Positions 1 through 64,000 of a stretch of DNA of 64,000 bases are shown piece by piece. Position numbers and translations under genes: made by a program. The notes under the pieces are model-generated. The model was not told the DNA's origin. It saw nothing but the letters and a program-made list of their open reading frames with translations, and ran no database searches. The DNA is taken from NCBI RefSeq assembly GCF_005298075.1, contig NZ_SZZH01000001.1:1922001-1986000 (forward strand). The letters are read 5' to 3'. Origin of the DNA: Nakamurella flava (GTDB lineage: Bacteria; Actinomycetota; Actinomycetes; Mycobacteriales; Nakamurellaceae). The first letter of the stretch is position 1, and every line of letters begins with the position of its first letter.

Positions 1-555
1 CCTTCGGCCGTCGAGAGCCATCGGCCCCGCAACAGCGGGGGCCTTCCGTGGCCAGACGGTGTCGCAGACGGCGACCACCACCTCGATCGCGAGGATCAGC
101 GCCAGCAACTGGACGGTCGCGACGAACGGGTCGAACGGTACGTCCGCGAACCAGGCCAGCCCGGCCATCACGGCGACGGCGACCGCGGCAGCCAGTCCGG
201 TCCGGCCGACGTCCCGCCAGCTGGCCCGGGCCCGGGCGGCCCCGTACACCCTGACCGGCGCCGGTCCCCCGGCGAACCGATGGGCGAACCGGACGTCGGC
301 CCAGCGGATCATGGCGTGCCCGTAGGCCAGTGAGAAGCCGAGGTAGAGCGCCGCCAGCGAGTGCGCCCCGCTCGGCTCCGCTCCCGACCGCAGGTGGACC
401 GCAGTCGCCACCAGCAGGACGCCGTCGAGTACCGGGGCCGTGACCAGCAGGGCCGCCCCGAGGCGCGGGCGCCGCAGCAGGTAGCGGGCAGCCAGGCCGA
501 GCCCGATCGCGACCCAGAAACCGATCTCGCAGGCCAGGATCACCGCATAGATCAT
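1..555 (-). CDS. Hypothetical multi-pass membrane protein, C-terminus cut by window edge
   Basis: An open frame starts at ATG 555 (MIYAVILACEIGFWV) and runs 185 codons with no stop to base 1, so the C-terminus lies outside the window. About four hydrophobic segments are visible (residues about 3-23, 34-52, 66-84 and 117-165), separated by Arg-rich loops, which indicates an integral membrane protein. I do not recognise the family. It is divergent from the TetR regulator at 621, with only 65 bp and a perfect inverted repeat between the starts, so it is the most likely target of that repressor. A drug- or metabolite-responsive membrane protein is inference only. Confidence 0.7.
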   Translation of the reverse strand, partial: MIYAVILACEIGFWVAIGLGLAARYLLRRPRLGAALLVTAPVLDGVLLVATAVHLRSGAEPSGAHSLAALYLGFSLAYGHAMIRWADVRFAHRFAGGPAPVRVYGAARARASWRDVGRTGLAAAVAVAVMAGLAWFADVPFDPFVATVQLLALILAIEVVVAVCDTVWPRKAPAVAGPMALDGRR

Positions 556-571
556 GACTCTCCTTGTCAGT

Positions 572-602
572 ACGACTGTGTTACTTAAGCTAGCACAGTC
601 GT
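572..602. promoter_or_regulatory. Inverted-repeat operator between divergent membrane protein and TetR genes
   Basis: The arms ACGACTGTG (572-580) and CACAGTCGT (594-602) are perfect 9-bp reverse complements, separated by 13 bp that hold the AT-rich centre ttacttaagctag. The dyad centre is near 587, between the divergent starts at 555 and 621. This is the position and symmetry expected of a TetR-family operator that controls both its own gene and the divergent gene. The site is seen directly; which protein binds it is inferred. Confidence 0.75.
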
Positions 603-620
603 GCCACATAGACTGGGCCG

Positions 621-1232
621 ATGCCCCGACTCATCGACCACGACCAGCGGCGCGACGAACTGGCCCAGGCCGTCTGGCGCATCGTCACCGCGAAGGGCAT
701 CGGGGCCCTGTCGATCCGCGAGGTCGCCGCCGAGGCCGGCGTCTCCGCCGGATCGCTACGGCACCTGTTCCCGACCCGTGAGCAGCTCGTCATCGCGGCG
801 GCCGAGCAGATGCTTCTCGGCGTGGAACGACGCATTCGCGCACTGCCGCAAGACATCTCGCCGCTCGACTTCGCCGAGCGGGCGTTGGCGCAGACACTCC
901 CGCTCGACGACGCGCGGCGCACCGAGTTCGCCGTCAACCTGGCCCTCGTCGCCGAGGAACCGGCCGTCCCCGCTCTGGCCGGCATCCGCCGGCAGACCTA
1001 CGACGACCTCCGCCGGCTGTGTCGCGGCCTGGTCGGGATGCTCCGCCCGCAGGACGACACCGCCGGCCGCGACCGCGCCGACCTCGACGACGCCGCCCGC
1101 CGACTGCACGTCCTGGTCGACGGTCTGGGCTTCCACCTGTTTCAGACCGGTGAGGACGACGGGTGGTCCCTGGCCACGCTCCGCGCCGAACTCCGGCAGC
1201 TGGCCGCCGACCCGAGGCCCGTCAGCCAGTGA
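621..1232 (+). CDS. TetR/AcrR family transcriptional regulator
   Basis: This 203-aa protein has an N-terminal helix-turn-helix (residues about 10-55) of TetR type: DELAQAVWRIVTAKGIGALS followed by IREVAAEAGVSAGSLRHLF and a linker into an all-helical ligand-binding half. The length is normal for the family. It is predicted to act as a dimeric repressor of the divergent membrane protein and of itself, through the inverted repeat at 572-602. The gene ends convergently with the methyltransferase gene, overlapping it by 11 bp. The inducer cannot be told from the sequence. Confidence 0.92.
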   Translation: MPRLIDHDQRRDELAQAVWRIVTAKGIGALSIREVAAEAGVSAGSLRHLFPTREQLVIAAAEQMLLGVERRIRALPQDISPLDFAERALAQTLPLDDARRTEFAVNLALVAEEPAVPALAGIRRQTYDDLRRLCRGLVGMLRPQDDTAGRDRADLDDAARRLHVLVDGLGFHLFQTGEDDGWSLATLRAELRQLAADPRPVSQ

Positions 1233-1857
1233 CCGACGGCGCCTTCCGCAACACCGTCACGCACCAGTCCGCATCCTCGGCCCACGGATCGAGGTGCCAG
1301 GTCGAGAACGTGTGTTCCACGGCCAGCCCGACCGCCGCGGCGGCCACGCGGAAGGCCGACACCTGGTAGTCGCGGTCGGTCGCGAACCCGGTCACCATCC
1401 GGCCGCCGGGAACGAGCAACCCGGCCAGGTTGGCCAGCACCGCCCGCTCGGTCCCCGGAGCCACGAAGACCAGCACGTTGCCGGCCAGCACGATCGCATC
1501 GAACTCGGCCACGACCCCGGCCTCGGCGAGTTCGGCCGCCGTGAGCGTGAGCAGGTCCCCGACCAGGTACCGACCGTCCGGATAGCGGAAACGGGCGATG
1601 GCGACCAGGCCGGCGTCCCGGTCGACCCCGACGGTGTCGTGCCCGGCCCGCCGCAGTCCCTCCGCCACCCGGCCGGTGCCGCACCCGGCGTCCAGCACCC
1701 GGGATCCCCGCGCCAGCAGCACGTCGACGAACCGGGCCTCCCCGTCGACATCGGCACCGGAGTGGTGCAACTCGGCGAACCGCTCGACGTAGTGCTGCCA
1801 GGAGGGGCCGTCGTGGAACGTTTCCCACCGGGTCGGGGGCGACTGCTCGGGACTCAT
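1222..1857 (-). CDS. Class I SAM-dependent methyltransferase
   Basis: The 211-aa protein carries the SAM-binding glycine motif VLDAGCGTGRVAEGL (residues about 53-67) followed by an acidic beta-2 end (VGVDRDAGLV), the usual Rossmann methyltransferase core. It is a small single-domain enzyme of the Methyltransf_11/25 type, and the substrate is unknown. It is transcribed towards the TetR gene and divergently from the permease. The final codons overlap the tetR 3' end by 11 bp. Confidence 0.88.
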   Translation of the reverse strand: MSPEQSPPTRWETFHDGPSWQHYVERFAELHHSGADVDGEARFVDVLLARGSRVLDAGCGTGRVAEGLRRAGHDTVGVDRDAGLVAIARFRYPDGRYLVGDLLTLTAAELAEAGVVAEFDAIVLAGNVLVFVAPGTERAVLANLAGLLVPGGRMVTGFATDRDYQVSAFRVAAAAVGLAVEHTFSTWHLDPWAEDADWCVTVLRKAPSVTG

Positions 1858-1921
1858 GGCCCGATGATGCCCGGCCGCGCCGCGCGCCGGAAACGCGCCG
1901 ATGACAACGGAGGTCTAGCGT

Positions 1922-1935
1922 CCCGGACGTCCGGG
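1922..1935. promoter_or_regulatory. Perfect 14-bp palindrome at the permease promoter
   Basis: CCCGGACGTCCGGG is a perfect palindrome. It lies directly after a TAGCGT box (1916-1921) that could be the -10 of the permease gene, and 15 bp before its AGGAG ribosome-binding site. An operator or a short 5' hairpin are both possible. The binding factor is not known. Confidence 0.4.
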
Positions 1936-1964
1936 TGACGCACGACGAAAAGGAGCCACACCCA

Positions 1965-3395
1965 ATGGCCATCGGCTGGAAGTTGGTGGGCGACAACGGC
2001 CCTCTGCCCGTGGGGTCGGTCGTCCGCCCCGAGGAACGGCTCTCGTGGCCGAAGACCATCGGTATCGGCGCCCAGCACGTCGTCGCGATGTTCGGCGCCA
2101 CGTTCGTCTTCCCCATCATCATGGGGCTGGACGCGAACCTCGCGATCATGATGTCCGGGGTCTGCACGATCCTGTTCCTGCTGATCGTCAAGAACAAAGT
2201 GCCGTCCTACCTGGGCACCTCCGCCTCGTTCGTCGGCGCGGTCGTCGCGATCCGCGCCTCTGGCGGGACGTCGGCCTCGGTCACCGGCGCGATCCTGGTC
2301 GCCGGCGTCACCCTGGCCGTCGTCGGCCTCATCGTGCACTTCGTCGGCGGAGCAGCGATCCGCAAGATCCTCCCTCCGGTCGTGTCCGGCGCGGTGGTCA
2401 TGCTCATCGGGTTCAACCTCGCCCCCGTGGTGGCCGGCACGTACTGGCCGCAGGACCCGGGCGTCGCCCTGCTCACGATGATCTTCACCATCGTCGCCGC
2501 GGTGGCCTTCCGAGGCTTCTTCTCCCGCATCGCCGTCTTCCTCGCCCTGATCTTCGGGTACGTGCTGTCCTGGGTGCTGGACAAGACCGCCGGCATGATC
2601 ACCTCCCCGGACGGCGCCGGCGTGGTCAGCGAGCACTACCGGGTCAACCTGTCCGGAGTGGCCGACGCCGCGTGGTTCGGCCTGCCGACCTTCCACGCCC
2701 CCGAGTTCCAGGTGAGCTTCATCCTGCTCGCCCTGCCCGGCGTCATCGCGTTGATCGCCGAGAACACCGGCCACGTCCGGGCCGTGGCCGAGATGACCGG
2801 GGACGACCTCGACCCGTACATGGGCCGGGCGCTGTTCGGAGACGGCCTGGGCACTGCCCTGGCCTCGGCCGTCGGCGGCTCCCCCACCACCACCTACGCC
2901 GAGAACATCGGCGTCATGGCGGCCACCCGGGTCTACTCGACCGCCGCGTACTACGTCGCCGCGATCGTGGCCATCCTGCTCGGCCTCGTCCCCAAGTTCG
3001 GCGCCATCGTCAACGCCACCCCGGGCGGGGTGCTGGGCGGGATCACCGTCGTCCTCTACGGGATGATCGGCCTGCTCGGCGCCAAGATCTGGATCGAGAA
3101 CCGGGTCGACTTCGCCAATCCCGTCAACCTGGTGCCCATCGCCGCCGGCATCATCATCGGCGTCGGCAGCGTCGCCATGCCGTTCGGCGACAGCTTCCAG
3201 CTCACCGGCATCGCCTTCGGCTCCATCGTCGCGATCGTCGCCTTCCACGTCGCCCGGCTCCTGGCCCCGGCGAACCTGCGCGAACCGTTGGACGGCGGCC
3301 GGTCGTACTCCGGCGGGACGGCGATCTCGACGGGATCGGTCGTCGAGGACGGGCGGAGCACGTCGCCCTTCGAAGATCCGCGCAGCGAAAGGTAG
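1965..3395 (+). CDS. NCS2-family uracil/xanthine permease (UraA/PyrP-like)
   Basis: This is a 476-aa multi-pass membrane protein of the nucleobase/cation symporter-2 family, predicted to import uracil or a related base by proton symport. Family motifs seen are the QHVVAMFGATFVFP segment near the N-terminus, VPSYLGTSASFVGA in the substrate-site half-helix, and PTTTYAENIGVMAATRVYS, the conserved ENIGV motif. ATG 1965 was chosen because AGGAG (1951-1955) sits 9 bp upstream; an in-frame GTG at 1935 lacks such a site. Uracil is the commonest substrate for close UraA/PyrP forms, but xanthine cannot be ruled out. Confidence 0.9.
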   Translation: MAIGWKLVGDNGPLPVGSVVRPEERLSWPKTIGIGAQHVVAMFGATFVFPIIMGLDANLAIMMSGVCTILFLLIVKNKVPSYLGTSASFVGAVVAIRASGGTSASVTGAILVAGVTLAVVGLIVHFVGGAAIRKILPPVVSGAVVMLIGFNLAPVVAGTYWPQDPGVALLTMIFTIVAAVAFRGFFSRIAVFLALIFGYVLSWVLDKTAGMITSPDGAGVVSEHYRVNLSGVADAAWFGLPTFHAPEFQVSFILLALPGVIALIAENTGHVRAVAEMTGDDLDPYMGRALFGDGLGTALASAVGGSPTTTYAENIGVMAATRVYSTAAYYVAAIVAILLGLVPKFGAIVNATPGGVLGGITVVLYGMIGLLGAKIWIENRVDFANPVNLVPIAAGIIIGVGSVAMPFGDSFQLTGIAFGSIVAIVAFHVARLLAPANLREPLDGGRSYSGGTAISTGSVVEDGRSTSPFEDPRSER

Positions 3396-3518
3396 TCGAG
3401 CGACCGGGACGGAAATGGCCACACGTCCGAGTGACGACCTGGGCGGCGACTAGGTCGGCACGCGGGCGACGGTCACCCTACAGAGGCGCACCCCGTCGAG
3501 GTAGGAGACCAGAGACCC

Positions 3519-4472
3519 ATGATCGAAGTGGTCGGACTGACCAAGAAGTACGGCAGCACGACAGCGGTGGACGACCTGACGTTCACCGTGCGACCGGGCA
3601 TCGTCACCGGCTTCCTCGGACCCAACGGAGCCGGCAAGTCGACGACGATGCGGATGATCCTCGGCCTGGAGACGTCGTCGTCCGGCCGGGCGCTCATCGA
3701 CGGCAAGCCGTACGCCGCGCTCGAGCGGCCACTGACCCAGGTCGGCGCACTGCTCGACGCCAACTGGATCCACCCCAGCCGGTCGGCCAAGGCGCACCTG
3801 AAGTTCCTGGCCGCCACCAACAACCTGCCCACCGCCCGGGTCGCCACCGTCCTGGATCTGGTCGGCCTGAGCTCGGTCGCCAACAAGGCCGCCGGCAAGT
3901 TCTCCCTCGGCATGAAGCAGCGCCTGGGCCTGGCCAGCGCCCTGCTCGGCGACCCGAAGATCCTGCTCTTCGACGAGCCCGTGAACGGCCTGGATCCCGA
4001 GGGCATCTTCTGGATCCGCAACTTCATGAAGCAGCTGGCCTCCGAGGGCCGGACCGTGCTCGTCTCCTCCCATCTGCTGTCCGAGATGGCGCAGACCGCC
4101 GATCATCTCGTCGTCATCGGCCAGGGCCGGCTGATCGCCGACTGCTCGACCGCCGACTTCACCGAACGATCCAGCCAGTCGTTCGTCCGCGTGCGGTCGC
4201 CGCGGCTACCCGACCTTGCTGCGGCGCTGCAGGCCGCGGGCATCGCGTCGACGGCCACCGGGAACGGTCCCGACGCCGCCCTCCAGGTCACCGGCACCCC
4301 GATCGAGCAGATCGGCGACATCGCCGGCCGGGCCGGGGTCTTCCTACACGAACTGTCCGTCCAGGGCGGGTCCCTGGAGCAGGCCTTCATCGAACTGACC
4401 GCGTCCTCGGTGCAGTACGGCGACGCCAGCAAGGCCGCCGCCGCCACGTCCAGCTCCGGAGTCCGATCATGA
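3519..4472 (+). CDS. ABC transporter ATP-binding protein (BcrA/DrrA-like exporter)
   Basis: This 317-aa ATPase has Walker A GPNGAGKST (residues about 35-43), signature FSLGMKQRLGLA (about 128-139), Walker B ILLFDEPVNGLDPEG (about 148-162) and the H-loop SSHLL. This architecture, an ATPase followed by a separate six-helix permease, is typical of ABC-2 exporters for antibiotics, lipids or bacitracin-like compounds. Its stop overlaps the permease start as ATGA (4469-4472), indicating translational coupling. AGGAG lies 11 bp upstream of the start. The substrate is unknown. Confidence 0.93.
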   Translation: MIEVVGLTKKYGSTTAVDDLTFTVRPGIVTGFLGPNGAGKSTTMRMILGLETSSSGRALIDGKPYAALERPLTQVGALLDANWIHPSRSAKAHLKFLAATNNLPTARVATVLDLVGLSSVANKAAGKFSLGMKQRLGLASALLGDPKILLFDEPVNGLDPEGIFWIRNFMKQLASEGRTVLVSSHLLSEMAQTADHLVVIGQGRLIADCSTADFTERSSQSFVRVRSPRLPDLAAALQAAGIASTATGNGPDAALQVTGTPIEQIGDIAGRAGVFLHELSVQGGSLEQAFIELTASSVQYGDASKAAAATSSSGVRS

Positions 4473-5194
4473 GCCTGCTCGCCGCCGAACGCATCAAGCT
4501 CGGTACCACCCGCTCGCCCTACTGGTGCATCGCGGCGGTGGCCGCCGGCGCCCTGCTCTTCTCGCTCATCACGGCCCTCAACCAGAGCGGCCGGTTCGCC
4601 TCGACGACCGGCTCGCTCATCGGCGTCGATCTCAGCCTGAGCATCTTCATGGTGCTCGCCGCGCTGTCCGTCACCACCGAGTACCGCTTCAACACCATCC
4701 GCAGCACGTTCCTCGCCGCTCCCCGCCGGGTTGGGGTGCTGGTCGCCAAGTCGGTCGTGGTCGGTCTGCTCGGGTTGGTGGTGGGCGCCGTCATGGCTCT
4801 GGCCGCGTTCTTCCTGGCCCAGGCGCTGGCGAAGGACCCGGCCACCCCGCTGACGCTGTCCACCGCCGAACAGTGGCGTCAGGTGCTCGGCTGGGGACCG
4901 ATCTTCGCCATCGCCGGGGTGCTCGCCGTGGCCGTCGGGGTCATCGTCCGGCAGTCCGCCGGCGCGATCGCCATCGTGCTGATCTGGCCGTTGGCGCTGG
5001 AGGGTCTGCTGAAGCTGATCCCCGGCGTCGCCGACTCGATCGGCCCCTACCTGCCGTTCACCGCCGGACGGCAGTTCGTCGCGGACGGCCCGAACCTCGA
5101 CCCGTCCCCGTGGGTCGGGCTGGGCGTCTTCGCGGCCTGGACCGCGGTCATCTGGTTGCTGGCGGCCGCGTTGCTGCGGGGCCGGGACGCCTGA
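4469..5194 (+). CDS. ABC transporter permease (ABC-2 type)
   Basis: The 241-aa protein MSLLAAERIKLGTTRSPYW... has a short cytoplasmic N-terminus and about six hydrophobic segments, including AAVAAGALLFSLITAL, VVVGLLGLVVGAVMALAAFF and AWTAVIWLLAAALL. It forms the membrane part of the exporter with the preceding ATPase, to which it is joined by an ATGA overlap. The motif TTEYRFNTIRSTFLAAPRR between the first helices is common in ABC-2 permeases of actinobacteria. The substrate is unknown. Confidence 0.9.
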   Translation: MSLLAAERIKLGTTRSPYWCIAAVAAGALLFSLITALNQSGRFASTTGSLIGVDLSLSIFMVLAALSVTTEYRFNTIRSTFLAAPRRVGVLVAKSVVVGLLGLVVGAVMALAAFFLAQALAKDPATPLTLSTAEQWRQVLGWGPIFAIAGVLAVAVGVIVRQSAGAIAIVLIWPLALEGLLKLIPGVADSIGPYLPFTAGRQFVADGPNLDPSPWVGLGVFAAWTAVIWLLAAALLRGRDA

Positions 5195-5227
5195 TCGGCT
5201 CACCGAACCCTCACCCGGTCGGTCAAG

Positions 5228-5262
5228 AATGCCGTCTCCGCGCGCCGGAGGCGGCGTTCTTT
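5228..5262. terminator. Hairpin terminator between the ABC permease and oleD
   Basis: Arms AATGCCGTCTCCG and CGGAGGCGGCGTT pair over 13 bp with two G-U pairs around a CGCGC loop, followed by a short T-rich stretch (ctttacc). It lies between convergent genes, so it probably serves both strands. Confidence 0.7.
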
Positions 5263-6229
5263 ACCGACCCAGGTCGGCGGCGAGCGCGGCGAACCCCTCG
5301 TCCAACGACACCGCGGGCGACCACCGCAGGGCCTGCCGGGTGCGGCGCTGGTCGAACCAGTGCGCGGTGCCGAGCTGCTCGGCCAGGAACCGGGTCATCG
5401 GCGGGATGCCCGGCCGGCGGGCGACCCGCCAGCCGGTCTCGACGATGCTCCCGACGGTCGCGGCCACCGCGAGCGGTATCCGCCGCCGCGGCCCGGGCAC
5501 GCCCGCCGCCTGGCAGATGCGGGCCAGGATCTCCCCCACCGGCCGCGGCTCGCCGTTGGTAACGACCAGCGCCTCGCCGTGCACGGGGCCGCAGGCGTCG
5601 ACCGCGGCCACCAGGGCGGACACCGCGTTGTCGACGTAGAGCGTGTCGATCAGCGCCGTACCCCCGGCGATCAGCGGCAGTCGGCCGGCCCGGGCCCGCT
5701 CGAGGATCGGGGCCACCAGCTGGGTGTCGGCCGCCCCCCAGATGAGATGCGGCCGCACGGCCAGCACGGCCAGGTCCGGCCCGTCGGCGGCCAACACCGC
5801 ACGTTCGGCGGTCGCCTTGGTCCGGGCGTAGGGACTGCGGGCGTGGGTGGGGTCGGCCCGGCCGGCGTCCACCCCGACCAGGGAGCCACCGGTGTGCGCC
5901 ACCGACGGCGAGGACACGTGGACCAGGCGCGGGACCGCGGCGCGACGCACCGCGTCGATCACGGTGGCCGTGCCGGCCACGTTGACCCGCTCGAACTCGG
6001 CGGCCGTCCCGACCACCCCGACCTTCGCCGCCGCGTGCAGGACAGCGTCCTGGCCGGTGACCGCGTCCCGCACGCCGGCCTCGTCGGTGACGTCGGCCAG
6101 CACCTCCCGGACCCCGGACAGACCGCTGGGCCGACGCTGCAGCACCGTCACCTCGTCGCCGCGGTCGCGCAGGGCCCGCGCCACCGCCCGGCCGGTCATC
6201 CCCCCGGCCCCGGTGACCAGCACCTTCAC
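5261..6229 (-). CDS. oleD: NAD(P)-dependent 2-alkyl-3-oxoalkanoate reductase OleD
   Basis: The 322-aa extended short-chain dehydrogenase has the Rossmann motif VTGAGGMTGRAVARAL at residues about 5-20 and the catalytic YARTK (Tyr-x-x-x-Lys) near 150. In the olefin pathway OleD reduces the beta-keto acid made by OleA to a beta-hydroxy acid, which OleC turns into a beta-lactone. It is the last gene of oleA-oleBC-oleD; GTG 6229 overlaps the oleBC stop as GTGA. Without its neighbours it would be called only an NAD-dependent epimerase; the gene context makes OleD the best assignment. Confidence 0.87.
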   Translation of the reverse strand: MKVLVTGAGGMTGRAVARALRDRGDEVTVLQRRPSGLSGVREVLADVTDEAGVRDAVTGQDAVLHAAAKVGVVGTAAEFERVNVAGTATVIDAVRRAAVPRLVHVSSPSVAHTGGSLVGVDAGRADPTHARSPYARTKATAERAVLAADGPDLAVLAVRPHLIWGAADTQLVAPILERARAGRLPLIAGGTALIDTLYVDNAVSALVAAVDACGPVHGEALVVTNGEPRPVGEILARICQAAGVPGPRRRIPLAVAATVGSIVETGWRVARRPGIPPMTRFLAEQLGTAHWFDQRRTRQALRWSPAVSLDEGFAALAADLGR

Positions 6230-8796
6230 CGGTCGCCCCCGAGGACGTCGGCGGCCCAGCGGGCCACGGCGACCCGGTCGATCTTGGAGTTGTGCCGGAT
6301 GTCCACCGGCAGCGCCCGGCACAGCAGCACCGCCGCCACCGGGTGGTCGGCCACGGCGCGGACCGCGTCCTGGGTGGCGGTGTCGGCCAGGGCCCCCGCC
6401 TTCGGGGCGGTGCCGTCCTGCACGACGACCACCAGCTGCTGGGTGCCCCGTGGGCCGACCCCGACGGCTGCGACCAGCGGGCCCGCGGGCAGCGCCTGCT
6501 GGGTACGCACCTCGACGCCGACCGGGGTGACCGGACCGTCCACCGTGGTGATCACGTGGACCAGCCGTCCCTGCACCCACAGCCGGCCGTCGGGGTCGAA
6601 CTGACCGACGTCGCCGGTGCGGTGCCACCCGGGGTGCGCGTCTGCGGCGCGGTCCAGCAGCCAGCGCGTGTCGTACCGGGCCCGCTGGTGCGGGGCCGAC
6701 GCCCAGATCTCCCCGGTCACGCCGGGCGCGTCGGTCAGCTCGGCCGCGGGCTCCCCCGCCGCGTCGAGCGGGGCCACCGCGACCCGCACCCCGGCCAGCG
6801 GTGTGCCCACACACACGCCGTCACCCGCCCCGGCCGCCCGGATCTGATCCAGGCTGACATCGGTCAGCGGCAGCGCCTCGGTCATCCCGTAGGGGGTGTG
6901 CAGGGACGCCGCGGGCAGCAGCGCCTGCAGGCGAGCCAACAAAGCGACCGGGACCGGCGCCCCGGCGCTCATCAGCAGTCGCACCCGCCCCAGTGCATCC
7001 CGGTCGGCGGGCGTGAGGGCGTCCGCGGTGGCCAGCACGTTGACCAGGGCGGCCGGCGAAGCGAAGACCACGGTCGCGTCGATCGCCCGGGCCGCCTCGG
7101 CCAGCTTCACCGCGGTGAGCGTTCCGGGCTTCGTGACGTCGACGTCCGGGACCGCGGAGGCGATGCCGAGCGCCGGCCCGTACAGCGCGAACGGGGCGAA
7201 GGCGGCGACGATCCGGTCGTCCGCACCCAGGTCGTAGGTCGACCGGATGACCGCCAACTGGGCGGCGACCTCCCGCTGCCGGTACAGCACGCCCTTGGCC
7301 GGGCCGGTGGCCCCGGAGGTGAACAGCACGGCCGCCTCGGCGTCCGGGTGCACCTCGACGGCGGGCGTCGGGGACGAGACGGGCGCGCCGTCCAGCAGCG
7401 GCCCGACCGCGCCGGTCAGCCGCCGGACCGCCGCCGGGACCGCCCGCACCGCGATCCGGGTGCCCGGCACCCGCAGCGGCGCGGCAGCGACCAGCCCGGC
7501 GCTCTCGGCGATGAGATGGTCCACGTGGGCGGCCCGCAGCGCGGTCCCCATGGCCCGCAGACCGAGGCCCTTGTCGACGACGACGATCGCGGCCCCCACC
7601 CGCCACACCGCGTACAACGCGACGGTCAGCTCGAGAGAGGGCGGGACGAGCAGCGCGACCCGGTCCCCGGCCCGCACGCCCAGCCGGGTGAGGACGGCGG
7701 CGGCCGCCTCGACCTGTTCGGCCAGCTGCGCCCAGCTCAGGGTGCGCCCGCCCACCTCGACCACCGCCGGGGACGAGTCCTCACGGCGGCGGCGCAGGGC
7801 GATCAACCCGGCCGACTCGGCAGCGCCGGGATCCGCCGGTGCCGGCGGGGGCACCGACCCGGCCCCGGGCAGGCTCGCGACGAACCGGTGGACCGCGGCC
7901 ACGTATTCCGGGGCGTCCTCGGGGAGCAGGTGCCCGGCGGTCTCGAAGCGGTGCACCCCGGCCTGCGGCAGGCGCTCCCGCAGGTCATGGAGGTGCTCGT
8001 CGAGGAACACCGGGTCCCGCGGACCCCAGAGCAGCAGCGCTGGGACGTCGAGTTCCCGGACGGCCCCGGCGATCCCGTCCAGCGCCGGGCGGCTCGGATG
8101 GCCCGGGGCGAACGGGATGTCGGCCACGAAGTCGCCGACCGCACGACGGTCGGCGACGGTCCGGTAGGGCGCGGCGTAGGCGTCCCGGATCGATTTCTCG
8201 GCCCGCGGCGGATTGATGAGAGTGGTCGCCCGGACGAACAGCGGCGTGCGCCGGCACGTCAGTTCGGTCAGCGCCGGGACGTGCGCGGCCCGGATCAGCC
8301 ACGGCCCCTTCGAGGTGGTCGGCTGGTGCACGGCGGTGTTGGTGAGCACGACGCCGGCCAGCTGCTCGCGGTGCCGCTCGGCCCAGCCGAGGGACAGGAT
8401 CCCGCCCCAGTCGTGGGCCAGGGTGACCACCGGTCCGGAAAGGTGAAGGGCCGCAGTCAGCGCGCCCAGGTCGTCGACCCGCTGGGCGAGGGTGCGGGGC
8501 ACGGCCGGTCGCTCGGAGTACCCCATGCCGAGGTGGTCCAGGGCGACGACCCGCCAGCCGGGTGGCGGGTCGGCCAGCAACCGACGCCACAGATAGCTCC
8601 AGGTCGGGTTGCCGTGGACACAGAGCACGGTGCCGACCTGATCGGCGACCGGACCGGTGTCCAGGACGTGGAACGTCCGCCGGCCGTCGGCCAGGTCCAC
8701 CGGGACGAGCCGGGACCAGCGCGGATCCAGCCCGGGCAGGCCGGATGGCGGCAGGGCGGCGGGGTGGGTGCTGGACCGGGAGGAGCCCCGGGTCAC
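6226..8796 (-). CDS. oleBC: Fused OleBC: beta-lactone decarboxylase plus beta-lactone synthetase
   Basis: The 856-aa protein joins two enzymes. Residues about 40-310 are an alpha/beta hydrolase of haloalkane-dehalogenase type with the oxyanion motif HGNPTWSYLWR (61-71) and nucleophile elbow LAHDWGG (Asp129), matching OleB, which decarboxylates the beta-lactone to a cis-olefin. Residues about 335-856 are an acyl-CoA synthetase-like adenylating enzyme with FTSGATGPAKGV (near 490) and HRTGDVGQFDPDGRLWVQGR, matching OleC, which makes the beta-lactone from the beta-hydroxy acid. OleB-OleC fusions are known from actinobacteria such as Micrococcus. GTG 8796 overlaps the oleA stop as GTGA, and its own stop overlaps oleD. 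Confidence 0.9.
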   Translation of the reverse strand: MTRGSSRSSTHPAALPPSGLPGLDPRWSRLVPVDLADGRRTFHVLDTGPVADQVGTVLCVHGNPTWSYLWRRLLADPPPGWRVVALDHLGMGYSERPAVPRTLAQRVDDLGALTAALHLSGPVVTLAHDWGGILSLGWAERHREQLAGVVLTNTAVHQPTTSKGPWLIRAAHVPALTELTCRRTPLFVRATTLINPPRAEKSIRDAYAAPYRTVADRRAVGDFVADIPFAPGHPSRPALDGIAGAVRELDVPALLLWGPRDPVFLDEHLHDLRERLPQAGVHRFETAGHLLPEDAPEYVAAVHRFVASLPGAGSVPPPAPADPGAAESAGLIALRRRREDSSPAVVEVGGRTLSWAQLAEQVEAAAAVLTRLGVRAGDRVALLVPPSLELTVALYAVWRVGAAIVVVDKGLGLRAMGTALRAAHVDHLIAESAGLVAAAPLRVPGTRIAVRAVPAAVRRLTGAVGPLLDGAPVSSPTPAVEVHPDAEAAVLFTSGATGPAKGVLYRQREVAAQLAVIRSTYDLGADDRIVAAFAPFALYGPALGIASAVPDVDVTKPGTLTAVKLAEAARAIDATVVFASPAALVNVLATADALTPADRDALGRVRLLMSAGAPVPVALLARLQALLPAASLHTPYGMTEALPLTDVSLDQIRAAGAGDGVCVGTPLAGVRVAVAPLDAAGEPAAELTDAPGVTGEIWASAPHQRARYDTRWLLDRAADAHPGWHRTGDVGQFDPDGRLWVQGRLVHVITTVDGPVTPVGVEVRTQQALPAGPLVAAVGVGPRGTQQLVVVVQDGTAPKAGALADTATQDAVRAVADHPVAAVLLCRALPVDIRHNSKIDRVAVARWAADVLGGDR

Positions 8797-9818
8797 CAGA
8801 CGATCTCGGTGATCGAGGCGTTCAGGCCGGAACCGATCCCCAGCAGCAGGACCCGATCCCCGGCGGCGAGTTCGTCGACCACGCCGGCCAGCGTGAACGG
8901 GATGGCCGCCGGGCCGAGGTTGCCCCGCTGCGGGAACGTCAGCGGGACCCGCTCGAGGTCGAGGTCGAAGACCTTGGCGATGGCCCGGGTGTGCACGTTG
9001 CTGACCTGGTGCATGACGTAGCGGCTGATGCCGGACCGCCAGCCGAAGTCGTCGGCCGATTCGGCCCACAGGTCGGCGGACAGCGCGATCCCGGCGTTCA
9101 TCAGACCGGTGCTGTCGGTCTGCATGTGGTCCATCGTGCCCACGCACAGCAGGTGGTGTTCGCTGCCGGCCCGGGTGACACCACCGAGGTAGCGGTGACC
9201 CTCGGGGTGCCGGTCGGTCCGGCCGAGCACCATCGCCGCGGCGCCGGAGCCCAGGGTCAGGGAGGCGAACTGCTCGTAGACCGAGCGGGCGTCGTCGGCC
9301 CCGTTGCGCAGCCGCTCGATGGTCTTGGTGTGGATCTCCTGCGCGTCCTCGCCGTTGACGACGAGGGCGTAGTCGATCTGGCCGTTGTCGATCATCGCGG
9401 AGGCCAGTTGCATGCCGTTGACGAAGCCGAGACAGGCGTTGGTGACATCGAAGTTCAGACAGGAGGTCGGCAGGCCCAGCGTGTGGTGCACGGCCACCGC
9501 GGTCGACGGTTCCAGGTGGGCCCGGCTGACACTGGTGTTGACGATCAGCCCGATCTCACCGGGCTGCACTCCCGCCTCGGCCATGGCCTTGGCGCCGGCC
9601 ATCGCGGCCCCGTCGACGAACGTGGTGCCCTCGTTCCACCAGCGCCGCTCCTCGATGCCGGCCAGCCGCTGCATCATTCCCGGGCGCAGGTTGACCCGCT
9701 GGTACACCTCGGCCAGTTCGGCGTCGATGGCGGCCGACGTCACGGACTTCGGCGCGTCGATGGCGCAGACGGACAGCACCGACGTGTTGCTGAACCGATG
9801 TATGGAGTTGCCGCCCAC
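8793..9818 (-). CDS. oleA: Thiolase-fold acyl-CoA condensing enzyme OleA
   Basis: This 341-aa member of the KAS III/thiolase family joins two acyl-CoAs head to head to give a 2-alkyl-3-ketoacid, the first step of long-chain olefin synthesis. The catalytic Cys129 is in DVTNACLGFVNGM; Glu103 in HLEPST, His in YVMHQVSNVH and Asn in QRGNLGP match the OleA active-site set. The N-terminal GNSIHRFSNTSVLS pattern is typical of OleA. GTG 9818 was chosen because GGAAGG lies 6 bp upstream; a longer frame from TTG 9839 has no site. Ordinary FabH is unlikely given the oleBC-oleD context. Confidence 0.9.
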   Translation of the reverse strand: MGGNSIHRFSNTSVLSVCAIDAPKSVTSAAIDAELAEVYQRVNLRPGMMQRLAGIEERRWWNEGTTFVDGAAMAGAKAMAEAGVQPGEIGLIVNTSVSRAHLEPSTAVAVHHTLGLPTSCLNFDVTNACLGFVNGMQLASAMIDNGQIDYALVVNGEDAQEIHTKTIERLRNGADDARSVYEQFASLTLGSGAAAMVLGRTDRHPEGHRYLGGVTRAGSEHHLLCVGTMDHMQTDSTGLMNAGIALSADLWAESADDFGWRSGISRYVMHQVSNVHTRAIAKVFDLDLERVPLTFPQRGNLGPAAIPFTLAGVVDELAAGDRVLLLGIGSGLNASITEIVW

Positions 9819-10244
9819 GCGGATCCTTCCGTGACCCAACCGGTGGCCGCGATACCGGCCGTACCCGTACTCATCGACGCACCGTTCCTGGTGTCGCCGA
9901 ACTTCCTAACCCGCGATCCCCGGCGGCCTGGGTTGCAGACCGTCACGAACCGCCAACCTCACGACGATAGGCGCTGCGCAGACGTGATCGTTGCGCTGCA
10001 CGGGTGAGACCGGGGCCCGCCCCGCGGCCGGGCCGTTCGAAGCCGCCGGACGACACAACCGCCGATCCTGCCGAACCGTTCCCCCTCAGTGAGCCACCGA
10101 CACAGACTCACTCGTCCGGCGGAGTCCCTGCCAGGGATTCGACTTCGCAGCGACGACAAAACTACGCTCGGCTTGCGGCCAGACACGTTCTGCGACGCAT
10201 GTCTGCGGGACAGCGGTTCCCGTCATCGATCACCCGGAGGCGGT
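9819..10244. other. 426-bp divergent intergenic region between oleA and the LAXTG protein gene
   Basis: No convincing gene is present. On the downstream (plus) side there are two small dyads, AGTGAG/CTCACT (10088-10093 and 10107-10112) and TCCCTG-C-CAGGGA (10125-10137), in what would be the leader of the surface-protein gene, plus CGGAGG (10235-10240) as its ribosome-binding site. I could not match this leader to a known riboswitch with confidence. Confidence 0.5.
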
Positions 10245-11534
10245 ATGACGCGCACCACCGACCGTGGGCCGCACCCGGCCCTTCGACCGGACCTGCGCCG
10301 AGGACTGGCCACCGTCACCGCGGTCCTGGCCGGTTCGGCCAGCATGCTGATCGCCACCGACGCCCTGGCCGACTCGGGAACGACCACACCGACCGCCTCG
10401 ACGACCGCGGCCCCGGGCGAGGACTGCCTGGACGTCACGTCGGTCTCCGACGGCGCCGTGGTCATCGCCGGCCACGGCTTCCCGGCCGGCGACGCCGTCA
10501 CGTTCCACCTCGGCACCACCGCAGCGGCCCCCGGGCAACGCGTGACGGCGACCGCCGGCGGGGATGCCGTGTTCACCCTGCCCCGGGCCGGCGATGCGAC
10601 CGAGACCATCCTCACGGCGACCGGCGAGCCGTCCGGGCGGAGCTGCGCCGCACGGCTGACCGGCGATGCGATCACGCCGGTCACCCCGGCTGCACCGCTC
10701 CCGGCGGCCACCACCACCGTGCCCACCGCCAGCACGCCGTCGTCCGCAGCCACGACGACACCGACCACCCCGTCGACGCCCGCCTCGACCGCGGTCTCCA
10801 CGCCGATGCCGACCCCCACGACCACGCTGTCCTCCGGGGCCGTCAGCGTGCCGCCGGCCTCCATCACGCCGTCGTCCTCGGTGCCGTCGACCACGCTGCC
10901 GTCGACCACGCTGCCGTCGACCTCGGTGTCCTCAACCTTGCTGCCGTCGACCGCGTCAGCGACCACCACGACCTCGGCCGCCACTGCCAGCACGGATTCG
11001 ACGACCACCACCACCGGGCCGACCCCGGAAGCGCAGGTGCTGAACGCGCAACGTGCGGCGGAGCTGCCCGCGGCTCGGCCCGTTCAGCAGCCCTGGCAAC
11101 CCCGGATGCAGGCCACCGAGGAACTCCCCGCCCCGAAAGTGCCACAACAGGACACCCTGCCCGGCGACACCAGTGACCTCAACAATCCGGTCGGTGACTC
11201 GTCGACCAGCGATCCGTACGCCGTGACCACCAGCGATCCGTACGCCGACCCCACCAGCGACAGCCTGCCGTCCAGCGCCCCGGTGACGTTCGGCCAGTGG
11301 TCGGTGCCGAGCTACCCGTCGGAGTCCGTCACCCCGTACGTCGCCCCGTCCTACGCCCCCACGACGACAGCACCCACGACCGACGGCCCCACGACCACCG
11401 CCCTGGCCAGCACCGGGGTGCCGGTGGCCGAACTGGCCGTCCCCGGATTGCTGCTGTCGATCGGCGGCGCCCTGCTGACGCTGATGGGTCGACGCCGCGG
11501 GCTGACAGGCCGTCGGTCGGGTCGGCACTCCTGA
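10245..11534 (+). CDS. Cell-wall-anchored Thr/Ser/Pro-rich surface protein with LAXTG sorting signal
   Basis: The 429-aa protein starts with a signal peptide (RRGLATVTAVLAGSASMLIA, cleavage near DALADS), then a compact region with two cysteines (residues about 65-145), then a long Thr/Ser/Pro/Ala low-complexity stalk with repeats such as three copies of PSTT(L)-type units and DPYA repeats. It ends with LASTG (387-391), a hydrophobic helix (VPGLLLSIGGALLTLMG) and an Arg-rich tail. This is the order of a sortase substrate, and LAXTG is the form linked to class E sortases of high-GC Gram-positives. CGGAGG sits 4 bp before ATG 10245. The function of the N-terminal domain is unknown. No sortase gene is in the window. 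Confidence 0.82.
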   Translation: MTRTTDRGPHPALRPDLRRGLATVTAVLAGSASMLIATDALADSGTTTPTASTTAAPGEDCLDVTSVSDGAVVIAGHGFPAGDAVTFHLGTTAAAPGQRVTATAGGDAVFTLPRAGDATETILTATGEPSGRSCAARLTGDAITPVTPAAPLPAATTTVPTASTPSSAATTTPTTPSTPASTAVSTPMPTPTTTLSSGAVSVPPASITPSSSVPSTTLPSTTLPSTSVSSTLLPSTASATTTTSAATASTDSTTTTTGPTPEAQVLNAQRAAELPAARPVQQPWQPRMQATEELPAPKVPQQDTLPGDTSDLNNPVGDSSTSDPYAVTTSDPYADPTSDSLPSSAPVTFGQWSVPSYPSESVTPYVAPSYAPTTTAPTTDGPTTTALASTGVPVAELAVPGLLLSIGGALLTLMGRRRGLTGRRSGRHS

Positions 11535-11548
11535 CGCCCGACCGGTCG

Positions 11549-12049
11549 TCAGGACCGCTGGGCGCCCGTCGGGACGGTGACCCGGCGGCCGACGTTGTTG
11601 CAGGCCTCGCACACTGAGGCGGGGATGACGCCGAGTTGCTGCAAACGGCCGAAGATCAGGCAGCCCAGGCAGATCCCCAGCGCGGCCTCCAGTGACGCGG
11701 CGACGACGATGGCGCCGACCAGCACCCAGGCCACCGTGGGGGCGCCGAGCAGGTAGGCCACCAACGCGCCGGTGGACAGGGTGGCGCCGATGGTCTGCGC
11801 GAACCGCTTGGGCGGCCCGGGCACCAGTCGCGGCGCGCCCAGCCGGGGTGCGATCACCCGGGTGGCGATCTGACCGAACACCGAGAACCGCGGACCCGAC
11901 GCCACTCTGGCCCAGAAACCGAGCGCGAGCAGGCCGATCAGCCACGGCGAGCGGGTGATCAGGATGGCCGCGGACAGCAGCACGACCAGACCGGCGACCG
12001 CGCGGGCGGCCTTCTCGTTGACCGGGTTGGGGAACGACAACAGCTTCAC
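11549..12049 (-). CDS. DUF4395 family membrane protein
   Basis: The 166-aa protein (MKLLSFPNPVNEKAARAVAG...) has about four hydrophobic segments and the DUF4395 features FxNPVNEKAARxxAG at the N-terminus and the Cys pairs ALGICLGC and VCEACNNV near the C-terminus. The family is often beside sulfur-handling genes, and here it is the last gene of the sulfate operon, joined to the CbiX-like gene by an ATGA overlap (12046-12049). The molecular role is unknown; the paired cysteines suggest thiol or metal chemistry at the membrane. Confidence 0.85.
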   Translation of the reverse strand: MKLLSFPNPVNEKAARAVAGLVVLLSAAILITRSPWLIGLLALGFWARVASGPRFSVFGQIATRVIAPRLGAPRLVPGPPKRFAQTIGATLSTGALVAYLLGAPTVAWVLVGAIVVAASLEAALGICLGCLIFGRLQQLGVIPASVCEACNNVGRRVTVPTGAQRS

Positions 12050-12825
12050 GCCAGCACCTCTCGCGCTTGGTCGTAACGGCGCAGCACCAGACCGGCCAGC
12101 GCGGTGCCGAGCGGGGCGGCCACCCGCACCTCGCCGTCCGGTACCAAGGCCGCCGCCTTGTCGGCGACCTGGTCCAGCAGCAGGCCCGGGGCCAGGAACA
12201 GCGGAACGATGCCCACCCGGTGGCCGTCACCGGCCAACCGTCGGATGACGGTGGCCGCCGACGGTGCCTCCGGCGTGTCCATGGTCGCGAAGCCGGCCAG
12301 CACCGGACCGGGGCGGGCAGCGGCCCACCGCGCCGCCAGCTCGTGCACCGCCTGGTTGGCGGACGCGCGGGACGACCCGACGGCCAGCAGCAGGATGCCG
12401 TCGTCGGCTCCGATACCGGCTGCGGCGGCGGTGTCGACCAGCGCGGCCAGCACCTCCTCCCCCATGCCGAGGATGCCGCCCACGGTGAGATCCACCCCGG
12501 TGGCCTCCGCCGTCTCGGCCACCGCCTCGGGGACGTCGACAGTGGCGTGGAACGCCTCGGTGAACAGCAGCGGCAGCACCACCGCCTGCTGCGCACCGTC
12601 CCGGGCCTGCACCTGCTGGACGGCTTCGAGCAGGTCGGGGCTGGCCAGGTCGAGGAACGCGGGCACGGCGATCAGCCCGGGCCGCAGCGCGGCGGTCGCG
12701 GCCATCACCTCGGCGATGGTCACCGCCGCCCGCGGGTCCCGGCTGCCGTGGGCCAGGCCGACCAGCACCGGGGCGTGACCCGGCCCGGGAGCGTCCGGAC
12801 CGGGTTCGGTTGTCAGCACGGACAC
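12046..12825 (-). CDS. Sirohydrochlorin chelatase family protein (CbiX-like)
   Basis: The protein has the CbiX fold in two halves: VLVGLAHGSRDP near the N-terminus with the metal-site His, and LLFTEAFHATVDVPEA with the second His, followed by a second half lacking an obvious repeat of the HGS motif. Inserting iron into sirohydrochlorin would supply siroheme for the sulfite reductase encoded at the head of the same operon. GTG 12825 was chosen because it lies 10 bp after the permease stop with GAGG upstream; an ATG at 12867 would overlap the permease by 32 bp. Confidence 0.82.
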   Translation of the reverse strand: MSVLTTEPGPDAPGPGHAPVLVGLAHGSRDPRAAVTIAEVMAATAALRPGLIAVPAFLDLASPDLLEAVQQVQARDGAQQAVVLPLLFTEAFHATVDVPEAVAETAEATGVDLTVGGILGMGEEVLAALVDTAAAAGIGADDGILLLAVGSSRASANQAVHELAARWAAARPGPVLAGFATMDTPEAPSAATVIRRLAGDGHRVGIVPLFLAPGLLLDQVADKAAALVPDGEVRVAAPLGTALAGLVLRRYDQAREVLA

Positions 12826-12835
12826 GACGGCCTCG

Positions 12836-13762
12836 TCAGGACCCGTACGGCTTGAGGCCGCGGGCATCCAGAATGACCCGCTCCAGCGGGCGGAACACCA
12901 CCAGCTCGATGCCGACGCCGACGAAGAAGATCAGCAGCAGGCCCGAGTACAGCATCGGGGCGTCGGACAGGTCGCGGCCCTGCTGCATCAGCTGGCCGAG
13001 GCCGAAGCCCAGCTTGGTCGAGGTGACGATCAGCTCGGCCGCCATCAGCGAGCGCCAGGAGAACGCCCAGCCCTGCCGCAGTCCGGCGAGGTAGCCGGGC
13101 AGCGCGGCGGGCAACAGCACCTGCCGGACCAGGGCGGACTTGCCCATGCCGAGCACCTGGCCGACGCGGGTGTAGATCGGCGGGACGTGGTCGATACCGG
13201 CGACCAGGCCGTTGGCCACCGACGGCACCGCGCCCAGCAGCACGACGGCGTAGATCATCGCCGGGCTGATCTGGAAGAACAGGATGGCCATCGGGACCCA
13301 GGCCACGGACGGCAGCGACTGCAGACCGGTCAGCAGCGGACCGATCGAGGCCCGCAGCCACTTGAGCCGGGCCACCAGCAGGCCGAGCACGGTGCCGATG
13401 ACGATGGCCATCGCGAAGCCCAGCAGACCGCGGGACAGGCTGGTCCAGATCGCCTGCCACGCCTGGCCGCCCTCGGCCAGCCGCAGGAACTCCTGCCACA
13501 CCGCGGACGGAGCCGGCAGCATGACCTCCGGCTTGACCTTCAGCCAGTACAGGACCTGCCAGACGACGAAGACGACTCCGATGGCCAGCAGCGGCGGGAC
13601 GATCGACCGGGATGTCCGGCGCCACCAGGAACTGCGCTCGGCGGTGGGAGCCTCCAGGGCGTCCAGACCGGCGCCGACGGCAGCGGTGTCCTCCCGCTCC
13701 ACCGGCTCCGGCGGGGCGATCAGGCGGGCCCCTGGGCCCTGGGGGGTGTCAAGCGCGGGCAT
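12836..13762 (-). CDS. ABC transporter permease (SsuC/TauC type)
   Basis: This 308-aa permease has about six transmembrane helices and the BPD_transp_1 EAA-like loop (VPSVANGLVAGIDHVPPIYTRVGQVLGMG, given in parts: GLVAGIDHVPP, GQVLGMGKSALVRQVLLPAA). It belongs to the sulfonate/nitrate/taurine family. Together with the following ATPase and the lipoprotein it should import a sulfur oxyanion or organosulfonate. It overlaps the ATPase gene by 14 bp. Given the operon, sulfonate or sulfate is the likely substrate rather than nitrate. Confidence 0.9.
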   Translation of the reverse strand: MPALDTPQGPGARLIAPPEPVEREDTAAVGAGLDALEAPTAERSSWWRRTSRSIVPPLLAIGVVFVVWQVLYWLKVKPEVMLPAPSAVWQEFLRLAEGGQAWQAIWTSLSRGLLGFAMAIVIGTVLGLLVARLKWLRASIGPLLTGLQSLPSVAWVPMAILFFQISPAMIYAVVLLGAVPSVANGLVAGIDHVPPIYTRVGQVLGMGKSALVRQVLLPAALPGYLAGLRQGWAFSWRSLMAAELIVTSTKLGFGLGQLMQQGRDLSDAPMLYSGLLLIFFVGVGIELVVFRPLERVILDARGLKPYGS

Positions 13763-14594
13763 GTTTGGCGATCTCCTCCCGGAGCTGGACGGTGATCTCC
13801 GCCGCCAGCGCCGCCACCTCGGGGTGCTCGATGGTGCGGGGGCCGGGGATCTCCACGGCCCACTCGCGGATGACCCGGCCGGGCCGCGACGACAGGAGCA
13901 CGACCCGCTGGCCGAGCCGCACCGCCTCGCGGACGTTGTGGGTCACGAAGACGACGGAGTTGCCGGTGCGCTTCCACACCCGGGTCAGCTCGTCGTGCAT
14001 GACGTCGCGGGTGATGGCGTCCAGGGCCGCGAACGGCTCGTCCATCAGCAGCACGTGCCCGTCCTGGGCCAGGGCCCGGGCCAGCGCGACCCGCTGCCGC
14101 TGACCGCCGGACAGCTCGTGCACCCGGCGGTTCGCGGTGCCGGCCAGCCGGACAAGTTCGAGCAGCTCGTCGGCCCGGGCCGCCCGGTCGGCCCGCGGGA
14201 CGCCGGCGTACTTCAGGGCCAGCTGGACGTTCTTGCCCGCGGTCAGCCACGGGAAGAGGGCGGCCTCCTGGAACATCAGCGCCGGCCGTCCCTCGACGGT
14301 GACGGTGCCGCTGGTCGGCCGGTCCAGACCGGCGATGAGGTTCAGCAGCGTGGACTTGCCGCAGCCGGAAGCGCCCAGCAGGCAGACGAACTCGCCCGGG
14401 GCGACCTTCAGGTCGATGGTGTCCAGCGCGGCCACCCGGCGGCCCTTGCTGCCGCCGTAGACCTTGGAGACGCCGTCGATGGTGACGGCCGCCCGTTCCT
14501 GCCGGATGGACGCCTCCAGCAGCGGGACGACGCGGGGGTCGTCGAGGTCGACGTCGGCCAGATCGCTGCGTTCCAGATCCTGCACGTCGGTCAC
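13749..14594 (-). CDS. ABC transporter ATP-binding protein (SsuB/TauB type)
   Basis: The 281-aa ATPase has Walker A GASGCGKST (residues about 74-82), Q-loop LMFQEAALFPW, signature LSGGQRQRVALARAL and Walker B HVLLMDEPFAALD. It belongs to the nitrate/sulfonate/taurine importer class. An N-terminal extension of about 35 residues (MTDVQDLERSDLADVDLDD...) precedes the ATPase core. It sits between the substrate-binding lipoprotein gene and the permease gene in the sulfate operon. Confidence 0.92.
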   Translation of the reverse strand: MTDVQDLERSDLADVDLDDPRVVPLLEASIRQERAAVTIDGVSKVYGGSKGRRVAALDTIDLKVAPGEFVCLLGASGCGKSTLLNLIAGLDRPTSGTVTVEGRPALMFQEAALFPWLTAGKNVQLALKYAGVPRADRAARADELLELVRLAGTANRRVHELSGGQRQRVALARALAQDGHVLLMDEPFAALDAITRDVMHDELTRVWKRTGNSVVFVTHNVREAVRLGQRVVLLSSRPGRVIREWAVEIPGPRTIEHPEVAALAAEITVQLREEIAKHARA

Positions 14595-14667
14595 CGGGTG
14601 CTCCTGGGTGTGAAGGTGGCGGGGATGAGGGGGGCTGATGCGAGCGGGAGACCGCAGGCGGGGCCGG

Positions 14668-15795
14668 TCACGAGCCCTGCCCCAGTCCGCCGTCGCTGAC
14701 CTGGGGCTGACCGGCGTCGGCGAGCACCTTGTTCAGCAGGGTGAGGTCGTAGATGCCCTTGAGATCCGGCTTGCTGGTGAGGGTTCCGGCGGTGACGCCG
14801 TCGTCCGCGATGGTCGGCAGGGTGGCCGCCAGCGGATCCCACGTCGGCTGGATCTCCGTGAACGACCGCTGGATCACAGCGTCGGACAGCGGCTTCCCGG
14901 TCAGTTCCCCGATCGCGGCGTTCAACTCGGTCTGCGCGGTCGCCGGATCGGACTCGATCTTCTGGGTCTCGGTGACCAGGCCCTTGAGCAGCGCCTGCAC
15001 CTGCTCCGGGTGGTCCTTCAGGTAGGAGGTGCTGACGATCAGGTGCGTGGTGAGGAACTGCTCGTTCGGCCACAGCGTCTTCTCGTCGACCAGCACCTTG
15101 CCGCCGGCGTCGAGCACCAGCCGGGACGCCCACGGCTCGGGCAGCCAGGCGCCGTCGATCTGGCCGGACTTGAACAGGTCCAGCGTCTGCGCGTTCTCCT
15201 GGTTGACGATGTCGACGTCGGACCCGCCGGTGGTCTGCGTCTTGAGCCCGTTGTCCAGCAGCCACTTCCGCAGGGCGACGTCCTGGGTGCCGCCCAGCTG
15301 CGGGCTCGCCAGTGTCTTGCCCTTGAGGTCGGCCGCGGAGTTGATCTCCGGCTTGACGACGAAGGCGGCGCCGTCGGCGGTGGTGCCGGCGATGATGCGG
15401 ATGGCCTCGCCGCCCGACTTCGCGAACGCGTTGATGGCCGGGTTGGGGCCGATGAACGTCGCGTCGATCGAGCCGGACAGCAGCGCCTCGGTGGCGGCCG
15501 GGCCGGCGTTGAAGGTCGTCGTCTCGAGCTTGGTGGAGCCCAGGGCCTGCTGGAACGTCCCGTCCTTGACGCCGAGGACGGCACCGGCGTGGGTCACGTT
15601 CGGGAAGTAGCCGAGGCGGAGGGCGGCGGAACTGCCGCTGCCACCAGAGGTTCCGGCCGCGGTCGCACCGGAGTCCGACGACGAACCGCAGGCGGAGAGC
15701 ACGGTGGCCGCCGCGGCGGCGAGGGCGACGAGAGCCAAGGGACGGGGGGTGCGACGAGGGGCTCGTCGGCGGGCGGAGCGCAGGGTCGACAGCAC
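14668..15795 (-). CDS. ABC transporter substrate-binding lipoprotein (SsuA type)
   Basis: The 375-aa protein has an Arg-rich start, a hydrophobic segment and the lipobox LSAC near residue 35, so it should be a membrane-anchored lipoprotein. The mature part (LRLGYFPNVTHAGAVLG, DATFIGPNPAINAF, SPQLGGTQDVALRKWL) matches the NMT1/SsuA periplasmic-binding family for sulfonates or nitrate. Start GTG 15795 is preceded by AAGGA; the frame upstream is non-coding. It lies 160 bp after cysN in the operon, with a hairpin in the gap. Confidence 0.9.
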   Translation of the reverse strand: MLSTLRSARRRAPRRTPRPLALVALAAAAATVLSACGSSSDSGATAAGTSGGSGSSAALRLGYFPNVTHAGAVLGVKDGTFQQALGSTKLETTTFNAGPAATEALLSGSIDATFIGPNPAINAFAKSGGEAIRIIAGTTADGAAFVVKPEINSAADLKGKTLASPQLGGTQDVALRKWLLDNGLKTQTTGGSDVDIVNQENAQTLDLFKSGQIDGAWLPEPWASRLVLDAGGKVLVDEKTLWPNEQFLTTHLIVSTSYLKDHPEQVQALLKGLVTETQKIESDPATAQTELNAAIGELTGKPLSDAVIQRSFTEIQPTWDPLAATLPTIADDGVTAGTLTSKPDLKGIYDLTLLNKVLADAGQPQVSDGGLGQGS

Positions 15796-15879
15796 GGGGT
15801 GGGTCCTTGTCGGGGAGCCGGCGGTTACGGGCCGGGAGTGGGGAGGTTGGCGGATGCCAGGGACAGGTCGAAACCGCAG

Positions 15880-15905
15880 GCGATCCCGATCCACGTCGGG
15901 ATCGC
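15880..15905 (-). terminator. Intra-operon hairpin between cysN and the substrate-binding protein gene
   Basis: GCGATCCCGA and TCGGGATCGC pair perfectly over 10 bp around a 6-nt loop (TCCACG), with no T-run. It lies in the only long gap of the sulfate operon. It may act as a partial terminator, a processing site or an mRNA-stability element separating the enzyme genes from the transporter genes. Confidence 0.45.
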
Positions 15906-15955
15906 GCGGCGCGGGGCGCGACAACATCGCCCCCGGCACGGCATTCGGGTATCGG

Positions 15956-17353
15956 TCACAGCCAGTCCTCCTCGGCGGGGGTGGTTTCCTCCGGAGCGGC
16001 GGCGTGCCGTTCGGGGTGCAGGGCGGCGACACGGTCGCCGACCATGCCGGCGGCCAACGACGCACCGTCGGCCGGATCGATGAGCAGCAGGGACCCCACC
16101 GCGCCGCCGGGCCGGTAGTCCTCGACCGGCAGCGGGTCGGCGGTGCGGACGGTGATCCGGGCGATGTCGTTGAGCGCCAGCGAGTCCGGGGCCGGGGTGA
16201 ACCGCAGAGCGTCAATGTCCAACCGACCGTCGATGGACGTGACCAGCGCCCGGGTCAGCGTGGTGCCGTAGCGCAGCAGCACCCGGGCGTTGGGCAGCAA
16301 CGGCTTCTCGGCCAGCTGGGTCACGGTGACCGCGAAACTGGTCACCGGTTCCGGGGTCTGGCCCGGACCGACGATGAGGTCGCCGCGGGAGAGGTCGACG
16401 TCGTCGTCCAGCAGCAGGGTGACCGAATCACCGGCGGCGGCCAGATCCACGGTGCCGTCGGCGGTGTCGACCGCGGCGACCCGACTGCGCCGTCCGGACG
16501 GCAGCACAACGACCTCGTCGCCGGGCCGGACGGTGCCGGCGGCCACCCGGCCCGCGTAGCCGCGGTAGTCGGGCAGCTCGTCCGACCGTGGGCGGATGAC
16601 GTACTGGACGGGGAACCGCAGTTCGCCCTGCGCCTTGTGGTCGGAGTCGAGCTCGACGTTCTCCAGGTGCTCCAGCACGCTGGGCCCGTCGTACCAGCCG
16701 ATCCGCTCGGAACGCGTGACGACGTTGTCGCCGTGCAGGGCCGAGATCGGGATGGCGGTGACCTCACCGATACCCAGATCCCGGGCGTAGACGTCGAAGT
16801 CGGCGGCGATCCGATCGAAGACGGCCTCGTCGTAGTCGACCAGATCGATCTTGTTGACCGCCAGCAGCAGGTGCGGCACACCCAGCAGGGCGGCCACCGC
16901 GGCGTGCCGACGGGTCTGCGCGACCACCCCGGTGCGGGCGTCGACCAGGATCACCACCAGGTCGACGGTCGACGCGCCGGTCACCGTGTTCCGGGTGTAC
17001 TGCACGTGCCCCGGGGTGTCGGCCAGGATGAACGTCCGGGCCGGGGTCGCGAAGTAGCGGTACGCCACGTCGATGGTGATGCCCTGCTCGCGTTCGGCCC
17101 GCAGGCCGTCGACCAGCAGGGACAGGTCCGGGGTGTCCAGGCCGCGGGCGGCCGAGGTGCGCTCCACCGAGTCCAGCTGATCGGACAGCACGGACTTCGA
17201 GTCGTGCAGCAGACGGCCGACCAGGGTCGACTTGCCGTCGTCGACGGAGCCGGCGGTGGCGAACCGGAGCAGCGCCCGGTTGGTGGTGAGTTCCTCGGCG
17301 AGGTCGTGCGCCAGCGCGCTGACCGGGGCGAGGGTGTCGGTCTGGGCGGTCAT
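15956..17353 (-). CDS. cysN: Sulfate adenylyltransferase subunit 1 (GTPase)
   Basis: The 465-aa protein is the EF-Tu-like GTPase partner of CysD; GTP hydrolysis drives formation of adenylyl sulfate (APS) from ATP and sulfate. GTPase motifs are AGSVDDGKSTLVGR (residues about 34-47), DTPGH, and NKIDLVDYD. EF-Tu-like beta-barrel domains follow. There is no fused APS kinase domain; CysC is separate upstream. The start is 2 bp after the cysD stop. Confidence 0.95.
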   Translation of the reverse strand: MTAQTDTLAPVSALAHDLAEELTTNRALLRFATAGSVDDGKSTLVGRLLHDSKSVLSDQLDSVERTSAARGLDTPDLSLLVDGLRAEREQGITIDVAYRYFATPARTFILADTPGHVQYTRNTVTGASTVDLVVILVDARTGVVAQTRRHAAVAALLGVPHLLLAVNKIDLVDYDEAVFDRIAADFDVYARDLGIGEVTAIPISALHGDNVVTRSERIGWYDGPSVLEHLENVELDSDHKAQGELRFPVQYVIRPRSDELPDYRGYAGRVAAGTVRPGDEVVVLPSGRRSRVAAVDTADGTVDLAAAGDSVTLLLDDDVDLSRGDLIVGPGQTPEPVTSFAVTVTQLAEKPLLPNARVLLRYGTTLTRALVTSIDGRLDIDALRFTPAPDSLALNDIARITVRTADPLPVEDYRPGGAVGSLLLIDPADGASLAAGMVGDRVAALHPERHAAAPEETTPAEEDWL

Positions 17354-17355
17354 CT

Positions 17356-18312
17356 CTAGAAGTACCCCTCGCGCTTGCGGTCTTCCATGGCGGCTTCGCT
17401 GAGCTTGTCGTCGGCCCGGGTGGCGCCGCGTTCGGTGATGCGGGTGTGCACGATCTCCTCGATGACCTCGCGCACGGTGGCCGCGGTGGACTCGACGGCG
17501 CCGGTGCAGGACATGTCGCCCACGGTGCGGTACCGCACCGTCCGGACCTGCAGCTCCTCACCGTCGCGCGGGCCGCCCCACTCCCCCGGCGACAGCCACA
17601 TGCCGTTACGGGAGAACACCTCCCGCTGGTGGGTGTAGTAGATCTGCGGGAGGTCGATGTTCTCGGCCTCGATGTAGTTCCAGACGTCCAGCTCGGTCCA
17701 GTTGGACAGCGGGAAGACCCGCAGGTGCTCGCCGGGCGCGTGCTTGCCGTTGTAGAGGCTCCACAGCTCGGGACGCTGCTTGCGCGGGTCCCAGCCGCCG
17801 AACGCGTCGCGCAGCGAGAAGATGCGCTCCTTGGCCCGCGAGCGCTCCTCGTCCCGCCGGGCACCACCGATGACGGCGTCGTGCTGATGGGCGACGATGG
17901 TGTCCAGCAGCGGCACGGTCTGCAGCGGGTTGCGGGTGCCGTCCGGCCGCTCGGTGAGCCGCCCGTCGTCGATCCAGTCCTGGACGTGGGCCACGTCGAG
18001 GCGCAGGCCGCCCTCGGCGACGACGCGGTCCCGGTACTCGATGACCTCGGGGAAGTTGTGCCCGGTGTCGACGTGCAGCAACGAGAACGGCAGTGGCGCC
18101 GGCGCGAACGCCTTCCGGGCCAGGTGCAGGACGAGCACCGAGTCCTTACCGGCCGAGAACAGGATGACCGGTCGGTCGAACTGGCCGGCCACCTCCCGCA
18201 GGATGTGGATGGCCTCGGATTCCAGGGCCCGCAGGTGCGGGCTCAGGCTCCGGGCCGGGGCCACCGGGCGGTTCGTCGCTCCGGTCGGCGGTGCGGTGGT
18301 GGTCGCGCTCAC
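17356..18312 (-). CDS. cysD: Sulfate adenylyltransferase subunit 2
   Basis: The 318-aa catalytic subunit of ATP sulfurylase. The PP-loop SAGKDSVLVLHLARKAF (residues about 53-69) and DTGHNFPEVIEYRD are diagnostic, and the C-terminus RKREGYF is the typical CysD ending. It works with CysN to make APS. Start GTG 18312 overlaps the cysC stop as GTGA (18309-18312). Confidence 0.96.
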   Translation of the reverse strand: MSATTTAPPTGATNRPVAPARSLSPHLRALESEAIHILREVAGQFDRPVILFSAGKDSVLVLHLARKAFAPAPLPFSLLHVDTGHNFPEVIEYRDRVVAEGGLRLDVAHVQDWIDDGRLTERPDGTRNPLQTVPLLDTIVAHQHDAVIGGARRDEERSRAKERIFSLRDAFGGWDPRKQRPELWSLYNGKHAPGEHLRVFPLSNWTELDVWNYIEAENIDLPQIYYTHQREVFSRNGMWLSPGEWGGPRDGEELQVRTVRYRTVGDMSCTGAVESTAATVREVIEEIVHTRITERGATRADDKLSEAAMEDRKREGYF

Positions 18313-18890
18313 AGGGCGCCCCTTTCGGTCAGCAGGCCGATCAGGGCGGCGACGGCGGCGTCCTGGGTGACAGCGGCGGTGTCGATCCGCAGATCCGGGT
18401 TCTCCGGGATCTCATAGGGGTCGTCGACCCCGGTCATCTGGCTGATCTCGCCGCGGAACGCCTTGGCGTACAGCCCCTTCACGTCCCGTTCGGCGCAGAC
18501 GTCGACGGACGTCGACAGGTGGACCTGCCAGTGGGCGGTGCCCTTGTCGGCGTGGTGGGCGGCGACCTTGGCGCGGGCGTCGGCGTACGGCGCGATGACC
18601 GGCACCAGCACGAGAACCCCGTGCCGGGCGAGCAACTCGGCGACGTAGCCGATGCGGGTCACCTGGGTCTCGCGGTCGGCCTTGGAGAAGCCGAGCCCGG
18701 CCGACAGGTGCGTGCGCACCTCGTCGCCGTCCAGGATCTCGACGTCCAGGCCGCGCTCGGTGAGCTGCGTGGCCAGGGCGCGGGCCAGCGTGGTCTTGCC
18801 GGCGCTGGGCAGGCCGGTCAGCCACAACGTGCCACCGGCCGTTCGCGCCGGGGCCGCCGGATCGGCGGCCAGGGTGGACGTGTCGGTCAT
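18309..18890 (-). CDS. cysC: Adenylyl-sulfate (APS) kinase
   Basis: The 193-aa kinase makes PAPS from APS and ATP. P-loop GLPSAGKTTLARAL (residues about 25-38), DGDEVRTHLSAGLGFSKADR and FRGEISQMTGVDDPYE match the APS kinase family. ATG 18890 forms an ATGA overlap with the cysH stop; a longer frame exists but would overlap cysH. Because the neighbouring CysH has the cysteine set of an APS-type reductase, PAPS may be needed less for assimilation than for sulfation, for example by the sulfotransferase at 22993-23949. Confidence 0.94.
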   Translation of the reverse strand: MTDTSTLAADPAAPARTAGGTLWLTGLPSAGKTTLARALATQLTERGLDVEILDGDEVRTHLSAGLGFSKADRETQVTRIGYVAELLARHGVLVLVPVIAPYADARAKVAAHHADKGTAHWQVHLSTSVDVCAERDVKGLYAKAFRGEISQMTGVDDPYEIPENPDLRIDTAAVTQDAAVAALIGLLTERGAL

Positions 18891-19687
18891 GTGTTGATCC
18901 CGCATTCGGTCTTGGTGGATCCCGCCCAGCGGCCGGCCCGTGCGTTCTGCCCGGGCAGCACCCGGTGCGTGCACGGCTCGCAGCCGATGGACGGGTATTC
19001 GTCACTGAGCAGGGGGTTGACGAGCACGCCGTGCTCGGAGATGTAGCGGTCGACGTCGTCGTCCGTCCACGCCGCCAACGGGGCCAGACGGACCTTGCCC
19101 CGCTTCACGTCGAACTGCACCACCGGGGTGTTCGCCCGGGTCGGCGCCTCGACGCGACGGACCCCGGTGGCCCAGGCGTCGAAGTCACGGAGCGCCCGGT
19201 TCAGTGGCGCGACCTTGCGCAGCGAGCAGCACAGGTCGGGATCCCGGGCGAACAGATCCTTGCCCAGCTCGGCGTCCTGCTCGGCGACCGTCTGGGCCGG
19301 GAGCACCCGCTGCAGGGTGACGTCGTACACCGCTTCCACCGCGTCGGCTGTGCCGATGGTCTCGACGAAGTGGTAGCCGGTGTCCAGGAACAGCACGTCG
19401 ATCCCCGGCACCGCGCGGGCCGCCAGGTGGGCCAGCACGGTGTCCTGCATCGAGGCGGTGACGGCCAGCCGGGTGCCGAACTGCTCGCCCGCCCACCGCA
19501 GGATCTCGATCGCGGTGGCGTCGGCCAGTTCCAGGGCACCGCGGCGGGCGATCGACCCCAGCTCCTCGGCCGACCGGGCGGCCTTGCGGACGCGGGGCAC
19601 GCCGACCGGCACGGGAGCCGCGCCGGAGCGCGGGGAACGCGAGACCGCTTGCGCGGCACCGTCCACGGGGTGATGGGCGAGCGTCAT
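18887..19687 (-). CDS. cysH: Adenylyl-sulfate reductase, [4Fe-4S] thioredoxin-dependent type
   Basis: This 266-aa reductase gives sulfite from APS (or PAPS). It has the PP-loop-like SMQDTVLAHL, LDTGYHF, and two cysteine pairs, Cys153-Cys154 (DLCCSLRK) and Cys236/Cys239 (CEPC), that ligate a [4Fe-4S] cluster in APS reductases. The catalytic Cys262 is in the C-terminal KTECGIN. The CC...CxxC set favours APS as substrate. Its start overlaps the stop of the zinc-ribbon gene as ATGA and its own stop overlaps cysC. Confidence 0.93.
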   Translation of the reverse strand: MTLAHHPVDGAAQAVSRSPRSGAAPVPVGVPRVRKAARSAEELGSIARRGALELADATAIEILRWAGEQFGTRLAVTASMQDTVLAHLAARAVPGIDVLFLDTGYHFVETIGTADAVEAVYDVTLQRVLPAQTVAEQDAELGKDLFARDPDLCCSLRKVAPLNRALRDFDAWATGVRRVEAPTRANTPVVQFDVKRGKVRLAPLAAWTDDDVDRYISEHGVLVNPLLSDEYPSIGCEPCTHRVLPGQNARAGRWAGSTKTECGINT

Positions 19688-19872
19688 GATCGCAGCTCCG
19701 CCGCGTCCGGGGCCGGGAAGGCCGACCCACCGGCCACCCCGACGAACTTGACCGCGAACACGCGGCGGCAGTCGCGGCAGGACCAGGTGCCGTGGCCCGC
19801 CTCGTGCGGCCACAGGTTCGTCTCGCCGCAATACGGGCAGTACTGGGCGGGCGACCGGGTGGGCGCGCTCAT
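19684..19872 (-). CDS. Small zinc-ribbon protein of the sulfate reduction operon
   Basis: The 62-aa protein MSAPTRSPAQYCPYCGETNL... has two CxxC knuckles (CPYC and CRDC, residues about 12-15 and 31-34), the layout of a zinc ribbon. It sits between sir and cysH with ATGA overlaps on both sides (19869-19872 and 19684-19687), so it is stoichiometrically coupled to them. A small gene at the same place is known in actinobacterial cys clusters. Its function is unknown; an accessory, assembly or redox role for the Fe-S reductases is inference. Confidence 0.82.
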   Translation of the reverse strand: MSAPTRSPAQYCPYCGETNLWPHEAGHGTWSCRDCRRVFAVKFVGVAGGSAFPAPDAAELRS

Positions 19873-21662
19873 CGCAGGGCCGCTTCCTCGGCCCGGGCCA
19901 CCCACTGCGCGAACGGCTCGTCGCCGTCGCGCTGCTCGGTGAACCGCCGGACGACCCGCTCGACGTAGTCAGGCAGTTCGTCACCGGTGATCTTGTGTCC
20001 GCGCAGCTTCTTGCCGAAACCGGGCGCCAGGCCGAGGCTTCCGCCCAGGTGCACCTGGAAGCCCTCGTGCTGCTCGCCGTCCGCGCCGGTGACGATCATG
20101 CCCTTCAGGCCGATGTCGGCGATCTGGGTGCGGGCGCAGGCATTCGGGCAGCCGTTGATGTTGATCGAAATGGCCGGCAGGCTGTCGAGCTCGTCGGCGA
20201 GCCGGGTCTCCAGCGCGTCGACCAGCGCGATGCCGCGCGCCTTGGTCTCGACGATCGCGAGCTTGCAGAACTCGATCCCGGTGCAGGCCATCATGTTCCG
20301 CTTGAACGTCGACGGGGTCGCGGTGAGTCCCAGCTCGTCCAGACCGGCCAGGAACGAGTCGATCCGCTCGGCCTCGAGGTCGAGGACGACGATCGCCTGG
20401 TCGGCGGTCAGCCGGACCCGCTGCGAGCCGTGGGCCTCGACCAGGTCGGCCAGCCGGGTCAGCAGGGTGCCGGAGACGCGGCCGACGGTCGGGGTGATGC
20501 CGACGTAGAAGCGGCCGTCGTTCTGCTCGTGCACGCCGACGTGGTCCCGGGCACCGGCGTACGGCTCCGGCGCCGGTCCGTCGACGAGCGCACGGTCCAG
20601 GTACTTGGGCGACTCGAGCACCTCACGGAACTTCTGGGCCCCCCAGTCGGCCATCAGGAACTTCAGCCGGGCGTGGTTGCGCAGCCGGCGGTAGCCGTAG
20701 TCACGGAAGATGCCGACGACGCCGGCCCACACCTCGGGCACCTCGTCCAGCGGCACCCAGACGCCCAGCCGCTGGCCGAGCATGGGGTTGGTGGACAGGC
20801 CGCCGCCGACCCAGACGTCGAAGCCGGGGCCGTGTTCGGGGTGCACCACGCCAACGAAGGCCAGGTCGTGGACCTCGTGCAGCAGGTCCTGCCGGGGCGA
20901 GCCGGTGATGGCGGTCTTGAACTTGCGCGGCAGGTTCGAGAACTCCTTGCTGCCGATGTACCGCTCGACGATCGCCTCGATGGCCGGGGTGCCGTCGATG
21001 ATCTCGTCCTTGGCGATGCCGGCGACCGGCGAGCCGAGGATGACGCGGGGCACGTCGCCGCAGGCCTCGGCCGTGCTCAGACCCACGCCTTCGACGGCGT
21101 CCCAGATGGCCGGGACGTCCTCGATGCGGATCCAGTGCAGCTGGATGTTCTGCCGGTCGGTGACGTCGGCGGTGTCCCGGGCGTAGGTGGTGGAGACCTC
21201 GCCGATGGTGCGCAGCGCCGCCGTGGTCAGCTGACCGCCGTCGACGCGGACGCGCAGCATGAAGTACTTGTCCTCGAGCTCCTCGGGCTCGAGGACCGCG
21301 GTGCGACCGCCGTCGATCCCGGGGGCACGCTGGGTGTAGAGGCCCCACCAGCGGAACCGACCGCGCAGGTCACCGGGGTCGACGCCGTCGTAACCGGTGT
21401 GCCGGTAGATGTTCTCGATGCGGGCCCGGACGTTCAGGCCGTCGTCGTCCTTCTTCATCCGCTCGTTGGGGTTGAGCGGTTCGCGGTAGCCCAACGCCCA
21501 CTGGCCCTGCCCCTTGGCCGTGCGCGGACGGCGGGCCGGACGCTCGGCCGCGGCCGGGCGGGCGGCGCGGGCCGGCCGCTCGGGGGTGACGGCAGCAGCC
21601 GCAGGGGCGGCTGAAGCACCCTCGGGCGCGACGCGCTCGGTCTGGGGCGAAACAGAAGACAC
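19869..21662 (-). CDS. sir: Ferredoxin-type sulfite (nitrite/sulfite) reductase
   Basis: The 597-aa siroheme/[4Fe-4S] enzyme reduces sulfite to sulfide. Cluster ligands are in MACTGIEFCKLA and NINGCPNACARTQIADIG, the CxxxxxC...CxxxC set of the family, and the substrate-side RFRWWGLYTQRAPG and LPRKFKTAITG motifs are present. The first about 65 residues are Ala/Arg-rich and poorly conserved. GTG 21662 is preceded by AAGGAT. Head of the cys operon, with a leader peptide about 100 bp upstream; the operon context favours sulfite over nitrite. Confidence 0.92.
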   Translation of the reverse strand: MSSVSPQTERVAPEGASAAPAAAAVTPERPARAARPAAAERPARRPRTAKGQGQWALGYREPLNPNERMKKDDDGLNVRARIENIYRHTGYDGVDPGDLRGRFRWWGLYTQRAPGIDGGRTAVLEPEELEDKYFMLRVRVDGGQLTTAALRTIGEVSTTYARDTADVTDRQNIQLHWIRIEDVPAIWDAVEGVGLSTAEACGDVPRVILGSPVAGIAKDEIIDGTPAIEAIVERYIGSKEFSNLPRKFKTAITGSPRQDLLHEVHDLAFVGVVHPEHGPGFDVWVGGGLSTNPMLGQRLGVWVPLDEVPEVWAGVVGIFRDYGYRRLRNHARLKFLMADWGAQKFREVLESPKYLDRALVDGPAPEPYAGARDHVGVHEQNDGRFYVGITPTVGRVSGTLLTRLADLVEAHGSQRVRLTADQAIVVLDLEAERIDSFLAGLDELGLTATPSTFKRNMMACTGIEFCKLAIVETKARGIALVDALETRLADELDSLPAISININGCPNACARTQIADIGLKGMIVTGADGEQHEGFQVHLGGSLGLAPGFGKKLRGHKITGDELPDYVERVVRRFTEQRDGDEPFAQWVARAEEAALR

Positions 21663-21765
21663 AGGGGATCCTTGCGGACAGGGCCGGAAGGTCACACCAG
21701 AGCAGGGAGGTCCGCGAGTAGGACCGTGCGCGCCGGCATGACAGCCCGGCACGAAGCGGCGGGAG

Positions 21766-21852
21766 TCAGGCGGCGGAACAACAGGCAGCGCTGGCAACGC
21801 GCACGAGGTCGACCTCGCGACAGCACACCAGCATCACTACCCGGACAGACAT
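21766..21852 (-). CDS. Cysteine-rich leader peptide of the sulfate operon (28 aa, likely leaderless)
   Basis: A short frame from ATG 21852 to TGA encodes 28 residues whose core is VCCREVDLVRVASAACC followed by SAA. It holds two CC pairs and the VDLxRVxS block that marks the known actinobacterial 'putative leader peptide' family found ahead of sulfur genes. Cysteine-dependent attenuation by such uORFs has been shown in mycobacteria. TAGGAT at 21865-21860 is 7 bp before the ATG, so the peptide is probably translated from the very 5' end of the mRNA. It ends 103 bp before sir. An internal ATG at 21834 is an alternative start. Confidence 0.85.
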   Translation of the reverse strand: MSVRVVMLVCCREVDLVRVASAACCSAA

Positions 21853-21859
21853 ATCAGGG

Positions 21860-21865
21860 ATCCTA
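21860..21865 (-). promoter_or_regulatory. -10 box of the cys operon
   Basis: TAGGAT fits the actinobacterial TANNNT -10 and is followed by 7 nt (CCCTGAT) and the leader-peptide ATG, placing transcription start at or within a base of the start codon. No clear -35 was seen. Confidence 0.65.
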
Positions 21866-21978
21866 CCGTGGCCGAGGCCGATCCGACCCCGTGAGCCGCT
21901 TCACGCAGACGTCGCGGATCAACCACTGAGAAAACGGCCGAACGGTGGGTCCGGTCATGCGGGCGGTGTGCGGCTTCG

Positions 21979-21984
21979 TAGGCT
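21979..21984 (+). promoter_or_regulatory. -10 box of the GH43-like gene (leaderless)
   Basis: TAGGCT (21979-21984) matches TANNNT and lies 8 bp before GTG 21993, with no ribosome-binding site between. This supports leaderless expression and the choice of GTG 21993 as start. Confidence 0.55.
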
Positions 21985-21992
21985 GGCCCGCC

Positions 21993-22907
21993 GTGACCCT
22001 CCTCGAGCGCCTCGCCGACATCCTGCGACACGAGACGGCCACCGTCGTCGTCGAACCGCCCGGAACCGGCACCGGCTTCTGGGCCGGCGGTCCGAGCGCC
22101 GTCCGGCACGACGGGATCTTCCACCTGGCCTATCGCCTGCGCCGCCCCGTCGACGCCGGCCGCGGGTACGCCAACGTGGTCGCCACCTCGACCGACGGCG
22201 TGCACTTCGAGACGGCCTGCACCGTTCCGGTGGGCGACTTCGATTCCGCATCGCTCGAACGGCCCGCCCTGGTCCGCCGTCCGGACGGCGGCTGGCGGCT
22301 CTACGTCAGCTGCTCGACCCTCGGCTCCAAGCACTGGTGGGTCGAGGCCCTGGACACCGCGGCGGACGGCTCCGTCGCCGACCTGGCCACCGGGACGCGG
22401 ACCGTCGTCCTCCCTGGGGACGAGGCGACCGCGTGGAAGGACGTCGTCGTACAGGCACCGACCACCGACGACGGTCCCTGGCGCATGTGGGCCTGCCGGC
22501 ACCCGCTGGACGGCGGTGACGACGCGGCCGACCGCATGCAGACCTGGTACTTCACCAGCCCGGACGGCCTGCGCTGGGATTCGCACGGCGCCGCCCTGGT
22601 GCCGACGGCCGACAGCTGGGATGCCCGCGGCACCCGGGTGACCAGCGTGCTGCCGGTCGACGACGGCTGGCTCGCCCTGTACGACGGGCGGGCCAGCGCG
22701 GCGGAGAACTGGTACGAGCGCACCGGTCTGGCCCTCGGGTCCGATCCGGGCTCGTTCCGTCCGGTCGCTGGCCCCCTCCAGCGCGACGGACGCACCCTGC
22801 GGTACGTCTGCGTCGTCCCGGCGGGCGATCACTGGCGGATCTACTTCGAGGCCGACCGTCCGGACGGGTCCAACGTGCTGCTCACCACCGTGCTGCCGCT
22901 GGGCTGA
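21993..22907 (+). CDS. GH43-like beta-propeller protein of unknown function
   Basis: The 304-aa protein has repeated WxxxxS/T-D-G-W and 'YxSxDGxxF' style blades (GFWAGGPSAVRHDGIFHLAY, ATSTDGVHFETAC, PDGGWRLYVSC, YFTSPDGLRWDSHG, VDDGWLALYDGR), resembling five-bladed propellers of the glycosyl hydrolase 43/DUF family (often intracellular glycosidases or phosphorylases). No signal peptide is seen. It diverges from the cys operon; the gap between the two start points is about 140 bp. Exact catalytic residues could not be assigned, so the enzyme activity is uncertain. Confidence 0.65.
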   Translation: MTLLERLADILRHETATVVVEPPGTGTGFWAGGPSAVRHDGIFHLAYRLRRPVDAGRGYANVVATSTDGVHFETACTVPVGDFDSASLERPALVRRPDGGWRLYVSCSTLGSKHWWVEALDTAADGSVADLATGTRTVVLPGDEATAWKDVVVQAPTTDDGPWRMWACRHPLDGGDDAADRMQTWYFTSPDGLRWDSHGAALVPTADSWDARGTRVTSVLPVDDGWLALYDGRASAAENWYERTGLALGSDPGSFRPVAGPLQRDGRTLRYVCVVPAGDHWRIYFEADRPDGSNVLLTTVLPLG

Positions 22908-22920
22908 ACTCCGCCCTTCG

Positions 22921-22973
22921 ACTGCCGGCACACGCCGTTCGCCGGGACCGGGCCACGGCGTGTTGTCGGCAGT
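22921..22973. terminator. Large bidirectional hairpin terminator
   Basis: Two perfect stem segments, ACTGCCG/CGGCAGT (22921-22927 and 22967-22973) and ACACGCCGT/ACGGCGTGT (22930-22938 and 22955-22963), stack with a small internal loop and a 16-nt apical loop. It lies between the convergent GH43-like and sulfotransferase genes. No T-run is present. Confidence 0.75.
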
Positions 22974-22992
22974 GGATCGTGCGCTCCCCCGC

Positions 22993-23949
22993 TCAGCTGC
23001 TGGCCCGCTCCCCGAACGAGCCGCGGCCGACCTCGTTGAGCCAGTCGGAGTGGTCGACGCCGGTGATCTCGCTGAGCAGGTGCACATCCGGCGCGACCCG
23101 CGGCAGCAGCGCGGCCCGTTGCTCGGCGGTCAGGGACGGACGGCGCCGGCCACCACGGTGCAGGACGCCCAGTAGGGGCTTCTCGACCCCGCGCCAGATC
23201 TGCGGCGGCACGTGCGCCCCGAGCGCGGCCCCGGCCCGGACGACCTGCCGCAGGACCTGGTTCACCGGGGTGTTGGGCACCCAGTTGGAGACGTTGGACC
23301 GGGGCACCGACGTGAGTTCACCGGTGCGTACGCCCAGGAACGTGCAGATCTCGTCGAGCACGGTCGCCGGGTCGTCGATGAGCCGGCGGTAACGGAGCAC
23401 GAAGACCTGCTCACGGGGGAAGACCGAATACAGGTGCTGGAGCTGTTCGCCGTAGCGGCCCATCTCCAGGTACCGCCAGAACGGCGCGTAGCCGGCGGCG
23501 ATGCGCTGCTCCTCCAGGTCGACCGCGCGGAGGAAGTCGGCCTCCGGCTCCAGACCGTCGCACCACAGGTGGGTCCAGTTGGAGTAGGCCCGATCGATCG
23601 GGTCCCGGACCACCGCGATGAGCTTGGCCTGCGGCACCACCCGGCGGATCCGCTCATGGGCCGAGCTGTCCCACAGGTAGAACGGCGTGCTCTCCCCGGT
23701 CAGGGTGCCGGGTGGGGCGGCGTCGAAGAGCGCCTCGTAGCGGTCCCGCCGCCAGACCCACTCCTGCGCCGAGTGAGCGTCCCCGGGGCCGCGCTGATGG
23801 GCCGGGTCGGGCGGAGCCGCCTCGCAGAGGAAGAACTTGGGTTCCTTCGGAGTGGAGAGGAACAGCTGCGGGTGCTGGGCCAGGGCCGCGTGCAGAGCGG
23901 TGGAGCCCGCTTTGGGTGAACCGATAATCAGGAAATCGGGAAGGGACAC
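22993..23949 (-). CDS. PAPS-dependent sulfotransferase family protein
   Basis: The 318-aa protein starts VSLPDFLIIGSPKAGSTALH, whose GSPKAGST (residues 10-17) is the 5'-phosphosulfate binding loop, and has RDPIDRAYSNW (115-125), the 3'-phosphate motif with conserved Arg/Ser. It should move sulfate from PAPS to a carbohydrate or lipid hydroxyl. GTG 23949 was chosen because AAAGG is 9 bp upstream; GTG 23958 touches that site. It is preceded by a cysteine-containing leader peptide at 24141-24227, which suggests control by sulfur supply. The acceptor is unknown. Confidence 0.88.
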   Translation of the reverse strand: MSLPDFLIIGSPKAGSTALHAALAQHPQLFLSTPKEPKFFLCEAAPPDPAHQRGPGDAHSAQEWVWRRDRYEALFDAAPPGTLTGESTPFYLWDSSAHERIRRVVPQAKLIAVVRDPIDRAYSNWTHLWCDGLEPEADFLRAVDLEEQRIAAGYAPFWRYLEMGRYGEQLQHLYSVFPREQVFVLRYRRLIDDPATVLDEICTFLGVRTGELTSVPRSNVSNWVPNTPVNQVLRQVVRAGAALGAHVPPQIWRGVEKPLLGVLHRGGRRRPSLTAEQRAALLPRVAPDVHLLSEITGVDHSDWLNEVGRGSFGERASS

Positions 23950-24140
23950 GGCAGGCACCCTTTCGGAAGGTGTCGGCGAATGCGGTGGGGTGCGCGACGG
24001 TGCGCTGTTCGTTCGGGGAGTGCGCCCACGGCCCGAGGGGGCCGAGCGCGAATGGAGGTCCGACCGACCGAGGCCGCTGCGGGCGGCGGCAGCCGTGCTA
24101 GTCGTTCCGGCGGACACCACGGGGTGCGGCCGGGGTCTGC

Positions 24141-24227
24141 TCAGCGGCCGAGGCGACAGGCGGCGCTGACCACACGCATGAGGTCGACCGCGCGGCGGCG
24201 GATCAGCGCGGTGCCCGGGCTGGTCAT
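24141..24227 (-). CDS. Second leader peptide of the VDLxRV family, upstream of the sulfotransferase
   Basis: ATG 24227 opens a 28-codon frame, MTSPGTALIRRR followed by AVDLMRVVSAACRLGR and TGA. The RRRxVDLMRVxSAAC pattern is the same family as the sir leader, with one Cys instead of four. TACACT at 24241-24236 lies 8 bp before the ATG, so it too looks leaderless. The sulfotransferase start is 191 bp further on, with a small GC hairpin (CGGCCC/GGGCCG) between. Transcription attenuation or antitermination in response to cysteine is the inferred role. Confidence 0.78.
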   Translation of the reverse strand: MTSPGTALIRRRAVDLMRVVSAACRLGR

Positions 24228-24235
24228 GGGGCGGG

Positions 24236-24241
24236 AGTGTA
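24236..24241 (-). promoter_or_regulatory. -10 box for the sulfotransferase leader transcript
   Basis: TACACT matches TANNNT and stands 8 bp before the leader ATG at 24227. No ribosome-binding site is found in the 8 bp (CCCGCCCC), consistent with leaderless translation. Confidence 0.6.
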
Positions 24242-24324
24242 ACGGCCGCATGTGAACGGCCCGCCGCCCCGGGCCGGGCGCGGCGGCCCGGCGCGCACAC
24301 CGCTCACTGTCGGTGGCAGGTGCC

Positions 24325-25503
24325 ATGGTGTCGACCATGGACACGGGAGGGTCGGGCGCCCTGCTCACCGGCGCGCTGCTGCTGGTCGTCGGGCTGCTCA
24401 TCGGGGTGGTCGTCGGAGTGCTGCTCAGCCGGCGACGGGGCTGGTCGGGCGCTGGGCCGGACGGCCCCGACGTGGCCGCGGTGCTCGCGCCCGCGGCCGA
24501 CGCCCTGACCCGGGTCGAGCACCAGCTGGCCGCGGTGGAACGCGAACGCATCGGCGCCTACGCGGGCCTGCAGGAGCAGGTAGCCGCCCTGCACCGGGCT
24601 TCGGTCGAACTGGGTGGCCAGGCCCGGTCGCTGGTCGGCGCCCTCCGCGCCCCGACGGTCCGGGGGCGGTGGGGTGAGGTGCAGCTGCAACGGCTGGTCG
24701 AGTTGGCCGGCATGGTCGAGCACTGCGACTACGACGTCCAGGTCAGCGCCCCGGGCGGCGAGGGTCCCGGGGTCCGGCCCGACATGCTGGTGCGGCTGTC
24801 GGGCGGACGGAGCATCCCGGTCGATGCCAAGGTGCCGTTCGCCGCCTGGCTGGAGGCCCTGGACAGCTCGGACGAGCAGCGGCGACGCCAGCTGCTGGTG
24901 GCCCACGCCCGGGCGGTACGGCACCACGTCGACCAGTTGGCCGCCAAGTCGTACTGGCGGCACTTCCACCCGGCCCCGGAGTTCGTGGTCCTGTTCGTCC
25001 CCGGCGAGCCGCTGCTGGACGCAGCCATGTCGGTCGACCCCGGGCTGTCCGACTACGCCTTCGCCCGCAACGTCGTGCTGGCCACCCCCACGTCGCTCAT
25101 CGCCCTGCTGCGCACGGTCGCCTTCAGCTGGCGGCACGAGCGGGTGTCGGCCTCGGCCGCGGAGGTGCTCGAGGTGGGCCGCGACCTGCACGGGCGGCTG
25201 GTCACCCTGAGTACCCACCTGAGCCGGACCGGGGCGGCCCTACAGCGGGCGGTCGGCGCCTACAACCAGGCGGTCGGCTCCTTCGAGAGCCGGGTGGTGA
25301 CCAGCGCCCGTCGACTCAGCGACCTGGGCGTGGTCGGCGACGAACTGGCCGCCCCGCCTCCCGTGGACACAGCCGCCCGTGACCACCGGTGGTCGTCCGA
25401 ACGCTTCCCGTCACCCCGGTCTCCCCTGGAGTCCCCGGTCGAGTGGCCGCCCTCCGCGGAACGGCCGGTCTGGCCGGGCGAGGAGGCTACCGTGGACCGA
25501 TGA
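24325..25503 (+). CDS. rmuC: DNA recombination protein RmuC
   Basis: The protein of about 392 aa has an N-terminal membrane helix (GALLLVVGLLIGVVVGVLL), a coiled region (TRVEHQLAAVERERIGAYAGL), and the RmuC domain: GRWGEVQLQRLVELAGM, RPDMLVRLSGGRSIPVDAKVPF, and PEFVVLFVPGEPLLDAA. RmuC is a putative nuclease-fold protein that limits inversions at short inverted repeats. The Pro-rich C-terminal about 50 residues are not conserved. ATG 24325 is used; ATG 24337 and GTG 24313 are alternatives. The stop overlaps the next gene as ATGA. Confidence 0.9.
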   Translation: MVSTMDTGGSGALLTGALLLVVGLLIGVVVGVLLSRRRGWSGAGPDGPDVAAVLAPAADALTRVEHQLAAVERERIGAYAGLQEQVAALHRASVELGGQARSLVGALRAPTVRGRWGEVQLQRLVELAGMVEHCDYDVQVSAPGGEGPGVRPDMLVRLSGGRSIPVDAKVPFAAWLEALDSSDEQRRRQLLVAHARAVRHHVDQLAAKSYWRHFHPAPEFVVLFVPGEPLLDAAMSVDPGLSDYAFARNVVLATPTSLIALLRTVAFSWRHERVSASAAEVLEVGRDLHGRLVTLSTHLSRTGAALQRAVGAYNQAVGSFESRVVTSARRLSDLGVVGDELAAPPPVDTAARDHRWSSERFPSPRSPLESPVEWPPSAERPVWPGEEATVDR

Positions 25504-25958
25504 GCACCTTCGCCCCCGACCGCTCCCGTCCCCTGGCCGTGTCGTCGGCCGCGCCGGGTGTGCGGGGCTGGCCGTGGTGGGCCGCGGTGCTCGTCGCCCT
25601 GGTGTGCACGCTCATCGGCACGGCCATCGACGGCTGGGTCTTCGGCACCTTCAGCTGGGGACTGCGGCTCGGCTTCTGGATCGGCGTCGCCCTCGCCGCC
25701 CTCCTGGTGCAGCGCCGGTCCGTCTTCACCGCGATGGTCCAGCCGCCGCTGATTCTGGTCGCCGGGCTCCTCATCGGCGGCCTGCTGTTCATCAACGGGG
25801 GCGGCATGTACGGGATGGCCCTCAAGCTGATCGCCACGTTCCCCACGATGGCCATCGGCACCGCGCTCGCGGTGGCCATCGGGCTCATCCGCATCGTCGC
25901 GCAGCCGCTGCGACGGACGTCCCGCACCGCCCACGCCGCCGACGCCCAGCGGGTCTGA
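25500..25958 (+). CDS. DUF6542 family membrane protein
   Basis: The 152-aa protein has about four hydrophobic helices (WPWWAAVLVALVCTLIGTAID, GLRLGFWIGVALAALLVQR, PPLILVAGLLIGGLLFING, TFPTMAIGTALAVAIGLIR) with polar ends. RGWPWWAAVLVALxxTxIGxxID is typical of the DUF6542 actinobacterial family, usually found beside ispH. It is coupled to rmuC by ATGA (25500-25503). Function unknown. Confidence 0.78.
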   Translation: MSTFAPDRSRPLAVSSAAPGVRGWPWWAAVLVALVCTLIGTAIDGWVFGTFSWGLRLGFWIGVALAALLVQRRSVFTAMVQPPLILVAGLLIGGLLFINGGGMYGMALKLIATFPTMAIGTALAVAIGLIRIVAQPLRRTSRTAHAADAQRV

Positions 25959-25974
25959 CCGGGCGGCTCGTCCA

Positions 25975-25995
25975 GGGCCCGACCAGGTCGGGCCC
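25975..25995. terminator. Hairpin between DUF6542 gene and ispH
   Basis: GGGCCCGAC and GTCGGGCCC pair perfectly over 9 bp around a 3-nt loop (CAG). Position between two convergent genes suggests a bidirectional terminator; no T-run. Confidence 0.6.
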
Positions 25996-26002
25996 GAGCG
26001 GC

Positions 26003-26992
26003 TCAGGCGGAGGCCGGGCGCAGGTCGCGCCGCAGTTCCTTGGGCAACGAGAAGGTCAGGGTCTCGGTGGCCGCCGTGATCTCCTCGGCCGGCGGGAACC
26101 CGTTGTCCTGCAGGTGGGCCAGCACCCCGTGGACCAGGTCGTCCGGCACGGACGCCCCACTGGTGATGCCCACCGTGACCACTCCGTCGAGCCAGGCCGG
26201 GTCGATCTCACTGGCGTCGTCGATGAGGTACGAGGCGTCGGCCCCGGCGGCCAGCGCGACCTCGACCAGGCGCACCGAGTTCGACGAGTTCTTCGAGCCG
26301 ACCACCAGCACCAGGTCGCACTCGCCGGCGATCTGCTTGATGACCTCCTGGCGATTGGTCGTGGCGTAGCAGATGTCGTCGCTGGGCGGCGCGGCCATCA
26401 ACGGGAACCGCTTGCGGAGCAGACCCACCGTCTCCAGCGTCTCGTCGACCGACAACGTCGTCTGCGAGAGCCAGATGACCTTCTCCGGGTCACGGACCTG
26501 CACGGTGTCGACCTCGGACGCGTCGTTCACGATCTGGATCGACTGCGGGGCCTCACCGTGGGTGCCCTCGACCTCCTCGTGGCCGCGGTGACCGATGAGC
26601 AGGATGTCGTAATCCTCGGACGCGAAGCGCCGGGCCTCCTTGTGGACCTTGGTCACCAGCGGGCAGGTGGCGTCGATCACGCGCAACTGACGGTCGGCGG
26701 CCTCCTCGTGCACGGCGGGCGACACGCCGTGCGCGGAGAACACCACCAGTGCACCCTCGGGGACCTCGTCGGTCTCCTCGACGAAGATCGCGCCGCGAGC
26801 CTCCAGGTTGGCCACCACGTGCTTGTTGTGGACGATCTGCTTGCGGACGTACACCGGGGCGCCGTACTGCTCCAACGCCTTCTCCACGGTGATCACGGCC
26901 CGGTCGACCCCGGCGCAGTACCCGCGGGGGGCCGCCAGCAGGACACGGCGGCGGACGTCGTCGGCGGGCGGCGGGGTCGAGGGGGAAACCAT
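26003..26992 (-). CDS. ispH: 4-hydroxy-3-methylbut-2-enyl diphosphate reductase
   Basis: The 329-aa [4Fe-4S] enzyme is the last step of the MEP isoprenoid pathway, giving IPP and DMAPP. Cluster cysteines are in [23 protein letters not shown] and [11 protein letters not shown](K)N; the HGV and THGE-type active-site segments ([18 protein letters not shown]) are present. ATG 26992 is used; TACCAT 7-12 bp upstream could be a -10, making it leaderless. It diverges from the lipid-droplet protein gene, a conserved arrangement with xseA in actinobacteria. Confidence 0.96.
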
Positions 26993-27130
26993 GCCTCCAT
27001 GGTAGGGGCGCGGTGGAGCGACCCCGGGTGACGAGCGCCATCGCCCGCCGTCCGGTGGGCGCGAGCACGGAACGCAGCACCCGCCCCCCTGCCGGTGCCA
27101 CCGGGCCACCTCATACGGCAGTCTGGTCAC

Positions 27131-28021
27131 ATGGCTTTCCCCCTGCCGCTGCCGCTCAAGATCGCCACCGGCCTCGTCGTCACCGGGGTCGAACGGATCC
27201 GCAGCCTGCCCGCCGATCTGTCCGCCCTGCCGGTGCAGGCCGCCGGCTACGCCCTACGCGTGTCGATGAAGGTGCAGCAGGAGATCGCGGAGCTCGCCAC
27301 GAAGGGCGACGAGACGCTCAGCGCCGTCTTCGGCGGCGGACAGCCGGAGCGTTCGCCGCTGGCCACGTTCGACGACGACCTGCCCACCCCACCGCGGCCC
27401 CGTCCGCGGCCGAGCGGGACCGGTGCGGCGGAGCGACGCCAGCCCGAGACCACCGGTCGCGGCGACGAGACGGGGTCGACCGCCACCGTCACCCCTGTCG
27501 ACCGCGCCCGCCGGGGCGTCAAGCCCACCGTTCCGGTCGTCCCCCCGGGCGCCCGCATCGACGGCGTCCCCGTCGAGCCCGAGGACACCACCCCCACCAC
27601 CCCGGCCCCCACCACCCCGGCGGAGACGACCACGGCACCCGCCGACGCCGCGCCCCGGGAAGACGCCGAGCCGGCGGCACCGGCCGAGACCCTCGTGCCC
27701 GCCGACTGGTCGGTCACCCGGGAGGATCCGGCCGCCGCGGCCGCCGCGATCGACGAGCCCACGGCCCACGTCGCCACCGAACCCGACCCGGTGGTGTGGA
27801 CGACGGCGACCGACGAGCCGATCGCCGGCCCGCCGGTCACCCCGCCGCTCCCCCTGCCCGACTACGACCAGCTGACGGTCGCGCAGGTCCGCGGGCACCT
27901 GCGCCGGTTGACGGCCGACGACGTGCAGTCGCTGCTCGACCACGAACAGCAGTCCGCCGCGCGGGCCCCGTTCCTGACCCTGCTGTCGAACCGGCTGGTC
28001 ACCCTGCAGCACTCGTCGTGA
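27131..28021 (+). CDS. Lipid droplet-associated family protein
   Basis: The 296-aa protein has a conserved N-terminal about 70 residues ([30 protein letters not shown]... [29 protein letters not shown]), a long Pro/Thr/Ala/Glu linker, and a conserved C-terminal helical segment ([31 protein letters not shown]). Its homologues sit between ispH and xseA in mycobacteria and relatives, where the family is annotated as lipid-droplet associated. The C-terminal DYDxLTxxQxRxxLxxL motif resembles a Rho-N-like fold. Its stop overlaps xseA as GTGA. Confidence 0.75.
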
Positions 28022-29469
28022 GCACCCCTCCCAGCACCACCGGCGCCGGGCCGGCGGCCGAGCAACGCCCCGCCCCACCCACCCGGGCCGGCGACACCAC
28101 CCGCGAGAACCCCTGGCCGGTCCGCGCTCTCGCGCAGCGGATGACCGAGTACGTCGCCAAGGCCCCGGCCGCCTGGGTGGAGGGACAGATCGCGCAGCTG
28201 TCCCTGCGATCGGGCGGGATGTCCTTCCTGACGCTCCGCGACCCGGTGGTGCCCATGTCGCTGTCGGTGGCGTGCGGGCGGACCGTGTTCGCCGACTTCC
28301 CCACCCCGCCCGGCGAGGGCACCCGGGTCGTCGTGCACGGGAAGTTCGAGTTCTACCCGGCCCGCGGCACCCTCACCTTCCGCGCGGACGAGATGCACCC
28401 CGTGGGCCTGGGCGAGCTGCTCGCCCGGCTGGAACGGTTGCGCCGGCTGCTGGCCGTCGAGGGGCTGACCGCCCGGGAACGCAAGAAGCCGTTGCCGTTC
28501 CTACCGGGGACGGTCGGCCTCATCACCGGCCGGGCCAGCGCCGCGGAGTCCGACGTGTTGTCCAACGCCCGCGCCCGTTGGCCGGCGGTCCGGTTCCGGA
28601 TCGAGAACCCTGCGGTGCAGGGCGTTTTCGCGGTCGAGCAGATCATCGAGGCGCTCCGCCGGCTGGACGCCGACCCGGAGGTCGACGTCATCGTGCTCGC
28701 CCGCGGCGGCGGCAGCGTCGAGGACCTGCTGCCGTTCTCCGACGAGACGCTGTGCCGGGAGGTGTCCCGCTGCCGGACCCCGGTCGTCTCAGCCGTCGGC
28801 CACGAACCGGACCATCCGATCGTCGACGACGTGGCCGACGTGCGCTGCTCGACCCCGACCGACGCCGGCAAGCGGGTCGTCCCCGACGCGGTGGCCGAGC
28901 GGGCGCAGATCGCCATGCTCTCCCACCGGGCCCGCCGGGCGCTGACCGGCTGGGTGCAGACCGAGGAGGCCCGGCTCCGCCGGCTCACGTCGGCCGCGGT
29001 GCTCGTCGACCCGCTCACCCCCATCACCGCCCGGCGCACGGAGGTCGAGCGGCTGCTGGAACGCTCCCGGCGCGTCGTCGACCGCACCCTGGACGGTCAG
29101 GAACGCGACCTGGCCCACCGTCGCGCCCAACTCACCGTGCTCGGCCCGGCCGCCACCCTGGCCCGCGGCTACGCCGTCGTGCAGACCGGCGGACCGGGCG
29201 GACGCGTGCTGCGCTCGATCGAGCAGGCGAAGACCGGCACCCCGCTACGGATCCGGGTCGCCGACGGCGCCGTTCTGGCGGCCACTCTCGGACCCGAACG
29301 ATCCGGACCCCTGGGTCTGCGGCCGCGCCCCGCGCCCGGGACGACCCCCGTCGGTGCCATCCCGCTCGGCGGCGAGCCCGCCCCGGCCATCGAGACCGAG
29401 GCCCCCGGCCGGACGGACGACCCGGCGACCGATTCCCCCGCTACCACCCCGGCAGAGAGCACCCGATGA
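28018..29469 (+). CDS. xseA: Exodeoxyribonuclease VII large subunit
   Basis: The 483-aa subunit has the N-terminal OB fold (APAAWVEGQIAQLSLRSGGM...) and the nuclease core with ARGGGSVEDLLPFSDE, VVSAVGHEPDHPIVDDVADVRCSTPTDA. With XseB it degrades single-stranded DNA to oligonucleotides. A non-conserved C-terminal tail of about 70 residues (from about 410, Pro/Gly/Thr-rich) is longer than usual. GTG 28018 overlaps the previous stop, and its own stop overlaps xseB as ATGA. Confidence 0.95.
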   Translation: MSTPPSTTGAGPAAEQRPAPPTRAGDTTRENPWPVRALAQRMTEYVAKAPAAWVEGQIAQLSLRSGGMSFLTLRDPVVPMSLSVACGRTVFADFPTPPGEGTRVVVHGKFEFYPARGTLTFRADEMHPVGLGELLARLERLRRLLAVEGLTARERKKPLPFLPGTVGLITGRASAAESDVLSNARARWPAVRFRIENPAVQGVFAVEQIIEALRRLDADPEVDVIVLARGGGSVEDLLPFSDETLCREVSRCRTPVVSAVGHEPDHPIVDDVADVRCSTPTDAGKRVVPDAVAERAQIAMLSHRARRALTGWVQTEEARLRRLTSAAVLVDPLTPITARRTEVERLLERSRRVVDRTLDGQERDLAHRRAQLTVLGPAATLARGYAVVQTGGPGGRVLRSIEQAKTGTPLRIRVADGAVLAATLGPERSGPLGLRPRPAPGTTPVGAIPLGGEPAPAIETEAPGRTDDPATDSPATTPAESTR

Positions 29470-29717
29470 GCATCGACCGCAGCACCACCGCCCCCGGCCC
29501 CGCCGCGGACGAGCAGGACGACACCCCCCGCAGTTACGAGGACGCCCGCGACGAGCTGGCCGCGGTGGTCGCGAAGCTGGAGACCGGGGGCCTGTCCCTG
29601 GACGAGTCGCTCACCCTGTGGGAGCGCGGTGAGGCGCTGGCCGCGCTGTGCGGCACCTTCCTGGACGGGGCCCGCGAACGGGTCGAAGCCGCGCTGCGGA
29701 CCGCCGAGCAGCAGTAG
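29466..29717 (+). CDS. xseB: Exodeoxyribonuclease VII small subunit
   Basis: The 83-aa helical protein has the family pattern SYEDARDELAAVVAKLETGGLSLDESLTLWERGEALA. It pairs with XseA and is joined to it by ATGA (29466-29469). Ends 3 bp from the convergent panD stop. Confidence 0.95.
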   Translation: MSIDRSTTAPGPAADEQDDTPRSYEDARDELAAVVAKLETGGLSLDESLTLWERGEALAALCGTFLDGARERVEAALRTAEQQ

Positions 29718-29720
29718 CGG

Positions 29721-30137
29721 TCAGCCCCGCCCGATCCCGGAGGGGATGAGCCCGAACCCGGCGGGCACGTCACCCGGGTCTGCGCCGGTGCTGACGATGC
29801 GGTTGTCGGCGTCGACGAACACCACCGACGGGGTGCGGGTGCGGGCCTCGGAATCGGTCAGCAGGCCGTAGCCGATGACGATGACGATGTCGCCGGGATG
29901 GATGAGGTGCGCGGCGGCGCCGTTGATCGACACGATGCCCGAACCGCGGTCACCGGCGATGACGTAGGTCGACAAGCGGGCGCCGTTGGTGACGTCGACG
30001 ACGTCCACCTGCTGGCCGGGCAGCAGGTCGGCGGCCTCCAGGAGATCGGAATCCAGGGTGATGGAGCCGACGTAGTGCAGGTCGGCCGCGGTGACCGTGG
30101 CCCGGTGGATCTTGCCCACCAGCATGGGACGGAGCAT
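29721..30137 (-). CDS. panD: Aspartate 1-decarboxylase proenzyme
   Basis: The 138-aa pyruvoyl enzyme makes beta-alanine for pantothenate and CoA. The self-cleavage site is Gly24-Ser25 in [10 protein letters not shown], which yields the pyruvoyl group; Lys9 (GKIHRATVT), Tyr58 region ([15 protein letters not shown]) and NGAAAHL are conserved. Normal length. It is a single gene here, apart from panC. Confidence 0.96.
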
Positions 30138-30264
30138 CGGTGATCGTCCTTCCTCACAGCCGGATCGCGAAGGTCCGGTACGTGCTCCAGCATCACATCG
30201 CCGGCGCGGCCGGCGCGCGTGAGAGCACTCACAGCACCGTCCGACGGAGTGGCGGCGGCCCGCC

Positions 30265-30270
30265 TACGCT
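30265..30270 (+). promoter_or_regulatory. -10 box of the PHP gene (leaderless)
   Basis: TACGCT followed by 6 nt (GGCCCG) and ATG 30277, with no ribosome-binding site; typical leaderless actinobacterial layout. Confidence 0.6.
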
Positions 30271-30276
30271 GGCCCG

Positions 30277-31293
30277 ATGGATCCGATCACTGCCCTGCGC
30301 CGGATCGGTTTCCTGCTCGAACGGCAACAGGCCCCGACGTACCGGGTGCGCGCGTTCCGGTCGGCCGCGCTGATCCTGGCCGGGCTCGCGCCGGCGGAGC
30401 TGCGTCGCCGCACCGAGGACGGCACCCTCACCGATCTCAAGGGCATCGGCCCGAAGACGTCGACGGTGATCCGGCAGGCGCTCGCCGGGGACGTCCCCGA
30501 GTACCTGGCCGCACTGGAAGACGGGCTCGCCCCGCTGGTCGACGGCGGTGCGGATCTGCGCGGCGCCCTGCGGGGCGATCTGCACGCACACAGCGAGTGG
30601 AGCGACGGCGGCAGCCCGGTCGAGGAGATGGCCGTCACCGCACTGGAGCTCGGGCACGAGTACCTGGCGATGACCGACCACTCCCCCCGGCTGACGGTGG
30701 CCAACGGTCTGTCCCCAGAGCGGCTGGAACGCCAGCTCGACCTGGTCGAGACGATCAACGGCCGACTCGCCGGGCAGGGTTTCCGGCTGCTCTCGGGCAT
30801 CGAATGCGACATCAACGAGGACGGCACCCTCGACCAGAGCGACGAACTGCTCGGCCGGGTCGACATCGTCGTCGCCTCGGTGCACTCCAAGCTGCGGTCG
30901 GATGCGGGAGCGATGACCAGGCGGATGCTGCGGGCCATCGAGAACCCGCACACCGACGTCCTCGGGCACTGCACCGGGCGGCTGGTGACCGGCGGCCGAG
31001 GGACCCGACCGGAGAGCCAGTTCGACGCGGAGCGGGTGTTCGCCGCCTGCGTCGAGTACGACGTCGCCGTCGAGATCAACAGCCGTCCCGAGCGCCTGGA
31101 CCCGCCGCGCCGGCTGCTGCGGCAGGCCGTCGCGGCCGGGTGCCGGTTCTCCATCGACACCGACGCGCACGCCCCCGGTCAGCTCGACTGGCAGGCCTAC
31201 GGCTGCGCGAGGGCGCAGGAGTGCGAGGTGCCGGAGGAGCGGGTGGTCAACACCTGGCCGGTGGACGACCTGCTGGCCTGGACCCGCGCCTGA
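30277..31293 (+). CDS. HhH-PHP domain phosphoesterase (PolX C-terminal-like)
   Basis: The 338-aa protein has an N-terminal helix-hairpin-helix region (TDLKGIGPKTSTVIRQAL, residues about 52-69) and a PHP domain from about 106: RGDLHAHSEWSDG, MTDHSPRL, GIECDINEDGTLD, ASVHS, LGHCTGR and DTDAH give the metal-binding His/Asp set. This resembles the nuclease/phosphoesterase half of bacterial PolX without the polymerase part. It may act on DNA ends or on phosphate esters; the substrate is unknown. Confidence 0.85.
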   Translation: MDPITALRRIGFLLERQQAPTYRVRAFRSAALILAGLAPAELRRRTEDGTLTDLKGIGPKTSTVIRQALAGDVPEYLAALEDGLAPLVDGGADLRGALRGDLHAHSEWSDGGSPVEEMAVTALELGHEYLAMTDHSPRLTVANGLSPERLERQLDLVETINGRLAGQGFRLLSGIECDINEDGTLDQSDELLGRVDIVVASVHSKLRSDAGAMTRRMLRAIENPHTDVLGHCTGRLVTGGRGTRPESQFDAERVFAACVEYDVAVEINSRPERLDPPRRLLRQAVAAGCRFSIDTDAHAPGQLDWQAYGCARAQECEVPEERVVNTWPVDDLLAWTRA

Positions 31294-31306
31294 CCTGGTC
31301 GGCCGC

Positions 31307-31855
31307 TCAGACCAGGGCGGCGGCCAGCGTCGCGAACGACTCCGGCGTCGCGGTCCCGGTGATCAACCAGGTCGCCTCGCCCGCGGTGCGGTACCAGGCC
31401 ACCTCGGTGCGCCGGCCGGAGGTGACGGTCCACTCGACGCCGTCGACGGTCTGCAGGCCGGTGTTGGGGCCGATCGACCCCAGCTCGGCGGGCAGCACCG
31501 TGGCCGGCGGTCCGGCGGCCTCGATGATCGTGATGAACCGGCCGTCGGGTGTCAGCCACCCGCCGCGGACGGTCGCGACCTGACCGGCCGGCGCCGTGGC
31601 CGGGTCGACGAAGGTGAACGAGCTGGGCTGCCAGTCGGCCGGCAACTCCCGGGGCACGGCCAGGTCGAACCCGACCAGCGGAGCCGCCCGGTCGAACCCG
31701 CCGCTGACGTCGGCCACCGGGGCCTGCCCGTCGCTCGGCCGGCCCGGCGAGAACGACACCGCGCCGTAGGCCCAGCCCAGCAGGATCGCGACGACGGCCA
31801 GCACGGCGATGGACCACGCCATGTCCCGCAGGGTGTTCGGCCGTCTGATCGCCAC
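31307..31855 (-). CDS. DUF4245 family membrane-anchored protein
   Basis: The 182-aa protein has one N-terminal transmembrane helix (DMAWSIAVLAVVAILLGWAYGAV) and an extracytoplasmic domain with FDLAVPRELPADWQPSSFTF, GGWLTPDGRFITIIEA and VEWTVTSGRRTEVAWYR. DUF4245 genes lie near fum and glpX in mycobacteria; here the gene is next to fumC. The start is GTG. Function unknown. Confidence 0.82.
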   Translation of the reverse strand: MAIRRPNTLRDMAWSIAVLAVVAILLGWAYGAVSFSPGRPSDGQAPVADVSGGFDRAAPLVGFDLAVPRELPADWQPSSFTFVDPATAPAGQVATVRGGWLTPDGRFITIIEAAGPPATVLPAELGSIGPNTGLQTVDGVEWTVTSGRRTEVAWYRTAGEATWLITGTATPESFATLAAALV

Positions 31856-31982
31856 GGCTCCATCGTGTCACGCCGAGCGGCCGGGGCCGGCTGGGGGTTT
31901 CGCCGCGGCGGCCGGCCCGGCTGTGACCCATTTCGCCATCACCGGATCGTCCCCGGGGCGGTCCGCACCGGCGGGGCACCGA

Positions 31983-31988
31983 TAGTTT
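31983..31988 (+). promoter_or_regulatory. -10 box of fumC (leaderless)
   Basis: TAGTTT (31983-31988) followed by 7 nt (GACCGGC) and ATG 31996. No ribosome-binding site lies between them. Confidence 0.6.
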
Positions 31989-31995
31989 GACCGGC

Positions 31996-33417
31996 ATGGC
32001 TGAACACGACGACGGGGTCACCGGCGGCACCGACCAGGCGTACCGCATCGAGCACGACACCATGGGCGAGGTGCGCGTCCCCCGCGACGCCAAGTACCAG
32101 GCCCAGACCCAGCGGGCCGTGGAGAACTTCCCCATCTCCGGCCGGCCGCTGAGCCGGGCACAGATCCGGGCGCTGGCGCTGATCAAGTCGGCGGCCGCGA
32201 CCGTGAACGCCCGGATGGGCATCGTCGAGCAGGAGACCGCCGACGCGATCACCGCCGCCGCGCAGCGGGTCGCGGGCGGCGAGTTCGACGCCGACTTCCC
32301 GCTGGACGTATTCCAGACCGGGTCGGGCACCAGCTCGAACATGAACACCAACGAGGTGCTCTCCACGCTGGCCACCGAGGCGCTCGGCCGCAAGGTGCAC
32401 CCCAACGACCACGTCAACGCCTCGCAGTCGTCCAACGACGTGTTCCCGACGTCGATCCACGTGGCCGCCACCGAGGCCGTCGTCCGTGAGCTCATCCCCG
32501 GCCTGCGGCACCTTGCCACCGCCCTGGACACCAAGGCCGCCGAGTGGGCCACCGTGGTCAAGTCCGGCCGCACCCACCTGATGGACGCCACCCCGGTCAC
32601 CCTGGGCCAGGAGTTCGGCGGGTACGCCGCGGCCATCCGCTACGGCATCGAGCGGGTCACCGCCTCGCTGCCCCGGCTGGCCGAGCTGCCGCTGGGCGGC
32701 ACCGCCGTCGGCACCGGCATCAACACCCCGCCCGGCTTCTCCGCCGCGGTCATCACCGAGCTGGCCCACACCATGGACCTGCCGTTCACCGAGGCCCGCA
32801 ACCACTTCGAGGCGCAGGGCGCCCGGGACGGCCTGGTCGAGATGTCCGGCCAGCTCAAGGTCATCGCGGTCAGCCTGACCAAGATCTGCAACGACCTGCG
32901 CTGGATGAGTTCGGGCCCGCGGGCCGGCCTGGCCGAGATCGCCCTGCCCGACCTGCAGCCGGGCAGCTCGATTATGCCGGGCAAGGTCAACCCGGTGCTG
33001 CCGGAGGCCACCCTGATGGCCTGCGCGCAGGTCATCGGCAACGACGCGACCATCGCGTTCGCCGGCGCCTCCGGCACGTTCGAGCTGAACGTGATGCTGC
33101 CGATCATGGGCGTGGACCTGCTGGAGTCGATCACCCTGCTGTCCACCACCAGCGTGCTGCTGGCCGACCGCTGTATCAGCGGCATCGTGGCCAACGTCGA
33201 CCGCTGCCGCGAGTACGCCGAGTCGTCCCCCTCCATCGTCACCCCGCTGAACAAGTACATCGGGTACGAGGAGGCCGCCTCGGTCGCCAAGCAGGCGCTC
33301 AAGGAGAACAAGACCATCAAGGACGTCGTGCTGGAGCGCGGCCACGTCGACAACGGCCGGCTCACCCGCGAGCAGCTGGACGCGGCGCTGGACGTGCTGT
33401 CCATGACCCACCCGTAA
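31996..33417 (+). CDS. fumC: Class II fumarate hydratase
   Basis: The 473-aa TCA-cycle enzyme hydrates fumarate to L-malate. It has [46 protein letters not shown] and the superfamily signature [16 protein letters not shown] with the catalytic Ser loop. The iron-free class II form, of normal length. Start ATG 31996 is supported by the leaderless -10 and the family N-terminus ([19 protein letters not shown]). Confidence 0.96.
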
Positions 33418-33432
33418 GCCCCCGGTCACGCC

Positions 33433-33472
33433 CGAAGGCCCGGTCCCCCTCGCGCGGGGGGCCGGGCCTTCG
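33433..33472. terminator. Strong GC hairpin terminator after fumC
   Basis: A 17-bp stem, CGAAGGCCCGGTCCCCC with GGGGGGCCGGGCCTTCG (one G-U pair), closes a 6-nt loop (TCGCGC). It lies between fumC and the convergent membrane-protein gene, so it can serve both. Confidence 0.85.
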
Positions 33473-33497
33473 GCGTTGTCGGGTGTCGCCTCGCAGG

Positions 33498-35201
33498 TCA
33501 GCGGCGGGGACCGCCGCGCGGGTCCTCGTCGTCCGGACGCCACGTCTGCGTCCGGTCGTCGTCCTCCGGGCGCCAGACCTGGGTGCGCTCCGGATCCTCC
33601 TGCGGCCGCTGGGGCGGGGGGCCCTGGGGACGCCGGCCCGGCGGCTGGTACGGCGGCACGAACTGGGTCGGGGCGTCCGAGCCGGGCGGACCGGCCGGTC
33701 CGCGCCCGGGCCCGGCCGGCGGGATGTAGCGGGTCTGGTCCTGAGATCCGGGGGGCGGGATGTACTGGGTGGGAGCGTTCGACGGCGGCGGCCAGCCCTG
33801 GGTGCGCGGACCCTGGCCGGGTGGGATGACCTCGGTCGGCCCCTGTCCGTAGTCGGCCGGGTCCCGGCCGGCGAGCAGCCCGTACGGGTCGGCGGGCGGC
33901 GGGTAGGCCTGGGTGGGCTGCTGGCCGAGCATCCGGTCGCGTTCAGCGGCCTGCTGCTGGGCGGCCGCCGCCTCCACGTCCCGCTGCTGCTGCTCGCGTT
34001 CCCGGTCCTGTTCCTGCTTGCGGCGCCACAGCACGATGCCGGTGACGATGCCGGCGATTACCAGCACCGCCAGCAGCAGCCACAACCACCACAGGCTGCT
34101 GCCCGAGTCGGACGCCGGGGTGAGGACGGCCGAGCTGGAGGTGGCCGGCGTGCTGCTGGCGACCACGGACGAACTGGTGGGCGACGCGCTGGTGGTCGGG
34201 GTGGAACTGGTGGTGGACGCCGGCGTCGAGGACGCGGTGGTCGGCGGAGCGACGACCTGGAACTCGGCGACGCCGACGATGCCCGAACTGCGGCCGGTGA
34301 CCTGGAGCCGGACGGCACCCGGACTGACGGTGGTCGGCACCGTGAACGTGACGGTGGCGTTGCCGTTGCCGTCGGAGCCGAAGGTGCCGGGCGGGGTCAC
34401 CGCCTGGGTCGACGTCGGCGGGAACAGCTCGACGCCGAGCACCTCGTTGGGGCGGAAACCGGTGAACACGACTGTCTGCTGCGCGCCGGCGGCGACGTCC
34501 TGGGTGGCGACGGACGCGACCACCGCGGTCGACGGCGCCGTCGGGGAGGTCGTCGTGGACGACGGGCTCGGACTGGTCGGCGCGGCCACGAAGGCGAGCG
34601 GGATCGAGACGTCCTGTGACGGGTCGCTCTCGTCGTCGCTGAACGCCCACAGCGAGCAGGCCTGGGTCTGGCAGTTCGGCGTGCCGGTGGCCGACGTCAA
34701 CGTCAACGTGTACTGGGTGAAGTCGCCGCCGGTGAGCGGCGCGGTGACCCCGCCGCCGGGGCCGCCGGTGCGGTTCGGGTCGACGAAGTGCGCGTAGTCG
34801 CGGTTCAGCGACGCGTTCGGCCGGTTGCCGCCGATGCACTGTCCAGGTCGCACCCCGCCCGCGGTCTGCGCCGAGGTGCACACCGCGACGAAGATGCCGC
34901 CACTGGTCGGCGTGAAGCCGCTCCCGGAGACGGTGATCTGCGCCCCGTTGACGGCCAGGTCGGTGGACGGGTTCGCCGTGAGGGTCCGCCCGCCGGACGA
35001 CGCGGTGGTCGGCACGGCCGCTGCGAGTGGGGCGGCGGCCACGGTCGGCGCCGCCGGGGCCGCGGACCCGGCCAGGGGGAACGCGATCCCCAGGCCGGCG
35101 ACCAGGACGGCGGCGAGCATCGCCCCGACCGCGGTCCGTGATCCCGGACGCCGGCCCCGCCGGGCGCGCCCCGGAGGCCCCGAAGGAGCAGTGCTGTGCA
35201 T
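33498..35201 (-). CDS. Secreted/membrane-anchored protein with Thr-Gln-rich cytoplasmic tail
   Basis: The 567-aa protein has a signal peptide (AVGAMLAAVLVAGLGIAFPLAGSAA), two extracytoplasmic Ig-like modules (LAVNGAQITVSGSGFTPTSGG and VAAGAQQTVVFTGFRPNEVLGVE), a Ser/Thr-rich stalk, one transmembrane helix (LWWLWLLLAVLVIAGIVTGIVLW, residues about 390-412), a charged coil (EQDREREQQQRDVEAAAAQQQAAERD), and a Pro-rich cytoplasmic tail with six T-Q/R-x-x-x-P units (TQAYPPP, TQYIPPP, TRYIPP, TQFVPP, TQVWRP, TQTWRP). GAGAGG precedes ATG 35201. Function unknown; the tail could be a phosphorylation or partner-binding scaffold. Confidence 0.78.
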   Translation of the reverse strand: MHSTAPSGPPGRARRGRRPGSRTAVGAMLAAVLVAGLGIAFPLAGSAAPAAPTVAAAPLAAAVPTTASSGGRTLTANPSTDLAVNGAQITVSGSGFTPTSGGIFVAVCTSAQTAGGVRPGQCIGGNRPNASLNRDYAHFVDPNRTGGPGGGVTAPLTGGDFTQYTLTLTSATGTPNCQTQACSLWAFSDDESDPSQDVSIPLAFVAAPTSPSPSSTTTSPTAPSTAVVASVATQDVAAGAQQTVVFTGFRPNEVLGVELFPPTSTQAVTPPGTFGSDGNGNATVTFTVPTTVSPGAVRLQVTGRSSGIVGVAEFQVVAPPTTASSTPASTTSSTPTTSASPTSSSVVASSTPATSSSAVLTPASDSGSSLWWLWLLLAVLVIAGIVTGIVLWRRKQEQDREREQQQRDVEAAAAQQQAAERDRMLGQQPTQAYPPPADPYGLLAGRDPADYGQGPTEVIPPGQGPRTQGWPPPSNAPTQYIPPPGSQDQTRYIPPAGPGRGPAGPPGSDAPTQFVPPYQPPGRRPQGPPPQRPQEDPERTQVWRPEDDDRTQTWRPDDEDPRGGPRR

Positions 35202-35397
35202 GTGCCGTCCTCTCCACGAACCGCCGCGGCCCACCCGGCGGTCGCGATCAACGCGATCGGCGCGGTCGCCGCGTCCCGGTGTGCCGTCACTGTGCCGGTC
35301 GCGGGGCTCTCGTGCACCCCCGACACGACGGGCCCGGCCCGGACGGGATCGATCGGCGGGCGTACGTGGCCCCACGGCGGCGGTAGGCCCGGACGCC

Positions 35398-35442
35398 GAC
35401 GCGGCGGCGGAACCGGGCGATCCCCGGTCCCGCCGCCGCGTC
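35398..35442 (-). terminator. Long hairpin terminator after the PhoH gene
   Basis: GACGCGGCGGCGG and ACCGGG pair with CCCGGT and CCGCCGCCGCGTC, a 19-bp stem with one mismatch and a short loop, starting 9 bp past the phoH stop on the minus strand. Confidence 0.75.
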
Positions 35443-35450
35443 GCTCCAGC

Positions 35451-36878
35451 TCAGCCGTGGTCGGGCGTCTCCAGCAGCTCGGTCACCAGGGCGGCGATCG
35501 GTGAGCGTTCCGACCGGGTCAGGGTGACGTGCGCGAACAACGGGTGCCCCTTGAGGGTCTCGATCACCGCGGCGATGCCGTCGTGCCGGCCGACCCGCAG
35601 GTTGTCCCGCTGGGCGACGTCGTGGGTCAGCACCACCCGGGAGTTGGTGCCCAGCCGGGACAGCACGGTCAGCAGGACGTTGCGTTCGAGCGACTGGGCC
35701 TCGTCGACGATGACGAACGAGTCGTGCAACGAGCGACCCCGGATGTGGGTCAGCGGCAGCACCTCGAGCATCCCGCGGGCGACGACCTCCTCGATGACCT
35801 GCGGCGACGCGACCGCCGACAGGGTGTCGAAGACCGCTTGCGCCCAGGGGCCCATCTTCTCGCTCTCGCCGCCCGGCAGGTAGCCCAGCTCCTGCCCGCC
35901 GACCGCGTACAGCGGCCGGAAGACCACGACCTTGCGGTGCGCCCGCCGCTCCATCACCAGCTCGAGCCCGGCGCACAGGGCCATGGCGGACTTGCCGGTG
36001 CCGGCCCGCCCGCCGAGCGAGACGATGCCGACCTCGTCGTCCATCAGCAGGTCGAGGGCGATGCGCTGCTCGGCCGACCGGCCGCGCAGCCCGAAGGCCT
36101 CCCGTTCGCCGCGGACCAGGCGGACCTGCTTGCCCGCGGTGACCCGGCCGAGGGCCGAGCTCGTCGGGCCGACCAGCTTGACGCCGGTGTGACAGGGCAG
36201 GTCACGCGCGGCGTCGGTGTCGAGCAGTCCGGTGGCGAACAGCGTGTCGATCTCGCCGGCCGGGACGGATAGTTCGGTCATGCCGGTGAACCCGGACGGC
36301 ACCACGTCCTGGGCGCGGTACTCGTCGGCGGCCAGGCCGACGGCGGACGCCTTCACCCGCAGCGGCATGTCCTTGGTGACGAGGGTGACCGACCCGGCCG
36401 GCCGTTCCGCGGCCAGGTTCAGCGCGCAGGCCAGGATCCGGGAGTCGTTGCTGTCGTTGCGGAAGCCGGCCGGCAGGACCGTGGCGTCGGTGTGATTGAG
36501 CTCGACGTGCAGCGTGCCGCCCTCGGTACCGACCGGGACGGGGGCGTCCAGCCGCCCGTACTGCACCCGCAGGTCGTCGAGCAGCCGCAGCGCCTGGCGC
36601 GCGAAGTACCCCAGTTCGGGGTGGTGGCGCTTGCCCTCCAGTTCGGAGATGACGACCAGCGGCAGCACGACCTGGTGCTCGGCGAACCGGTTCAGCGCCC
36701 ACGGATCGGACAGCAGGACCGAGGTGTCGATCACGTAGGTCAGGCGGGTGTCGTCGGCGCCCCCCGACGCGACGACGGACGGTCCCGAACGCGCCACCGC
36801 AGCCGGCCGACCGTCGTCAGCGGGGACGACCGGATCGGCGGAGAGGGACGGTGACGAGTCGGAACGACGTGTGACCAC
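35451..36878 (-). CDS. PIN-PhoH family ATPase (PhoH2 type)
   Basis: The 475-aa protein has a PIN nuclease domain (residues about 45-190; [38 protein letters not shown] with the acidic residues) and a PhoH ATPase domain (about 250-465; Walker [18 protein letters not shown], Walker [14 protein letters not shown]). PIN-PhoH proteins of mycobacteria unwind and cleave RNA. GTG 36878 has GGAG 6 bp upstream. The first about 40 residues are Ser/Pro-rich and variable. Confidence 0.92.
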
Positions 36879-37193
36879 GAAGGCTCCCAGCCGGGCGACA
36901 GGTGCCCGGATCCTCGAGAAGGGCCGGCGGTCCCGAACGTGTGGCGGCCGACGAGCGGGAACGGCGGGTGGGCACGGAGCCGCACAGCGGCCCCGTCGTA
37001 CGACACGCCGGTCCGAAGCTGTGCGGTCTGCTCACGTGAAGGGCCTCCCGGATGGGCCGCCGAAGATGCGCCCCACGGATCGGACGCTACCGCCGCCCCC
37101 AGGGGGCCCCTGACCAACACGCGAAACGGCCGGGTGAACTTCGTATTGCCCGGATGTGACCGGGCCGGGCGCTGCGGGACCGGCGGACCGGGC
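36879..37193. other. Intergenic region between the PhoH gene and the histidine kinase gene
   Basis: 315 bp with no convincing gene, repeat or strong hairpin. It carries the promoter region of the PhoH gene and the 3' end of the two-component operon; both genes read on the minus strand. Confidence 0.4.
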
Positions 37194-38750
37194 TCAGACG
37201 ACCGGGACCGGGACGGCCGCCGGCGCCGGGGGCGGGACCGCGGCGGTGCCGGTCGCCCGGGGCAGCACGACCGTGATCGTCAGCCCACCGCCCGGGCTGT
37301 GACCCGCGAGCACCCGCCCGCCGTGGTTGCGGGCGATGGCGGCGACGATGGACAGCCCGAGTCCGGTCCCGCCCTTCTCCCGGGATCGGGACGGATCGGC
37401 CCGGTAGAAGCGGTCGAAAAGCCGGTCCAGGTCCTCATCCGCGACTCCGGGACCGTTGTCGCTGACCGAGACCGCGATCTCCCCCGCCCCCGGCAGCACC
37501 GTCACGGTGGCCGTGGTCCCGGGCGGGGTGTGGGTGCGGATGTTGCCCAGCAGGTTCGCGAACAGCTGGCTCAGCCGCAGCCGATCGCCCAGGACAAGCA
37601 CCCGCCCGGCCGCCGGGTCCCACCCGGACCAGCGCCACTGCCGCTCCGGGTCGATGACGGCGGCGTCCTCGACCACCCCGGTGAGCACCTCCACCAGGTC
37701 CACCCGTTCGTGGCTGGCGGTCTTCTCCGCGTCCGCCTGGATCAGCGTGAGCAGGTCCTGCACCAGCGCGTTCATCCGGGCGGCCTCGAACCCCATGCGT
37801 TCCATGGCCCGCTGCACGGCGGCCGGATCGCTGAGCATCCCGGCCCGGTACATGTCGGTGTAGCCCCGGACGGCCGCGACCGGGGTACGGAGCTCGTGAG
37901 AGGCGTCGGCGGCGAACTGCCGCAGTCGCTGCTCGCTGCGCTGCCGTTCGTCGAGCAGTTCGGAGATCCCGTCGAGCATGCCGTTGAACGCCACGCCGAG
38001 CCGGCCCACCTCGGTCGAGGGGTCGTCCTCCTCGACCCGGCGGTCCAGGTCGCCGTCGGCGATGTCGTCGGCGGCCCGGGCGATGGACTCCAGCGGCTTG
38101 AGTTCCCGTCGGATGATCAGCGACGAGGTCAGACCGAGCAGCAGCAACAGCGCCGCGGTGCCGAGCAGCTCGATGACGATCAGCCGGCCGACCGCGGTCT
38201 GCACGCCGGACGTCGACTGCCAGGCGACCAGCTCGGCCGGCAGGTTGGTGCTCTGGGCGGTGACGGTGCGGGCGACCGCCCGGTACTGGATGGTCGGGTC
38301 GTCCAGGTCGACGATCGTCTGCGGCACGCCCATCGCCTCGATGGCGTTGACGTCCGGGTTCGCCCAGGTGTCCTCGGATTCCGGCGGTTCGTGCTGGATG
38401 GAACCGTCCGCCGAGATGAGGGTGAAGCCGACCTCGCTGCCGGGCGAGCTGTCGCGGATCCGCTCCTGCAGGGCCTGGAACTGGAAGGTCTGCGGCAGGC
38501 TGCCCATCGCCCGGTTCAGCGTCGCGTCGAGGTTGGTGACCAGCACCGAGCGCAGCGCGATCGGCAACCCGACGTCCACCGACACCAGCGCGATCGCGGC
38601 CACCCCGACGACGAGCGCGATGAGCCGGGCCCGCAGCGTCCAACGGCGGGGGGCCGGGGCGGCGCCGTTGGTCAGCGGGCCCCGGGCGGCGGCGGTGCCG
38701 GTGACCGGGACCGCGGTCAGGGGCTCGGTGATCGGGCCGGAGGAGGCCAT
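37194..38750 (-). CDS. Two-component sensor histidine kinase
   Basis: The 518-aa kinase has two transmembrane helices (LIALVVGVAAIALVSVDVGL near 45 and LIVIELLGTAALLLLLGLTS near 200) around an extracytoplasmic sensor of about 125 aa, a HAMP domain, the H-box FAADASHELRTPVAAVRGY with the phospho-His, the N-box LFANLLGNIRTHTPPG, the DNGPG loop and GGTGLGLSIVAAIA. OmpR-class partner lies upstream. The signal is unknown. Confidence 0.95.
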   Translation of the reverse strand: MASSGPITEPLTAVPVTGTAAARGPLTNGAAPAPRRWTLRARLIALVVGVAAIALVSVDVGLPIALRSVLVTNLDATLNRAMGSLPQTFQFQALQERIRDSSPGSEVGFTLISADGSIQHEPPESEDTWANPDVNAIEAMGVPQTIVDLDDPTIQYRAVARTVTAQSTNLPAELVAWQSTSGVQTAVGRLIVIELLGTAALLLLLGLTSSLIIRRELKPLESIARAADDIADGDLDRRVEEDDPSTEVGRLGVAFNGMLDGISELLDERQRSEQRLRQFAADASHELRTPVAAVRGYTDMYRAGMLSDPAAVQRAMERMGFEAARMNALVQDLLTLIQADAEKTASHERVDLVEVLTGVVEDAAVIDPERQWRWSGWDPAAGRVLVLGDRLRLSQLFANLLGNIRTHTPPGTTATVTVLPGAGEIAVSVSDNGPGVADEDLDRLFDRFYRADPSRSREKGGTGLGLSIVAAIARNHGGRVLAGHSPGGGLTITVVLPRATGTAAVPPPAPAAVPVPVV

Positions 38751-38761
38751 GCGGTGACCCG

Positions 38762-39454
38762 TCAGTGCCGGGTGCCGCGCAGCACGTAACCGAAGCCGCG
38801 GTGCGTGTGGATCAGCGGTTCACCGGTCGCGTCGACCTTGCGGCGCAGGTAGGAGATGTAGGTGGCGACGACGGCGTCGTCCCCGTAGAAGTCGGTGCCC
38901 CAGACGGCGTCGAGCAGCTGCTGGCGGGACAGCACGACGTTGGCGTTGACCATCAGGTGCCGCAGCAGCTTGTACTCGGTGGGGGCCAGTTCGATCGGCT
39001 CGCCCGCGCGGGTGACCCGGTAGGTCTCCGGGTCGAGCTCCAGGTCGGCGACCCGCAGCACCCCGTCGGCGTCGTCGGCCGGCCGGACCCGACGGAGCAC
39101 GGCGGCGACCCGGGCGGCCAGCTCCTCCAGCCCGAACGGCTTGGTGACGTAGTCGTCGCCACCGGCGGTCAACCCGGCGATCTTGTCGGCCGGGGTGTCC
39201 CGTGCGGACAGGAACACGACGCCGGAGTCGACGCCGGCCGCCCGCACCCGCTTCATGACCTCCAGGCCGTCGAAGTCGGGCAGCATGACGTCGAGGATGA
39301 TCAGGTCGGGCGGCGAGTCGGTGGCCATCCGGACGGCCTCCCGGCCGGTCCCGGCGACCGACACCTGGTATCCCAGGAACCGCATCGACGTCGCGACGAT
39401 GTCCTGCAACGACGGCTCGTCGTCGACCACCAGCAACCGGGCCGTCCCCGTCAT
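38762..39454 (-). CDS. OmpR-family response regulator
   Basis: The 230-aa regulator has a receiver domain (VVDDEPSLQ, LIILDVMLPDFDG with phospho-Asp, SARD, VTKPFGLEEL with Lys) and a winged-helix DNA-binding domain (LAPTEYKLLRHLMVNANVVLSRQQLLDAVWG, DDAVVATYISYLRRKVD). It is co-transcribed with the downstream kinase (11-bp gap). Targets are not known. The start is ATG 39454. Confidence 0.95.
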   Translation of the reverse strand: MTGTARLLVVDDEPSLQDIVATSMRFLGYQVSVAGTGREAVRMATDSPPDLIILDVMLPDFDGLEVMKRVRAAGVDSGVVFLSARDTPADKIAGLTAGGDDYVTKPFGLEELAARVAAVLRRVRPADDADGVLRVADLELDPETYRVTRAGEPIELAPTEYKLLRHLMVNANVVLSRQQLLDAVWGTDFYGDDAVVATYISYLRRKVDATGEPLIHTHRGFGYVLRGTRH

Positions 39455-39663
39455 CTGAACTGTCCGTTCCCCTCGTTTCGGCCGGTCCGCGCCGGGGGCT
39501 GCGGTACTGCCCCACACGGAACCTGGCCGGACACCGCGCCCGGCCGGGCCTCGACGAGTGCACGCCCTGTGCACCCGCGCGGCGCAAGAATCCCATGAGA
39601 ACCGGCGGTGAAGCGGTCGCCGGGCCGCGACACCCGCATCCGGGTGCGCCGACGACGGCCGGG

Positions 39664-40914
39664 TCAGACGCTGGCGCCGGCCAGTTCGGCCCGGATGGCC
39701 ACCGGGGTCAGCGGCTCGTCGAGCAGCCGCCGGAACCGCTCGAGCGCACTCTGCTCGGCGGGGCGGGCGTCCAGCCAGGGGCGCAGCAGCCGCTCCCCCT
39801 CGACGTAGGTCGACACGTAGGCCCGCCACAACGGGTCGGTGAGGAACCGCAGGCGCTGCGCGGCCTGCTCGGGCCCGGCCAGCGACCACCGCTGCAGGTA
39901 CTCCTGCACCTCCGACACCGGCCGCCCCCGGTCGTGCAGCAGGATCGCGGCGTTCTGCCGGACCGCGTTCAACGGACGGGACGCCAGTTCCAGTTCCTCG
40001 GCCAGGTCGGCGTCGAAGCCGGGCACCGGACGGCCGGCATCGCCGACCGGGCCGAAGTTCGCATCGAACAGTTCCGACAGCCAACGCCCCCAGCCGGGGC
40101 CGATCGCGGCGCTGAGCGCCAGGTCACCCAGCCCCTCGGCCATCACGCACTGCGGGGTGTTGACCAGGAAGATCGTCTGCTCGGCCTGGCCGCCCTGACG
40201 GACCAGCAGGTCCTCCTTGCGGCAGTGCTCGGTGTGGTGGCCCGGGTAGCACTCGTGGGCGACCAGCACGCCGAGCTGGGACATCCGGTGGCCGATGTCG
40301 GCGTTGACCGCCACCCGCGACGAGAAGTCGCCCAGGTAGTAGTTGAAGCCGCTCCAGGCCACGTCACGGGCGATCTCGAAGTCGATGTGCTCTCCGGCGG
40401 GCAGACCCGTCGGCCCGGCCACCCGCTCCCGCAGATCGGCGGCGATGACCCTGACGACCCGCTCGACCTGGTCGGGCGGGCACAGTTCGAGTTCGCGCAG
40501 CGCGGCCAGCCGGTCGAGCAGATCGCCCCGGCCGGGCAGCAGCTCGTCGAGGCGGGCGTGGGCGGCGGCGAACACGTCCTCGTCGACCAGGTCGATCTCG
40601 ACCTGGAAGTAGCCGGCGACCTCGGCGACGAAGCCCATCTCCTGGCCGGCCAACCGCCGGCCGGCGACGGCCAGCGCCTGCAGGTGGGCGGTCAGGAAAT
40701 CGACCCGCTGGGCGCTCAGATCAGCATCACCGACGGCGGCGACCAGCCGGGTGGCCTGCCGGGCCAGGTCGGCGGGGTCGGGCGCCGGCTCGTCGTCGAC
40801 GGCCCGGCGCAACGCCGGATCACCGGTGTAGGCGTCGACGAAACCGCTGACCACCCGGTCGAAGCGCAGGCCGAGCTTGAGGTACTCCGTGACGACGTCC
40901 TGACCGGTGTCCAT
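39664..40914 (-). CDS. DUF885 family putative metalloprotease
   Basis: The 416-aa protein carries VLVAHECYPGHHTEHCRKE, matching the HExxPGHH zinc-site pattern of DUF885 (M32-like gluzincin-type). It lacks a signal peptide, so it is probably cytoplasmic, hydrolysing peptides or esters. ATG 40914 fits the family N-terminus (VxEYLKLGLRFDR); ATG 40938 overlaps the cis-prenyltransferase stop as ATGA and is an equally possible start. Probably co-transcribed with that gene. Confidence 0.85.
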   Translation of the reverse strand: MDTGQDVVTEYLKLGLRFDRVVSGFVDAYTGDPALRRAVDDEPAPDPADLARQATRLVAAVGDADLSAQRVDFLTAHLQALAVAGRRLAGQEMGFVAEVAGYFQVEIDLVDEDVFAAAHARLDELLPGRGDLLDRLAALRELELCPPDQVERVVRVIAADLRERVAGPTGLPAGEHIDFEIARDVAWSGFNYYLGDFSSRVAVNADIGHRMSQLGVLVAHECYPGHHTEHCRKEDLLVRQGGQAEQTIFLVNTPQCVMAEGLGDLALSAAIGPGWGRWLSELFDANFGPVGDAGRPVPGFDADLAEELELASRPLNAVRQNAAILLHDRGRPVSEVQEYLQRWSLAGPEQAAQRLRFLTDPLWRAYVSTYVEGERLLRPWLDARPAEQSALERFRRLLDEPLTPVAIRAELAGASV

Positions 40915-40934
40915 CCGATCATTGTCCGCCCGGA

Positions 40935-41702
40935 TCATTCGCCGTAGCGCCGGTGCCGGTTCGCGTAGTCGCGCAACGCCCGCAGGAAGTCGACCCGGCG
41001 GAAATCCGGCCAGAACGCCTCGCAGAACCAGTACTCGGAGTGGGCACTTTGCCAGAGCAGGAACCCGGACAACCGCTGCTCCCCCGATGTGCGGATGACC
41101 AGATCCGGGTCTGGCAGTCCGGAGGTGTAGAGGTGTTCCCCGATGGTCTCCACGTCCAGCGAGTCGATGAGCTCCTGGATGCCCCGCCCCTCCTCGGCGC
41201 CGACCCGCAGCATCGACTTCACCGCGTCGACGATCTCGTGGCGACCGCCGTACCCGACCGCGATGTTGACCTGCAGGCCCTCGCGGCTCGCGGTCCGCAG
41301 TTCGGCGGCGGCCAGCCGGGTCGTCATCGCCTCGGGCAGCAACTCGCGGGCCCCGATGACGACGAGCTTCCACGGCTGGTCGGGGGCGGCCAGGTCGTCG
41401 ACGACATCGGTGATGATGTCCAGCAGGGGCAGCAGTTCCTCGTCCGCCCGGCGCAGGTTGTCGGTGGACAGCAGCCAGAGAGTGACCATGCCGATCCCGG
41501 CCTCGGAGCACCACTCCAGCAGATCCGCGATGTGGGCGGCCCCGGCCCGGTGGCCCTCCGTGGGGTTGGTGAACCCGGCTTTGCGGGCCCACCGGCGATT
41601 GCCGTCCAACATCACACCGACGTGGTGCGGGATCGGCGCACCGGCCAGACTGGTGGCCAACCGGTTCTCGTAGAGCCGGTAGACCAGGTCGGGAAGACGC
41701 AC
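40935..41702 (-). CDS. cis-Prenyltransferase (isoprenyl diphosphate synthase, UppS family)
   Basis: The 255-aa enzyme adds isoprene units in Z geometry to make short Z-prenyl or decaprenyl/undecaprenyl diphosphate for wall synthesis. Asp33 in VGVMLDGNRRWARKAG, GHRAGAAHI, LWLLSTDNLRR, NIAVGYGGRHEIVDA and LPDPDLVIRTSGEQRLSGFLLWQ are diagnostic. GTG 41702 is preceded by TAGGGT and 7 nt, a leaderless layout. Chain length cannot be predicted reliably; the form resembles Rv1086-like short-chain enzymes. Confidence 0.93.
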   Translation of the reverse strand: MRLPDLVYRLYENRLATSLAGAPIPHHVGVMLDGNRRWARKAGFTNPTEGHRAGAAHIADLLEWCSEAGIGMVTLWLLSTDNLRRADEELLPLLDIITDVVDDLAAPDQPWKLVVIGARELLPEAMTTRLAAAELRTASREGLQVNIAVGYGGRHEIVDAVKSMLRVGAEEGRGIQELIDSLDVETIGEHLYTSGLPDPDLVIRTSGEQRLSGFLLWQSAHSEYWFCEAFWPDFRRVDFLRALRDYANRHRRYGE

Positions 41703-41709
41703 GGGCGTC

Positions 41710-41715
41710 ACCCTA
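41710..41715 (-). promoter_or_regulatory. -10 box of the cis-prenyltransferase gene (leaderless)
   Basis: TAGGGT followed by GACGCCC and GTG 41702 on the minus strand. No ribosome-binding site between. Confidence 0.6.
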
Positions 41716-41872
41716 CGACGCCGGACGGCCACCGACGGCACGTCGACGCACTCGGACGACTCCCCGGCGCGGACGGCGCCGGTGCACCGTCCGACCGGCC
41801 GGCGGTATATACCGGAAGCACCACCCCGGACGGGCCCGCGCGGGCCGTCCGACCGAGCCAGGAGCTGAGCAC

Positions 41873-42550
41873 GTGAACACGACGGTCCCCGCGACGGAGC
41901 CGCCCGCCCTGCTGCGCCCGCGCGCCCGGGGCTGGATCCACTTCTACTCGGCGGCCGTCGCCGTCGTCGGCAGCCTCGCGATGATCCCGATGGCCGCCGT
42001 GTTCGCCGGCCCCGGTCCGGCGGTCGCGTGCACCGTCTACTGCCTCACCCTGATCGGTCTGTTCAGCATCAGCGCGACCTACCACCGGCACACCTGGGTG
42101 TCCCCCCGGGCCCGCACCTGGATGAAGCGGGCCGACCACTCGATGATCTTCGTATTCATCGCCGGGTCGTACACGCCCATCGCGGCGCTGGCCCTGGAGC
42201 CGCCGACCAGCACGGTCGTGCTGGTGGCGGTCTGGCTGGGGGCGGCCGGCGGGGTCGCGCTCAAGATGTTCTGGCCGCATTCGCCGCGCTGGCTCGGCGT
42301 GCCGTTCTATCTGGCCCTGGGCTGGGTCGCGATCTTCGTCATGCCCGACCTGCTGGCCAACGGCGGCGCGGCCGTGGTCACGCTCATCGCCGCCGGTGGC
42401 CTGCTGTACACGATCGGCGCCGTGATCTACGGGATCCGCCGCCCGAACACCTGGCCGCAGGTGTTCGGGTACCACGAGTACTTCCATGCCTGCGTCACCG
42501 CGGCCGCTCTGTGCCAGTGGGTCGCCATCTGGCTGCTGCTGTTCCGCTGA
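41873..42550 (+). CDS. trhA: Hemolysin III / PAQR family membrane protein
   Basis: The 225-aa protein has seven hydrophobic helices and the family metal motifs SISATYHRH (Ser/His), [15 protein letters not shown] (Asp) and [13 protein letters not shown] (two His). Members of this family (YqfA/TrhA) act in membrane energetics or as hydrolase-fold receptors; real hemolysis is not implied. GTG 41873 has AGGAG 8 bp upstream. Ends 3 bp from the convergent RGG protein gene. Confidence 0.92.
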
Positions 42551-42553
42551 CGG

Positions 42554-43300
42554 CTACTCACCAGCGCGGGTCGGGCCCTGCTCGCGGAGCCGGTTGACCT
42601 GCTCCATCGCGCTGCGCAGATCGGCCAGCCAGGTGTCGGCGTGCTCGCCGACCAGCCGCACCGCCCAGGCCAACGCGTCGGACCGGGAGCGAGCGACGCC
42701 GGAGTCGACGAGCGTGTCCAGGATGACGCGCTCGGGCTGCCGCAGCCGCGTCATCACCGGGGCCGAGACCGTGGTGAACAGTTCCTCGGTGCCGCCCAGG
42801 CGGGCGCCCCAGGAGATCTCGCGCTCGTAGCGGTGCTGGCCCTGGCGGGCGATCTCGACGCGTTCGGCCCGGGAATCCTCCCGGAAGCGGGCGATGCGAC
42901 CGGCCTCGGCGGCGGCCCGGGCCGCCTCGTCGGCGAAGTCGTCCGTCAGGGCCGGCAGTTCGCCGACCACCAGGATCTCGTCGCGGTCGACGGTGACGGC
43001 GGGGGCGCCGACGAACCAGCCGTCAGGCAGGCGTCCGGACAGCCAGGCGGCGGCGTCGGACGCGTCCGGCCCCTCGCCGCGGCCCCGGCCGCCCGGGCCT
43101 CGTCCGCGGGGTCCGAAGCCGCGACCGGGTCCGAAGCCGCGGCCCGGTCCGAAGCCGCGCCCGCCTTCCGGGCCGTCGCCGTGCCGGCGGGGTCCGCGGC
43201 GTTCGTCCTGCTGGTCCTGGGGGCCGGAACGGCGGCCGCGCCGGTGGGGTCGTCCGGTCTCGTCGGGTCCGGACGCGATGTGGTGTGGATTGCCCTTCAT
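42554..43300 (-). CDS. RGG-rich protein with probable ribbon-helix-helix segment
   Basis: The 248-aa protein begins with a basic, Gly/Arg-rich region (residues about 1-75) that contains three near-identical GRGFGP units in a row, then a conserved region (DAAAWLSGRLPDGWFVGAP, VTVDRDEILVVGELPAL) and the segment MTRLRQPERVILDTLVDSG / VARSRSDALAWAVRLVGEH, which has the pattern of a ribbon-helix-helix DNA-binding fold. GGAGGA lies 6 bp before ATG 43300. Its promoter region has repeated TTGCAA sites. A nucleic-acid-binding, perhaps autoregulated, protein is inferred. Confidence 0.7.
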   Translation of the reverse strand: MKGNPHHIASGPDETGRPHRRGRRSGPQDQQDERRGPRRHGDGPEGGRGFGPGRGFGPGRGFGPRGRGPGGRGRGEGPDASDAAAWLSGRLPDGWFVGAPAVTVDRDEILVVGELPALTDDFADEAARAAAEAGRIARFREDSRAERVEIARQGQHRYEREISWGARLGGTEELFTTVSAPVMTRLRQPERVILDTLVDSGVARSRSDALAWAVRLVGEHADTWLADLRSAMEQVNRLREQGPTRAGE

Positions 43301-43356
43301 GGGTGTCCTCCGGTGTTCGTGGATGCCTCCCGGCATCTCGCAGATGGCGTTGCTCG

Positions 43357-43397
43357 TTGCAACACTTGCAATGATTACACCGTTACACACCTTGCAC
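43357..43397 (-). promoter_or_regulatory. TTGCAA repeat cluster upstream of the RGG/RHH gene
   Basis: TTGCAA occurs at 43357-43362 and 43366-43371 (9-bp period) and TTGCAC at 43392-43397 within an AT-rich island (AACACTTGCAATGATTACAC) that is unusual for this genome. It lies 57-97 bp upstream of the start on the minus strand, where a promoter and operators are expected. Confidence 0.45.
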
Positions 43398-43428
43398 AAG
43401 GGGCTCCGGGTGACCGACGCCGGAAACG

Positions 43429-43466
43429 CCACCACCCCGCGCCGAGGAGCAGGCGCGGGGTGGTGG
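43429..43466 (-). terminator. Hairpin terminator after the mca operon
   Basis: CCACCACCCCGCGCC (43429-43443) and GGCGCGGGGTGGTGG (43452-43466) are perfect 15-bp complements around an 8-nt loop, just past the stop of the 112-aa membrane protein on the minus strand. A short GTTTCC follows on the transcript side. Confidence 0.75.
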
Positions 43467-43500
43467 ATGTGCGGGCGGTGCGGTCCGGGCGGACCGGTGG

Positions 43501-43839
43501 TCACCGGGTCGTCGGCGGGTCCTCCGGTCCGGCCGGGCCCGTCAGGGTGGCGGACGTCGCGGTCGGGGAATCCGGTCCGTCGGTCCCCCGCGCAGTGCCC
43601 GGCTCGGACCCGGCGGTCGCGGACTCGGGAGTGTCGAACGACGCCGGCACCCGCCGGAGGTTCTTGTTCATCGACTTGATGAGGAAGAACAACGCCACGC
43701 CGAGCAGCAGGATGATGAGCAGCCCGATCGGCGCCGCCTTGCCCCAGTCCGGGCCTCGTCCCGAACTCGGGTCGTAGTCCCCGGGCTGGGTGGCCAGCCA
43801 GGTGACGGCCCGCTGGGCGGTCCCGGTCAGCGCGGTCAT
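43501..43839 (-). CDS. Small single-pass membrane protein linked to mca
   Basis: The 112-aa protein has one transmembrane helix (APIGLLIILLLGVALFFLI), a basic stop-transfer (KSMNKNLRRVPASFD) and a disordered acidic/Thr-rich tail. It is joined to mca by ATGA (43836-43839); a small membrane protein downstream of mca is common in actinobacteria. The SMNKNLRRVPxSFD block is the conserved part. Function unknown. Confidence 0.75.
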   Translation of the reverse strand: MTALTGTAQRAVTWLATQPGDYDPSSGRGPDWGKAAPIGLLIILLLGVALFFLIKSMNKNLRRVPASFDTPESATAGSEPGTARGTDGPDSPTATSATLTGPAGPEDPPTTR

Positions 43840-44855
43840 CGGGCTTCCTCCGCCGCGGACGGGTCCGGGGTGACCCCGGCGAACAGGTCGTCCTCGGGCA
43901 GCGTCGCGTCGACGAGCGACCGGGCCAGTTCGTAGTCGTCGGTCCCCCACACCTGCGCCTCGATGTCCCGCGGGACGGCGAACCACCGCGAATCGGGGTC
44001 GATCTGGGTGGCGTGGGCCAGCAGGGCGGCGTCACGGGCGTGGAAGAAGTCGGCGACCGGCACCCGGGTGGTGACCCGCAGGCCCGGGTCGGGTCGCTGG
44101 TGCTCGGTGAAGTGCTTGATCCACTCGTCGTACGGGCCCTCACCGGTGCGCGACCGGACGGCCTCGTTGACGGCCATGATCCGCTCCCGGGAGAACCCCG
44201 CGTTGTAGTAGAGCTTCAGGGGCTGCCAGACCGACCCCGCGTCCGGGAACGCGTCCGGGTCACCGGCCGCCTCGAACGCCCCGACCGCGACCACGTGGCA
44301 ACGGATGTGGTCGGGGTGCGGGTACCCGCCGTTCTCGTCGTACGTGGTCATGACGTGCGGTCGGTACCGGCGCACCAGCCGGACGAGCGCCTCGATCTCG
44401 GGCTGCGGGTCGAGGTCGGCGAACGAGCCGGGCGGCAGCTGCCAGCTGTCCGGATCGCCCTCGTGGTAGCCGGAGTCCTCGAACCCGAGCCATTCGTGCG
44501 CGATGCCGAGGATCTCGGCGGCATTGGCCATCTCGACGAGTCGCAGGGCCGGCAGATCCAGGTTCGGGTCGTCCTTGAGCGCCTCGGCCAATTTGGGGTT
44601 GAGCACGTCACCGCGCTCGCCCCCGGTGCAGGACACCACCACCGCGCCGATGCCGGCGGCGGTGTACTTGGCCAGCGTGGCCGCACCCTTGCTCGATTCG
44701 TCGTCGGGGTGGGCGTGGACGGCCATCAGGCGCAGCGCTGCGCGCTCGGCGTGCCGGGCCCGGCGGGCCGCCGCCTCGGACTGCGGCGAGGCAGCGGCCT
44801 GCTCGGCGGTCGGAGCGTCGGTGGGGCTGACACTGAGAGTGGAATGCTCGCTCAC
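43836..44855 (-). CDS. mca: Mycothiol S-conjugate amidase
   Basis: The 339-aa zinc amidase cleaves mycothiol conjugates to release mercapturic acids. Metal ligands are in VHAHPDDESSKG and YPHPDHIRC; TGGERGDVLNP and TTYDENGGYPHPDH are conserved in the Mca/MshB family. The C-terminal layout (WIKHFTEHQRPDPGLRVTTRVPVADFFHARDAALLAHATQIDP, in parts) favours Mca over the deacetylase MshB. An N-terminal extension of about 40 residues precedes the domain. Supports a mycothiol-using actinobacterium. Confidence 0.92.
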   Translation of the reverse strand: MSEHSTLSVSPTDAPTAEQAAASPQSEAAARRARHAERAALRLMAVHAHPDDESSKGAATLAKYTAAGIGAVVVSCTGGERGDVLNPKLAEALKDDPNLDLPALRLVEMANAAEILGIAHEWLGFEDSGYHEGDPDSWQLPPGSFADLDPQPEIEALVRLVRRYRPHVMTTYDENGGYPHPDHIRCHVVAVGAFEAAGDPDAFPDAGSVWQPLKLYYNAGFSRERIMAVNEAVRSRTGEGPYDEWIKHFTEHQRPDPGLRVTTRVPVADFFHARDAALLAHATQIDPDSRWFAVPRDIEAQVWGTDDYELARSLVDATLPEDDLFAGVTPDPSAAEEAR

Positions 44856-45047
44856 GGCGCGGTGGTTCCTTCCCGGGGTCCGGGTGACTGCTCATCGCGG
44901 AGCTGCTGGTCCGCGATGGACACGTACGGGGTCGTCCGCCATTGTCCACTTCGCTCCGTCCGGTTCCGAACTGCCCGGGCCACCGGGGGCACCGCGACCG
45001 GCGGCGGGCCACTCCACGGCCACCACCCCGGCATGGACACGTCGGGG

Positions 45048-45091
45048 CACCGGACAGGCACTGGACGGGCACTGGACGGGCACTGGACGGG
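45048..45091 (+). repeat. 11-bp tandem repeat, four copies
   Basis: Three identical units CACTGGACGGG (45059-45069, 45070-45080, 45081-45091) follow one variant CACCGGACAGG (45048-45058). The period is close to one DNA turn, which would put each copy on the same face of the helix. Located 50-95 bp upstream of the greA-side promoter. Confidence 0.85.
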
Positions 45092-45140
45092 CACCGAGAG
45101 CGACGGCGTGCGTCGTCAGCGCTCGTTCACCTGGGCAAAA

Positions 45141-45149
45141 TGGTAGGAT
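45141..45149 (+). promoter_or_regulatory. Extended -10 promoter upstream of greA
   Basis: TGGTAGGAT combines a TGN extension with a TAGGAT -10. Transcription would begin at about 45155-45157 (A-rich), only a few bases before a terminator hairpin. Confidence 0.6.
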
Positions 45150-45155
45150 TCGACA

Positions 45156-45192
45156 AATGAACGGTCCCGATGGGGGCCGTTCATCGTTTTTT
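45156..45192 (+). ncRNA. Candidate short RNA from the greA leader
   Basis: Predicted from a promoter (TGGTAGGAT) placed directly before a hairpin and T-run. The RNA would be almost only the terminator stem. E. coli greA also has a leader terminator that gives short RNAs (GraL), but no sequence relation is claimed. Not supported beyond these two signals. Confidence 0.4.
45158..45192 (+). terminator. Intrinsic terminator at the 5' end of the greA transcript
   Basis: TGAACGGTCCC and GGGGCCGTTCA form an 11-bp stem (one G-U) with loop GATG, followed by TCG and six T residues (45187-45192). It is the clearest rho-independent terminator in the window, yet there is no plus-strand gene before it. With the promoter at 45141-45149 it would give an RNA of about 38 nt. 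Confidence 0.8.
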
Positions 45193-45418
45193 GTCATCAG
45201 TGCCGCCCGTCCGCCGGGGATTTCCCGCGCCCGGGCACCCCTATGCCCCGCTTCCCGGTCCACCGGGGAGCCGCCCGAATCGTGGCCGGACCACGTCGGA
45301 CCGGGCCTCGGAGCCGGCGCGGTCACCGCGTCCGGCGTCCCCGGGCCCGCACGACCGGCACCCGGCCGCCATCGCGGGACCACCCCGGTCCCCGAGCGCA
45401 CCGCAGTGAGGAGTTGCC

Positions 45419-45907
45419 ATGACCGGAACCGTGACCTGGCTGACCCAGGAGGCGCACGACCGACTCCAGGGCGAGCTCGACCAGCTGGTCGCCCACCGTC
45501 CCGTCATCGCCGCGGAGATCAACGCCCGGCGCGAGGAGGGCGACCTCAAGGAGAACGGTGGCTATCACGCCGCCCGGGACGAGCAGGCCAAGCAGGAATC
45601 GCGCATCCGGCAGATCCAGGAACTGCTGCGTAACGCGCAGGTGGGCGTCGCCCCCGCCGACGACGGTGTCGTCGAGCAGGGCATGGTCGTCACCGTCGCC
45701 TACGACGGGGACGACGACGACCAGGAGACCTTCCTGCTCGGTTCCCGCGAGGAGGGCGCGCACGGCAACCTGCCCGTCTACTCCCCGCAGTCGCCGCTGG
45801 GCCAGGCCATCATCGGCTCCTCCCGTGGGGAATCCCGCGAGTACGCGCTGCCCAACGGCAAGATCCAGAAGGTCGCCGTCCTGGAGGCCAAGCCCTTCAC
45901 CGGCTGA
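45419..45907 (+). CDS. greA: Transcription elongation factor GreA
   Basis: The 162-aa protein has the GreA N-terminal coiled coil ([41 protein letters not shown] with the acidic tip loop) and the C-terminal FKBP-like domain ([27 protein letters not shown], in parts). It stimulates transcript cleavage by backtracked RNA polymerase. GAGGAG lies 7 bp before ATG 45419. Expression may be set by the terminator in its leader. Confidence 0.95.
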
Positions 45908-45926
45908 GGTCAGCTGCCGCACCCGC

Positions 45927-45967
45927 CACCCCCGTCGCTCCGCGGAGCGACGGGGGTGCTGCGTTTT
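45927..45967 (+). terminator. Intrinsic terminator after greA
   Basis: CACCCCCGTCGCTCC and GGAGCGACGGGGGTG are perfect 15-bp complements with a tight loop, followed by CTGCGTTTT. Confidence 0.85.
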
Positions 45968-45981
45968 CCGGGCCGGGCCCC

Positions 45982-45987
45982 CAGGAT
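45982..45987 (+). promoter_or_regulatory. Putative -10 of the MDR gene (leaderless)
   Basis: CAGGAT lies 6 bp before ATG 45994 without a ribosome-binding site. It deviates from TANNNT at the first base, so this is weaker than the other leaderless boxes. Confidence 0.35.
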
Positions 45988-45993
45988 GGCGGC

Positions 45994-46986
45994 ATGCATG
46001 CCGCGTTCGTGGACGAGCTGGGTCCGACCGATCTCATCCGCTACGGCGAGCTGCCCGACCCGGTGGCGGGTCCCGGGGAAGCGCTGGTGCAGGTGCTGGC
46101 CGTCGCCGTCGACGGGGTGGATCTGCTGCTGCGGTCGGGCCGGTGGGTCAACCCGGTGCGGTTTCCGCTGGTGCTGGGCCGTGACCTGGTCGGACGGGTG
46201 GTCTCGCTCGGGCCCGACACGTCGTCGGAGCTGCGGCCCGGTGACCTGGTCTGGACGAACACGGCCGGGTTCGGGGGACGGCCCGGTGCGACGGCCGAAC
46301 TGACCTGCGTCGCGCTGGACCGCCTGTACCGACTGCCGGCCGGGGCCGACCCGGTGACGTTCGTGGCGACGGTGCACCCGGCGGCGACCGCGCAGGCCGG
46401 ACTGCTGGGCCGGGCGCGGCTGGCGGCCGGGGAGACCGTCGCGGTGGTCGGCGCCAACGGCGCGGTGGGCGCGGCGATGGTGCAGGCGGCCGGGACTGTC
46501 GGAGCGCACGCGATCGGGGTGGTGCGGGCCGCGGCCGCGGCCGGTTCGGTCGAGAGCTGCGGCGGTGTCGCGGTGGTGGCCGACGCCCAGGGCGCGGTAG
46601 CGGCGGCCGTCGCGGCGGCGCCGGACGGCGTCGACGTGCTGGTCGACACCACCGGGCGGGTCGACCTGGGCGCCGTGGCCGGGCTGCTCAACCCCCGGGG
46701 CCGGATCCTGGTGATCGCCACCCGGACCACGGTGGAGCTGGATCTGTGGCGCTTCTACACCCGCGAATTGCAGCTCGTCGGCTTCGTACTGTCCGAGCTG
46801 ACCGTGCCCGAGCTGGCCGCGGCGGCGGACTGGATCGGTGAGCAGTGGCCGACGGGCCGGATCGGCGCCCCGGTCGGCGTGGTGTGGCCGTTCGCCCGCG
46901 CCCGTGAGGCCCACGAGGTGGTGCAGAACGGCGGGCTCCCCCATCGCCCGGACGGCGCCGCGACCCGCATCGTGCTGGTGCCCTGA
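45994..46986 (+). CDS. MDR-family NADPH:quinone oxidoreductase-like protein
   Basis: The 330-aa medium-chain dehydrogenase has the GroES-like N-terminal fold and the cofactor motif AVVGANGAVGAAMVQAAG (NADPH-binding AxxGxxG type), LVDTTGRVDLGAV and a quinone-reductase C-terminus. Catalytic-zinc ligands are not evident, which favours the zinc-free quinone oxidoreductase group. Substrate unknown. It lies alone between two strong hairpins. Confidence 0.85.
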   Translation: MHAAFVDELGPTDLIRYGELPDPVAGPGEALVQVLAVAVDGVDLLLRSGRWVNPVRFPLVLGRDLVGRVVSLGPDTSSELRPGDLVWTNTAGFGGRPGATAELTCVALDRLYRLPAGADPVTFVATVHPAATAQAGLLGRARLAAGETVAVVGANGAVGAAMVQAAGTVGAHAIGVVRAAAAAGSVESCGGVAVVADAQGAVAAAVAAAPDGVDVLVDTTGRVDLGAVAGLLNPRGRILVIATRTTVELDLWRFYTRELQLVGFVLSELTVPELAAAADWIGEQWPTGRIGAPVGVVWPFARAREAHEVVQNGGLPHRPDGAATRIVLVP

Positions 46987-46987
46987 C

Positions 46988-47016
46988 CGGCCGCCACCCC
47001 CGCGGGGTGGCGGCCG
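46988..47016. terminator. Bidirectional hairpin between the MDR gene and metB
   Basis: CGGCCGCCACCCC and GGGGTGGCGGCCG are perfect 13-bp complements around CGC, between convergent genes. No T-run. Confidence 0.75.
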
Positions 47017-47036
47017 TCTGCGCCGAGTCGGGTCGG

Positions 47037-48227
47037 TCAGTCCAGGGCCTGGCGCAGGTCGTCCAGCAGGTCGTCCACGTCCTCGATGCCCACGGAGAGC
47101 CGGACCAAGTCGTCGGGGACCTCGTGGGCGGACCCGGCGACGCTGGCGTGCGTCATGAGGCCCGGGTGTTCGATGAGCGACTCGACGCCGCCGAGCGACT
47201 CGCCGAGGGTGAAGACGGCGGTCCGCTGGCAGACCTTGAGCGCGGCGTCCCGCCCGTCCCGGACGGTGAAGGAGACCATCCCGCCGAACCGCAGCATCTG
47301 CCCGGCCGCAACCTGGTGGTGCGGGTGCGTCTGCAGCCCGGGGTAGTGGACGGTGCCGACCCGCGGGTGCTCGGCCAGCATCTCGGCGACCGCCTCGGCG
47401 TTGTCGCAGTGCCGGTCCATCCGGACGGCCAGCGTCTTGACCCCGCGCAGCGTGATCCAGGCGTCGAACGGGCCGGCCACCCCGCCGATCGATTTGGTGT
47501 GGAACGCGAGCTCCTCGGCCAGATCGGCGTCGTCGACGATCAGCGCACCACCGACGACGTCGGAGTGCCCGCCGACGTACTTGGTGGTCGAGTGCAGGAC
47601 CACGTCGGCGCCGAGGGCCAGCGGCTGCTGCAGGTACGGGGAGGCGAAGGTGTTGTCGACGACGAGCCGGGCTCCGGCCCCGTGGGCGATGTCGGCCAGG
47701 GCGGCGATGTCGGCCACGTTCAGCAGCGGGTTGGTCGGCGTCTCGCACCACACGATGCGGGTGTTGGGCTGCAGCGCGGCCCGGACGGCGTCGAGGTCGG
47801 CCAGCGCGACGGCGGTGTAGGTGATGCCCCAGTTGGCCAGCACCCGGCTGATCAACCGGAAGGTGCCGCCGTAGGCGTCGGCCGGCAGGACGAGGTGGTC
47901 GCCGGGTCGCAGCACGGCCCGCAGCAACGTGTCGGTGGCGGCCATCCCCGAGGCGTAGGCGAAGCCGGCCCGGCCGCCCTCCAGGCTGGCCAGCGCCTGC
48001 TCCAGAGCGGTCCGGGTGGGGTTGCCGGCCCGGCTGTAGTCGTAGCCCGCGCGCGGTTCGCCGACGACGTCCTGGGCGAACGTCGAGGTCTGGAAGATGG
48101 GGACGACCACGGCACCGGTGACCGGCTCGGGGGCCTGTCCGGCGTGGATGGCACGGGTGGAGAACCCACCGACCGCCGCGCCGGTGTTCGGCGCGGCGGC
48201 GGGCAGGGCGGCGGGCACGTCAGTCAT
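47037..48227 (-). CDS. metB: Cystathionine gamma-synthase (or gamma-lyase)
   Basis: The 396-aa PLP enzyme of the Cys/Met metabolism family has the PLP lysine in LHSTTKYVGGHSDVVGG and the SRxGNPTR, YGGTFRL, ETPTNPLL and LGESLGGVESLIEHP motifs. As synthase it makes cystathionine from an activated homoserine and cysteine; some actinobacterial members also act as lyases. ATG 48227 is preceded by TAGGGT and 7 nt (leaderless). It lies close to a cystathionine beta-synthase, so the region can run transsulfuration in both directions. Confidence 0.88.
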   Translation of the reverse strand: MTDVPAALPAAAPNTGAAVGGFSTRAIHAGQAPEPVTGAVVVPIFQTSTFAQDVVGEPRAGYDYSRAGNPTRTALEQALASLEGGRAGFAYASGMAATDTLLRAVLRPGDHLVLPADAYGGTFRLISRVLANWGITYTAVALADLDAVRAALQPNTRIVWCETPTNPLLNVADIAALADIAHGAGARLVVDNTFASPYLQQPLALGADVVLHSTTKYVGGHSDVVGGALIVDDADLAEELAFHTKSIGGVAGPFDAWITLRGVKTLAVRMDRHCDNAEAVAEMLAEHPRVGTVHYPGLQTHPHHQVAAGQMLRFGGMVSFTVRDGRDAALKVCQRTAVFTLGESLGGVESLIEHPGLMTHASVAGSAHEVPDDLVRLSVGIEDVDDLLDDLRQALD

Positions 48228-48234
48228 GTCCGCC

Positions 48235-48240
48235 ACCCTA
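48235..48240 (-). promoter_or_regulatory. -10 box of metB (leaderless)
   Basis: TAGGGT followed by GGCGGAC and ATG 48227 on the minus strand. Confidence 0.6.
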
Positions 48241-48260
48241 GAACGGCCGGGGGTGGGGGT

Positions 48261-49112
48261 TCAGAGCACCGGCCGGCCGCCGGTGACGGCGAGTCGGGCG
48301 CCGGAGATGTACGACCCGTCGTCGGAGGCCAGCAGCACGTAGGCGGGGGCGAGTTCGGCCGGCTGCCCGGCCCGGCCGAGCGGGGTGTCGGCGCCGAAAT
48401 TCGCCACCTTCTCCTCCGGCATGGTGGACGGGATGAGTGGGGTCCACACGGGCCCGGGGGCGACGCTGTTGACCCGGATCCCGCGCTCGCCGAGCAGCTG
48501 CGCGAGGCTCGCACAGAAGTTGGCGACGGCCGCCTTCGTCAGCGCGTAGGGCGCCAGCGTCGGGGAGGGCATGTCGGAGTTCACCGACGAGCTGCCGATG
48601 ATCGCCCCACCGGACGGCATGTGCGGCAGCACCGCCTTGACGAGGTAGAACATCGCCGAGACGTTCGTGTTCAGCGTGAACGCCCACTCGTCGTCGGAGA
48701 TCTCCTCCAGCGTCTCGTGGGACATCTGGTAGGCGGCGTTGCTGACGAGGACGTCCACCCGGTCGAACTCGGCGACGGTGCGCTCGACGATGTCCCGGCA
48801 GTGGGCCGCGACCGAGATGTCGCCGGGGAACAGCAGCACCCGCCGGCCGGCCGCGCGGACCTGTTCGGCGACGGCCTCGGCGTCGTCGTGCTCGTCGAGG
48901 TAGGAGATGGCGACGTCCGCGCCCTCGCGGGCGTAGGCGATCGCCACGGCCCGACCGATGCCACTGTCACCGCCGGTGATGAGCGCGACCTTGCCGGCCA
49001 GCCGCCCGGTGCCGACGTAGGAGTCCTCCCCGCAGTCGGGCACGGGGGTCATGGCCGACTGCCGGCCGGGCGGGGTCTGCTGCTGGGGTGGTTGCGGGGT
49101 GTCGGTGCTCAT
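48261..49112 (-). CDS. SDR-family oxidoreductase (YghA/YhdF-like)
   Basis: The 283-aa short-chain dehydrogenase has VALITGGDSGIGRAVAIAYA (TGxxxGIG), SNAAYQ, the active-site SSSVNS and YALTKAAVANF (YxxxK). The Pro/Gln-rich N-terminal extension before residue 40 and the 'SYLDEHDDAEAVAEQVRAAGRR' segment are typical of the YghA/YhdF group. Substrate unknown. It sits between metB and the cystathionine beta-synthase gene on the same strand. Confidence 0.9.
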   Translation of the reverse strand: MSTDTPQPPQQQTPPGRQSAMTPVPDCGEDSYVGTGRLAGKVALITGGDSGIGRAVAIAYAREGADVAISYLDEHDDAEAVAEQVRAAGRRVLLFPGDISVAAHCRDIVERTVAEFDRVDVLVSNAAYQMSHETLEEISDDEWAFTLNTNVSAMFYLVKAVLPHMPSGGAIIGSSSVNSDMPSPTLAPYALTKAAVANFCASLAQLLGERGIRVNSVAPGPVWTPLIPSTMPEEKVANFGADTPLGRAGQPAELAPAYVLLASDDGSYISGARLAVTGGRPVL

Positions 49113-49162
49113 GCCCGGACAGTTCCGCGACTGCCCCGGGCCAAACACCGCCGCCCGGTGCG

Positions 49163-50536
<1,374 letters not shown>

Positions 50537-50788
50537 GACGGAACTCCTGACGCGGTGGGGCCGGTGACAACCTCTGTCTATACCAGCGCGGGCGGTGGGT
50601 GCGGCCGATCGGCTGCGCCGACCCGGCCACCGGATCGTGCGACACCGGTCACCCGACCCGGGAATTCCTGTTGGCGGGGTGGAGTTGGCCGGAACATCAT
50701 GACGTTCGGACCCGCTCGAACCGGCCGATCGTCACAGCTGTTCGGCTGCGGTGGGATCCCGGGGAACCGACGGGGCACGGAGGTGCAC

Positions 50789-51751
50789 ATGGGGACCGCT
50801 GATCGTTCCGGTCTAAGGGCCGGGTTGGGGGCGCTGGCCGGGTTCGGCGTCCTGGTGGGGGGCTCCGCACTCGCGCTGACCGCGCAGGCCCGGTCGGCCA
50901 CCCGGGTCATCGATACGGCGGCCCTGCAGGCGGCGCTGGCCGACGGTTCGCTGGTGCCGCCGGCGGTGCCCGGCGCCGACCGCGCGCAGCAGCGCACGGC
51001 CGACCATCTGATCCACGTCCGGCTGCCGCAGGGCGACGGCGTGTGGCGGCCCGACGGCCTCCGCGAGGACGACCCGACCCCGGACGGGGTCGACGCCCTG
51101 CGCCCCCTGTCACTGGTGGTGCTGGGCGATTCCACGTCGGTGGGCTACGGGACGACCTCCGTCGCGGAACTGCCCGGGGTCGTCCTCGCCCGGGCGGTCG
51201 CCGCGCACGTGCGGCGACCGGTCCGACTGTCCAGCCTGGGCCTCACCGGCGCCACGACCGCCGACCTCACCCGCCAACTGGGCGCGGCGACCGCCGTGGC
51301 GCCGGACGCGGTGGTCATCCTCATCGGCGCCAACGACATCCGCGAACGGATCCCACCGTGGCGGTCGGCCGCCCAACTGGGCGCGACGGTGGCCGCGCTG
51401 GTGGCCCAGGGGGTTCCGGTCGTGGTGGGCACCTGCCCGGACTTCGGGGTCATCGAGGCCATCCCGCAGCCGCTGCGCCGGATGCTGAGCACCTGGTCGC
51501 ACCAGTTGGCCGCGGCGCAGGAGCGGTCGGTCACCGCGGCCGGGGGCCGGGCCGTGCCGCTGGGGCGGTTGGTCAGTCCGCAGTTCGCGGGGCGCCCGGA
51601 GTTGTTCGCCGCGGACCATTTCCATCCGTCCGGTCCGGGCTACCGGCGGGCGATGGACGTGATGGTGCCGGCGCTGCTGGACCACTGGCGGCCCCGGTCG
51701 TCGTCGGATGTCGATGGCGGGGCGGGACCCTCCACGCCCCAGGTGGCCTGA
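50789..51751 (+). CDS. SGNH/GDSL hydrolase, secreted or membrane-anchored
   Basis: The 320-aa protein has an N-terminal hydrophobic segment (GLGALAGFGVLVGGSALAL) and an SGNH domain: LVVLGDSTSVGYGT (catalytic Ser), a Gly block, LIGANDIRERI (Asn) and ADHFHPSGPGYRRA (Asp/His). Likely an esterase or lipase outside the membrane. GGAGG is 5 bp before ATG 50789. Substrate unknown. Confidence 0.88.
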   Translation: MGTADRSGLRAGLGALAGFGVLVGGSALALTAQARSATRVIDTAALQAALADGSLVPPAVPGADRAQQRTADHLIHVRLPQGDGVWRPDGLREDDPTPDGVDALRPLSLVVLGDSTSVGYGTTSVAELPGVVLARAVAAHVRRPVRLSSLGLTGATTADLTRQLGAATAVAPDAVVILIGANDIRERIPPWRSAAQLGATVAALVAQGVPVVVGTCPDFGVIEAIPQPLRRMLSTWSHQLAAAQERSVTAAGGRAVPLGRLVSPQFAGRPELFAADHFHPSGPGYRRAMDVMVPALLDHWRPRSSSDVDGGAGPSTPQVA

Positions 51752-51760
51752 GGGCCGGAG

Positions 51761-52063
51761 TCAGCCCAGACCGAGGTCGTGGCTCAAGTCGGTCCGCACC
51801 CGCCCGATCTCGGCCGGGGGGGCTCCGGCCCGGACCGCGTCGGCGAGCAGCACGGCCAGCTGGTCGGCCAGCGCGGTGACGGCCAGCTCGGGCACGGGCG
51901 GGGCAGGGCGGCCTCGGGCCTGGCCGGCGAGGTCGGCGAGCTCTCGGAGCGCCGCGCGGGTGCGGGCGACGCGCTCGCCGTGCCCCCAGGACGCCGCAGG
52001 CCAGGCCCGCAGCCGACGAAGGAGGTCGTCGGCCGGCAGGCCTGGCCCGGTGGCGGAGGTCAT
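51761..52063 (-). CDS. Hypothetical small protein
   Basis: The 100-aa helical protein (MTSATGPGLPADDLLRRLRAWPAASWGHGERVARTR...) is not recognised. It is Ala/Arg/Leu-rich with no membrane segment. It ends 9 bp from the convergent GDSL gene and is separated from the upstream Bax-inhibitor gene by a hairpin. Codon use looks like that of a real gene, but a non-coding frame cannot be ruled out. Confidence 0.5.
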   Translation of the reverse strand: MTSATGPGLPADDLLRRLRAWPAASWGHGERVARTRAALRELADLAGQARGRPAPPVPELAVTALADQLAVLLADAVRAGAPPAEIGRVRTDLSHDLGLG

Positions 52064-52076
52064 GAGCAGATCATCG

Positions 52077-52115
52077 CCGACACCGGCGTCAGTCCGAGGA
52101 CAGTGCCGGTGTCGG
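52077..52115 (-). terminator. Hairpin after the Bax-inhibitor family gene
   Basis: CCGACACCGGC and GCCGGTGTCGG are perfect 11-bp complements around a 17-nt loop, starting about 10 bp past the gene's stop on the minus strand. Confidence 0.65.
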
Positions 52116-52124
52116 GACGATCGG

Positions 52125-52901
52125 TCAATCCCGCAGGTAGCTCAGCAACCGGAGGATCTCCAGGTATAGCCACACCAGGGTGACCATGAGCCCGAAGGCG
52201 AAGTACCAGGAGGTCTTGGCCGGGGCGCCTTCCTTGATCGCCTGGTCGATGGCGTCGAAGTCCAGCAGGAAGCTGAACGCGGCCAGCGCGATGCACAGGA
52301 TGGAGAAGCCGATCGCCAGCGCGCCGCCGCTGCGCAGGCCGGTGTCGACGCCGAACAGGCTCATCACCAGGTTGAACAGCATGAGCACGGCGACACCGAC
52401 GATGCCGCCGATGATCATCTTGGTCAGCCGGGGGGTGACCCGGATGGCGCCGGTCTTGTAGACGACGAGCATGCCGCCGAAGACACCCAGGGTGCCGACG
52501 ATGGCCTGCGCCGCGATGCCCGGGTACCACTGGTTGAACACCCCGGTGATCGCGCCCAGGAAGATGCCCTCGGCGATCGCGTAACCGATGACCAGCGGCG
52601 GGCTGATCGTCTTCTTGAAGATGACGATCAGCGACAGGACGAGACCGACGATCATCGCCGGCAGGGCCAGCGCGTACAGCTCGAACCAGGCGGTGGCGAA
52701 ACCGGCGACGACGGCGAGGACCAGCAGGGTGCCGGTCTTCATCACGACGTCGTCGACCGTGAGGAAACGCTCCCGGGCCGGCGCGGTGTACGACGGCTGG
52801 TTGTACATCTGGTTCAGGTAGTCGGAACTGGGCGCCGATGTCTGCTGCGCCCCGATCACCTTCTCCATGTTCTTGAAGGCGGGGTTGTTGCTCTTCTGCA
52901 C
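52125..52901 (-). CDS. Bax inhibitor-1/YccA family membrane protein
   Basis: The 258-aa protein has a polar N-terminus of about 65 residues and seven hydrophobic helices; the family C-terminal pattern (LLDFDAIDQAIKEGAPAKTSWYFAFGLMVTLVWLYLEILRLL, in parts) is clear. This YccA/TMBIM family affects membrane calcium leak or FtsH in other bacteria. GTG 52901 has GGAGGG 5 bp upstream; longer frames are non-coding. Confidence 0.92.
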   Translation of the reverse strand: MQKSNNPAFKNMEKVIGAQQTSAPSSDYLNQMYNQPSYTAPARERFLTVDDVVMKTGTLLVLAVVAGFATAWFELYALALPAMIVGLVLSLIVIFKKTISPPLVIGYAIAEGIFLGAITGVFNQWYPGIAAQAIVGTLGVFGGMLVVYKTGAIRVTPRLTKMIIGGIVGVAVLMLFNLVMSLFGVDTGLRSGGALAIGFSILCIALAAFSFLLDFDAIDQAIKEGAPAKTSWYFAFGLMVTLVWLYLEILRLLSYLRD

Positions 52902-53447
52902 GAGACCCTCCGCGGGGGTGGCCGAACTGTGGTGGGGACCGGACTCCGTGACCAGGCGCATCCACCGGGCGTGCGCCCGACGGATCCGCCGATCAGCGGT
53001 GTCCACATCATCCAACGCACGGGCGGCCACCGCGGTTCCCGGGATCGACCGGGCGATCAGGTGCACTCCGACGGGTCGGGTCGGGCACGCCTGGTCACCC
53101 CGGGTGGGACAGGGACCCGAAGGCCGGTGTCCGGGTCCCGTCGGACCCGAGCATGGAGCGCGGTGCCCCGGACGAACGACCCGAGCCGGAATTCGTCCAT
53201 TCGAGCCGCCCGGCCGATTCCGTCACCCGCCGAGACCAGCGGAGCACCGCCGACGACCGTTTCGATACTGAGCCTGGCCCGGCGGTGCCCGGACCCGGGG
53301 CCGGGAGGTTCCGGAGCGCGACGGGTGTCGTGAGTCCTCCGGCGCGGGCGGCTCTCACCCGTTCTGCCCAGCCAATTCGCAGGCATTCCACGTCGTGCAC
53401 AGTTGATGACTGTCGATGGACCATCACGCGCCCGACCGGGGGAAGGC
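52902..53447. other. 546-bp region before the glycan operon
   Basis: No convincing gene. It has an 8-bp dyad GGGACCCG/CGGGTCCC (53112-53119 and 53132-53139), a GATACT box at 53270-53275 in a slightly more AT-rich stretch, and a GATGG-A-CCATC dyad at 53415-53425, 23 bp before the first glycosyltransferase start. The operon promoter should lie here. Confidence 0.45.
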
Positions 53448-54665
53448 ATGCGCAGGAACTCAGGCCAGAACTCCGATATACCGAAGACTCTACGCCTCGG
53501 CGTCGTCACAGCCTTCCCGCCCGGCCGAAATAGCCTGAACGAGTTCGGCCTGCACCTGGTCCGTCACTTCTCCCGCCTCCCGGAGGTCGCCGAGGTGGTG
53601 GCCTACGTCGACGAGACCGACGCCGGGGCGCCCGACCCGCAGGCCAAGGTCGCCTTTCGGCCGTGCTGGCGCTTCAACCGCCTGACCAACCTGATCCGGA
53701 TCCCCCGCGAGATCCTGCGCACCCGACCCGACGCGGTGGTGATCAACCTGCAGTTCGCCACCTTCGGCGACCGCCGCCTGCCCGGGGCACTGGGGCTGCT
53801 CCTGCCGGCGGTGCTGCGGATGCTCCGGGTCCCCACCCTGCTGGTCCTGCACAACCTCGCCGACAACGTCGACATGCAGGACGCCGGGTTCGCGCGGTCG
53901 GCACTGGCCGCCCGGCTGATGCGGCTGGCCGGCCGCCTGCTCACCCGCGGCCTGCTGCTGGCCGACCTGGTGACCCTGACGATCCCCCGCTACGTCGAGT
54001 TCCTGCAGTCGAGCTACGGGGCGAAGAACGCGATCCTCGCACCGCACGGCAGCTTCGAGGACGTCGCCGTCCCCTCGTTCACCGTCCCGCCCGGGCGCCG
54101 GTCCATCATGGCGTTCGGCAAGTGGGGGACATACAAGACCGTCGACATGCTGGTCGACGCCTACAGCGAGCTGCTCGACCGCGGCTACGACGACCTGCGC
54201 CTGGTGCTCGCCGGCGCGGACAGCCCGAACTCGGCCGGCTACATGGCCGCTGCGGCCACCCGGTACGCCGACGTCCCGCACGTCGAGTTCCCCGGGTACG
54301 TCGCCGAGGCGGACGTCCCCGACCTCTTCACCCGGGCCGCGGTCGTCGCGTTTCCCTACACCTCGACCACCGGTAGCTCGGGGGTGCTGCACCAGGCCGG
54401 CGAGTACGGCCGCGCCGTCGTCCTGCCGCGGATCGGTGACCTCGTCGACATCATCGAGGAGGAGGGTTTCGCCGGGGTCTACTTCGCACCCGGGGACACC
54501 GCCAGCCTCGCCGGGGCCCTGGCCGAAGTCCTGGACGACCCGGCCAAGCGGGAGTCCCTCGGCCGCCGCAACTTCGCCGCCGCCGCCGGCGTGCCGATGT
54601 CCGAAGTGGTCGAGTGGCACCTCGCGCACATCGAACGGCTGCTGAAACGGCGGTCCCGACGATGA
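53448..54665 (+). CDS. GT4-family glycosyltransferase (first gene of the glycan operon)
   Basis: The 405-aa GT-B enzyme has an N-terminal acceptor domain (LGVVTAFPPGRNSLNEFGLHLV) and a C-terminal nucleotide-sugar domain (SIMAFGKWGTYKTVDMLVDAY, LVLAGADSPNS, VEFPGYVAEADVPDLF, VAFPYTSTTGSSGVLHQAGEYG with the E-x7-E like sugar-binding block). It probably adds a hexose to a lipid-linked or surface glycan. ATG 53448 is used, with a GGGGGAAGG stretch just before. The stop overlaps the flippase start as ATGA. Confidence 0.88.
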   Translation: MRRNSGQNSDIPKTLRLGVVTAFPPGRNSLNEFGLHLVRHFSRLPEVAEVVAYVDETDAGAPDPQAKVAFRPCWRFNRLTNLIRIPREILRTRPDAVVINLQFATFGDRRLPGALGLLLPAVLRMLRVPTLLVLHNLADNVDMQDAGFARSALAARLMRLAGRLLTRGLLLADLVTLTIPRYVEFLQSSYGAKNAILAPHGSFEDVAVPSFTVPPGRRSIMAFGKWGTYKTVDMLVDAYSELLDRGYDDLRLVLAGADSPNSAGYMAAAATRYADVPHVEFPGYVAEADVPDLFTRAAVVAFPYTSTTGSSGVLHQAGEYGRAVVLPRIGDLVDIIEEEGFAGVYFAPGDTASLAGALAEVLDDPAKRESLGRRNFAAAAGVPMSEVVEWHLAHIERLLKRRSRR

Positions 54666-55960
54666 CGACGTCCCGAGCCGAGCCGGTCGCTTCGGAGCGC
54701 CGTCTGGCGTCGGGCGGGGCGGTGCTCGCCGTGGCCATGATGGCCGCGAACGCAGCCAACTACCTGCTGAGCCTGTTCCTCGGCCGGGTGCTCACACCGG
54801 CGGAGTTCTCCGACGCCAACCTGATGGTGACGACGCTGTTCAGCCTGACGTCGATCGCGCTGTGCCTGCAGCTCGTCGCCTCCCGGTTCATCGCCCGCTG
54901 CGACGCCCTGGGCGTCCCGGGGGACGGCGACGCCCTGGCCCGCCGGTTGCGCCGCCTCGCCCTGCTCGCCGGTCTGGTGGCATCCGCCGTCCTGGCCGTG
55001 GGGTCGCCGGGCTGGTCGGCCCTGTTCCAGACCGCCTCGCCCTGGCCATTCGTGGTCCTCGCCGCGGGCGTGCCGTTCTGGCTGGTCCAGGCGGTCGAGC
55101 GGGGGGTGCTGCAGGCCCGGCTGCGCTTCGTCCCGCTCGCGGTGTCCTTCGTCGTGGAGGCCGGCACGCGGATCGGGCTCGGCGTGCTGCTGGTCTGGGC
55201 CGGCGGCGGCGTCCCGGGCGCGACCGCCGCACTGTCCGCGTCGTTCGTGGTCACCTTCGTCGTCGTCCGGATCGCCGCGCGGGTGCGCGGCGCGCGCCCC
55301 ACCGGCGCGGGTGTCAGCCCCGCGGAGGTGCGCGCCTACGCCGGGTTCGTGTCGGTGCTGCTGATCGGCCAGATCATCGCGAACAACAGCGACATCTTCG
55401 TGGCCAAGGCTTTCCTGTCCCCCACCGACGCCGGGGTCTTCGCCGCGGTCGCCCTCATCGGCCGGGCCGTCTTCTTCCTGACCTGGTCGGTGGTGACGGT
55501 GGTCTTCCCGGTGGCCGCGCGGCAGCAGGCGGCCGGTCGCGGGATGCCGGGCCTGCTGGTCAAGGCCACGGCCGCGGTCGTCGCCATCGGGCTGCTGTGC
55601 ACGGCGGCCGCCTGGTGGGTCGGCGGACCGGTGCTGGAGACCGTCCTCGGCCCGGCCTACGCCGGCCTGTCCGGGGCGATGGCCGCCTACGCCGGGGCGA
55701 CCACGCTCTTCGCGATCGGCAACCTCGTCGCCGCCCACCGCCTGTCGCAGTCCCGGGTCACCGAGTCGTGGCTGCTGCTGGGCGCCGCCCTGTTGCAGGT
55801 GGTGCTGCTGCTGGTGTGGCACCGGGACATGGCCGATCTCATCGCCGTCCAGGCGGTCGCCATGGGGTGCCTGGTCCTGGTGCTGGCGGTCCGTGCCCTC
55901 CCGACGCTGCCGTACCTGTCCCGTTCGTCCACCGGTGCCCGTCAGGAGGTCACCCCATGA
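54662..55960 (+). CDS. Polysaccharide flippase-like membrane protein (Wzx/MviN-type fold)
   Basis: The 432-aa protein has about 12 hydrophobic helices, starting GGAVLAVAMMAANAANYLLSLFLGRVLTPAEF, a form typical of the polysaccharide transport (PST/MOP) superfamily: FLGRxLxxxEF, LVASRFIAR, and IANNSDIFVAKAFLSPTDAGVFAAV. It should move a lipid-linked glycan unit across the membrane. The operon position between two glycosyltransferases supports this. Joints are ATGA overlaps on both sides (54662-54665 and 55957-55960). Confidence 0.88.
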   Translation: MTTSRAEPVASERRLASGGAVLAVAMMAANAANYLLSLFLGRVLTPAEFSDANLMVTTLFSLTSIALCLQLVASRFIARCDALGVPGDGDALARRLRRLALLAGLVASAVLAVGSPGWSALFQTASPWPFVVLAAGVPFWLVQAVERGVLQARLRFVPLAVSFVVEAGTRIGLGVLLVWAGGGVPGATAALSASFVVTFVVVRIAARVRGARPTGAGVSPAEVRAYAGFVSVLLIGQIIANNSDIFVAKAFLSPTDAGVFAAVALIGRAVFFLTWSVVTVVFPVAARQQAAGRGMPGLLVKATAAVVAIGLLCTAAAWWVGGPVLETVLGPAYAGLSGAMAAYAGATTLFAIGNLVAAHRLSQSRVTESWLLLGAALLQVVLLLVWHRDMADLIAVQAVAMGCLVLVLAVRALPTLPYLSRSSTGARQEVTP

Positions 55961-56799
55961 CCGGAGCACCGTCGGCCTACCGGGCCTACCGGGACTGGGT
56001 CACCACACCGATCACCGGCCCACCCGCGGTCTCCGTGGTGATCCCGGCCTACAACGAGGAGTGGCGCATCCTGCCGACGATCGGCGCGATCGCCACGCAC
56101 ATGAGCGCGCGTGGTGGGCCGTGGGAGCTGATCGTCGCCGACGACGGCTCCACCGACGCCACGCTGTCCCTCGTCCGCGACCTGCGCTTCGCCAACCTGC
56201 GCCTGCTGGTCGCCGACCGCAACGGCGGCAAGGGCAGCGCGGTCCGGCGCGGCATGCTGGCCGCCCGGGGCGACCTCGTCCTGTTCGCCGACGCCGACCA
56301 GTCCACCCCGATCGAGCAGTTCGACCGGCTGGCCGCGATGGTCGGCGACGGCTTCGACGTCGTGGTCGGGTCGCGCAAGGCCGACGGCTCGCAGGTGAGC
56401 GGGCGGACCCTCACGCGGCGGATGCTCAGCGGGGGTCTGCAGACCCTGGTGCGCGGCATGGGGATCTCGGTCCGCGACACCCAGTGCGGCTTCAAGCTCT
56501 TCACCCGGGACGCGGCCCGTGCGCTGTTCTCCGTCCAACTGGTCGACGGTTTCTCCTTCGACCTCGAGGTGCTCTACCTCGCGCGTCGGCGCGGCTATCG
56601 GGTGGCCGAGATCCCGGTCGAGTGGATCGACGCCCCGGGGTCCACCGTCGACGCCGCCCGGGTGAGCCTGCAGTTCGTCCGCGACCTCGCCCGGGTCCGC
56701 CTCAACGACGTCCGCGGCAGGTACTCGTCCACCCGCGCCGGCCACCGCGACCAGCCGGTGCCCACGTCCGTCCCGTCCGTCGGAGGTCAGTCGACATGA
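55957..56799 (+). CDS. GT2 glycosyltransferase (dolichyl-phosphate hexose synthase-like)
   Basis: The 280-aa GT-A enzyme has VSVVIPAYNEEWRILPTI, LIVADDGSTDATLSLV, the DxD-type ADADQSTP (residues about 115-122), CGFKLFTRDAA and SFDLEVLYLARRRGYRVAEIPV. This is the pattern of Alg5/DPM-like enzymes that load a sugar onto polyprenyl phosphate, which fits the downstream GT-C protein that would use such a lipid-linked donor. No membrane segments are seen. Overlaps the STAS gene as ATGA. Confidence 0.9.
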   Translation: MTGAPSAYRAYRDWVTTPITGPPAVSVVIPAYNEEWRILPTIGAIATHMSARGGPWELIVADDGSTDATLSLVRDLRFANLRLLVADRNGGKGSAVRRGMLAARGDLVLFADADQSTPIEQFDRLAAMVGDGFDVVVGSRKADGSQVSGRTLTRRMLSGGLQTLVRGMGISVRDTQCGFKLFTRDAARALFSVQLVDGFSFDLEVLYLARRRGYRVAEIPVEWIDAPGSTVDAARVSLQFVRDLARVRLNDVRGRYSSTRAGHRDQPVPTSVPSVGGQST

Positions 56800-57119
56800 T
56801 CATCAGCACCTCACTCGATCCGGACCGGCGCGTCGTCCGGCTGGTCGGCCGCTTCGACGCCCACGAGTCGGCGACGTTCCGGGACACCGTGCACCCCCTG
56901 ATCACCCCGCAGACGCCCGTGCTGTCGGTCGACCTCGCGCAGGTCGCCTTCGTGGACTCCACGGCCCTGTCCGAACTGGTGCGCCTGCAGAAGGCCGCCC
57001 AGAAGGCCGGCGGCGAAGTGGTGCTGGTCGATCCGTCCGACCCCGTGCGGGTCATCCTGGAGATCACCGAGTTGGCACCGCTGTTCACCACCGAGCGCAC
57101 GGCGGCGGAGTCCCGGTGA
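56796..57119 (+). CDS. STAS-domain anti-sigma factor antagonist (first of two)
   Basis: The 107-aa protein is a complete STAS domain with VDLAQVAFVDSTALSELVRLQKAA, whose DST holds the serine phosphorylated by RsbW-type kinases in partner-switching systems. It is coupled to the phosphatase gene by GTGA (57116-57119). The likely role is release or capture of a partner by phosphorylation state. It lies within the glycan operon, not beside a sigma factor. Confidence 0.92.
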   Translation: MIISTSLDPDRRVVRLVGRFDAHESATFRDTVHPLITPQTPVLSVDLAQVAFVDSTALSELVRLQKAAQKAGGEVVLVDPSDPVRVILEITELAPLFTTERTAAESR

Positions 57120-58486
57120 CCACCACCGCCCCCGGCCTGGGACCACCCGGACTGGTCGAGCCGGCCGCACCGGCCACCGCCGAGGCGGCCGTCGAGGCGC
57201 TCCTCGGGCTCGCCCTCCCGCACGCCACGACGGCCGCGGGCCGGGCCGCCGGGGTCGTCCGCGCCGCGCTGGGCGAGTTCGCGTCCGTCCAGACCGCGCT
57301 GACCGAGGCACTGGTCGCCAGCCAGGACCGGCTGCTGGCCATGAAGACGTTCACCCAGGTCAACCTGCGCGACGTCGCCGGCCGGGAGGCCGTCGCCCGG
57401 CTGCTCGGCCGGGCCCTGACGCTGACCGGCGCGGCCACCGTCCTGCTGCTGGAGGAGGACAGCGTGGCCACCGCCGTCGGCGAGGTCGCCGATCTGGACG
57501 GGCTGGCCGACCTGGCGCGCGCGGCGATCCGTGCCGCGCCCGACCGCGTGCTGCGGACCGTCGCCGGTGACAGCGCGATCATCGGCAGCCTCGACGTGGA
57601 CACCTCGAGCGCCTGGCACCTGGCCTACTTCCGCCCGGCCGGCCGTCGGTTCGCGACCTCCGACCTGCCGCTCGTCGAATCGATCGGCGCCGCGCTGGGC
57701 ATCGTCCTGGCCTTCATCGAACTGCACCGCCGCGAGCTGGCCCGGGCGGCGGTCGCCCGCGAACACGAGGTGGCCTCCGCGCTGGCGCAGTCGGCGATCT
57801 CCGCCGTGCCGCCGGTCTCGGCCCGCGTCGACATCTTCGCGCGCACCGCTCCGGCGTCGCTGACCGGCGGGGACTTCTACGTCTTCGAGCGGACCGGCGG
57901 GTCGATCTGGTTCGCGGTCGGGGACGTGGCCGGCAAGGGCCTGCCCGCGGCGATCTTCATGACCCGGGCGGTGGCCGCGTGCCGGGTCGCGTTCCTGGCC
58001 CACCGGGACGAGGCGGTGACCGCGGCCTTCACCCGCGTCCAGGACGAACTGTTCGACCACCTCGAGGACGCCGGGCTGTTCCTCACCCTGGTGCTCGGGG
58101 TCGTCCGCGAGGACTGCGGCACCGTGTCGCTGGTCAACGCGGGGCACTCCCCCGTCCTGCTCGTGAAGGACGGCACCCCGCAGGTGGTGCGGGCGTCGGT
58201 GCCGCCCATGGGCATCGTGCGGCGGACCCCCGTGCCGACGACGGCCACCCTGTCCGGCGACGACTGCCTCGTCGTCGGGACGGACGGCCTGGTCGAACAG
58301 GAGGACCCGGCCGACACGATGTTCGGATACGAACGGTTCGGCCAGCTGTGCCACCGCCACCACACCCGGCCGGCCCCCGAAATCGGGGAGGACATCTTCG
58401 CCGAGGTCACCCGGTTCGCCGCCGGCCGCCCGGCCTCCGACGACTCCACCCTGGTCGTCCTCAAGCGCCTCGCGGCCGCGGCATGA
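57116..58486 (+). CDS. SpoIIE-type PP2C protein phosphatase with N-terminal sensor
   Basis: The 456-aa protein has a helical start, a GAF-like region (residues about 75-210; TLTGAATVLLLEEDSV, FYRPAG-like), a linking coil (IELHRRELARAAVAREHEVASALAQSA), and a PP2C/SpoIIE domain: DIFARTAPASLTGGDFYVF, FAVGDVAGKGLPAAIFMTR, VNAGHSPVLLV, LVVGTDGLVEQ with metal aspartates, and SDDSTLVVLKR. It should dephosphorylate the STAS proteins of this operon. GTG start overlaps the STAS stop. Confidence 0.93.
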   Translation: MTTTAPGLGPPGLVEPAAPATAEAAVEALLGLALPHATTAAGRAAGVVRAALGEFASVQTALTEALVASQDRLLAMKTFTQVNLRDVAGREAVARLLGRALTLTGAATVLLLEEDSVATAVGEVADLDGLADLARAAIRAAPDRVLRTVAGDSAIIGSLDVDTSSAWHLAYFRPAGRRFATSDLPLVESIGAALGIVLAFIELHRRELARAAVAREHEVASALAQSAISAVPPVSARVDIFARTAPASLTGGDFYVFERTGGSIWFAVGDVAGKGLPAAIFMTRAVAACRVAFLAHRDEAVTAAFTRVQDELFDHLEDAGLFLTLVLGVVREDCGTVSLVNAGHSPVLLVKDGTPQVVRASVPPMGIVRRTPVPTTATLSGDDCLVVGTDGLVEQEDPADTMFGYERFGQLCHRHHTRPAPEIGEDIFAEVTRFAAGRPASDDSTLVVLKRLAAAA

Positions 58487-58905
58487 GCGGCCCCACGACG
58501 GCCACGCTCGGGCTGGCCCCGACGGAGTTGGCCCTGCGGGCCATCGGGCCGTGGCTGGCGCGGTCCGTCGGCGGTCTCGATCCGGCGACGGCCCGGTCCC
58601 TGCTGCCCCGGATGGAGCTGGCCGTCCACGAGACGTGCATGAACGTCGTCCACCACGCCGCCCTGTCCGACGGCGAGCAGATCGAACTGGCCCTCACTCT
58701 CGACCCGGACCACCTGACCGTCTGGGTGCGGGACTCCGGGGCCGCGTTCGACCAGGCGGGCGTGCCCGAACCGGCCGGCGGGCAGCTGCGCGAGCGCGGT
58801 TACGGCGTCAAGATCGCCCGCTCGCTCGTCGACGAACTCACCTACCGCCGACAGGGATCGCGCAACGAACTGGCCCTGCGCATCGACCTGGAAGGACCCC
58901 CGTGA
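58483..58905 (+). CDS. RsbW-like ATP-binding serine kinase (anti-sigma factor type)
   Basis: The 140-aa GHKL ATPase (HATPase_c_2) has the N-box MELAVHETCMNVVHHA, VWVRDSGAAF (G1-like) and RERGYGVKIARSLVDELTYRR (G2-like). It would phosphorylate STAS partners and/or bind an output partner. Overlaps: ATGA with the phosphatase, GTGA with the second STAS gene. The substrate STAS protein could be either neighbour. Confidence 0.92.
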   Translation: MSGPTTATLGLAPTELALRAIGPWLARSVGGLDPATARSLLPRMELAVHETCMNVVHHAALSDGEQIELALTLDPDHLTVWVRDSGAAFDQAGVPEPAGGQLRERGYGVKIARSLVDELTYRRQGSRNELALRIDLEGPP

Positions 58906-59276
58906 CCGCCGCCGACACCCGCCCCGACCTGGACGGACCCCGCCTGCGGTGGTCGGTCACCCATGCCTCACCGGACCACGCCACCGTCGCCTTCGCCGGC
59001 CGGTTCGACGCCGTGGAGGCGCTGGCCGCCCGCACACGCCTCGCCCAGGACGACGTGGTCGGCCGCGCGCACCTGGTGCTGGACCTGCACGCGGTGACCT
59101 TCCTGGACAGCGCGGGGCTCGCCGTCCTGGTCCGCGCCCGGCGCGACCGGCAACGGGACGGCCGCACGATCGCCCTGGTCCGCCCGGCGTCGGAGGACGC
59201 GATGCGGGTCCTGCGGCTGACCCAGTTCGACCAGATCTTCACCCTGGTCGACCGCTGTCCCCCGGGCGGCCCGTGA
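58902..59276 (+). CDS. STAS-domain anti-sigma factor antagonist (second of two)
   Basis: The 124-aa STAS protein has VLDLHAVTFLDSAGLAVLVRARR; DSAG carries the probable phospho-serine. It differs clearly from the first STAS protein and has about 20 extra N-terminal residues, so the two are not recent duplicates. The pair may give the kinase two competing partners. GTG start; its TGA overlaps the receiver ATG by one base (TGATG). Confidence 0.92.
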   Translation: MTAADTRPDLDGPRLRWSVTHASPDHATVAFAGRFDAVEALAARTRLAQDDVVGRAHLVLDLHAVTFLDSAGLAVLVRARRDRQRDGRTIALVRPASEDAMRVLRLTQFDQIFTLVDRCPPGGP

Positions 59277-59650
59277 TGTCGCGGCGCGCCCTGGTGGTCG
59301 ACGACGACGCCGTGTCCCGGCTCGTCCTCGGCCACATGCTGCGGGGGCTGCAGTGGACGGTGGAGCAGGCGGTGGACGCGCCGGATGCCGCCTCCCACCT
59401 GGACAACGCCGAGTTCGACCTCGTCATCTCCGACTTCCTCCTCCCGTCCGGAACCGGCGTCGACGTGCTGCGGACCGTCGAACGACGCCACCCGGGAACC
59501 GCGTTCGTGCTGGTCACCGGGTTCATCGAGCATTCGACCCTGCCGCCGGAGACCACGGCCCGCCTCTCGGGCCAACTGACCAAGCCGGTCAGCTCCGACA
59601 CCCTGCGGACCGTGCTGGACGAGCTGTTCCCGGCGGCTGGGACCCCATGA
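59276..59650 (+). CDS. Single-domain response regulator (receiver only)
   Basis: The 124-aa CheY-like protein has ALVVDDDAVSRLVLGHML, LVISDFLLPSGTGVDVLRTV (phospho-Asp), FVLVTGF (Thr) and LSGQLTKPVSSDTL (Lys). No output domain. Together with the following receiver-Hpt protein it makes a local His-Asp relay pair; no histidine kinase is seen in the operon. Confidence 0.92.
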   Translation: MSRRALVVDDDAVSRLVLGHMLRGLQWTVEQAVDAPDAASHLDNAEFDLVISDFLLPSGTGVDVLRTVERRHPGTAFVLVTGFIEHSTLPPETTARLSGQLTKPVSSDTLRTVLDELFPAAGTP

Positions 59651-60414
59651 CCGGGGCCGCCCCGTCCCCGTCCACGACCACCCTGCGGGTGCTCGTCGCC
59701 GAGGACGACGAGACGCTGCGGTTCCTGTCCCGGCGGTTCATCGAAAAGCTGGGGCACACGGTGACCACCGTCCCCAACGGCCGGGACGCCGTCGACGCCG
59801 CCCTGACCGGCGGGTTCGACGTGGTGCTGATGGACGTGAACATGCCGCTGCTGGACGGACCGCAGGCCACCCGGATGATCCGCACCGCCGGCGACCGCAT
59901 CCGGCAGCCGCACATCATCGCCCTGACGGCCGCAGTGAACGCCGGGGTCCGTCAGGCGTGCCGGGCGGCCGGCATGGACGCCTTCGTGACCAAACCGTTC
60001 CGTTCCGCGGACATCCGCCAGGCACTGACCGGAATCGGGACCACACCAGCCGTCACCGGGATCGCCCCGGCTGCTGACACCCCGTCGTCAGAGCCCTTCG
60101 CCGGGCTGGAACAGTTCGAACCGGCCGTCCGGGCCGAGATCCTGCGGACCTTCCGGCAGCGCGGCGGAGACGACGCCACGCAGCTCGCGCAGGCGCTCGA
60201 CGACGGCGACACAGACCGGGCCCGGTTCCTGGCCCACCGGCTGCGGGGAGCGAGCGCGGCCGTCGGCGCCACCGGGCTCGCCGAACTCTGCCGGTCGATC
60301 GAGACCGCACCGGCCGCCCCCGTCCCCGCCGGTCGGGTGGCCGCGCTCCGGACCGCGTTCGCCTCTGTCGAGAGCCACATCGAGACGTTCGAGCGTGGTC
60401 ACCCTTCTCCGTAG
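59647..60414 (+). CDS. Receiver-Hpt phosphorelay protein
   Basis: The 255-aa protein has a receiver domain (VLVAEDDETLRFLSR, VVLMDVNMPLLDGPQATRMIR, TAAVNAG, DAFVTKPFRSADI) and a C-terminal histidine phosphotransfer domain (residues about 160-250; RARFLAHRLRGASAAVGATGLAEL, phospho-His in AHRLRGAS). Such modules pass phosphate between a hybrid kinase and another receiver, here probably the preceding one. Its 3' end overlaps the GT-C gene by 20 bp. Confidence 0.9.
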   Translation: MTGAAPSPSTTTLRVLVAEDDETLRFLSRRFIEKLGHTVTTVPNGRDAVDAALTGGFDVVLMDVNMPLLDGPQATRMIRTAGDRIRQPHIIALTAAVNAGVRQACRAAGMDAFVTKPFRSADIRQALTGIGTTPAVTGIAPAADTPSSEPFAGLEQFEPAVRAEILRTFRQRGGDDATQLAQALDDGDTDRARFLAHRLRGASAAVGATGLAELCRSIETAPAAPVPAGRVAALRTAFASVESHIETFERGHPSP

Positions 60415-63400
60415 CCGCCGGTCGCGGCCGCCGGCCGACCCACCGCCGACGCCACCGCCCGGCGCCGCCCACCCGACCGGATCCGAGCCGCCGCCGCGGC
60501 CCGCCGGGGTCGCCGGGCTGCGCCCACGGACCATCGCCCTGGTGGTGGCGGCGGTCTACTACGTCGGCGCACTGATCGTCTTCCGGGACGTCGTGCGGGC
60601 CATCCCGTCGGTCCTGCGCGGTGACGCGGTCATCGCCGGTGACGAATTGGTCCCGTTCTTCAACTGGCACACCCAATTGCTGGACCAGGCGGCCGGGGAA
60701 TTCAACGACCTGGTCAACGGCTACGAGTTCCGGGTCCGGTATGCCTTCCTGACGACCTGGCTGCGGTACTACCAGGTGCTGCCGTTCGCGATCCTGCTCG
60801 TCATTCCCAGCCTGTTCCTGGTCACCTATCTGACGGTGGCGAAATTCGCCGACCGCGTCTTCACCTCGCTGTCCTCCCAGGCCATCTACCTCGCGACGTT
60901 CTTTCCGGTCACCCTGATCTATCTGATCATGGTCTATTCCAAGATCACCCACTTCTACACGCTGGTCCTCGGGCTGGTGCTGATGACCATCTCGGCCCTG
61001 TGGATGCTGTATGCCCTGCTCTTCGCCGGGCGGAAGTGGAAACGCTGGATGGTGCTGGCCAGCGTCGCCACCCTGTTCAACCCGGCCATCCACTACCTCA
61101 TCCTGTTCAGCCTGTTCTTCGCCATCACGGCGGTGACCCTGCTGGTGGGCGAGATCGGCCACTGGCTCCGGCGGGGCGGCCCGGCCTGGCTGCGCACCCT
61201 GCCGCGCCGGGTCAAGGGGGCGACCACCGAGCCGGGGCGGTGGCGGCGGCTGCGCGCCTGGTGGCGCATGTTCACCGGGACGACGACCGGCCGGATCGCC
61301 GTGGCCGGCGTGCTGTACGCGGCGATCACCCTGATCCCCTACGCGTTGTTCGTCAAGTACGTGGCACTGGCCGGGGTCACCAACCTCACCGACACCGTGC
61401 CCGGGGACTACTACTTCATCCGCGACGCGTCGGTGTCCTGGTTGCACGAGCTGTCCTGGGACCTGGCCGGCATCACCGACAAGATCCTCTACGGCGACTA
61501 TCTCGCCAAGGTGCCGCGCTACCCCAACGCGATCTACACCGTGCTGCTGTTCGTACCGCTGGTGGTGCCGGCCGTCCGGCGCCGCCTCTTCCCGACCCGG
61601 GCCCACCGGCAACTGCGGGGCGTCATCTTCGTGGCCGTGGTCTTCGCGCTGTGGGCCACCATCGGCTACGCCGAGCCGCTGTGGTTCCCGACCTTCCACC
61701 GCACCCTGGCCGACCTGGCCATCGCGGCCAACGACAGCCATTCGACGATCGGCAACCTGGTCGTTACGGTCGCCGGGACCATCGTCCAGATCCTGCGGTT
61801 CCCCCACCGGTTCCAGCTGATCCTGTTCATGCTCGCCCCGCTGGTCATGTCGTTGACGCTGGCCTACCTCATCGACCTGGTGAGCGGCCGGTGGCTGGGT
61901 CCGGCCCGCCCCCGACGGAATCCGCCGCCGACGGACGGGCCGGTGGCACAAGCCCGCCCCCGCCGAATACCGGGCCGGGCCGCACGGACGGCCGCGCGCA
62001 TGGTCAGCGGCGAGTGGTTCGTCAAACTCCTGGCCACCGCGTGCGTGGGCATGGTGTTCTTCACGCCGTTCTTCTCCAACGACGTCTACCGCCAGGTCTT
62101 CTCCTCCGGCAACATGGCCGGGTTCCTGTCCCCTTTCCCGCTGGCCGACCTCAAACAGGTCAAGCAGGCACTGAACGAGCTGCCGCCGGGAAAGACGGTG
62201 GTCCTGCCGCCGACCGAGACTGCGAAGCTGGTCAGCGACAGCAACGGGGTGGACCACAAATTCATCGACAAGTTCTTCATCTACTACCTGGACAAACCGA
62301 GTTACTACTACGGACTCACCGGGGACGTGAAGAACAAGTTCGAGTTCTTCCTCATCCTGCGGGGGCTGTACTACCAGCAGGACTGGTGGCTCAACGTCGC
62401 CCGCGACATCGGTGTCCGGTACATCGTGGTCAATCGCAAGATCCACTCCAACGAGGGGGTCGGGGCCGAGTACCTGCCCAAGGTGGAGAGCTACGTCGAA
62501 CCCGCGCTGGCCCGGCTCACGCCCGACGTGCAATTGCGGATGAGCAACGAGAGCTACGCCCTGTACGAGATCGTGGATCAACCCCCACCGGACCGCCCGG
62601 TGCTGCTGGTCGACTCCAGCTGGCAGACGTATCTGGACCTGGTGTTCAACCGGCGGAACCTGTCCCGCTGCTACTCCTTCGAGTACACGCCGTACGCCGA
62701 CGTCGACCGGGTCATCAGCGACCGGCAGACCATGCTGCTCACCGACGACCCCCACACCTCGGCCCTGAACCTCTACCTGATGCAACATCCGAAGGCGTTC
62801 TCCGGGCCGGACTCCCGGATGTTCGCCTTCAACCCCGATGTGGTGGCGTCGAACTACTACCTGTCCCCGATGTTCCGGGCGTTCCTGCTGTTCTCCATCA
62901 CCAAGTGGAACCGCATGGACATGATCACCCCGGGCGTCTTCGGCACGTTACGCGGATCGTTCATCGGCATCCCCCGTGCGACCGAGATCAGCGTGCCGGT
63001 CAAGGTCGCCGAACCCGGCCGCTACCACGTGCTCATGCGCACCGCCGATACCGCCAACCGGCTGCACATCACGGCCCCCAGCCTCGGGTACGACCAGACC
63101 CCCGAACTGCGGTCGCCCGCGGCGAACGTCAAGTTCTTTCCGACCGACCAGGTGTACAACCCGGACCGGGTGGCGGTCGACACCTCCGGCATGACCGTCG
63201 AGGACCTCGAGGCCAGGATCCCCGATCAACTGGTCGCGGTGAACTCCGGCTACTCCTACCAGGACCTCGGCGTCGTCGACGCCAAGGCCGGGACCCACAC
63301 CTTCACCATCGACAAGCTGGACAGCAATCCGATGCTGTTCGAGGGCATGGTCCTGGTACCGGAGGCCGACTACCAGGCCCTGGCCCTGCCTGCGACCGTC

Positions 63401-63802
63401 ACCCCGATCACCGACCCGAACACGTTGGGCTGTTCGGAGCGCACGACCAGCAGCGGCGGCAAGGACGGCTACGTCGACCCCGCCGCCAACCCGGCCCACG
63501 CCGACCTCACCCAGGACGAGCTGCTCAACCTGGCCGCCGCCGACGTGCAGGACCTGGAGCCCCCGGAGGGCGGGACCCTCGACTCCAAATGGCTGGGGGT
63601 CGGCCTGACCCTGGCCCTGCTCATCGTCAGCGGCCTGCTCGTGCGCTGGCGCGCCCGGTGGTCGCCCACCGTTGACGGCCCCGATCCCGACGCCCCGGCG
63701 GGTCCGGATCCCCCGGACCCGACCCTCACCGACCCGGAACCACCCGATCGCCACGACGACCGGGGGCGCGAGCCACCCCGGACGAAGGAGATGCCGTCAT
63801 GA
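60395..63802 (+). CDS. Giant GT-C-like membrane glycosyltransferase / glycan assembly protein
   Basis: The 1135-aa protein has a Pro-rich cytoplasmic start, about 11 membrane helices in the first 560 residues, a large extracytoplasmic domain (about 560-1080), and a last helix (WLGVGLTLALLIVSGLLV) with a Pro/Asp-rich tail. The first external loop holds GDAVIAGDELVPFFNWHTQL, an acidic motif like that of GT-C transferases such as the arabinofuranosyltransferases. I infer a polyprenyl-phosphate-sugar-using transferase acting outside the cell. The exact family is unsure. GTG 60395 overlaps the previous gene by 20 bp; ATGA joins it to the next. Confidence 0.72.
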   Translation: MVTLLRSRRSRPPADPPPTPPPGAAHPTGSEPPPRPAGVAGLRPRTIALVVAAVYYVGALIVFRDVVRAIPSVLRGDAVIAGDELVPFFNWHTQLLDQAAGEFNDLVNGYEFRVRYAFLTTWLRYYQVLPFAILLVIPSLFLVTYLTVAKFADRVFTSLSSQAIYLATFFPVTLIYLIMVYSKITHFYTLVLGLVLMTISALWMLYALLFAGRKWKRWMVLASVATLFNPAIHYLILFSLFFAITAVTLLVGEIGHWLRRGGPAWLRTLPRRVKGATTEPGRWRRLRAWWRMFTGTTTGRIAVAGVLYAAITLIPYALFVKYVALAGVTNLTDTVPGDYYFIRDASVSWLHELSWDLAGITDKILYGDYLAKVPRYPNAIYTVLLFVPLVVPAVRRRLFPTRAHRQLRGVIFVAVVFALWATIGYAEPLWFPTFHRTLADLAIAANDSHSTIGNLVVTVAGTIVQILRFPHRFQLILFMLAPLVMSLTLAYLIDLVSGRWLGPARPRRNPPPTDGPVAQARPRRIPGRAARTAARMVSGEWFVKLLATACVGMVFFTPFFSNDVYRQVFSSGNMAGFLSPFPLADLKQVKQALNELPPGKTVVLPPTETAKLVSDSNGVDHKFIDKFFIYYLDKPSYYYGLTGDVKNKFEFFLILRGLYYQQDWWLNVARDIGVRYIVVNRKIHSNEGVGAEYLPKVESYVEPALARLTPDVQLRMSNESYALYEIVDQPPPDRPVLLVDSSWQTYLDLVFNRRNLSRCYSFEYTPYADVDRVISDRQTMLLTDDPHTSALNLYLMQHPKAFSGPDSRMFAFNPDVVASNYYLSPMFRAFLLFSITKWNRMDMITPGVFGTLRGSFIGIPRATEISVPVKVAEPGRYHVLMRTADTANRLHITAPSLGYDQTPELRSPAANVKFFPTDQVYNPDRVAVDTSGMTVEDLEARIPDQLVAVNSGYSYQDLGVVDAKAGTHTFTIDKLDSNPMLFEGMVLVPEADYQALALPATVTPITDPNTLGCSERTTSSGGKDGYVDPAANPAHADLTQDELLNLAAADVQDLEPPEGGTLDSKWLGVGLTLALLIVSGLLVRWRARWSPTVDGPDPDAPAGPDPPDPTLTDPEPPDRHDDRGREPPRTKEMPS

Positions 63803-64000
63803 CCGCACCCGCCCGCCGCATCGTCTTCCTCGGCACCCACGGGCAGTACAACATCGGCGACGAGCTGCTGCTCGAGACGTTCCTGACCGAGCTGGGCCCG
63901 CAGCACCGGTACGTCGTCAACAGCTACGACCCGGCCTTCACCCGGGCCCAGCTGGCGGAACGGTTCGCCGTGACCGTCATCGACACCGCGACCGAACGTG
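63799..64000 (+). CDS. Polysaccharide pyruvyl transferase family protein, cut by window edge
   Basis: The visible 67 codons, MTAPARRIVFLGTHGQYNIGDELLLETFLTEL (in parts) and RYVVNSYDPAFTRAQ, match the N-terminus of CsaB/WcaK-type pyruvyl transferases, whose first strand reads GxxGxxNxGDExLL. It would add a ketal pyruvate to a glycan, giving it a negative charge. ATG 63799 overlaps the previous stop as ATGA. The rest is outside the window, so the operon continues. Confidence 0.75.
   Translation, partial: MTAPARRIVFLGTHGQYNIGDELLLETFLTELGPQHRYVVNSYDPAFTRAQLAERFAVTVIDTATER

Follow-up and report, generated by a model that had tools for sequence, protein, structure and literature searches.

Across Actinomycetota and Chloroflexota, partner-switch genes and glycan genes occur together as a conserved unit, exemplified here by an 11-gene operon in a Nakamurella-type actinomycete. 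Switches of the SpoIIE/RsbW/STAS type usually control gene reading; this one probably has the glycan machinery, not a sigma factor, as its output. We favor as likely a reading in which a phosphorelay and the partner switch set STAS phosphorylation, with STAS acting post-translationally on the glycan machinery, the flippase being the best candidate target.

Organization of the operon

The window (the entire 64,000-nucleotide stretch of DNA analyzed) contains the operon at its right end, with the following features; coordinates are those of the window.

53448..54665, +, GT4 glycosyltransferase, 405 aa (PF13692, 1.1e-18)
54662..55960, +, MOP-type oligosaccharide flippase, 432 aa from ATG 54662 (PF01943 and PF13440 below cut-off; fold of an orthologue)
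55957..56799, +, GT2 glycosyltransferase, 280 aa (PF00535, 2.9e-26)
56796..57119, +, STAS1, 107 aa (PF01740, 5.2e-17; TIGR00377 above cut-off)
57116..58486, +, SpoIIE-type PP2C phosphatase, 456 aa (PF07228, 2e-37)
58483..58905, +, RsbW-type serine kinase, 140 aa (PF13581, HATPase_c_2, 6.1e-20)
58902..59276, +, STAS2, 124 aa (PF01740, 1e-12; DSAGL motif)
59273..59650, +, stand-alone receiver, 124-125 aa, D53 (PF00072, 1.1e-16)
59647..60414, +, receiver-Hpt protein, 255 aa, D63 and H197 (PF00072, 1.3e-23; PF01627, 1.4e-14)
60395..63802, +, GT-C-like membrane protein with a C-terminal carbohydrate-binding-like beta-sandwich, 1135 aa (predicted model)
63799..64000 in the window, ending at 65034 in extended coordinates, +, polysaccharide pyruvyl transferase, 411 aa (PF04230, 3.2e-28, whole gene)

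Gene calls and Pfam agree with the initial annotation on the 11 plus-strand genes, their order, and their chain of short overlaps. Overlaps of 4 nt join GT4 to the flippase, the flippase to GT2, GT2 to STAS1, STAS1 to the phosphatase (PP2C), PP2C to RsbW, RsbW to STAS2, the receiver (REC) to REC-Hpt, and GT-C to the pyruvyl transferase. The STAS2/REC overlap is 4 nt if REC starts at GTG 59273 and 1 nt if it starts at ATG 59276, and REC-Hpt overlaps GT-C (start GTG 60395) by 20 nt, as also occurs in three relatives (L011, L037, and L050). The pyruvyl transferase, noted previously as cut at the window edge, is now seen whole, and a convergent acyltransferase is the next gene beyond the edge. Rfam at gathering thresholds gave no match in 40000-64000.

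The gene set is conserved in two phyla

We compared 50 loci, comprising the window, 47 relatives, and 2 same-genus loci, and tallied locus genes with HMM models built from called genes. Many genomes of Actinomycetota and Chloroflexota have the same gene set, which rejects the chance juxtaposition that the initial annotation had proposed to check by examining neighborhoods in relatives. Of the 50 loci, 35 have STAS1 beside glycan genes; the 15 without it all end, by eye, at a contig edge on the side where relatives carry STAS1. GT4 is matched over more than 250 aa in 37/50 loci, the window included, with 73-81% identity to its nearest relatives. The core GT4-flippase-GT2-STAS1-PP2C-RsbW-STAS2-REC is intact in the two same-genus loci, which have neither GT-C nor pyruvyl transferase and where a different giant membrane protein replaces GT-C. 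This replacement (L123/L124) has no recognizable match to the GT-C profile (hhalign probability 0.4 per cent).

Among the 25 loci holding all six genes, the distance matrices of the switch genes STAS1, PP2C, and RsbW vary in parallel with the matrices of the glycan genes GT4, flippase, and GT2 (Mantel r 0.89-0.97, with 0 of 999 permutations as high), correlations that show co-inheritance, not contact. It had been suggested that the cassette controls glycan synthesis or export; linkage, co-inheritance, and the flippase-RsbW fusions described below support the view that it belongs with the glycan genes, and control itself stays a probable reading.

The STAS1 phospho-acceptor serine is present in all 26 loci with PP2C and RsbW, as well as in L041, where the contig is cut after PP2C, and is absent from all 8 loci without these enzymes (two of them on short contigs). 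The STAS2 serine behaves alike, being present in 21/21 loci with the enzymes plus the cut locus L027, and absent in 7/7 without them. This association amounts to few independent events: 4 changes on a quick GT-C tree, and on the GT4 tree no more than 2 independent pairs (sign test, p 0.5). Loci lacking kinase and phosphatase still keep STAS, and STAS1 residues R19, D21, H23, D54, L61, R85, and E89 are unchanged in 35/35 loci; this constancy where the enzymes are absent suggests that STAS has a role in the glycan locus beyond that of a kinase substrate.

Partner-switch and glycan proteins

The predicted phospho-acceptors are Ser55 of STAS1, within D54-S55, and Ser70 of STAS2, each the D-S acceptor of SigB/SigF-type modules, and the kinase and phosphatase families of such modules are likewise present with intact motifs. 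The phosphatase has metal-site motifs (D253, D270, D390, and D442/443) and the kinase, whose closest solved structure is RsbW 6m36 (E 4.3e-4), has E50/N54, D84, and G106; we take these to be SpoIIE-type and RsbW-type active-site residues, respectively. The N-terminal part of the phosphatase has no Pfam hit, GAF included, and GAF matches occur only in its distant relatives. One locus (L033) codes for a PP2C-RsbW fusion without a receiver, and there is no PP2C-receiver fusion among the 120 matches listed of 150 PP2C homologues.

The flippase falls just under the Pfam cut-offs (PF01943, 25.5 versus 28.2 bits; PF13440, 22.9 versus 23 bits), and a fold search with the L032 orthologue, which is fused to RsbW-like domains, returns a WzxE-like MOP fold; through this orthologue the operon flippase is predicted to be of the MOP/Wzx type. 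GT2 resembles PgfS and undecaprenyl/dolichyl-phosphate sugar transferases in NCBIfam, all under cut-off, and is perhaps a polyprenyl-phosphate-sugar synthase. The 1135-aa giant matches nothing in Pfam or NCBIfam, and a search of solved structures with its profile gives no sequence match up to E 1; its predicted model has a multi-helix membrane fold like that of GT-C enzymes, and it is a putative glycosyltransferase. For the C-terminal beta-sandwich, the fold lists also include insecticidal-crystal-protein and CBM entries, a resemblance of fold only.

The phosphorelay lacks its kinase half

The relay had been read as complete, a reading we reject for the window copy because the histidine-kinase half is missing. 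In a close relative, L037, an 833-aa HisKA-HATPase-REC-Hpt protein is encoded by one gene, and the window receiver-Hpt protein aligns to its residues 574-832 (49%); by this alignment, the window gene represents the C-terminal portion of a hybrid histidine kinase. The full arrangement is found in L037, L022, L026, L123, and L124, and the window copy is REC-Hpt only. The relay gene appears eroded to different extents in three neighbors on the GT-C tree, with HK-REC-Hpt in L037, REC-Hpt in the window, and Hpt only in L013. As the window has no kinase half, a kinase would have to act in trans in the Nakamurella-type genome, and a candidate is the PAS-HisKA-HATPase protein at G000:C3:757473 (39% over the kinase core), which has two receiver-like genes upstream. 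In the Vibrio fischeri strain tested, the Hpt of SypF alone is described as enough to complement a sypF deletion (PMC12369376). The stand-alone receiver has no other Pfam match up to E 1 and no output domain, and Pfam shows no DNA-binding domain in either receiver protein.

The general target is probably not a sigma factor

The initial annotation saw no sigma factor, and this holds well beyond the window: the nearest sigma-70 region-2 genes on the contig are ∼172 kb to the left and ∼228 kb to the right, placing none within ∼170 kb. Four sigma queries, which find each other as controls, match nothing among 56 genes called in the right part of the window and its flank, or among 5,431 open frames or genes from the 50 loci. 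Distant ECF-type sigmas might be missed by these queries, but on the flank they would not escape the genome-wide sigma-70 scan. An output partner just past the edge had been offered as an alternative. To the right are the pyruvyl transferase and the convergent acyltransferase, and the next 39 kb, where most genes read as open frames only, have no sigma homologue and no signaling-model match; together with the genome-wide scan, this rejects a sigma factor immediately beyond the window. A cognate SigB/F-family sigma, usually adjacent in SigB/SigF-type modules, is thus not found at this locus.

An RsbW acting in trans as anti-sigma for a SigF-like sigma of the genome, with its position in the operon ensuring co-expression only, seems distinctly improbable. 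The Nakamurella-type genome does have three SigB/F/G-like sigmas (207.7, 196.5, and 184.7 bits, below the 234.35 cut-off), none with an RsbW gene beside it, and the operon RsbW is one of only two strong HATPase_c_2 proteins genome-wide; however, the second, with a PAS-SpoIIE-HATPase_c_2-STAS architecture, could serve these sigmas, and STAS is kept in loci without RsbW. Moreover, 16 of 26 carrier genomes have no SigB/F/G-like match above 150 bits, a line chosen after the scores were known (housekeeping-like sigmas there score 130-144), and 13 of these hold PP2C, RsbW, and STAS1 in the locus. Five of the six Microbacteriaceae among the 13 have no strong RsbW-type protein other than that of the cassette. 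Two of the 13 genomes (L039 and L043) have 252-codon sigma frames that score below the background line (126 and 116 bits) and, being short, could be another alternative sigma. Because these 13 genomes show no SigB/F/G-like sigma above background, the comparison supports the view that a sigma factor is not the general target of the cassette.

Flippase-RsbW fusions and the likely output

The flippase is fused to RsbW-like HATPase_c_2 domains in L027, L028, and L032, and 31 database proteins have such a fusion, the length limits of the search having favored long proteins; the fusions are known here from Chloroflexota-type loci only. The fused HATPase repeats look split, with a G2-type Gly in repeat 1 and the N-box and G1-type residues in repeat 2, and because of this division they may be docking or structural domains rather than kinases. 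The second repeat of the L032 fusion matches RsbW 6m36 weakly in a sequence search of solved structures (E 0.015), and the fold-search matches of this protein concern its membrane part, not the N-terminal HATPase part. A 935-aa receiver-RsbW-flippase protein (P0126) was dropped as evidence, since its C-terminal part and its receiver/HATPase junction read like a frameshift.

The target of STAS could instead be a glycosyltransferase (GT2, GT4, or GT-C), an unlikely but credible arrangement. In the window STAS1 directly adjoins GT2; in the loci of Chloroflexota and Mycolicibacterium its neighbor is GT4, and in L014 it is GT-C. The cyanobacterial all4160 is described as a glycosyltransferase with an N-terminal STAS domain (PMC8256260). 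However, the loci examined include flippase-RsbW fusions but no STAS-GT fusion, and GT-C is replaceable, a different giant occupying its place in the two same-genus loci. It is improbable that the signaling genes act on the operon promoter through a regulator elsewhere, with an indirect role for STAS. A receiver with a DNA-binding domain does occur in the Mycolicibacterium locus (L022) and in the L014/L015 group, and syp is described as also having a transcriptional branch, SypG, but the stand-alone receiver of the window lacks an output domain and the constant element of the loci is STAS, not a DNA-binding regulator.

Control of a diguanylate cyclase elsewhere, with c-di-GMP then controlling glycan synthesis, would follow the Pseudomonas SiaABCD and HptB-HsbR-HsbA-HsbD systems, described as working through such a cyclase (PMC7647112). 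SiaA is the best NCBIfam match of PP2C, albeit far below cut-off (36.2 versus 700 bits), the Nakamurella-type genome has 9 GGDEF matches, and EAL and HD genes adjoin the L026 locus. This option is nonetheless very improbable: by Pfam the operon has no GGDEF gene, unlike Sia/Hsb-type systems, and among the 13 genomes with PP2C, RsbW, and STAS1, GGDEF matches are absent from 4 and below cut-off in a further 2, the 4 including both tested genomes with flippase-RsbW fusions (L028 and L032).

We therefore return to post-translational action of STAS on the glycan machinery, in which the operon would be a self-regulated surface-glycan module. A histidine-kinase signal would enter via Hpt and pass to the stand-alone receiver, which would bias the balance of SpoIIE phosphatase against RsbW-type kinase, through whichever partner it binds. 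That balance would set phosphorylation of STAS1 Ser55 and STAS2 Ser70, a step suggested by the intact active-site motifs and by the fact that loci without the enzymes also lack the serines. Once dephosphorylated, STAS1 and STAS2 would exert their post-translational effect on the glycan machinery rather than on a sigma factor. The probability that the flippase is what STAS contacts falls a little short of even; STAS would touch it through the same surface that binds RsbW, and flipping of the lipid-linked glycan would thereby be gated by the signal. More tentatively, the flippase may be the client of the switch, occupying the textbook position of the sigma, with RsbW-like domains (in trans or fused) and STAS forming a phosphorylation-gated export latch. 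If STAS gates the flippase, partner switching would be a direct post-translational valve on surface-glycan export, and if the flippase is the client, it or the export machinery would be the missing target of SypA-type STAS proteins. The retention of STAS without kinase and phosphatase, along with the fusions, turns the question of the STAS target into a direct test of STAS-flippase binding and gating.

Relationship to known systems

A literature search (open-licence papers, limited terms) found no description of this operon layout. The RsbU/RsbW/RsbV-SigB and SpoIIE/SpoIIAB/SpoIIAA-SigF modules have the same kinase, phosphatase, and STAS families and the chemistry expected of the operon, but the operon has no sigma factor and the constant element of the unit is STAS, not RsbW. 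The Hsb pathway of Pseudomonas aeruginosa is fed by an Hpt protein, as the name HptB implies. HptB-HsbR-HsbA-HsbD and SiaABCD are described as partner switches with a non-sigma enzyme client (PMC7647112), a diguanylate cyclase, whereas none is present in the operon. In Nostoc punctiforme, the STAS protein HmpV is reported to be dephosphorylated by HmpU and phosphorylated by HmpW (PMC8256260, PMC10120452), similar to the operon switch, and HmpUVW is linked to hormogonium motility and a polysaccharide locus; unlike the operon, it is described without a surrounding flippase/GT/GT-C operon and without a relay.

The initial annotation was not aware of a described system of this layout, but the syp circuit of Vibrio fischeri, as described, is a precedent of similar kind and the closest known system. 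Its parts include the STAS protein SypA, the kinase-receiver-PP2C protein SypE, the hybrid kinase SypF with an Hpt, and HnoX-HahK, and the targets of SypA and HmpV are stated as unknown in these accounts (PMC4517449, PMC10120452, PMC8256260). Compared by description, both syp and the operon tie a phospho-serine STAS, an RsbW-type kinase, a PP2C, a receiver, and Hpt relay parts to a polysaccharide locus. In the syp circuit STAS comes downstream; the partner-switch genes of the operon lie inside the polysaccharide locus, those of syp in or around theirs, and H-NOX genes, which feature in syp regulation, lie beside several relatives of the operon locus. The operon differs in having kinase, receiver, and phosphatase as three separate genes rather than a tripartite SypE, in having two STAS proteins, and in having no SypG-like DNA-binding regulator (Pfam on both receivers). 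The operon family also occupies phyla other than that of syp, and includes the flippase-RsbW fusions.

Conservation of the gene unit

A GT-C family search of named species genomes yielded 47 loci (L numbers), whose carriers include Microbacteriaceae, Actinokineospora, Actinophytocola, Rhodococcus, Mycolicibacterium, Acidimicrobiia, and Chloroflexota; adding the window and two loci from its genus brings the set to 50. STAS1 is found in 35, and in the remaining 15 a contig end, as judged by eye, cuts the side that holds STAS1 in relatives. PP2C and RsbW occur together in 26 of the 35, PP2C occurs without RsbW in one (L041, which is cut), and eight have neither enzyme, two of these (L046 and L053) being short contigs. 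Gene order differs between lineages, STAS2 is missing from some (L014, L015, L016, and L030) and PP2C/RsbW from others, and PP2C-RsbW is a single open frame in five Chloroflexota loci (L033, L034, L038, L039, and L044; Pfam domains scanned on L033). The glycan/partner-switch unit is conserved, and among the 25 loci holding all six genes the distances of STAS1, PP2C, and RsbW follow those of GT4, flippase, and GT2 (Mantel r, 0.89 to 0.97; 0 of 999 permutations as high).

Other arrangements include a 791-aa flippase-pyruvyl transferase fusion identified by our HMMs (L022:7602-9977), a 647-aa GT2-GT4 fusion identified by Pfam (L026:13163-15103), and PF03372 (endonuclease/exonuclease/phosphatase family) genes after the receiver gene (L007:36-1031 and L123:7042-8022, both minus strand). 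To the right of the window (72527-88003 in window numbering run past the edge), further frames resemble, by eye, sugar-nucleotide and glycan genes, with a match to our GT2 model at 72527, and a larger glycan island may adjoin the operon.

Predicted STAS phosphorylation sites and the switch enzymes

The part of these loci that stays constant is STAS. Wherever PP2C and RsbW are both present (26 loci), the STAS1 residue following the conserved Asp is Ser, as it also is in L041; in all eight enzyme-less loci it is Ala (L014), Arg (L021, L022, L026, L049, and L052), or Glu (L046 and L053). STAS2 has the same pattern, with Ser in 21 loci and in L027 (cut), and another residue in seven. Fisher tests of the association, which ignore relatedness, yield 4e-7 for STAS1 and 5e-6 for STAS2. 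The trait changes four times on the GT-C tree, which was built by a quick method and does not include L053. On the GT4 tree, where only the six long loci were taken as lacking the enzymes, there are two independent pairs; both point the expected way, but two pairs are too few to reach significance. Seven STAS1 positions (R19, D21, H23, D54, L61, R85, and E89) are invariant in 35/35 loci, kinase present or absent. D21 lies in a motif whose SypA counterparts, matched by motif rather than by alignment, are Asp20 and Asp22, residues at the modelled SypE interface whose change is reported to impair SypA function, stability being assumed (PMC10120452).

Sigma factors and GGDEF (c-di-GMP) proteins

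A genome-wide scan for sigma-70 region 2 gives 23 matches, none near the operon, the nearest on its contig being at 1,749,324 and 2,213,998. Three SigB/F/G-like genes elsewhere (207.7, 196.5, and 184.7 bits, all below the family cut-off of 234.35) have no RsbW neighbour, and only two HATPase_c_2 proteins exceed 60 bits, the operon RsbW and a one-piece partner switch.

Regulatory genes elsewhere in the N. flava genome
L112:5053-5772, minus strand, short SigF-like sigma gene adjoining a GAF-ANTAR gene
L113:5058-5708, plus strand, short SigF-like sigma gene adjoining a GAF-ANTAR gene
L114:5213-5836, plus strand, short SigF-like sigma gene
L115:4127-6052 (contig C6), PAS, SpoIIE, HATPase_c_2, and STAS in one protein

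The SigB/F/G cut-off is passed in nine of 26 carrier genomes, and one more scores over 150 bits, a line set after scores were known; in the other 16 the best match is 130 to 144 bits, from long housekeeping-like sigma frames. The locus holds PP2C, RsbW, and STAS1 in 13 of the 16 (L015 without STAS2); two of these 13 (L039 and L043) also have sigma frames of 252 codons, scoring 126 and 116 bits, that may represent another alternative sigma. GGDEF has no match in four of the 13, including both tested genomes with flippase-RsbW fusions (L028 and L032), and only sub-cut-off matches in two more; the window's genome has nine GGDEF matches. Six of the 13 are Microbacteriaceae, and in five of them the RsbW of the cassette, at 69.7 to 72.8 bits, stands far above the next match (38 to 42 bits), at positions agreeing with those of the locus. 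L015, the remaining one, shows a second RsbW-type match of similar score, and Chloroflexota carriers have additional strong RsbW-type proteins. These absences are not absolute, since the carriers include several draft assemblies or bins.

The phosphorelay and its inputs

HisKA, HATPase, REC, and Hpt are joined in one 833-aa protein of L037, and genes of 843 to 855 aa matching the same model lie at the corresponding place in L007, L011, and L050 (domains scanned on L037 only). The window's 255-aa REC-Hpt protein corresponds to residues 574 to 832 of the L037 protein, L013 retains Hpt alone (168 aa), and L037, the window, and L013 are adjacent on the GT-C tree. The window's relay gene is eroded, with Hpt the last part to be retained, as would suit a relay whose kinase acts in trans. 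Left of the operon, window positions 37254-39508 (minus strand) hold a 541-codon frame matching a histidine kinase, together with a receiver match. H-NOX genes in three lineages suggest a nitric-oxide or redox input.

H-NOX (HNOB) genes beside glycan/STAS loci
L018:14143-14673, minus strand, adjoining a histidine-kinase-like gene
L026:17860-18399, plus strand, adjoining a histidine-kinase-like gene
L022:2323-2856, plus strand, adjoining a histidine-kinase-like gene (HisKA just under cut-off)

A second Microbacterium-type arrangement has receivers with an N-terminal helix-turn-helix (PF01381; L014:17600-18163 and L015:17839-18384), which may give this branch a transcriptional output as well.

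Proposed mechanism and related systems

The analysis shows the gene content, motifs, linkage, the serine/enzyme association, the fusions, and the carriers missing sigma and GGDEF matches; in the model that follows, we infer every interaction and its sign. A kinase in trans would feed Hpt and then the receiver, which would bias the PP2C phosphatase against the RsbW kinase; their balance would set the STAS phosphorylation state, and free STAS would engage the glycan machinery, with the flippase as its most likely contact.

By analogy, the system would work like the syp circuit of Vibrio fischeri, where SypE (kinase-receiver-phosphatase) sets phosphorylation of SypA, the downstream part, whose target these reports give as unknown, and HahK is inhibited by HnoX (PMC4517449, PMC12369376, PMC10120452). 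SypF carries the syp relay, and in the strain tested its Hpt by itself is enough to complement a deletion (PMC12369376); some Vibrio species are mentioned as having a SypA orthologue and no sypE (PMC4517449), paralleling the enzyme-less STAS loci; the paired H-NOX and histidine-kinase-like genes recall HnoX-HahK. However, we do not class it as syp because the tripartite SypE form and SypG are absent, the likeness being one of parts. HmpUVW of Nostoc resembles it, its target likewise unknown in those accounts (PMC8256260, PMC10120452), and the clients given for SiaABCD and Hsb are cyclases (PMC7647112). Our search of open-licence literature found no published description of such a layout, and the following are new as far as can be told: switch genes kept separate and accompanied by two STAS proteins, the two-phylum spread, loci that have STAS but lack the enzymes, and fusions of flippase to RsbW.

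Patchy distribution and an exchangeable tail

PP2C matches at E 1e-30 in only three (the window's genome, G034, and G038) of 41 genomes (its own, 16 others of the genus, and 24 of the order), and the island is therefore accessory. G034 and G038 each hold an eight-gene core (GT4-flippase-GT2-STAS1-PP2C-RsbW-STAS2-REC) and a hybrid kinase with Hpt, and their 20-kb stretches lack members of our GT-C and pyruvyl transferase families and have a different giant membrane protein in place of GT-C; thus, the switch goes with the flippase/GT core. At a third place in G034 (L125:9641-15460), where none of our glycan models match, a PP2C relative adjoins an acyltransferase-beta-lactamase-like gene and an RsbW-type gene lies ~4 kb off; these may form another partner switch, linked to modification of the envelope.
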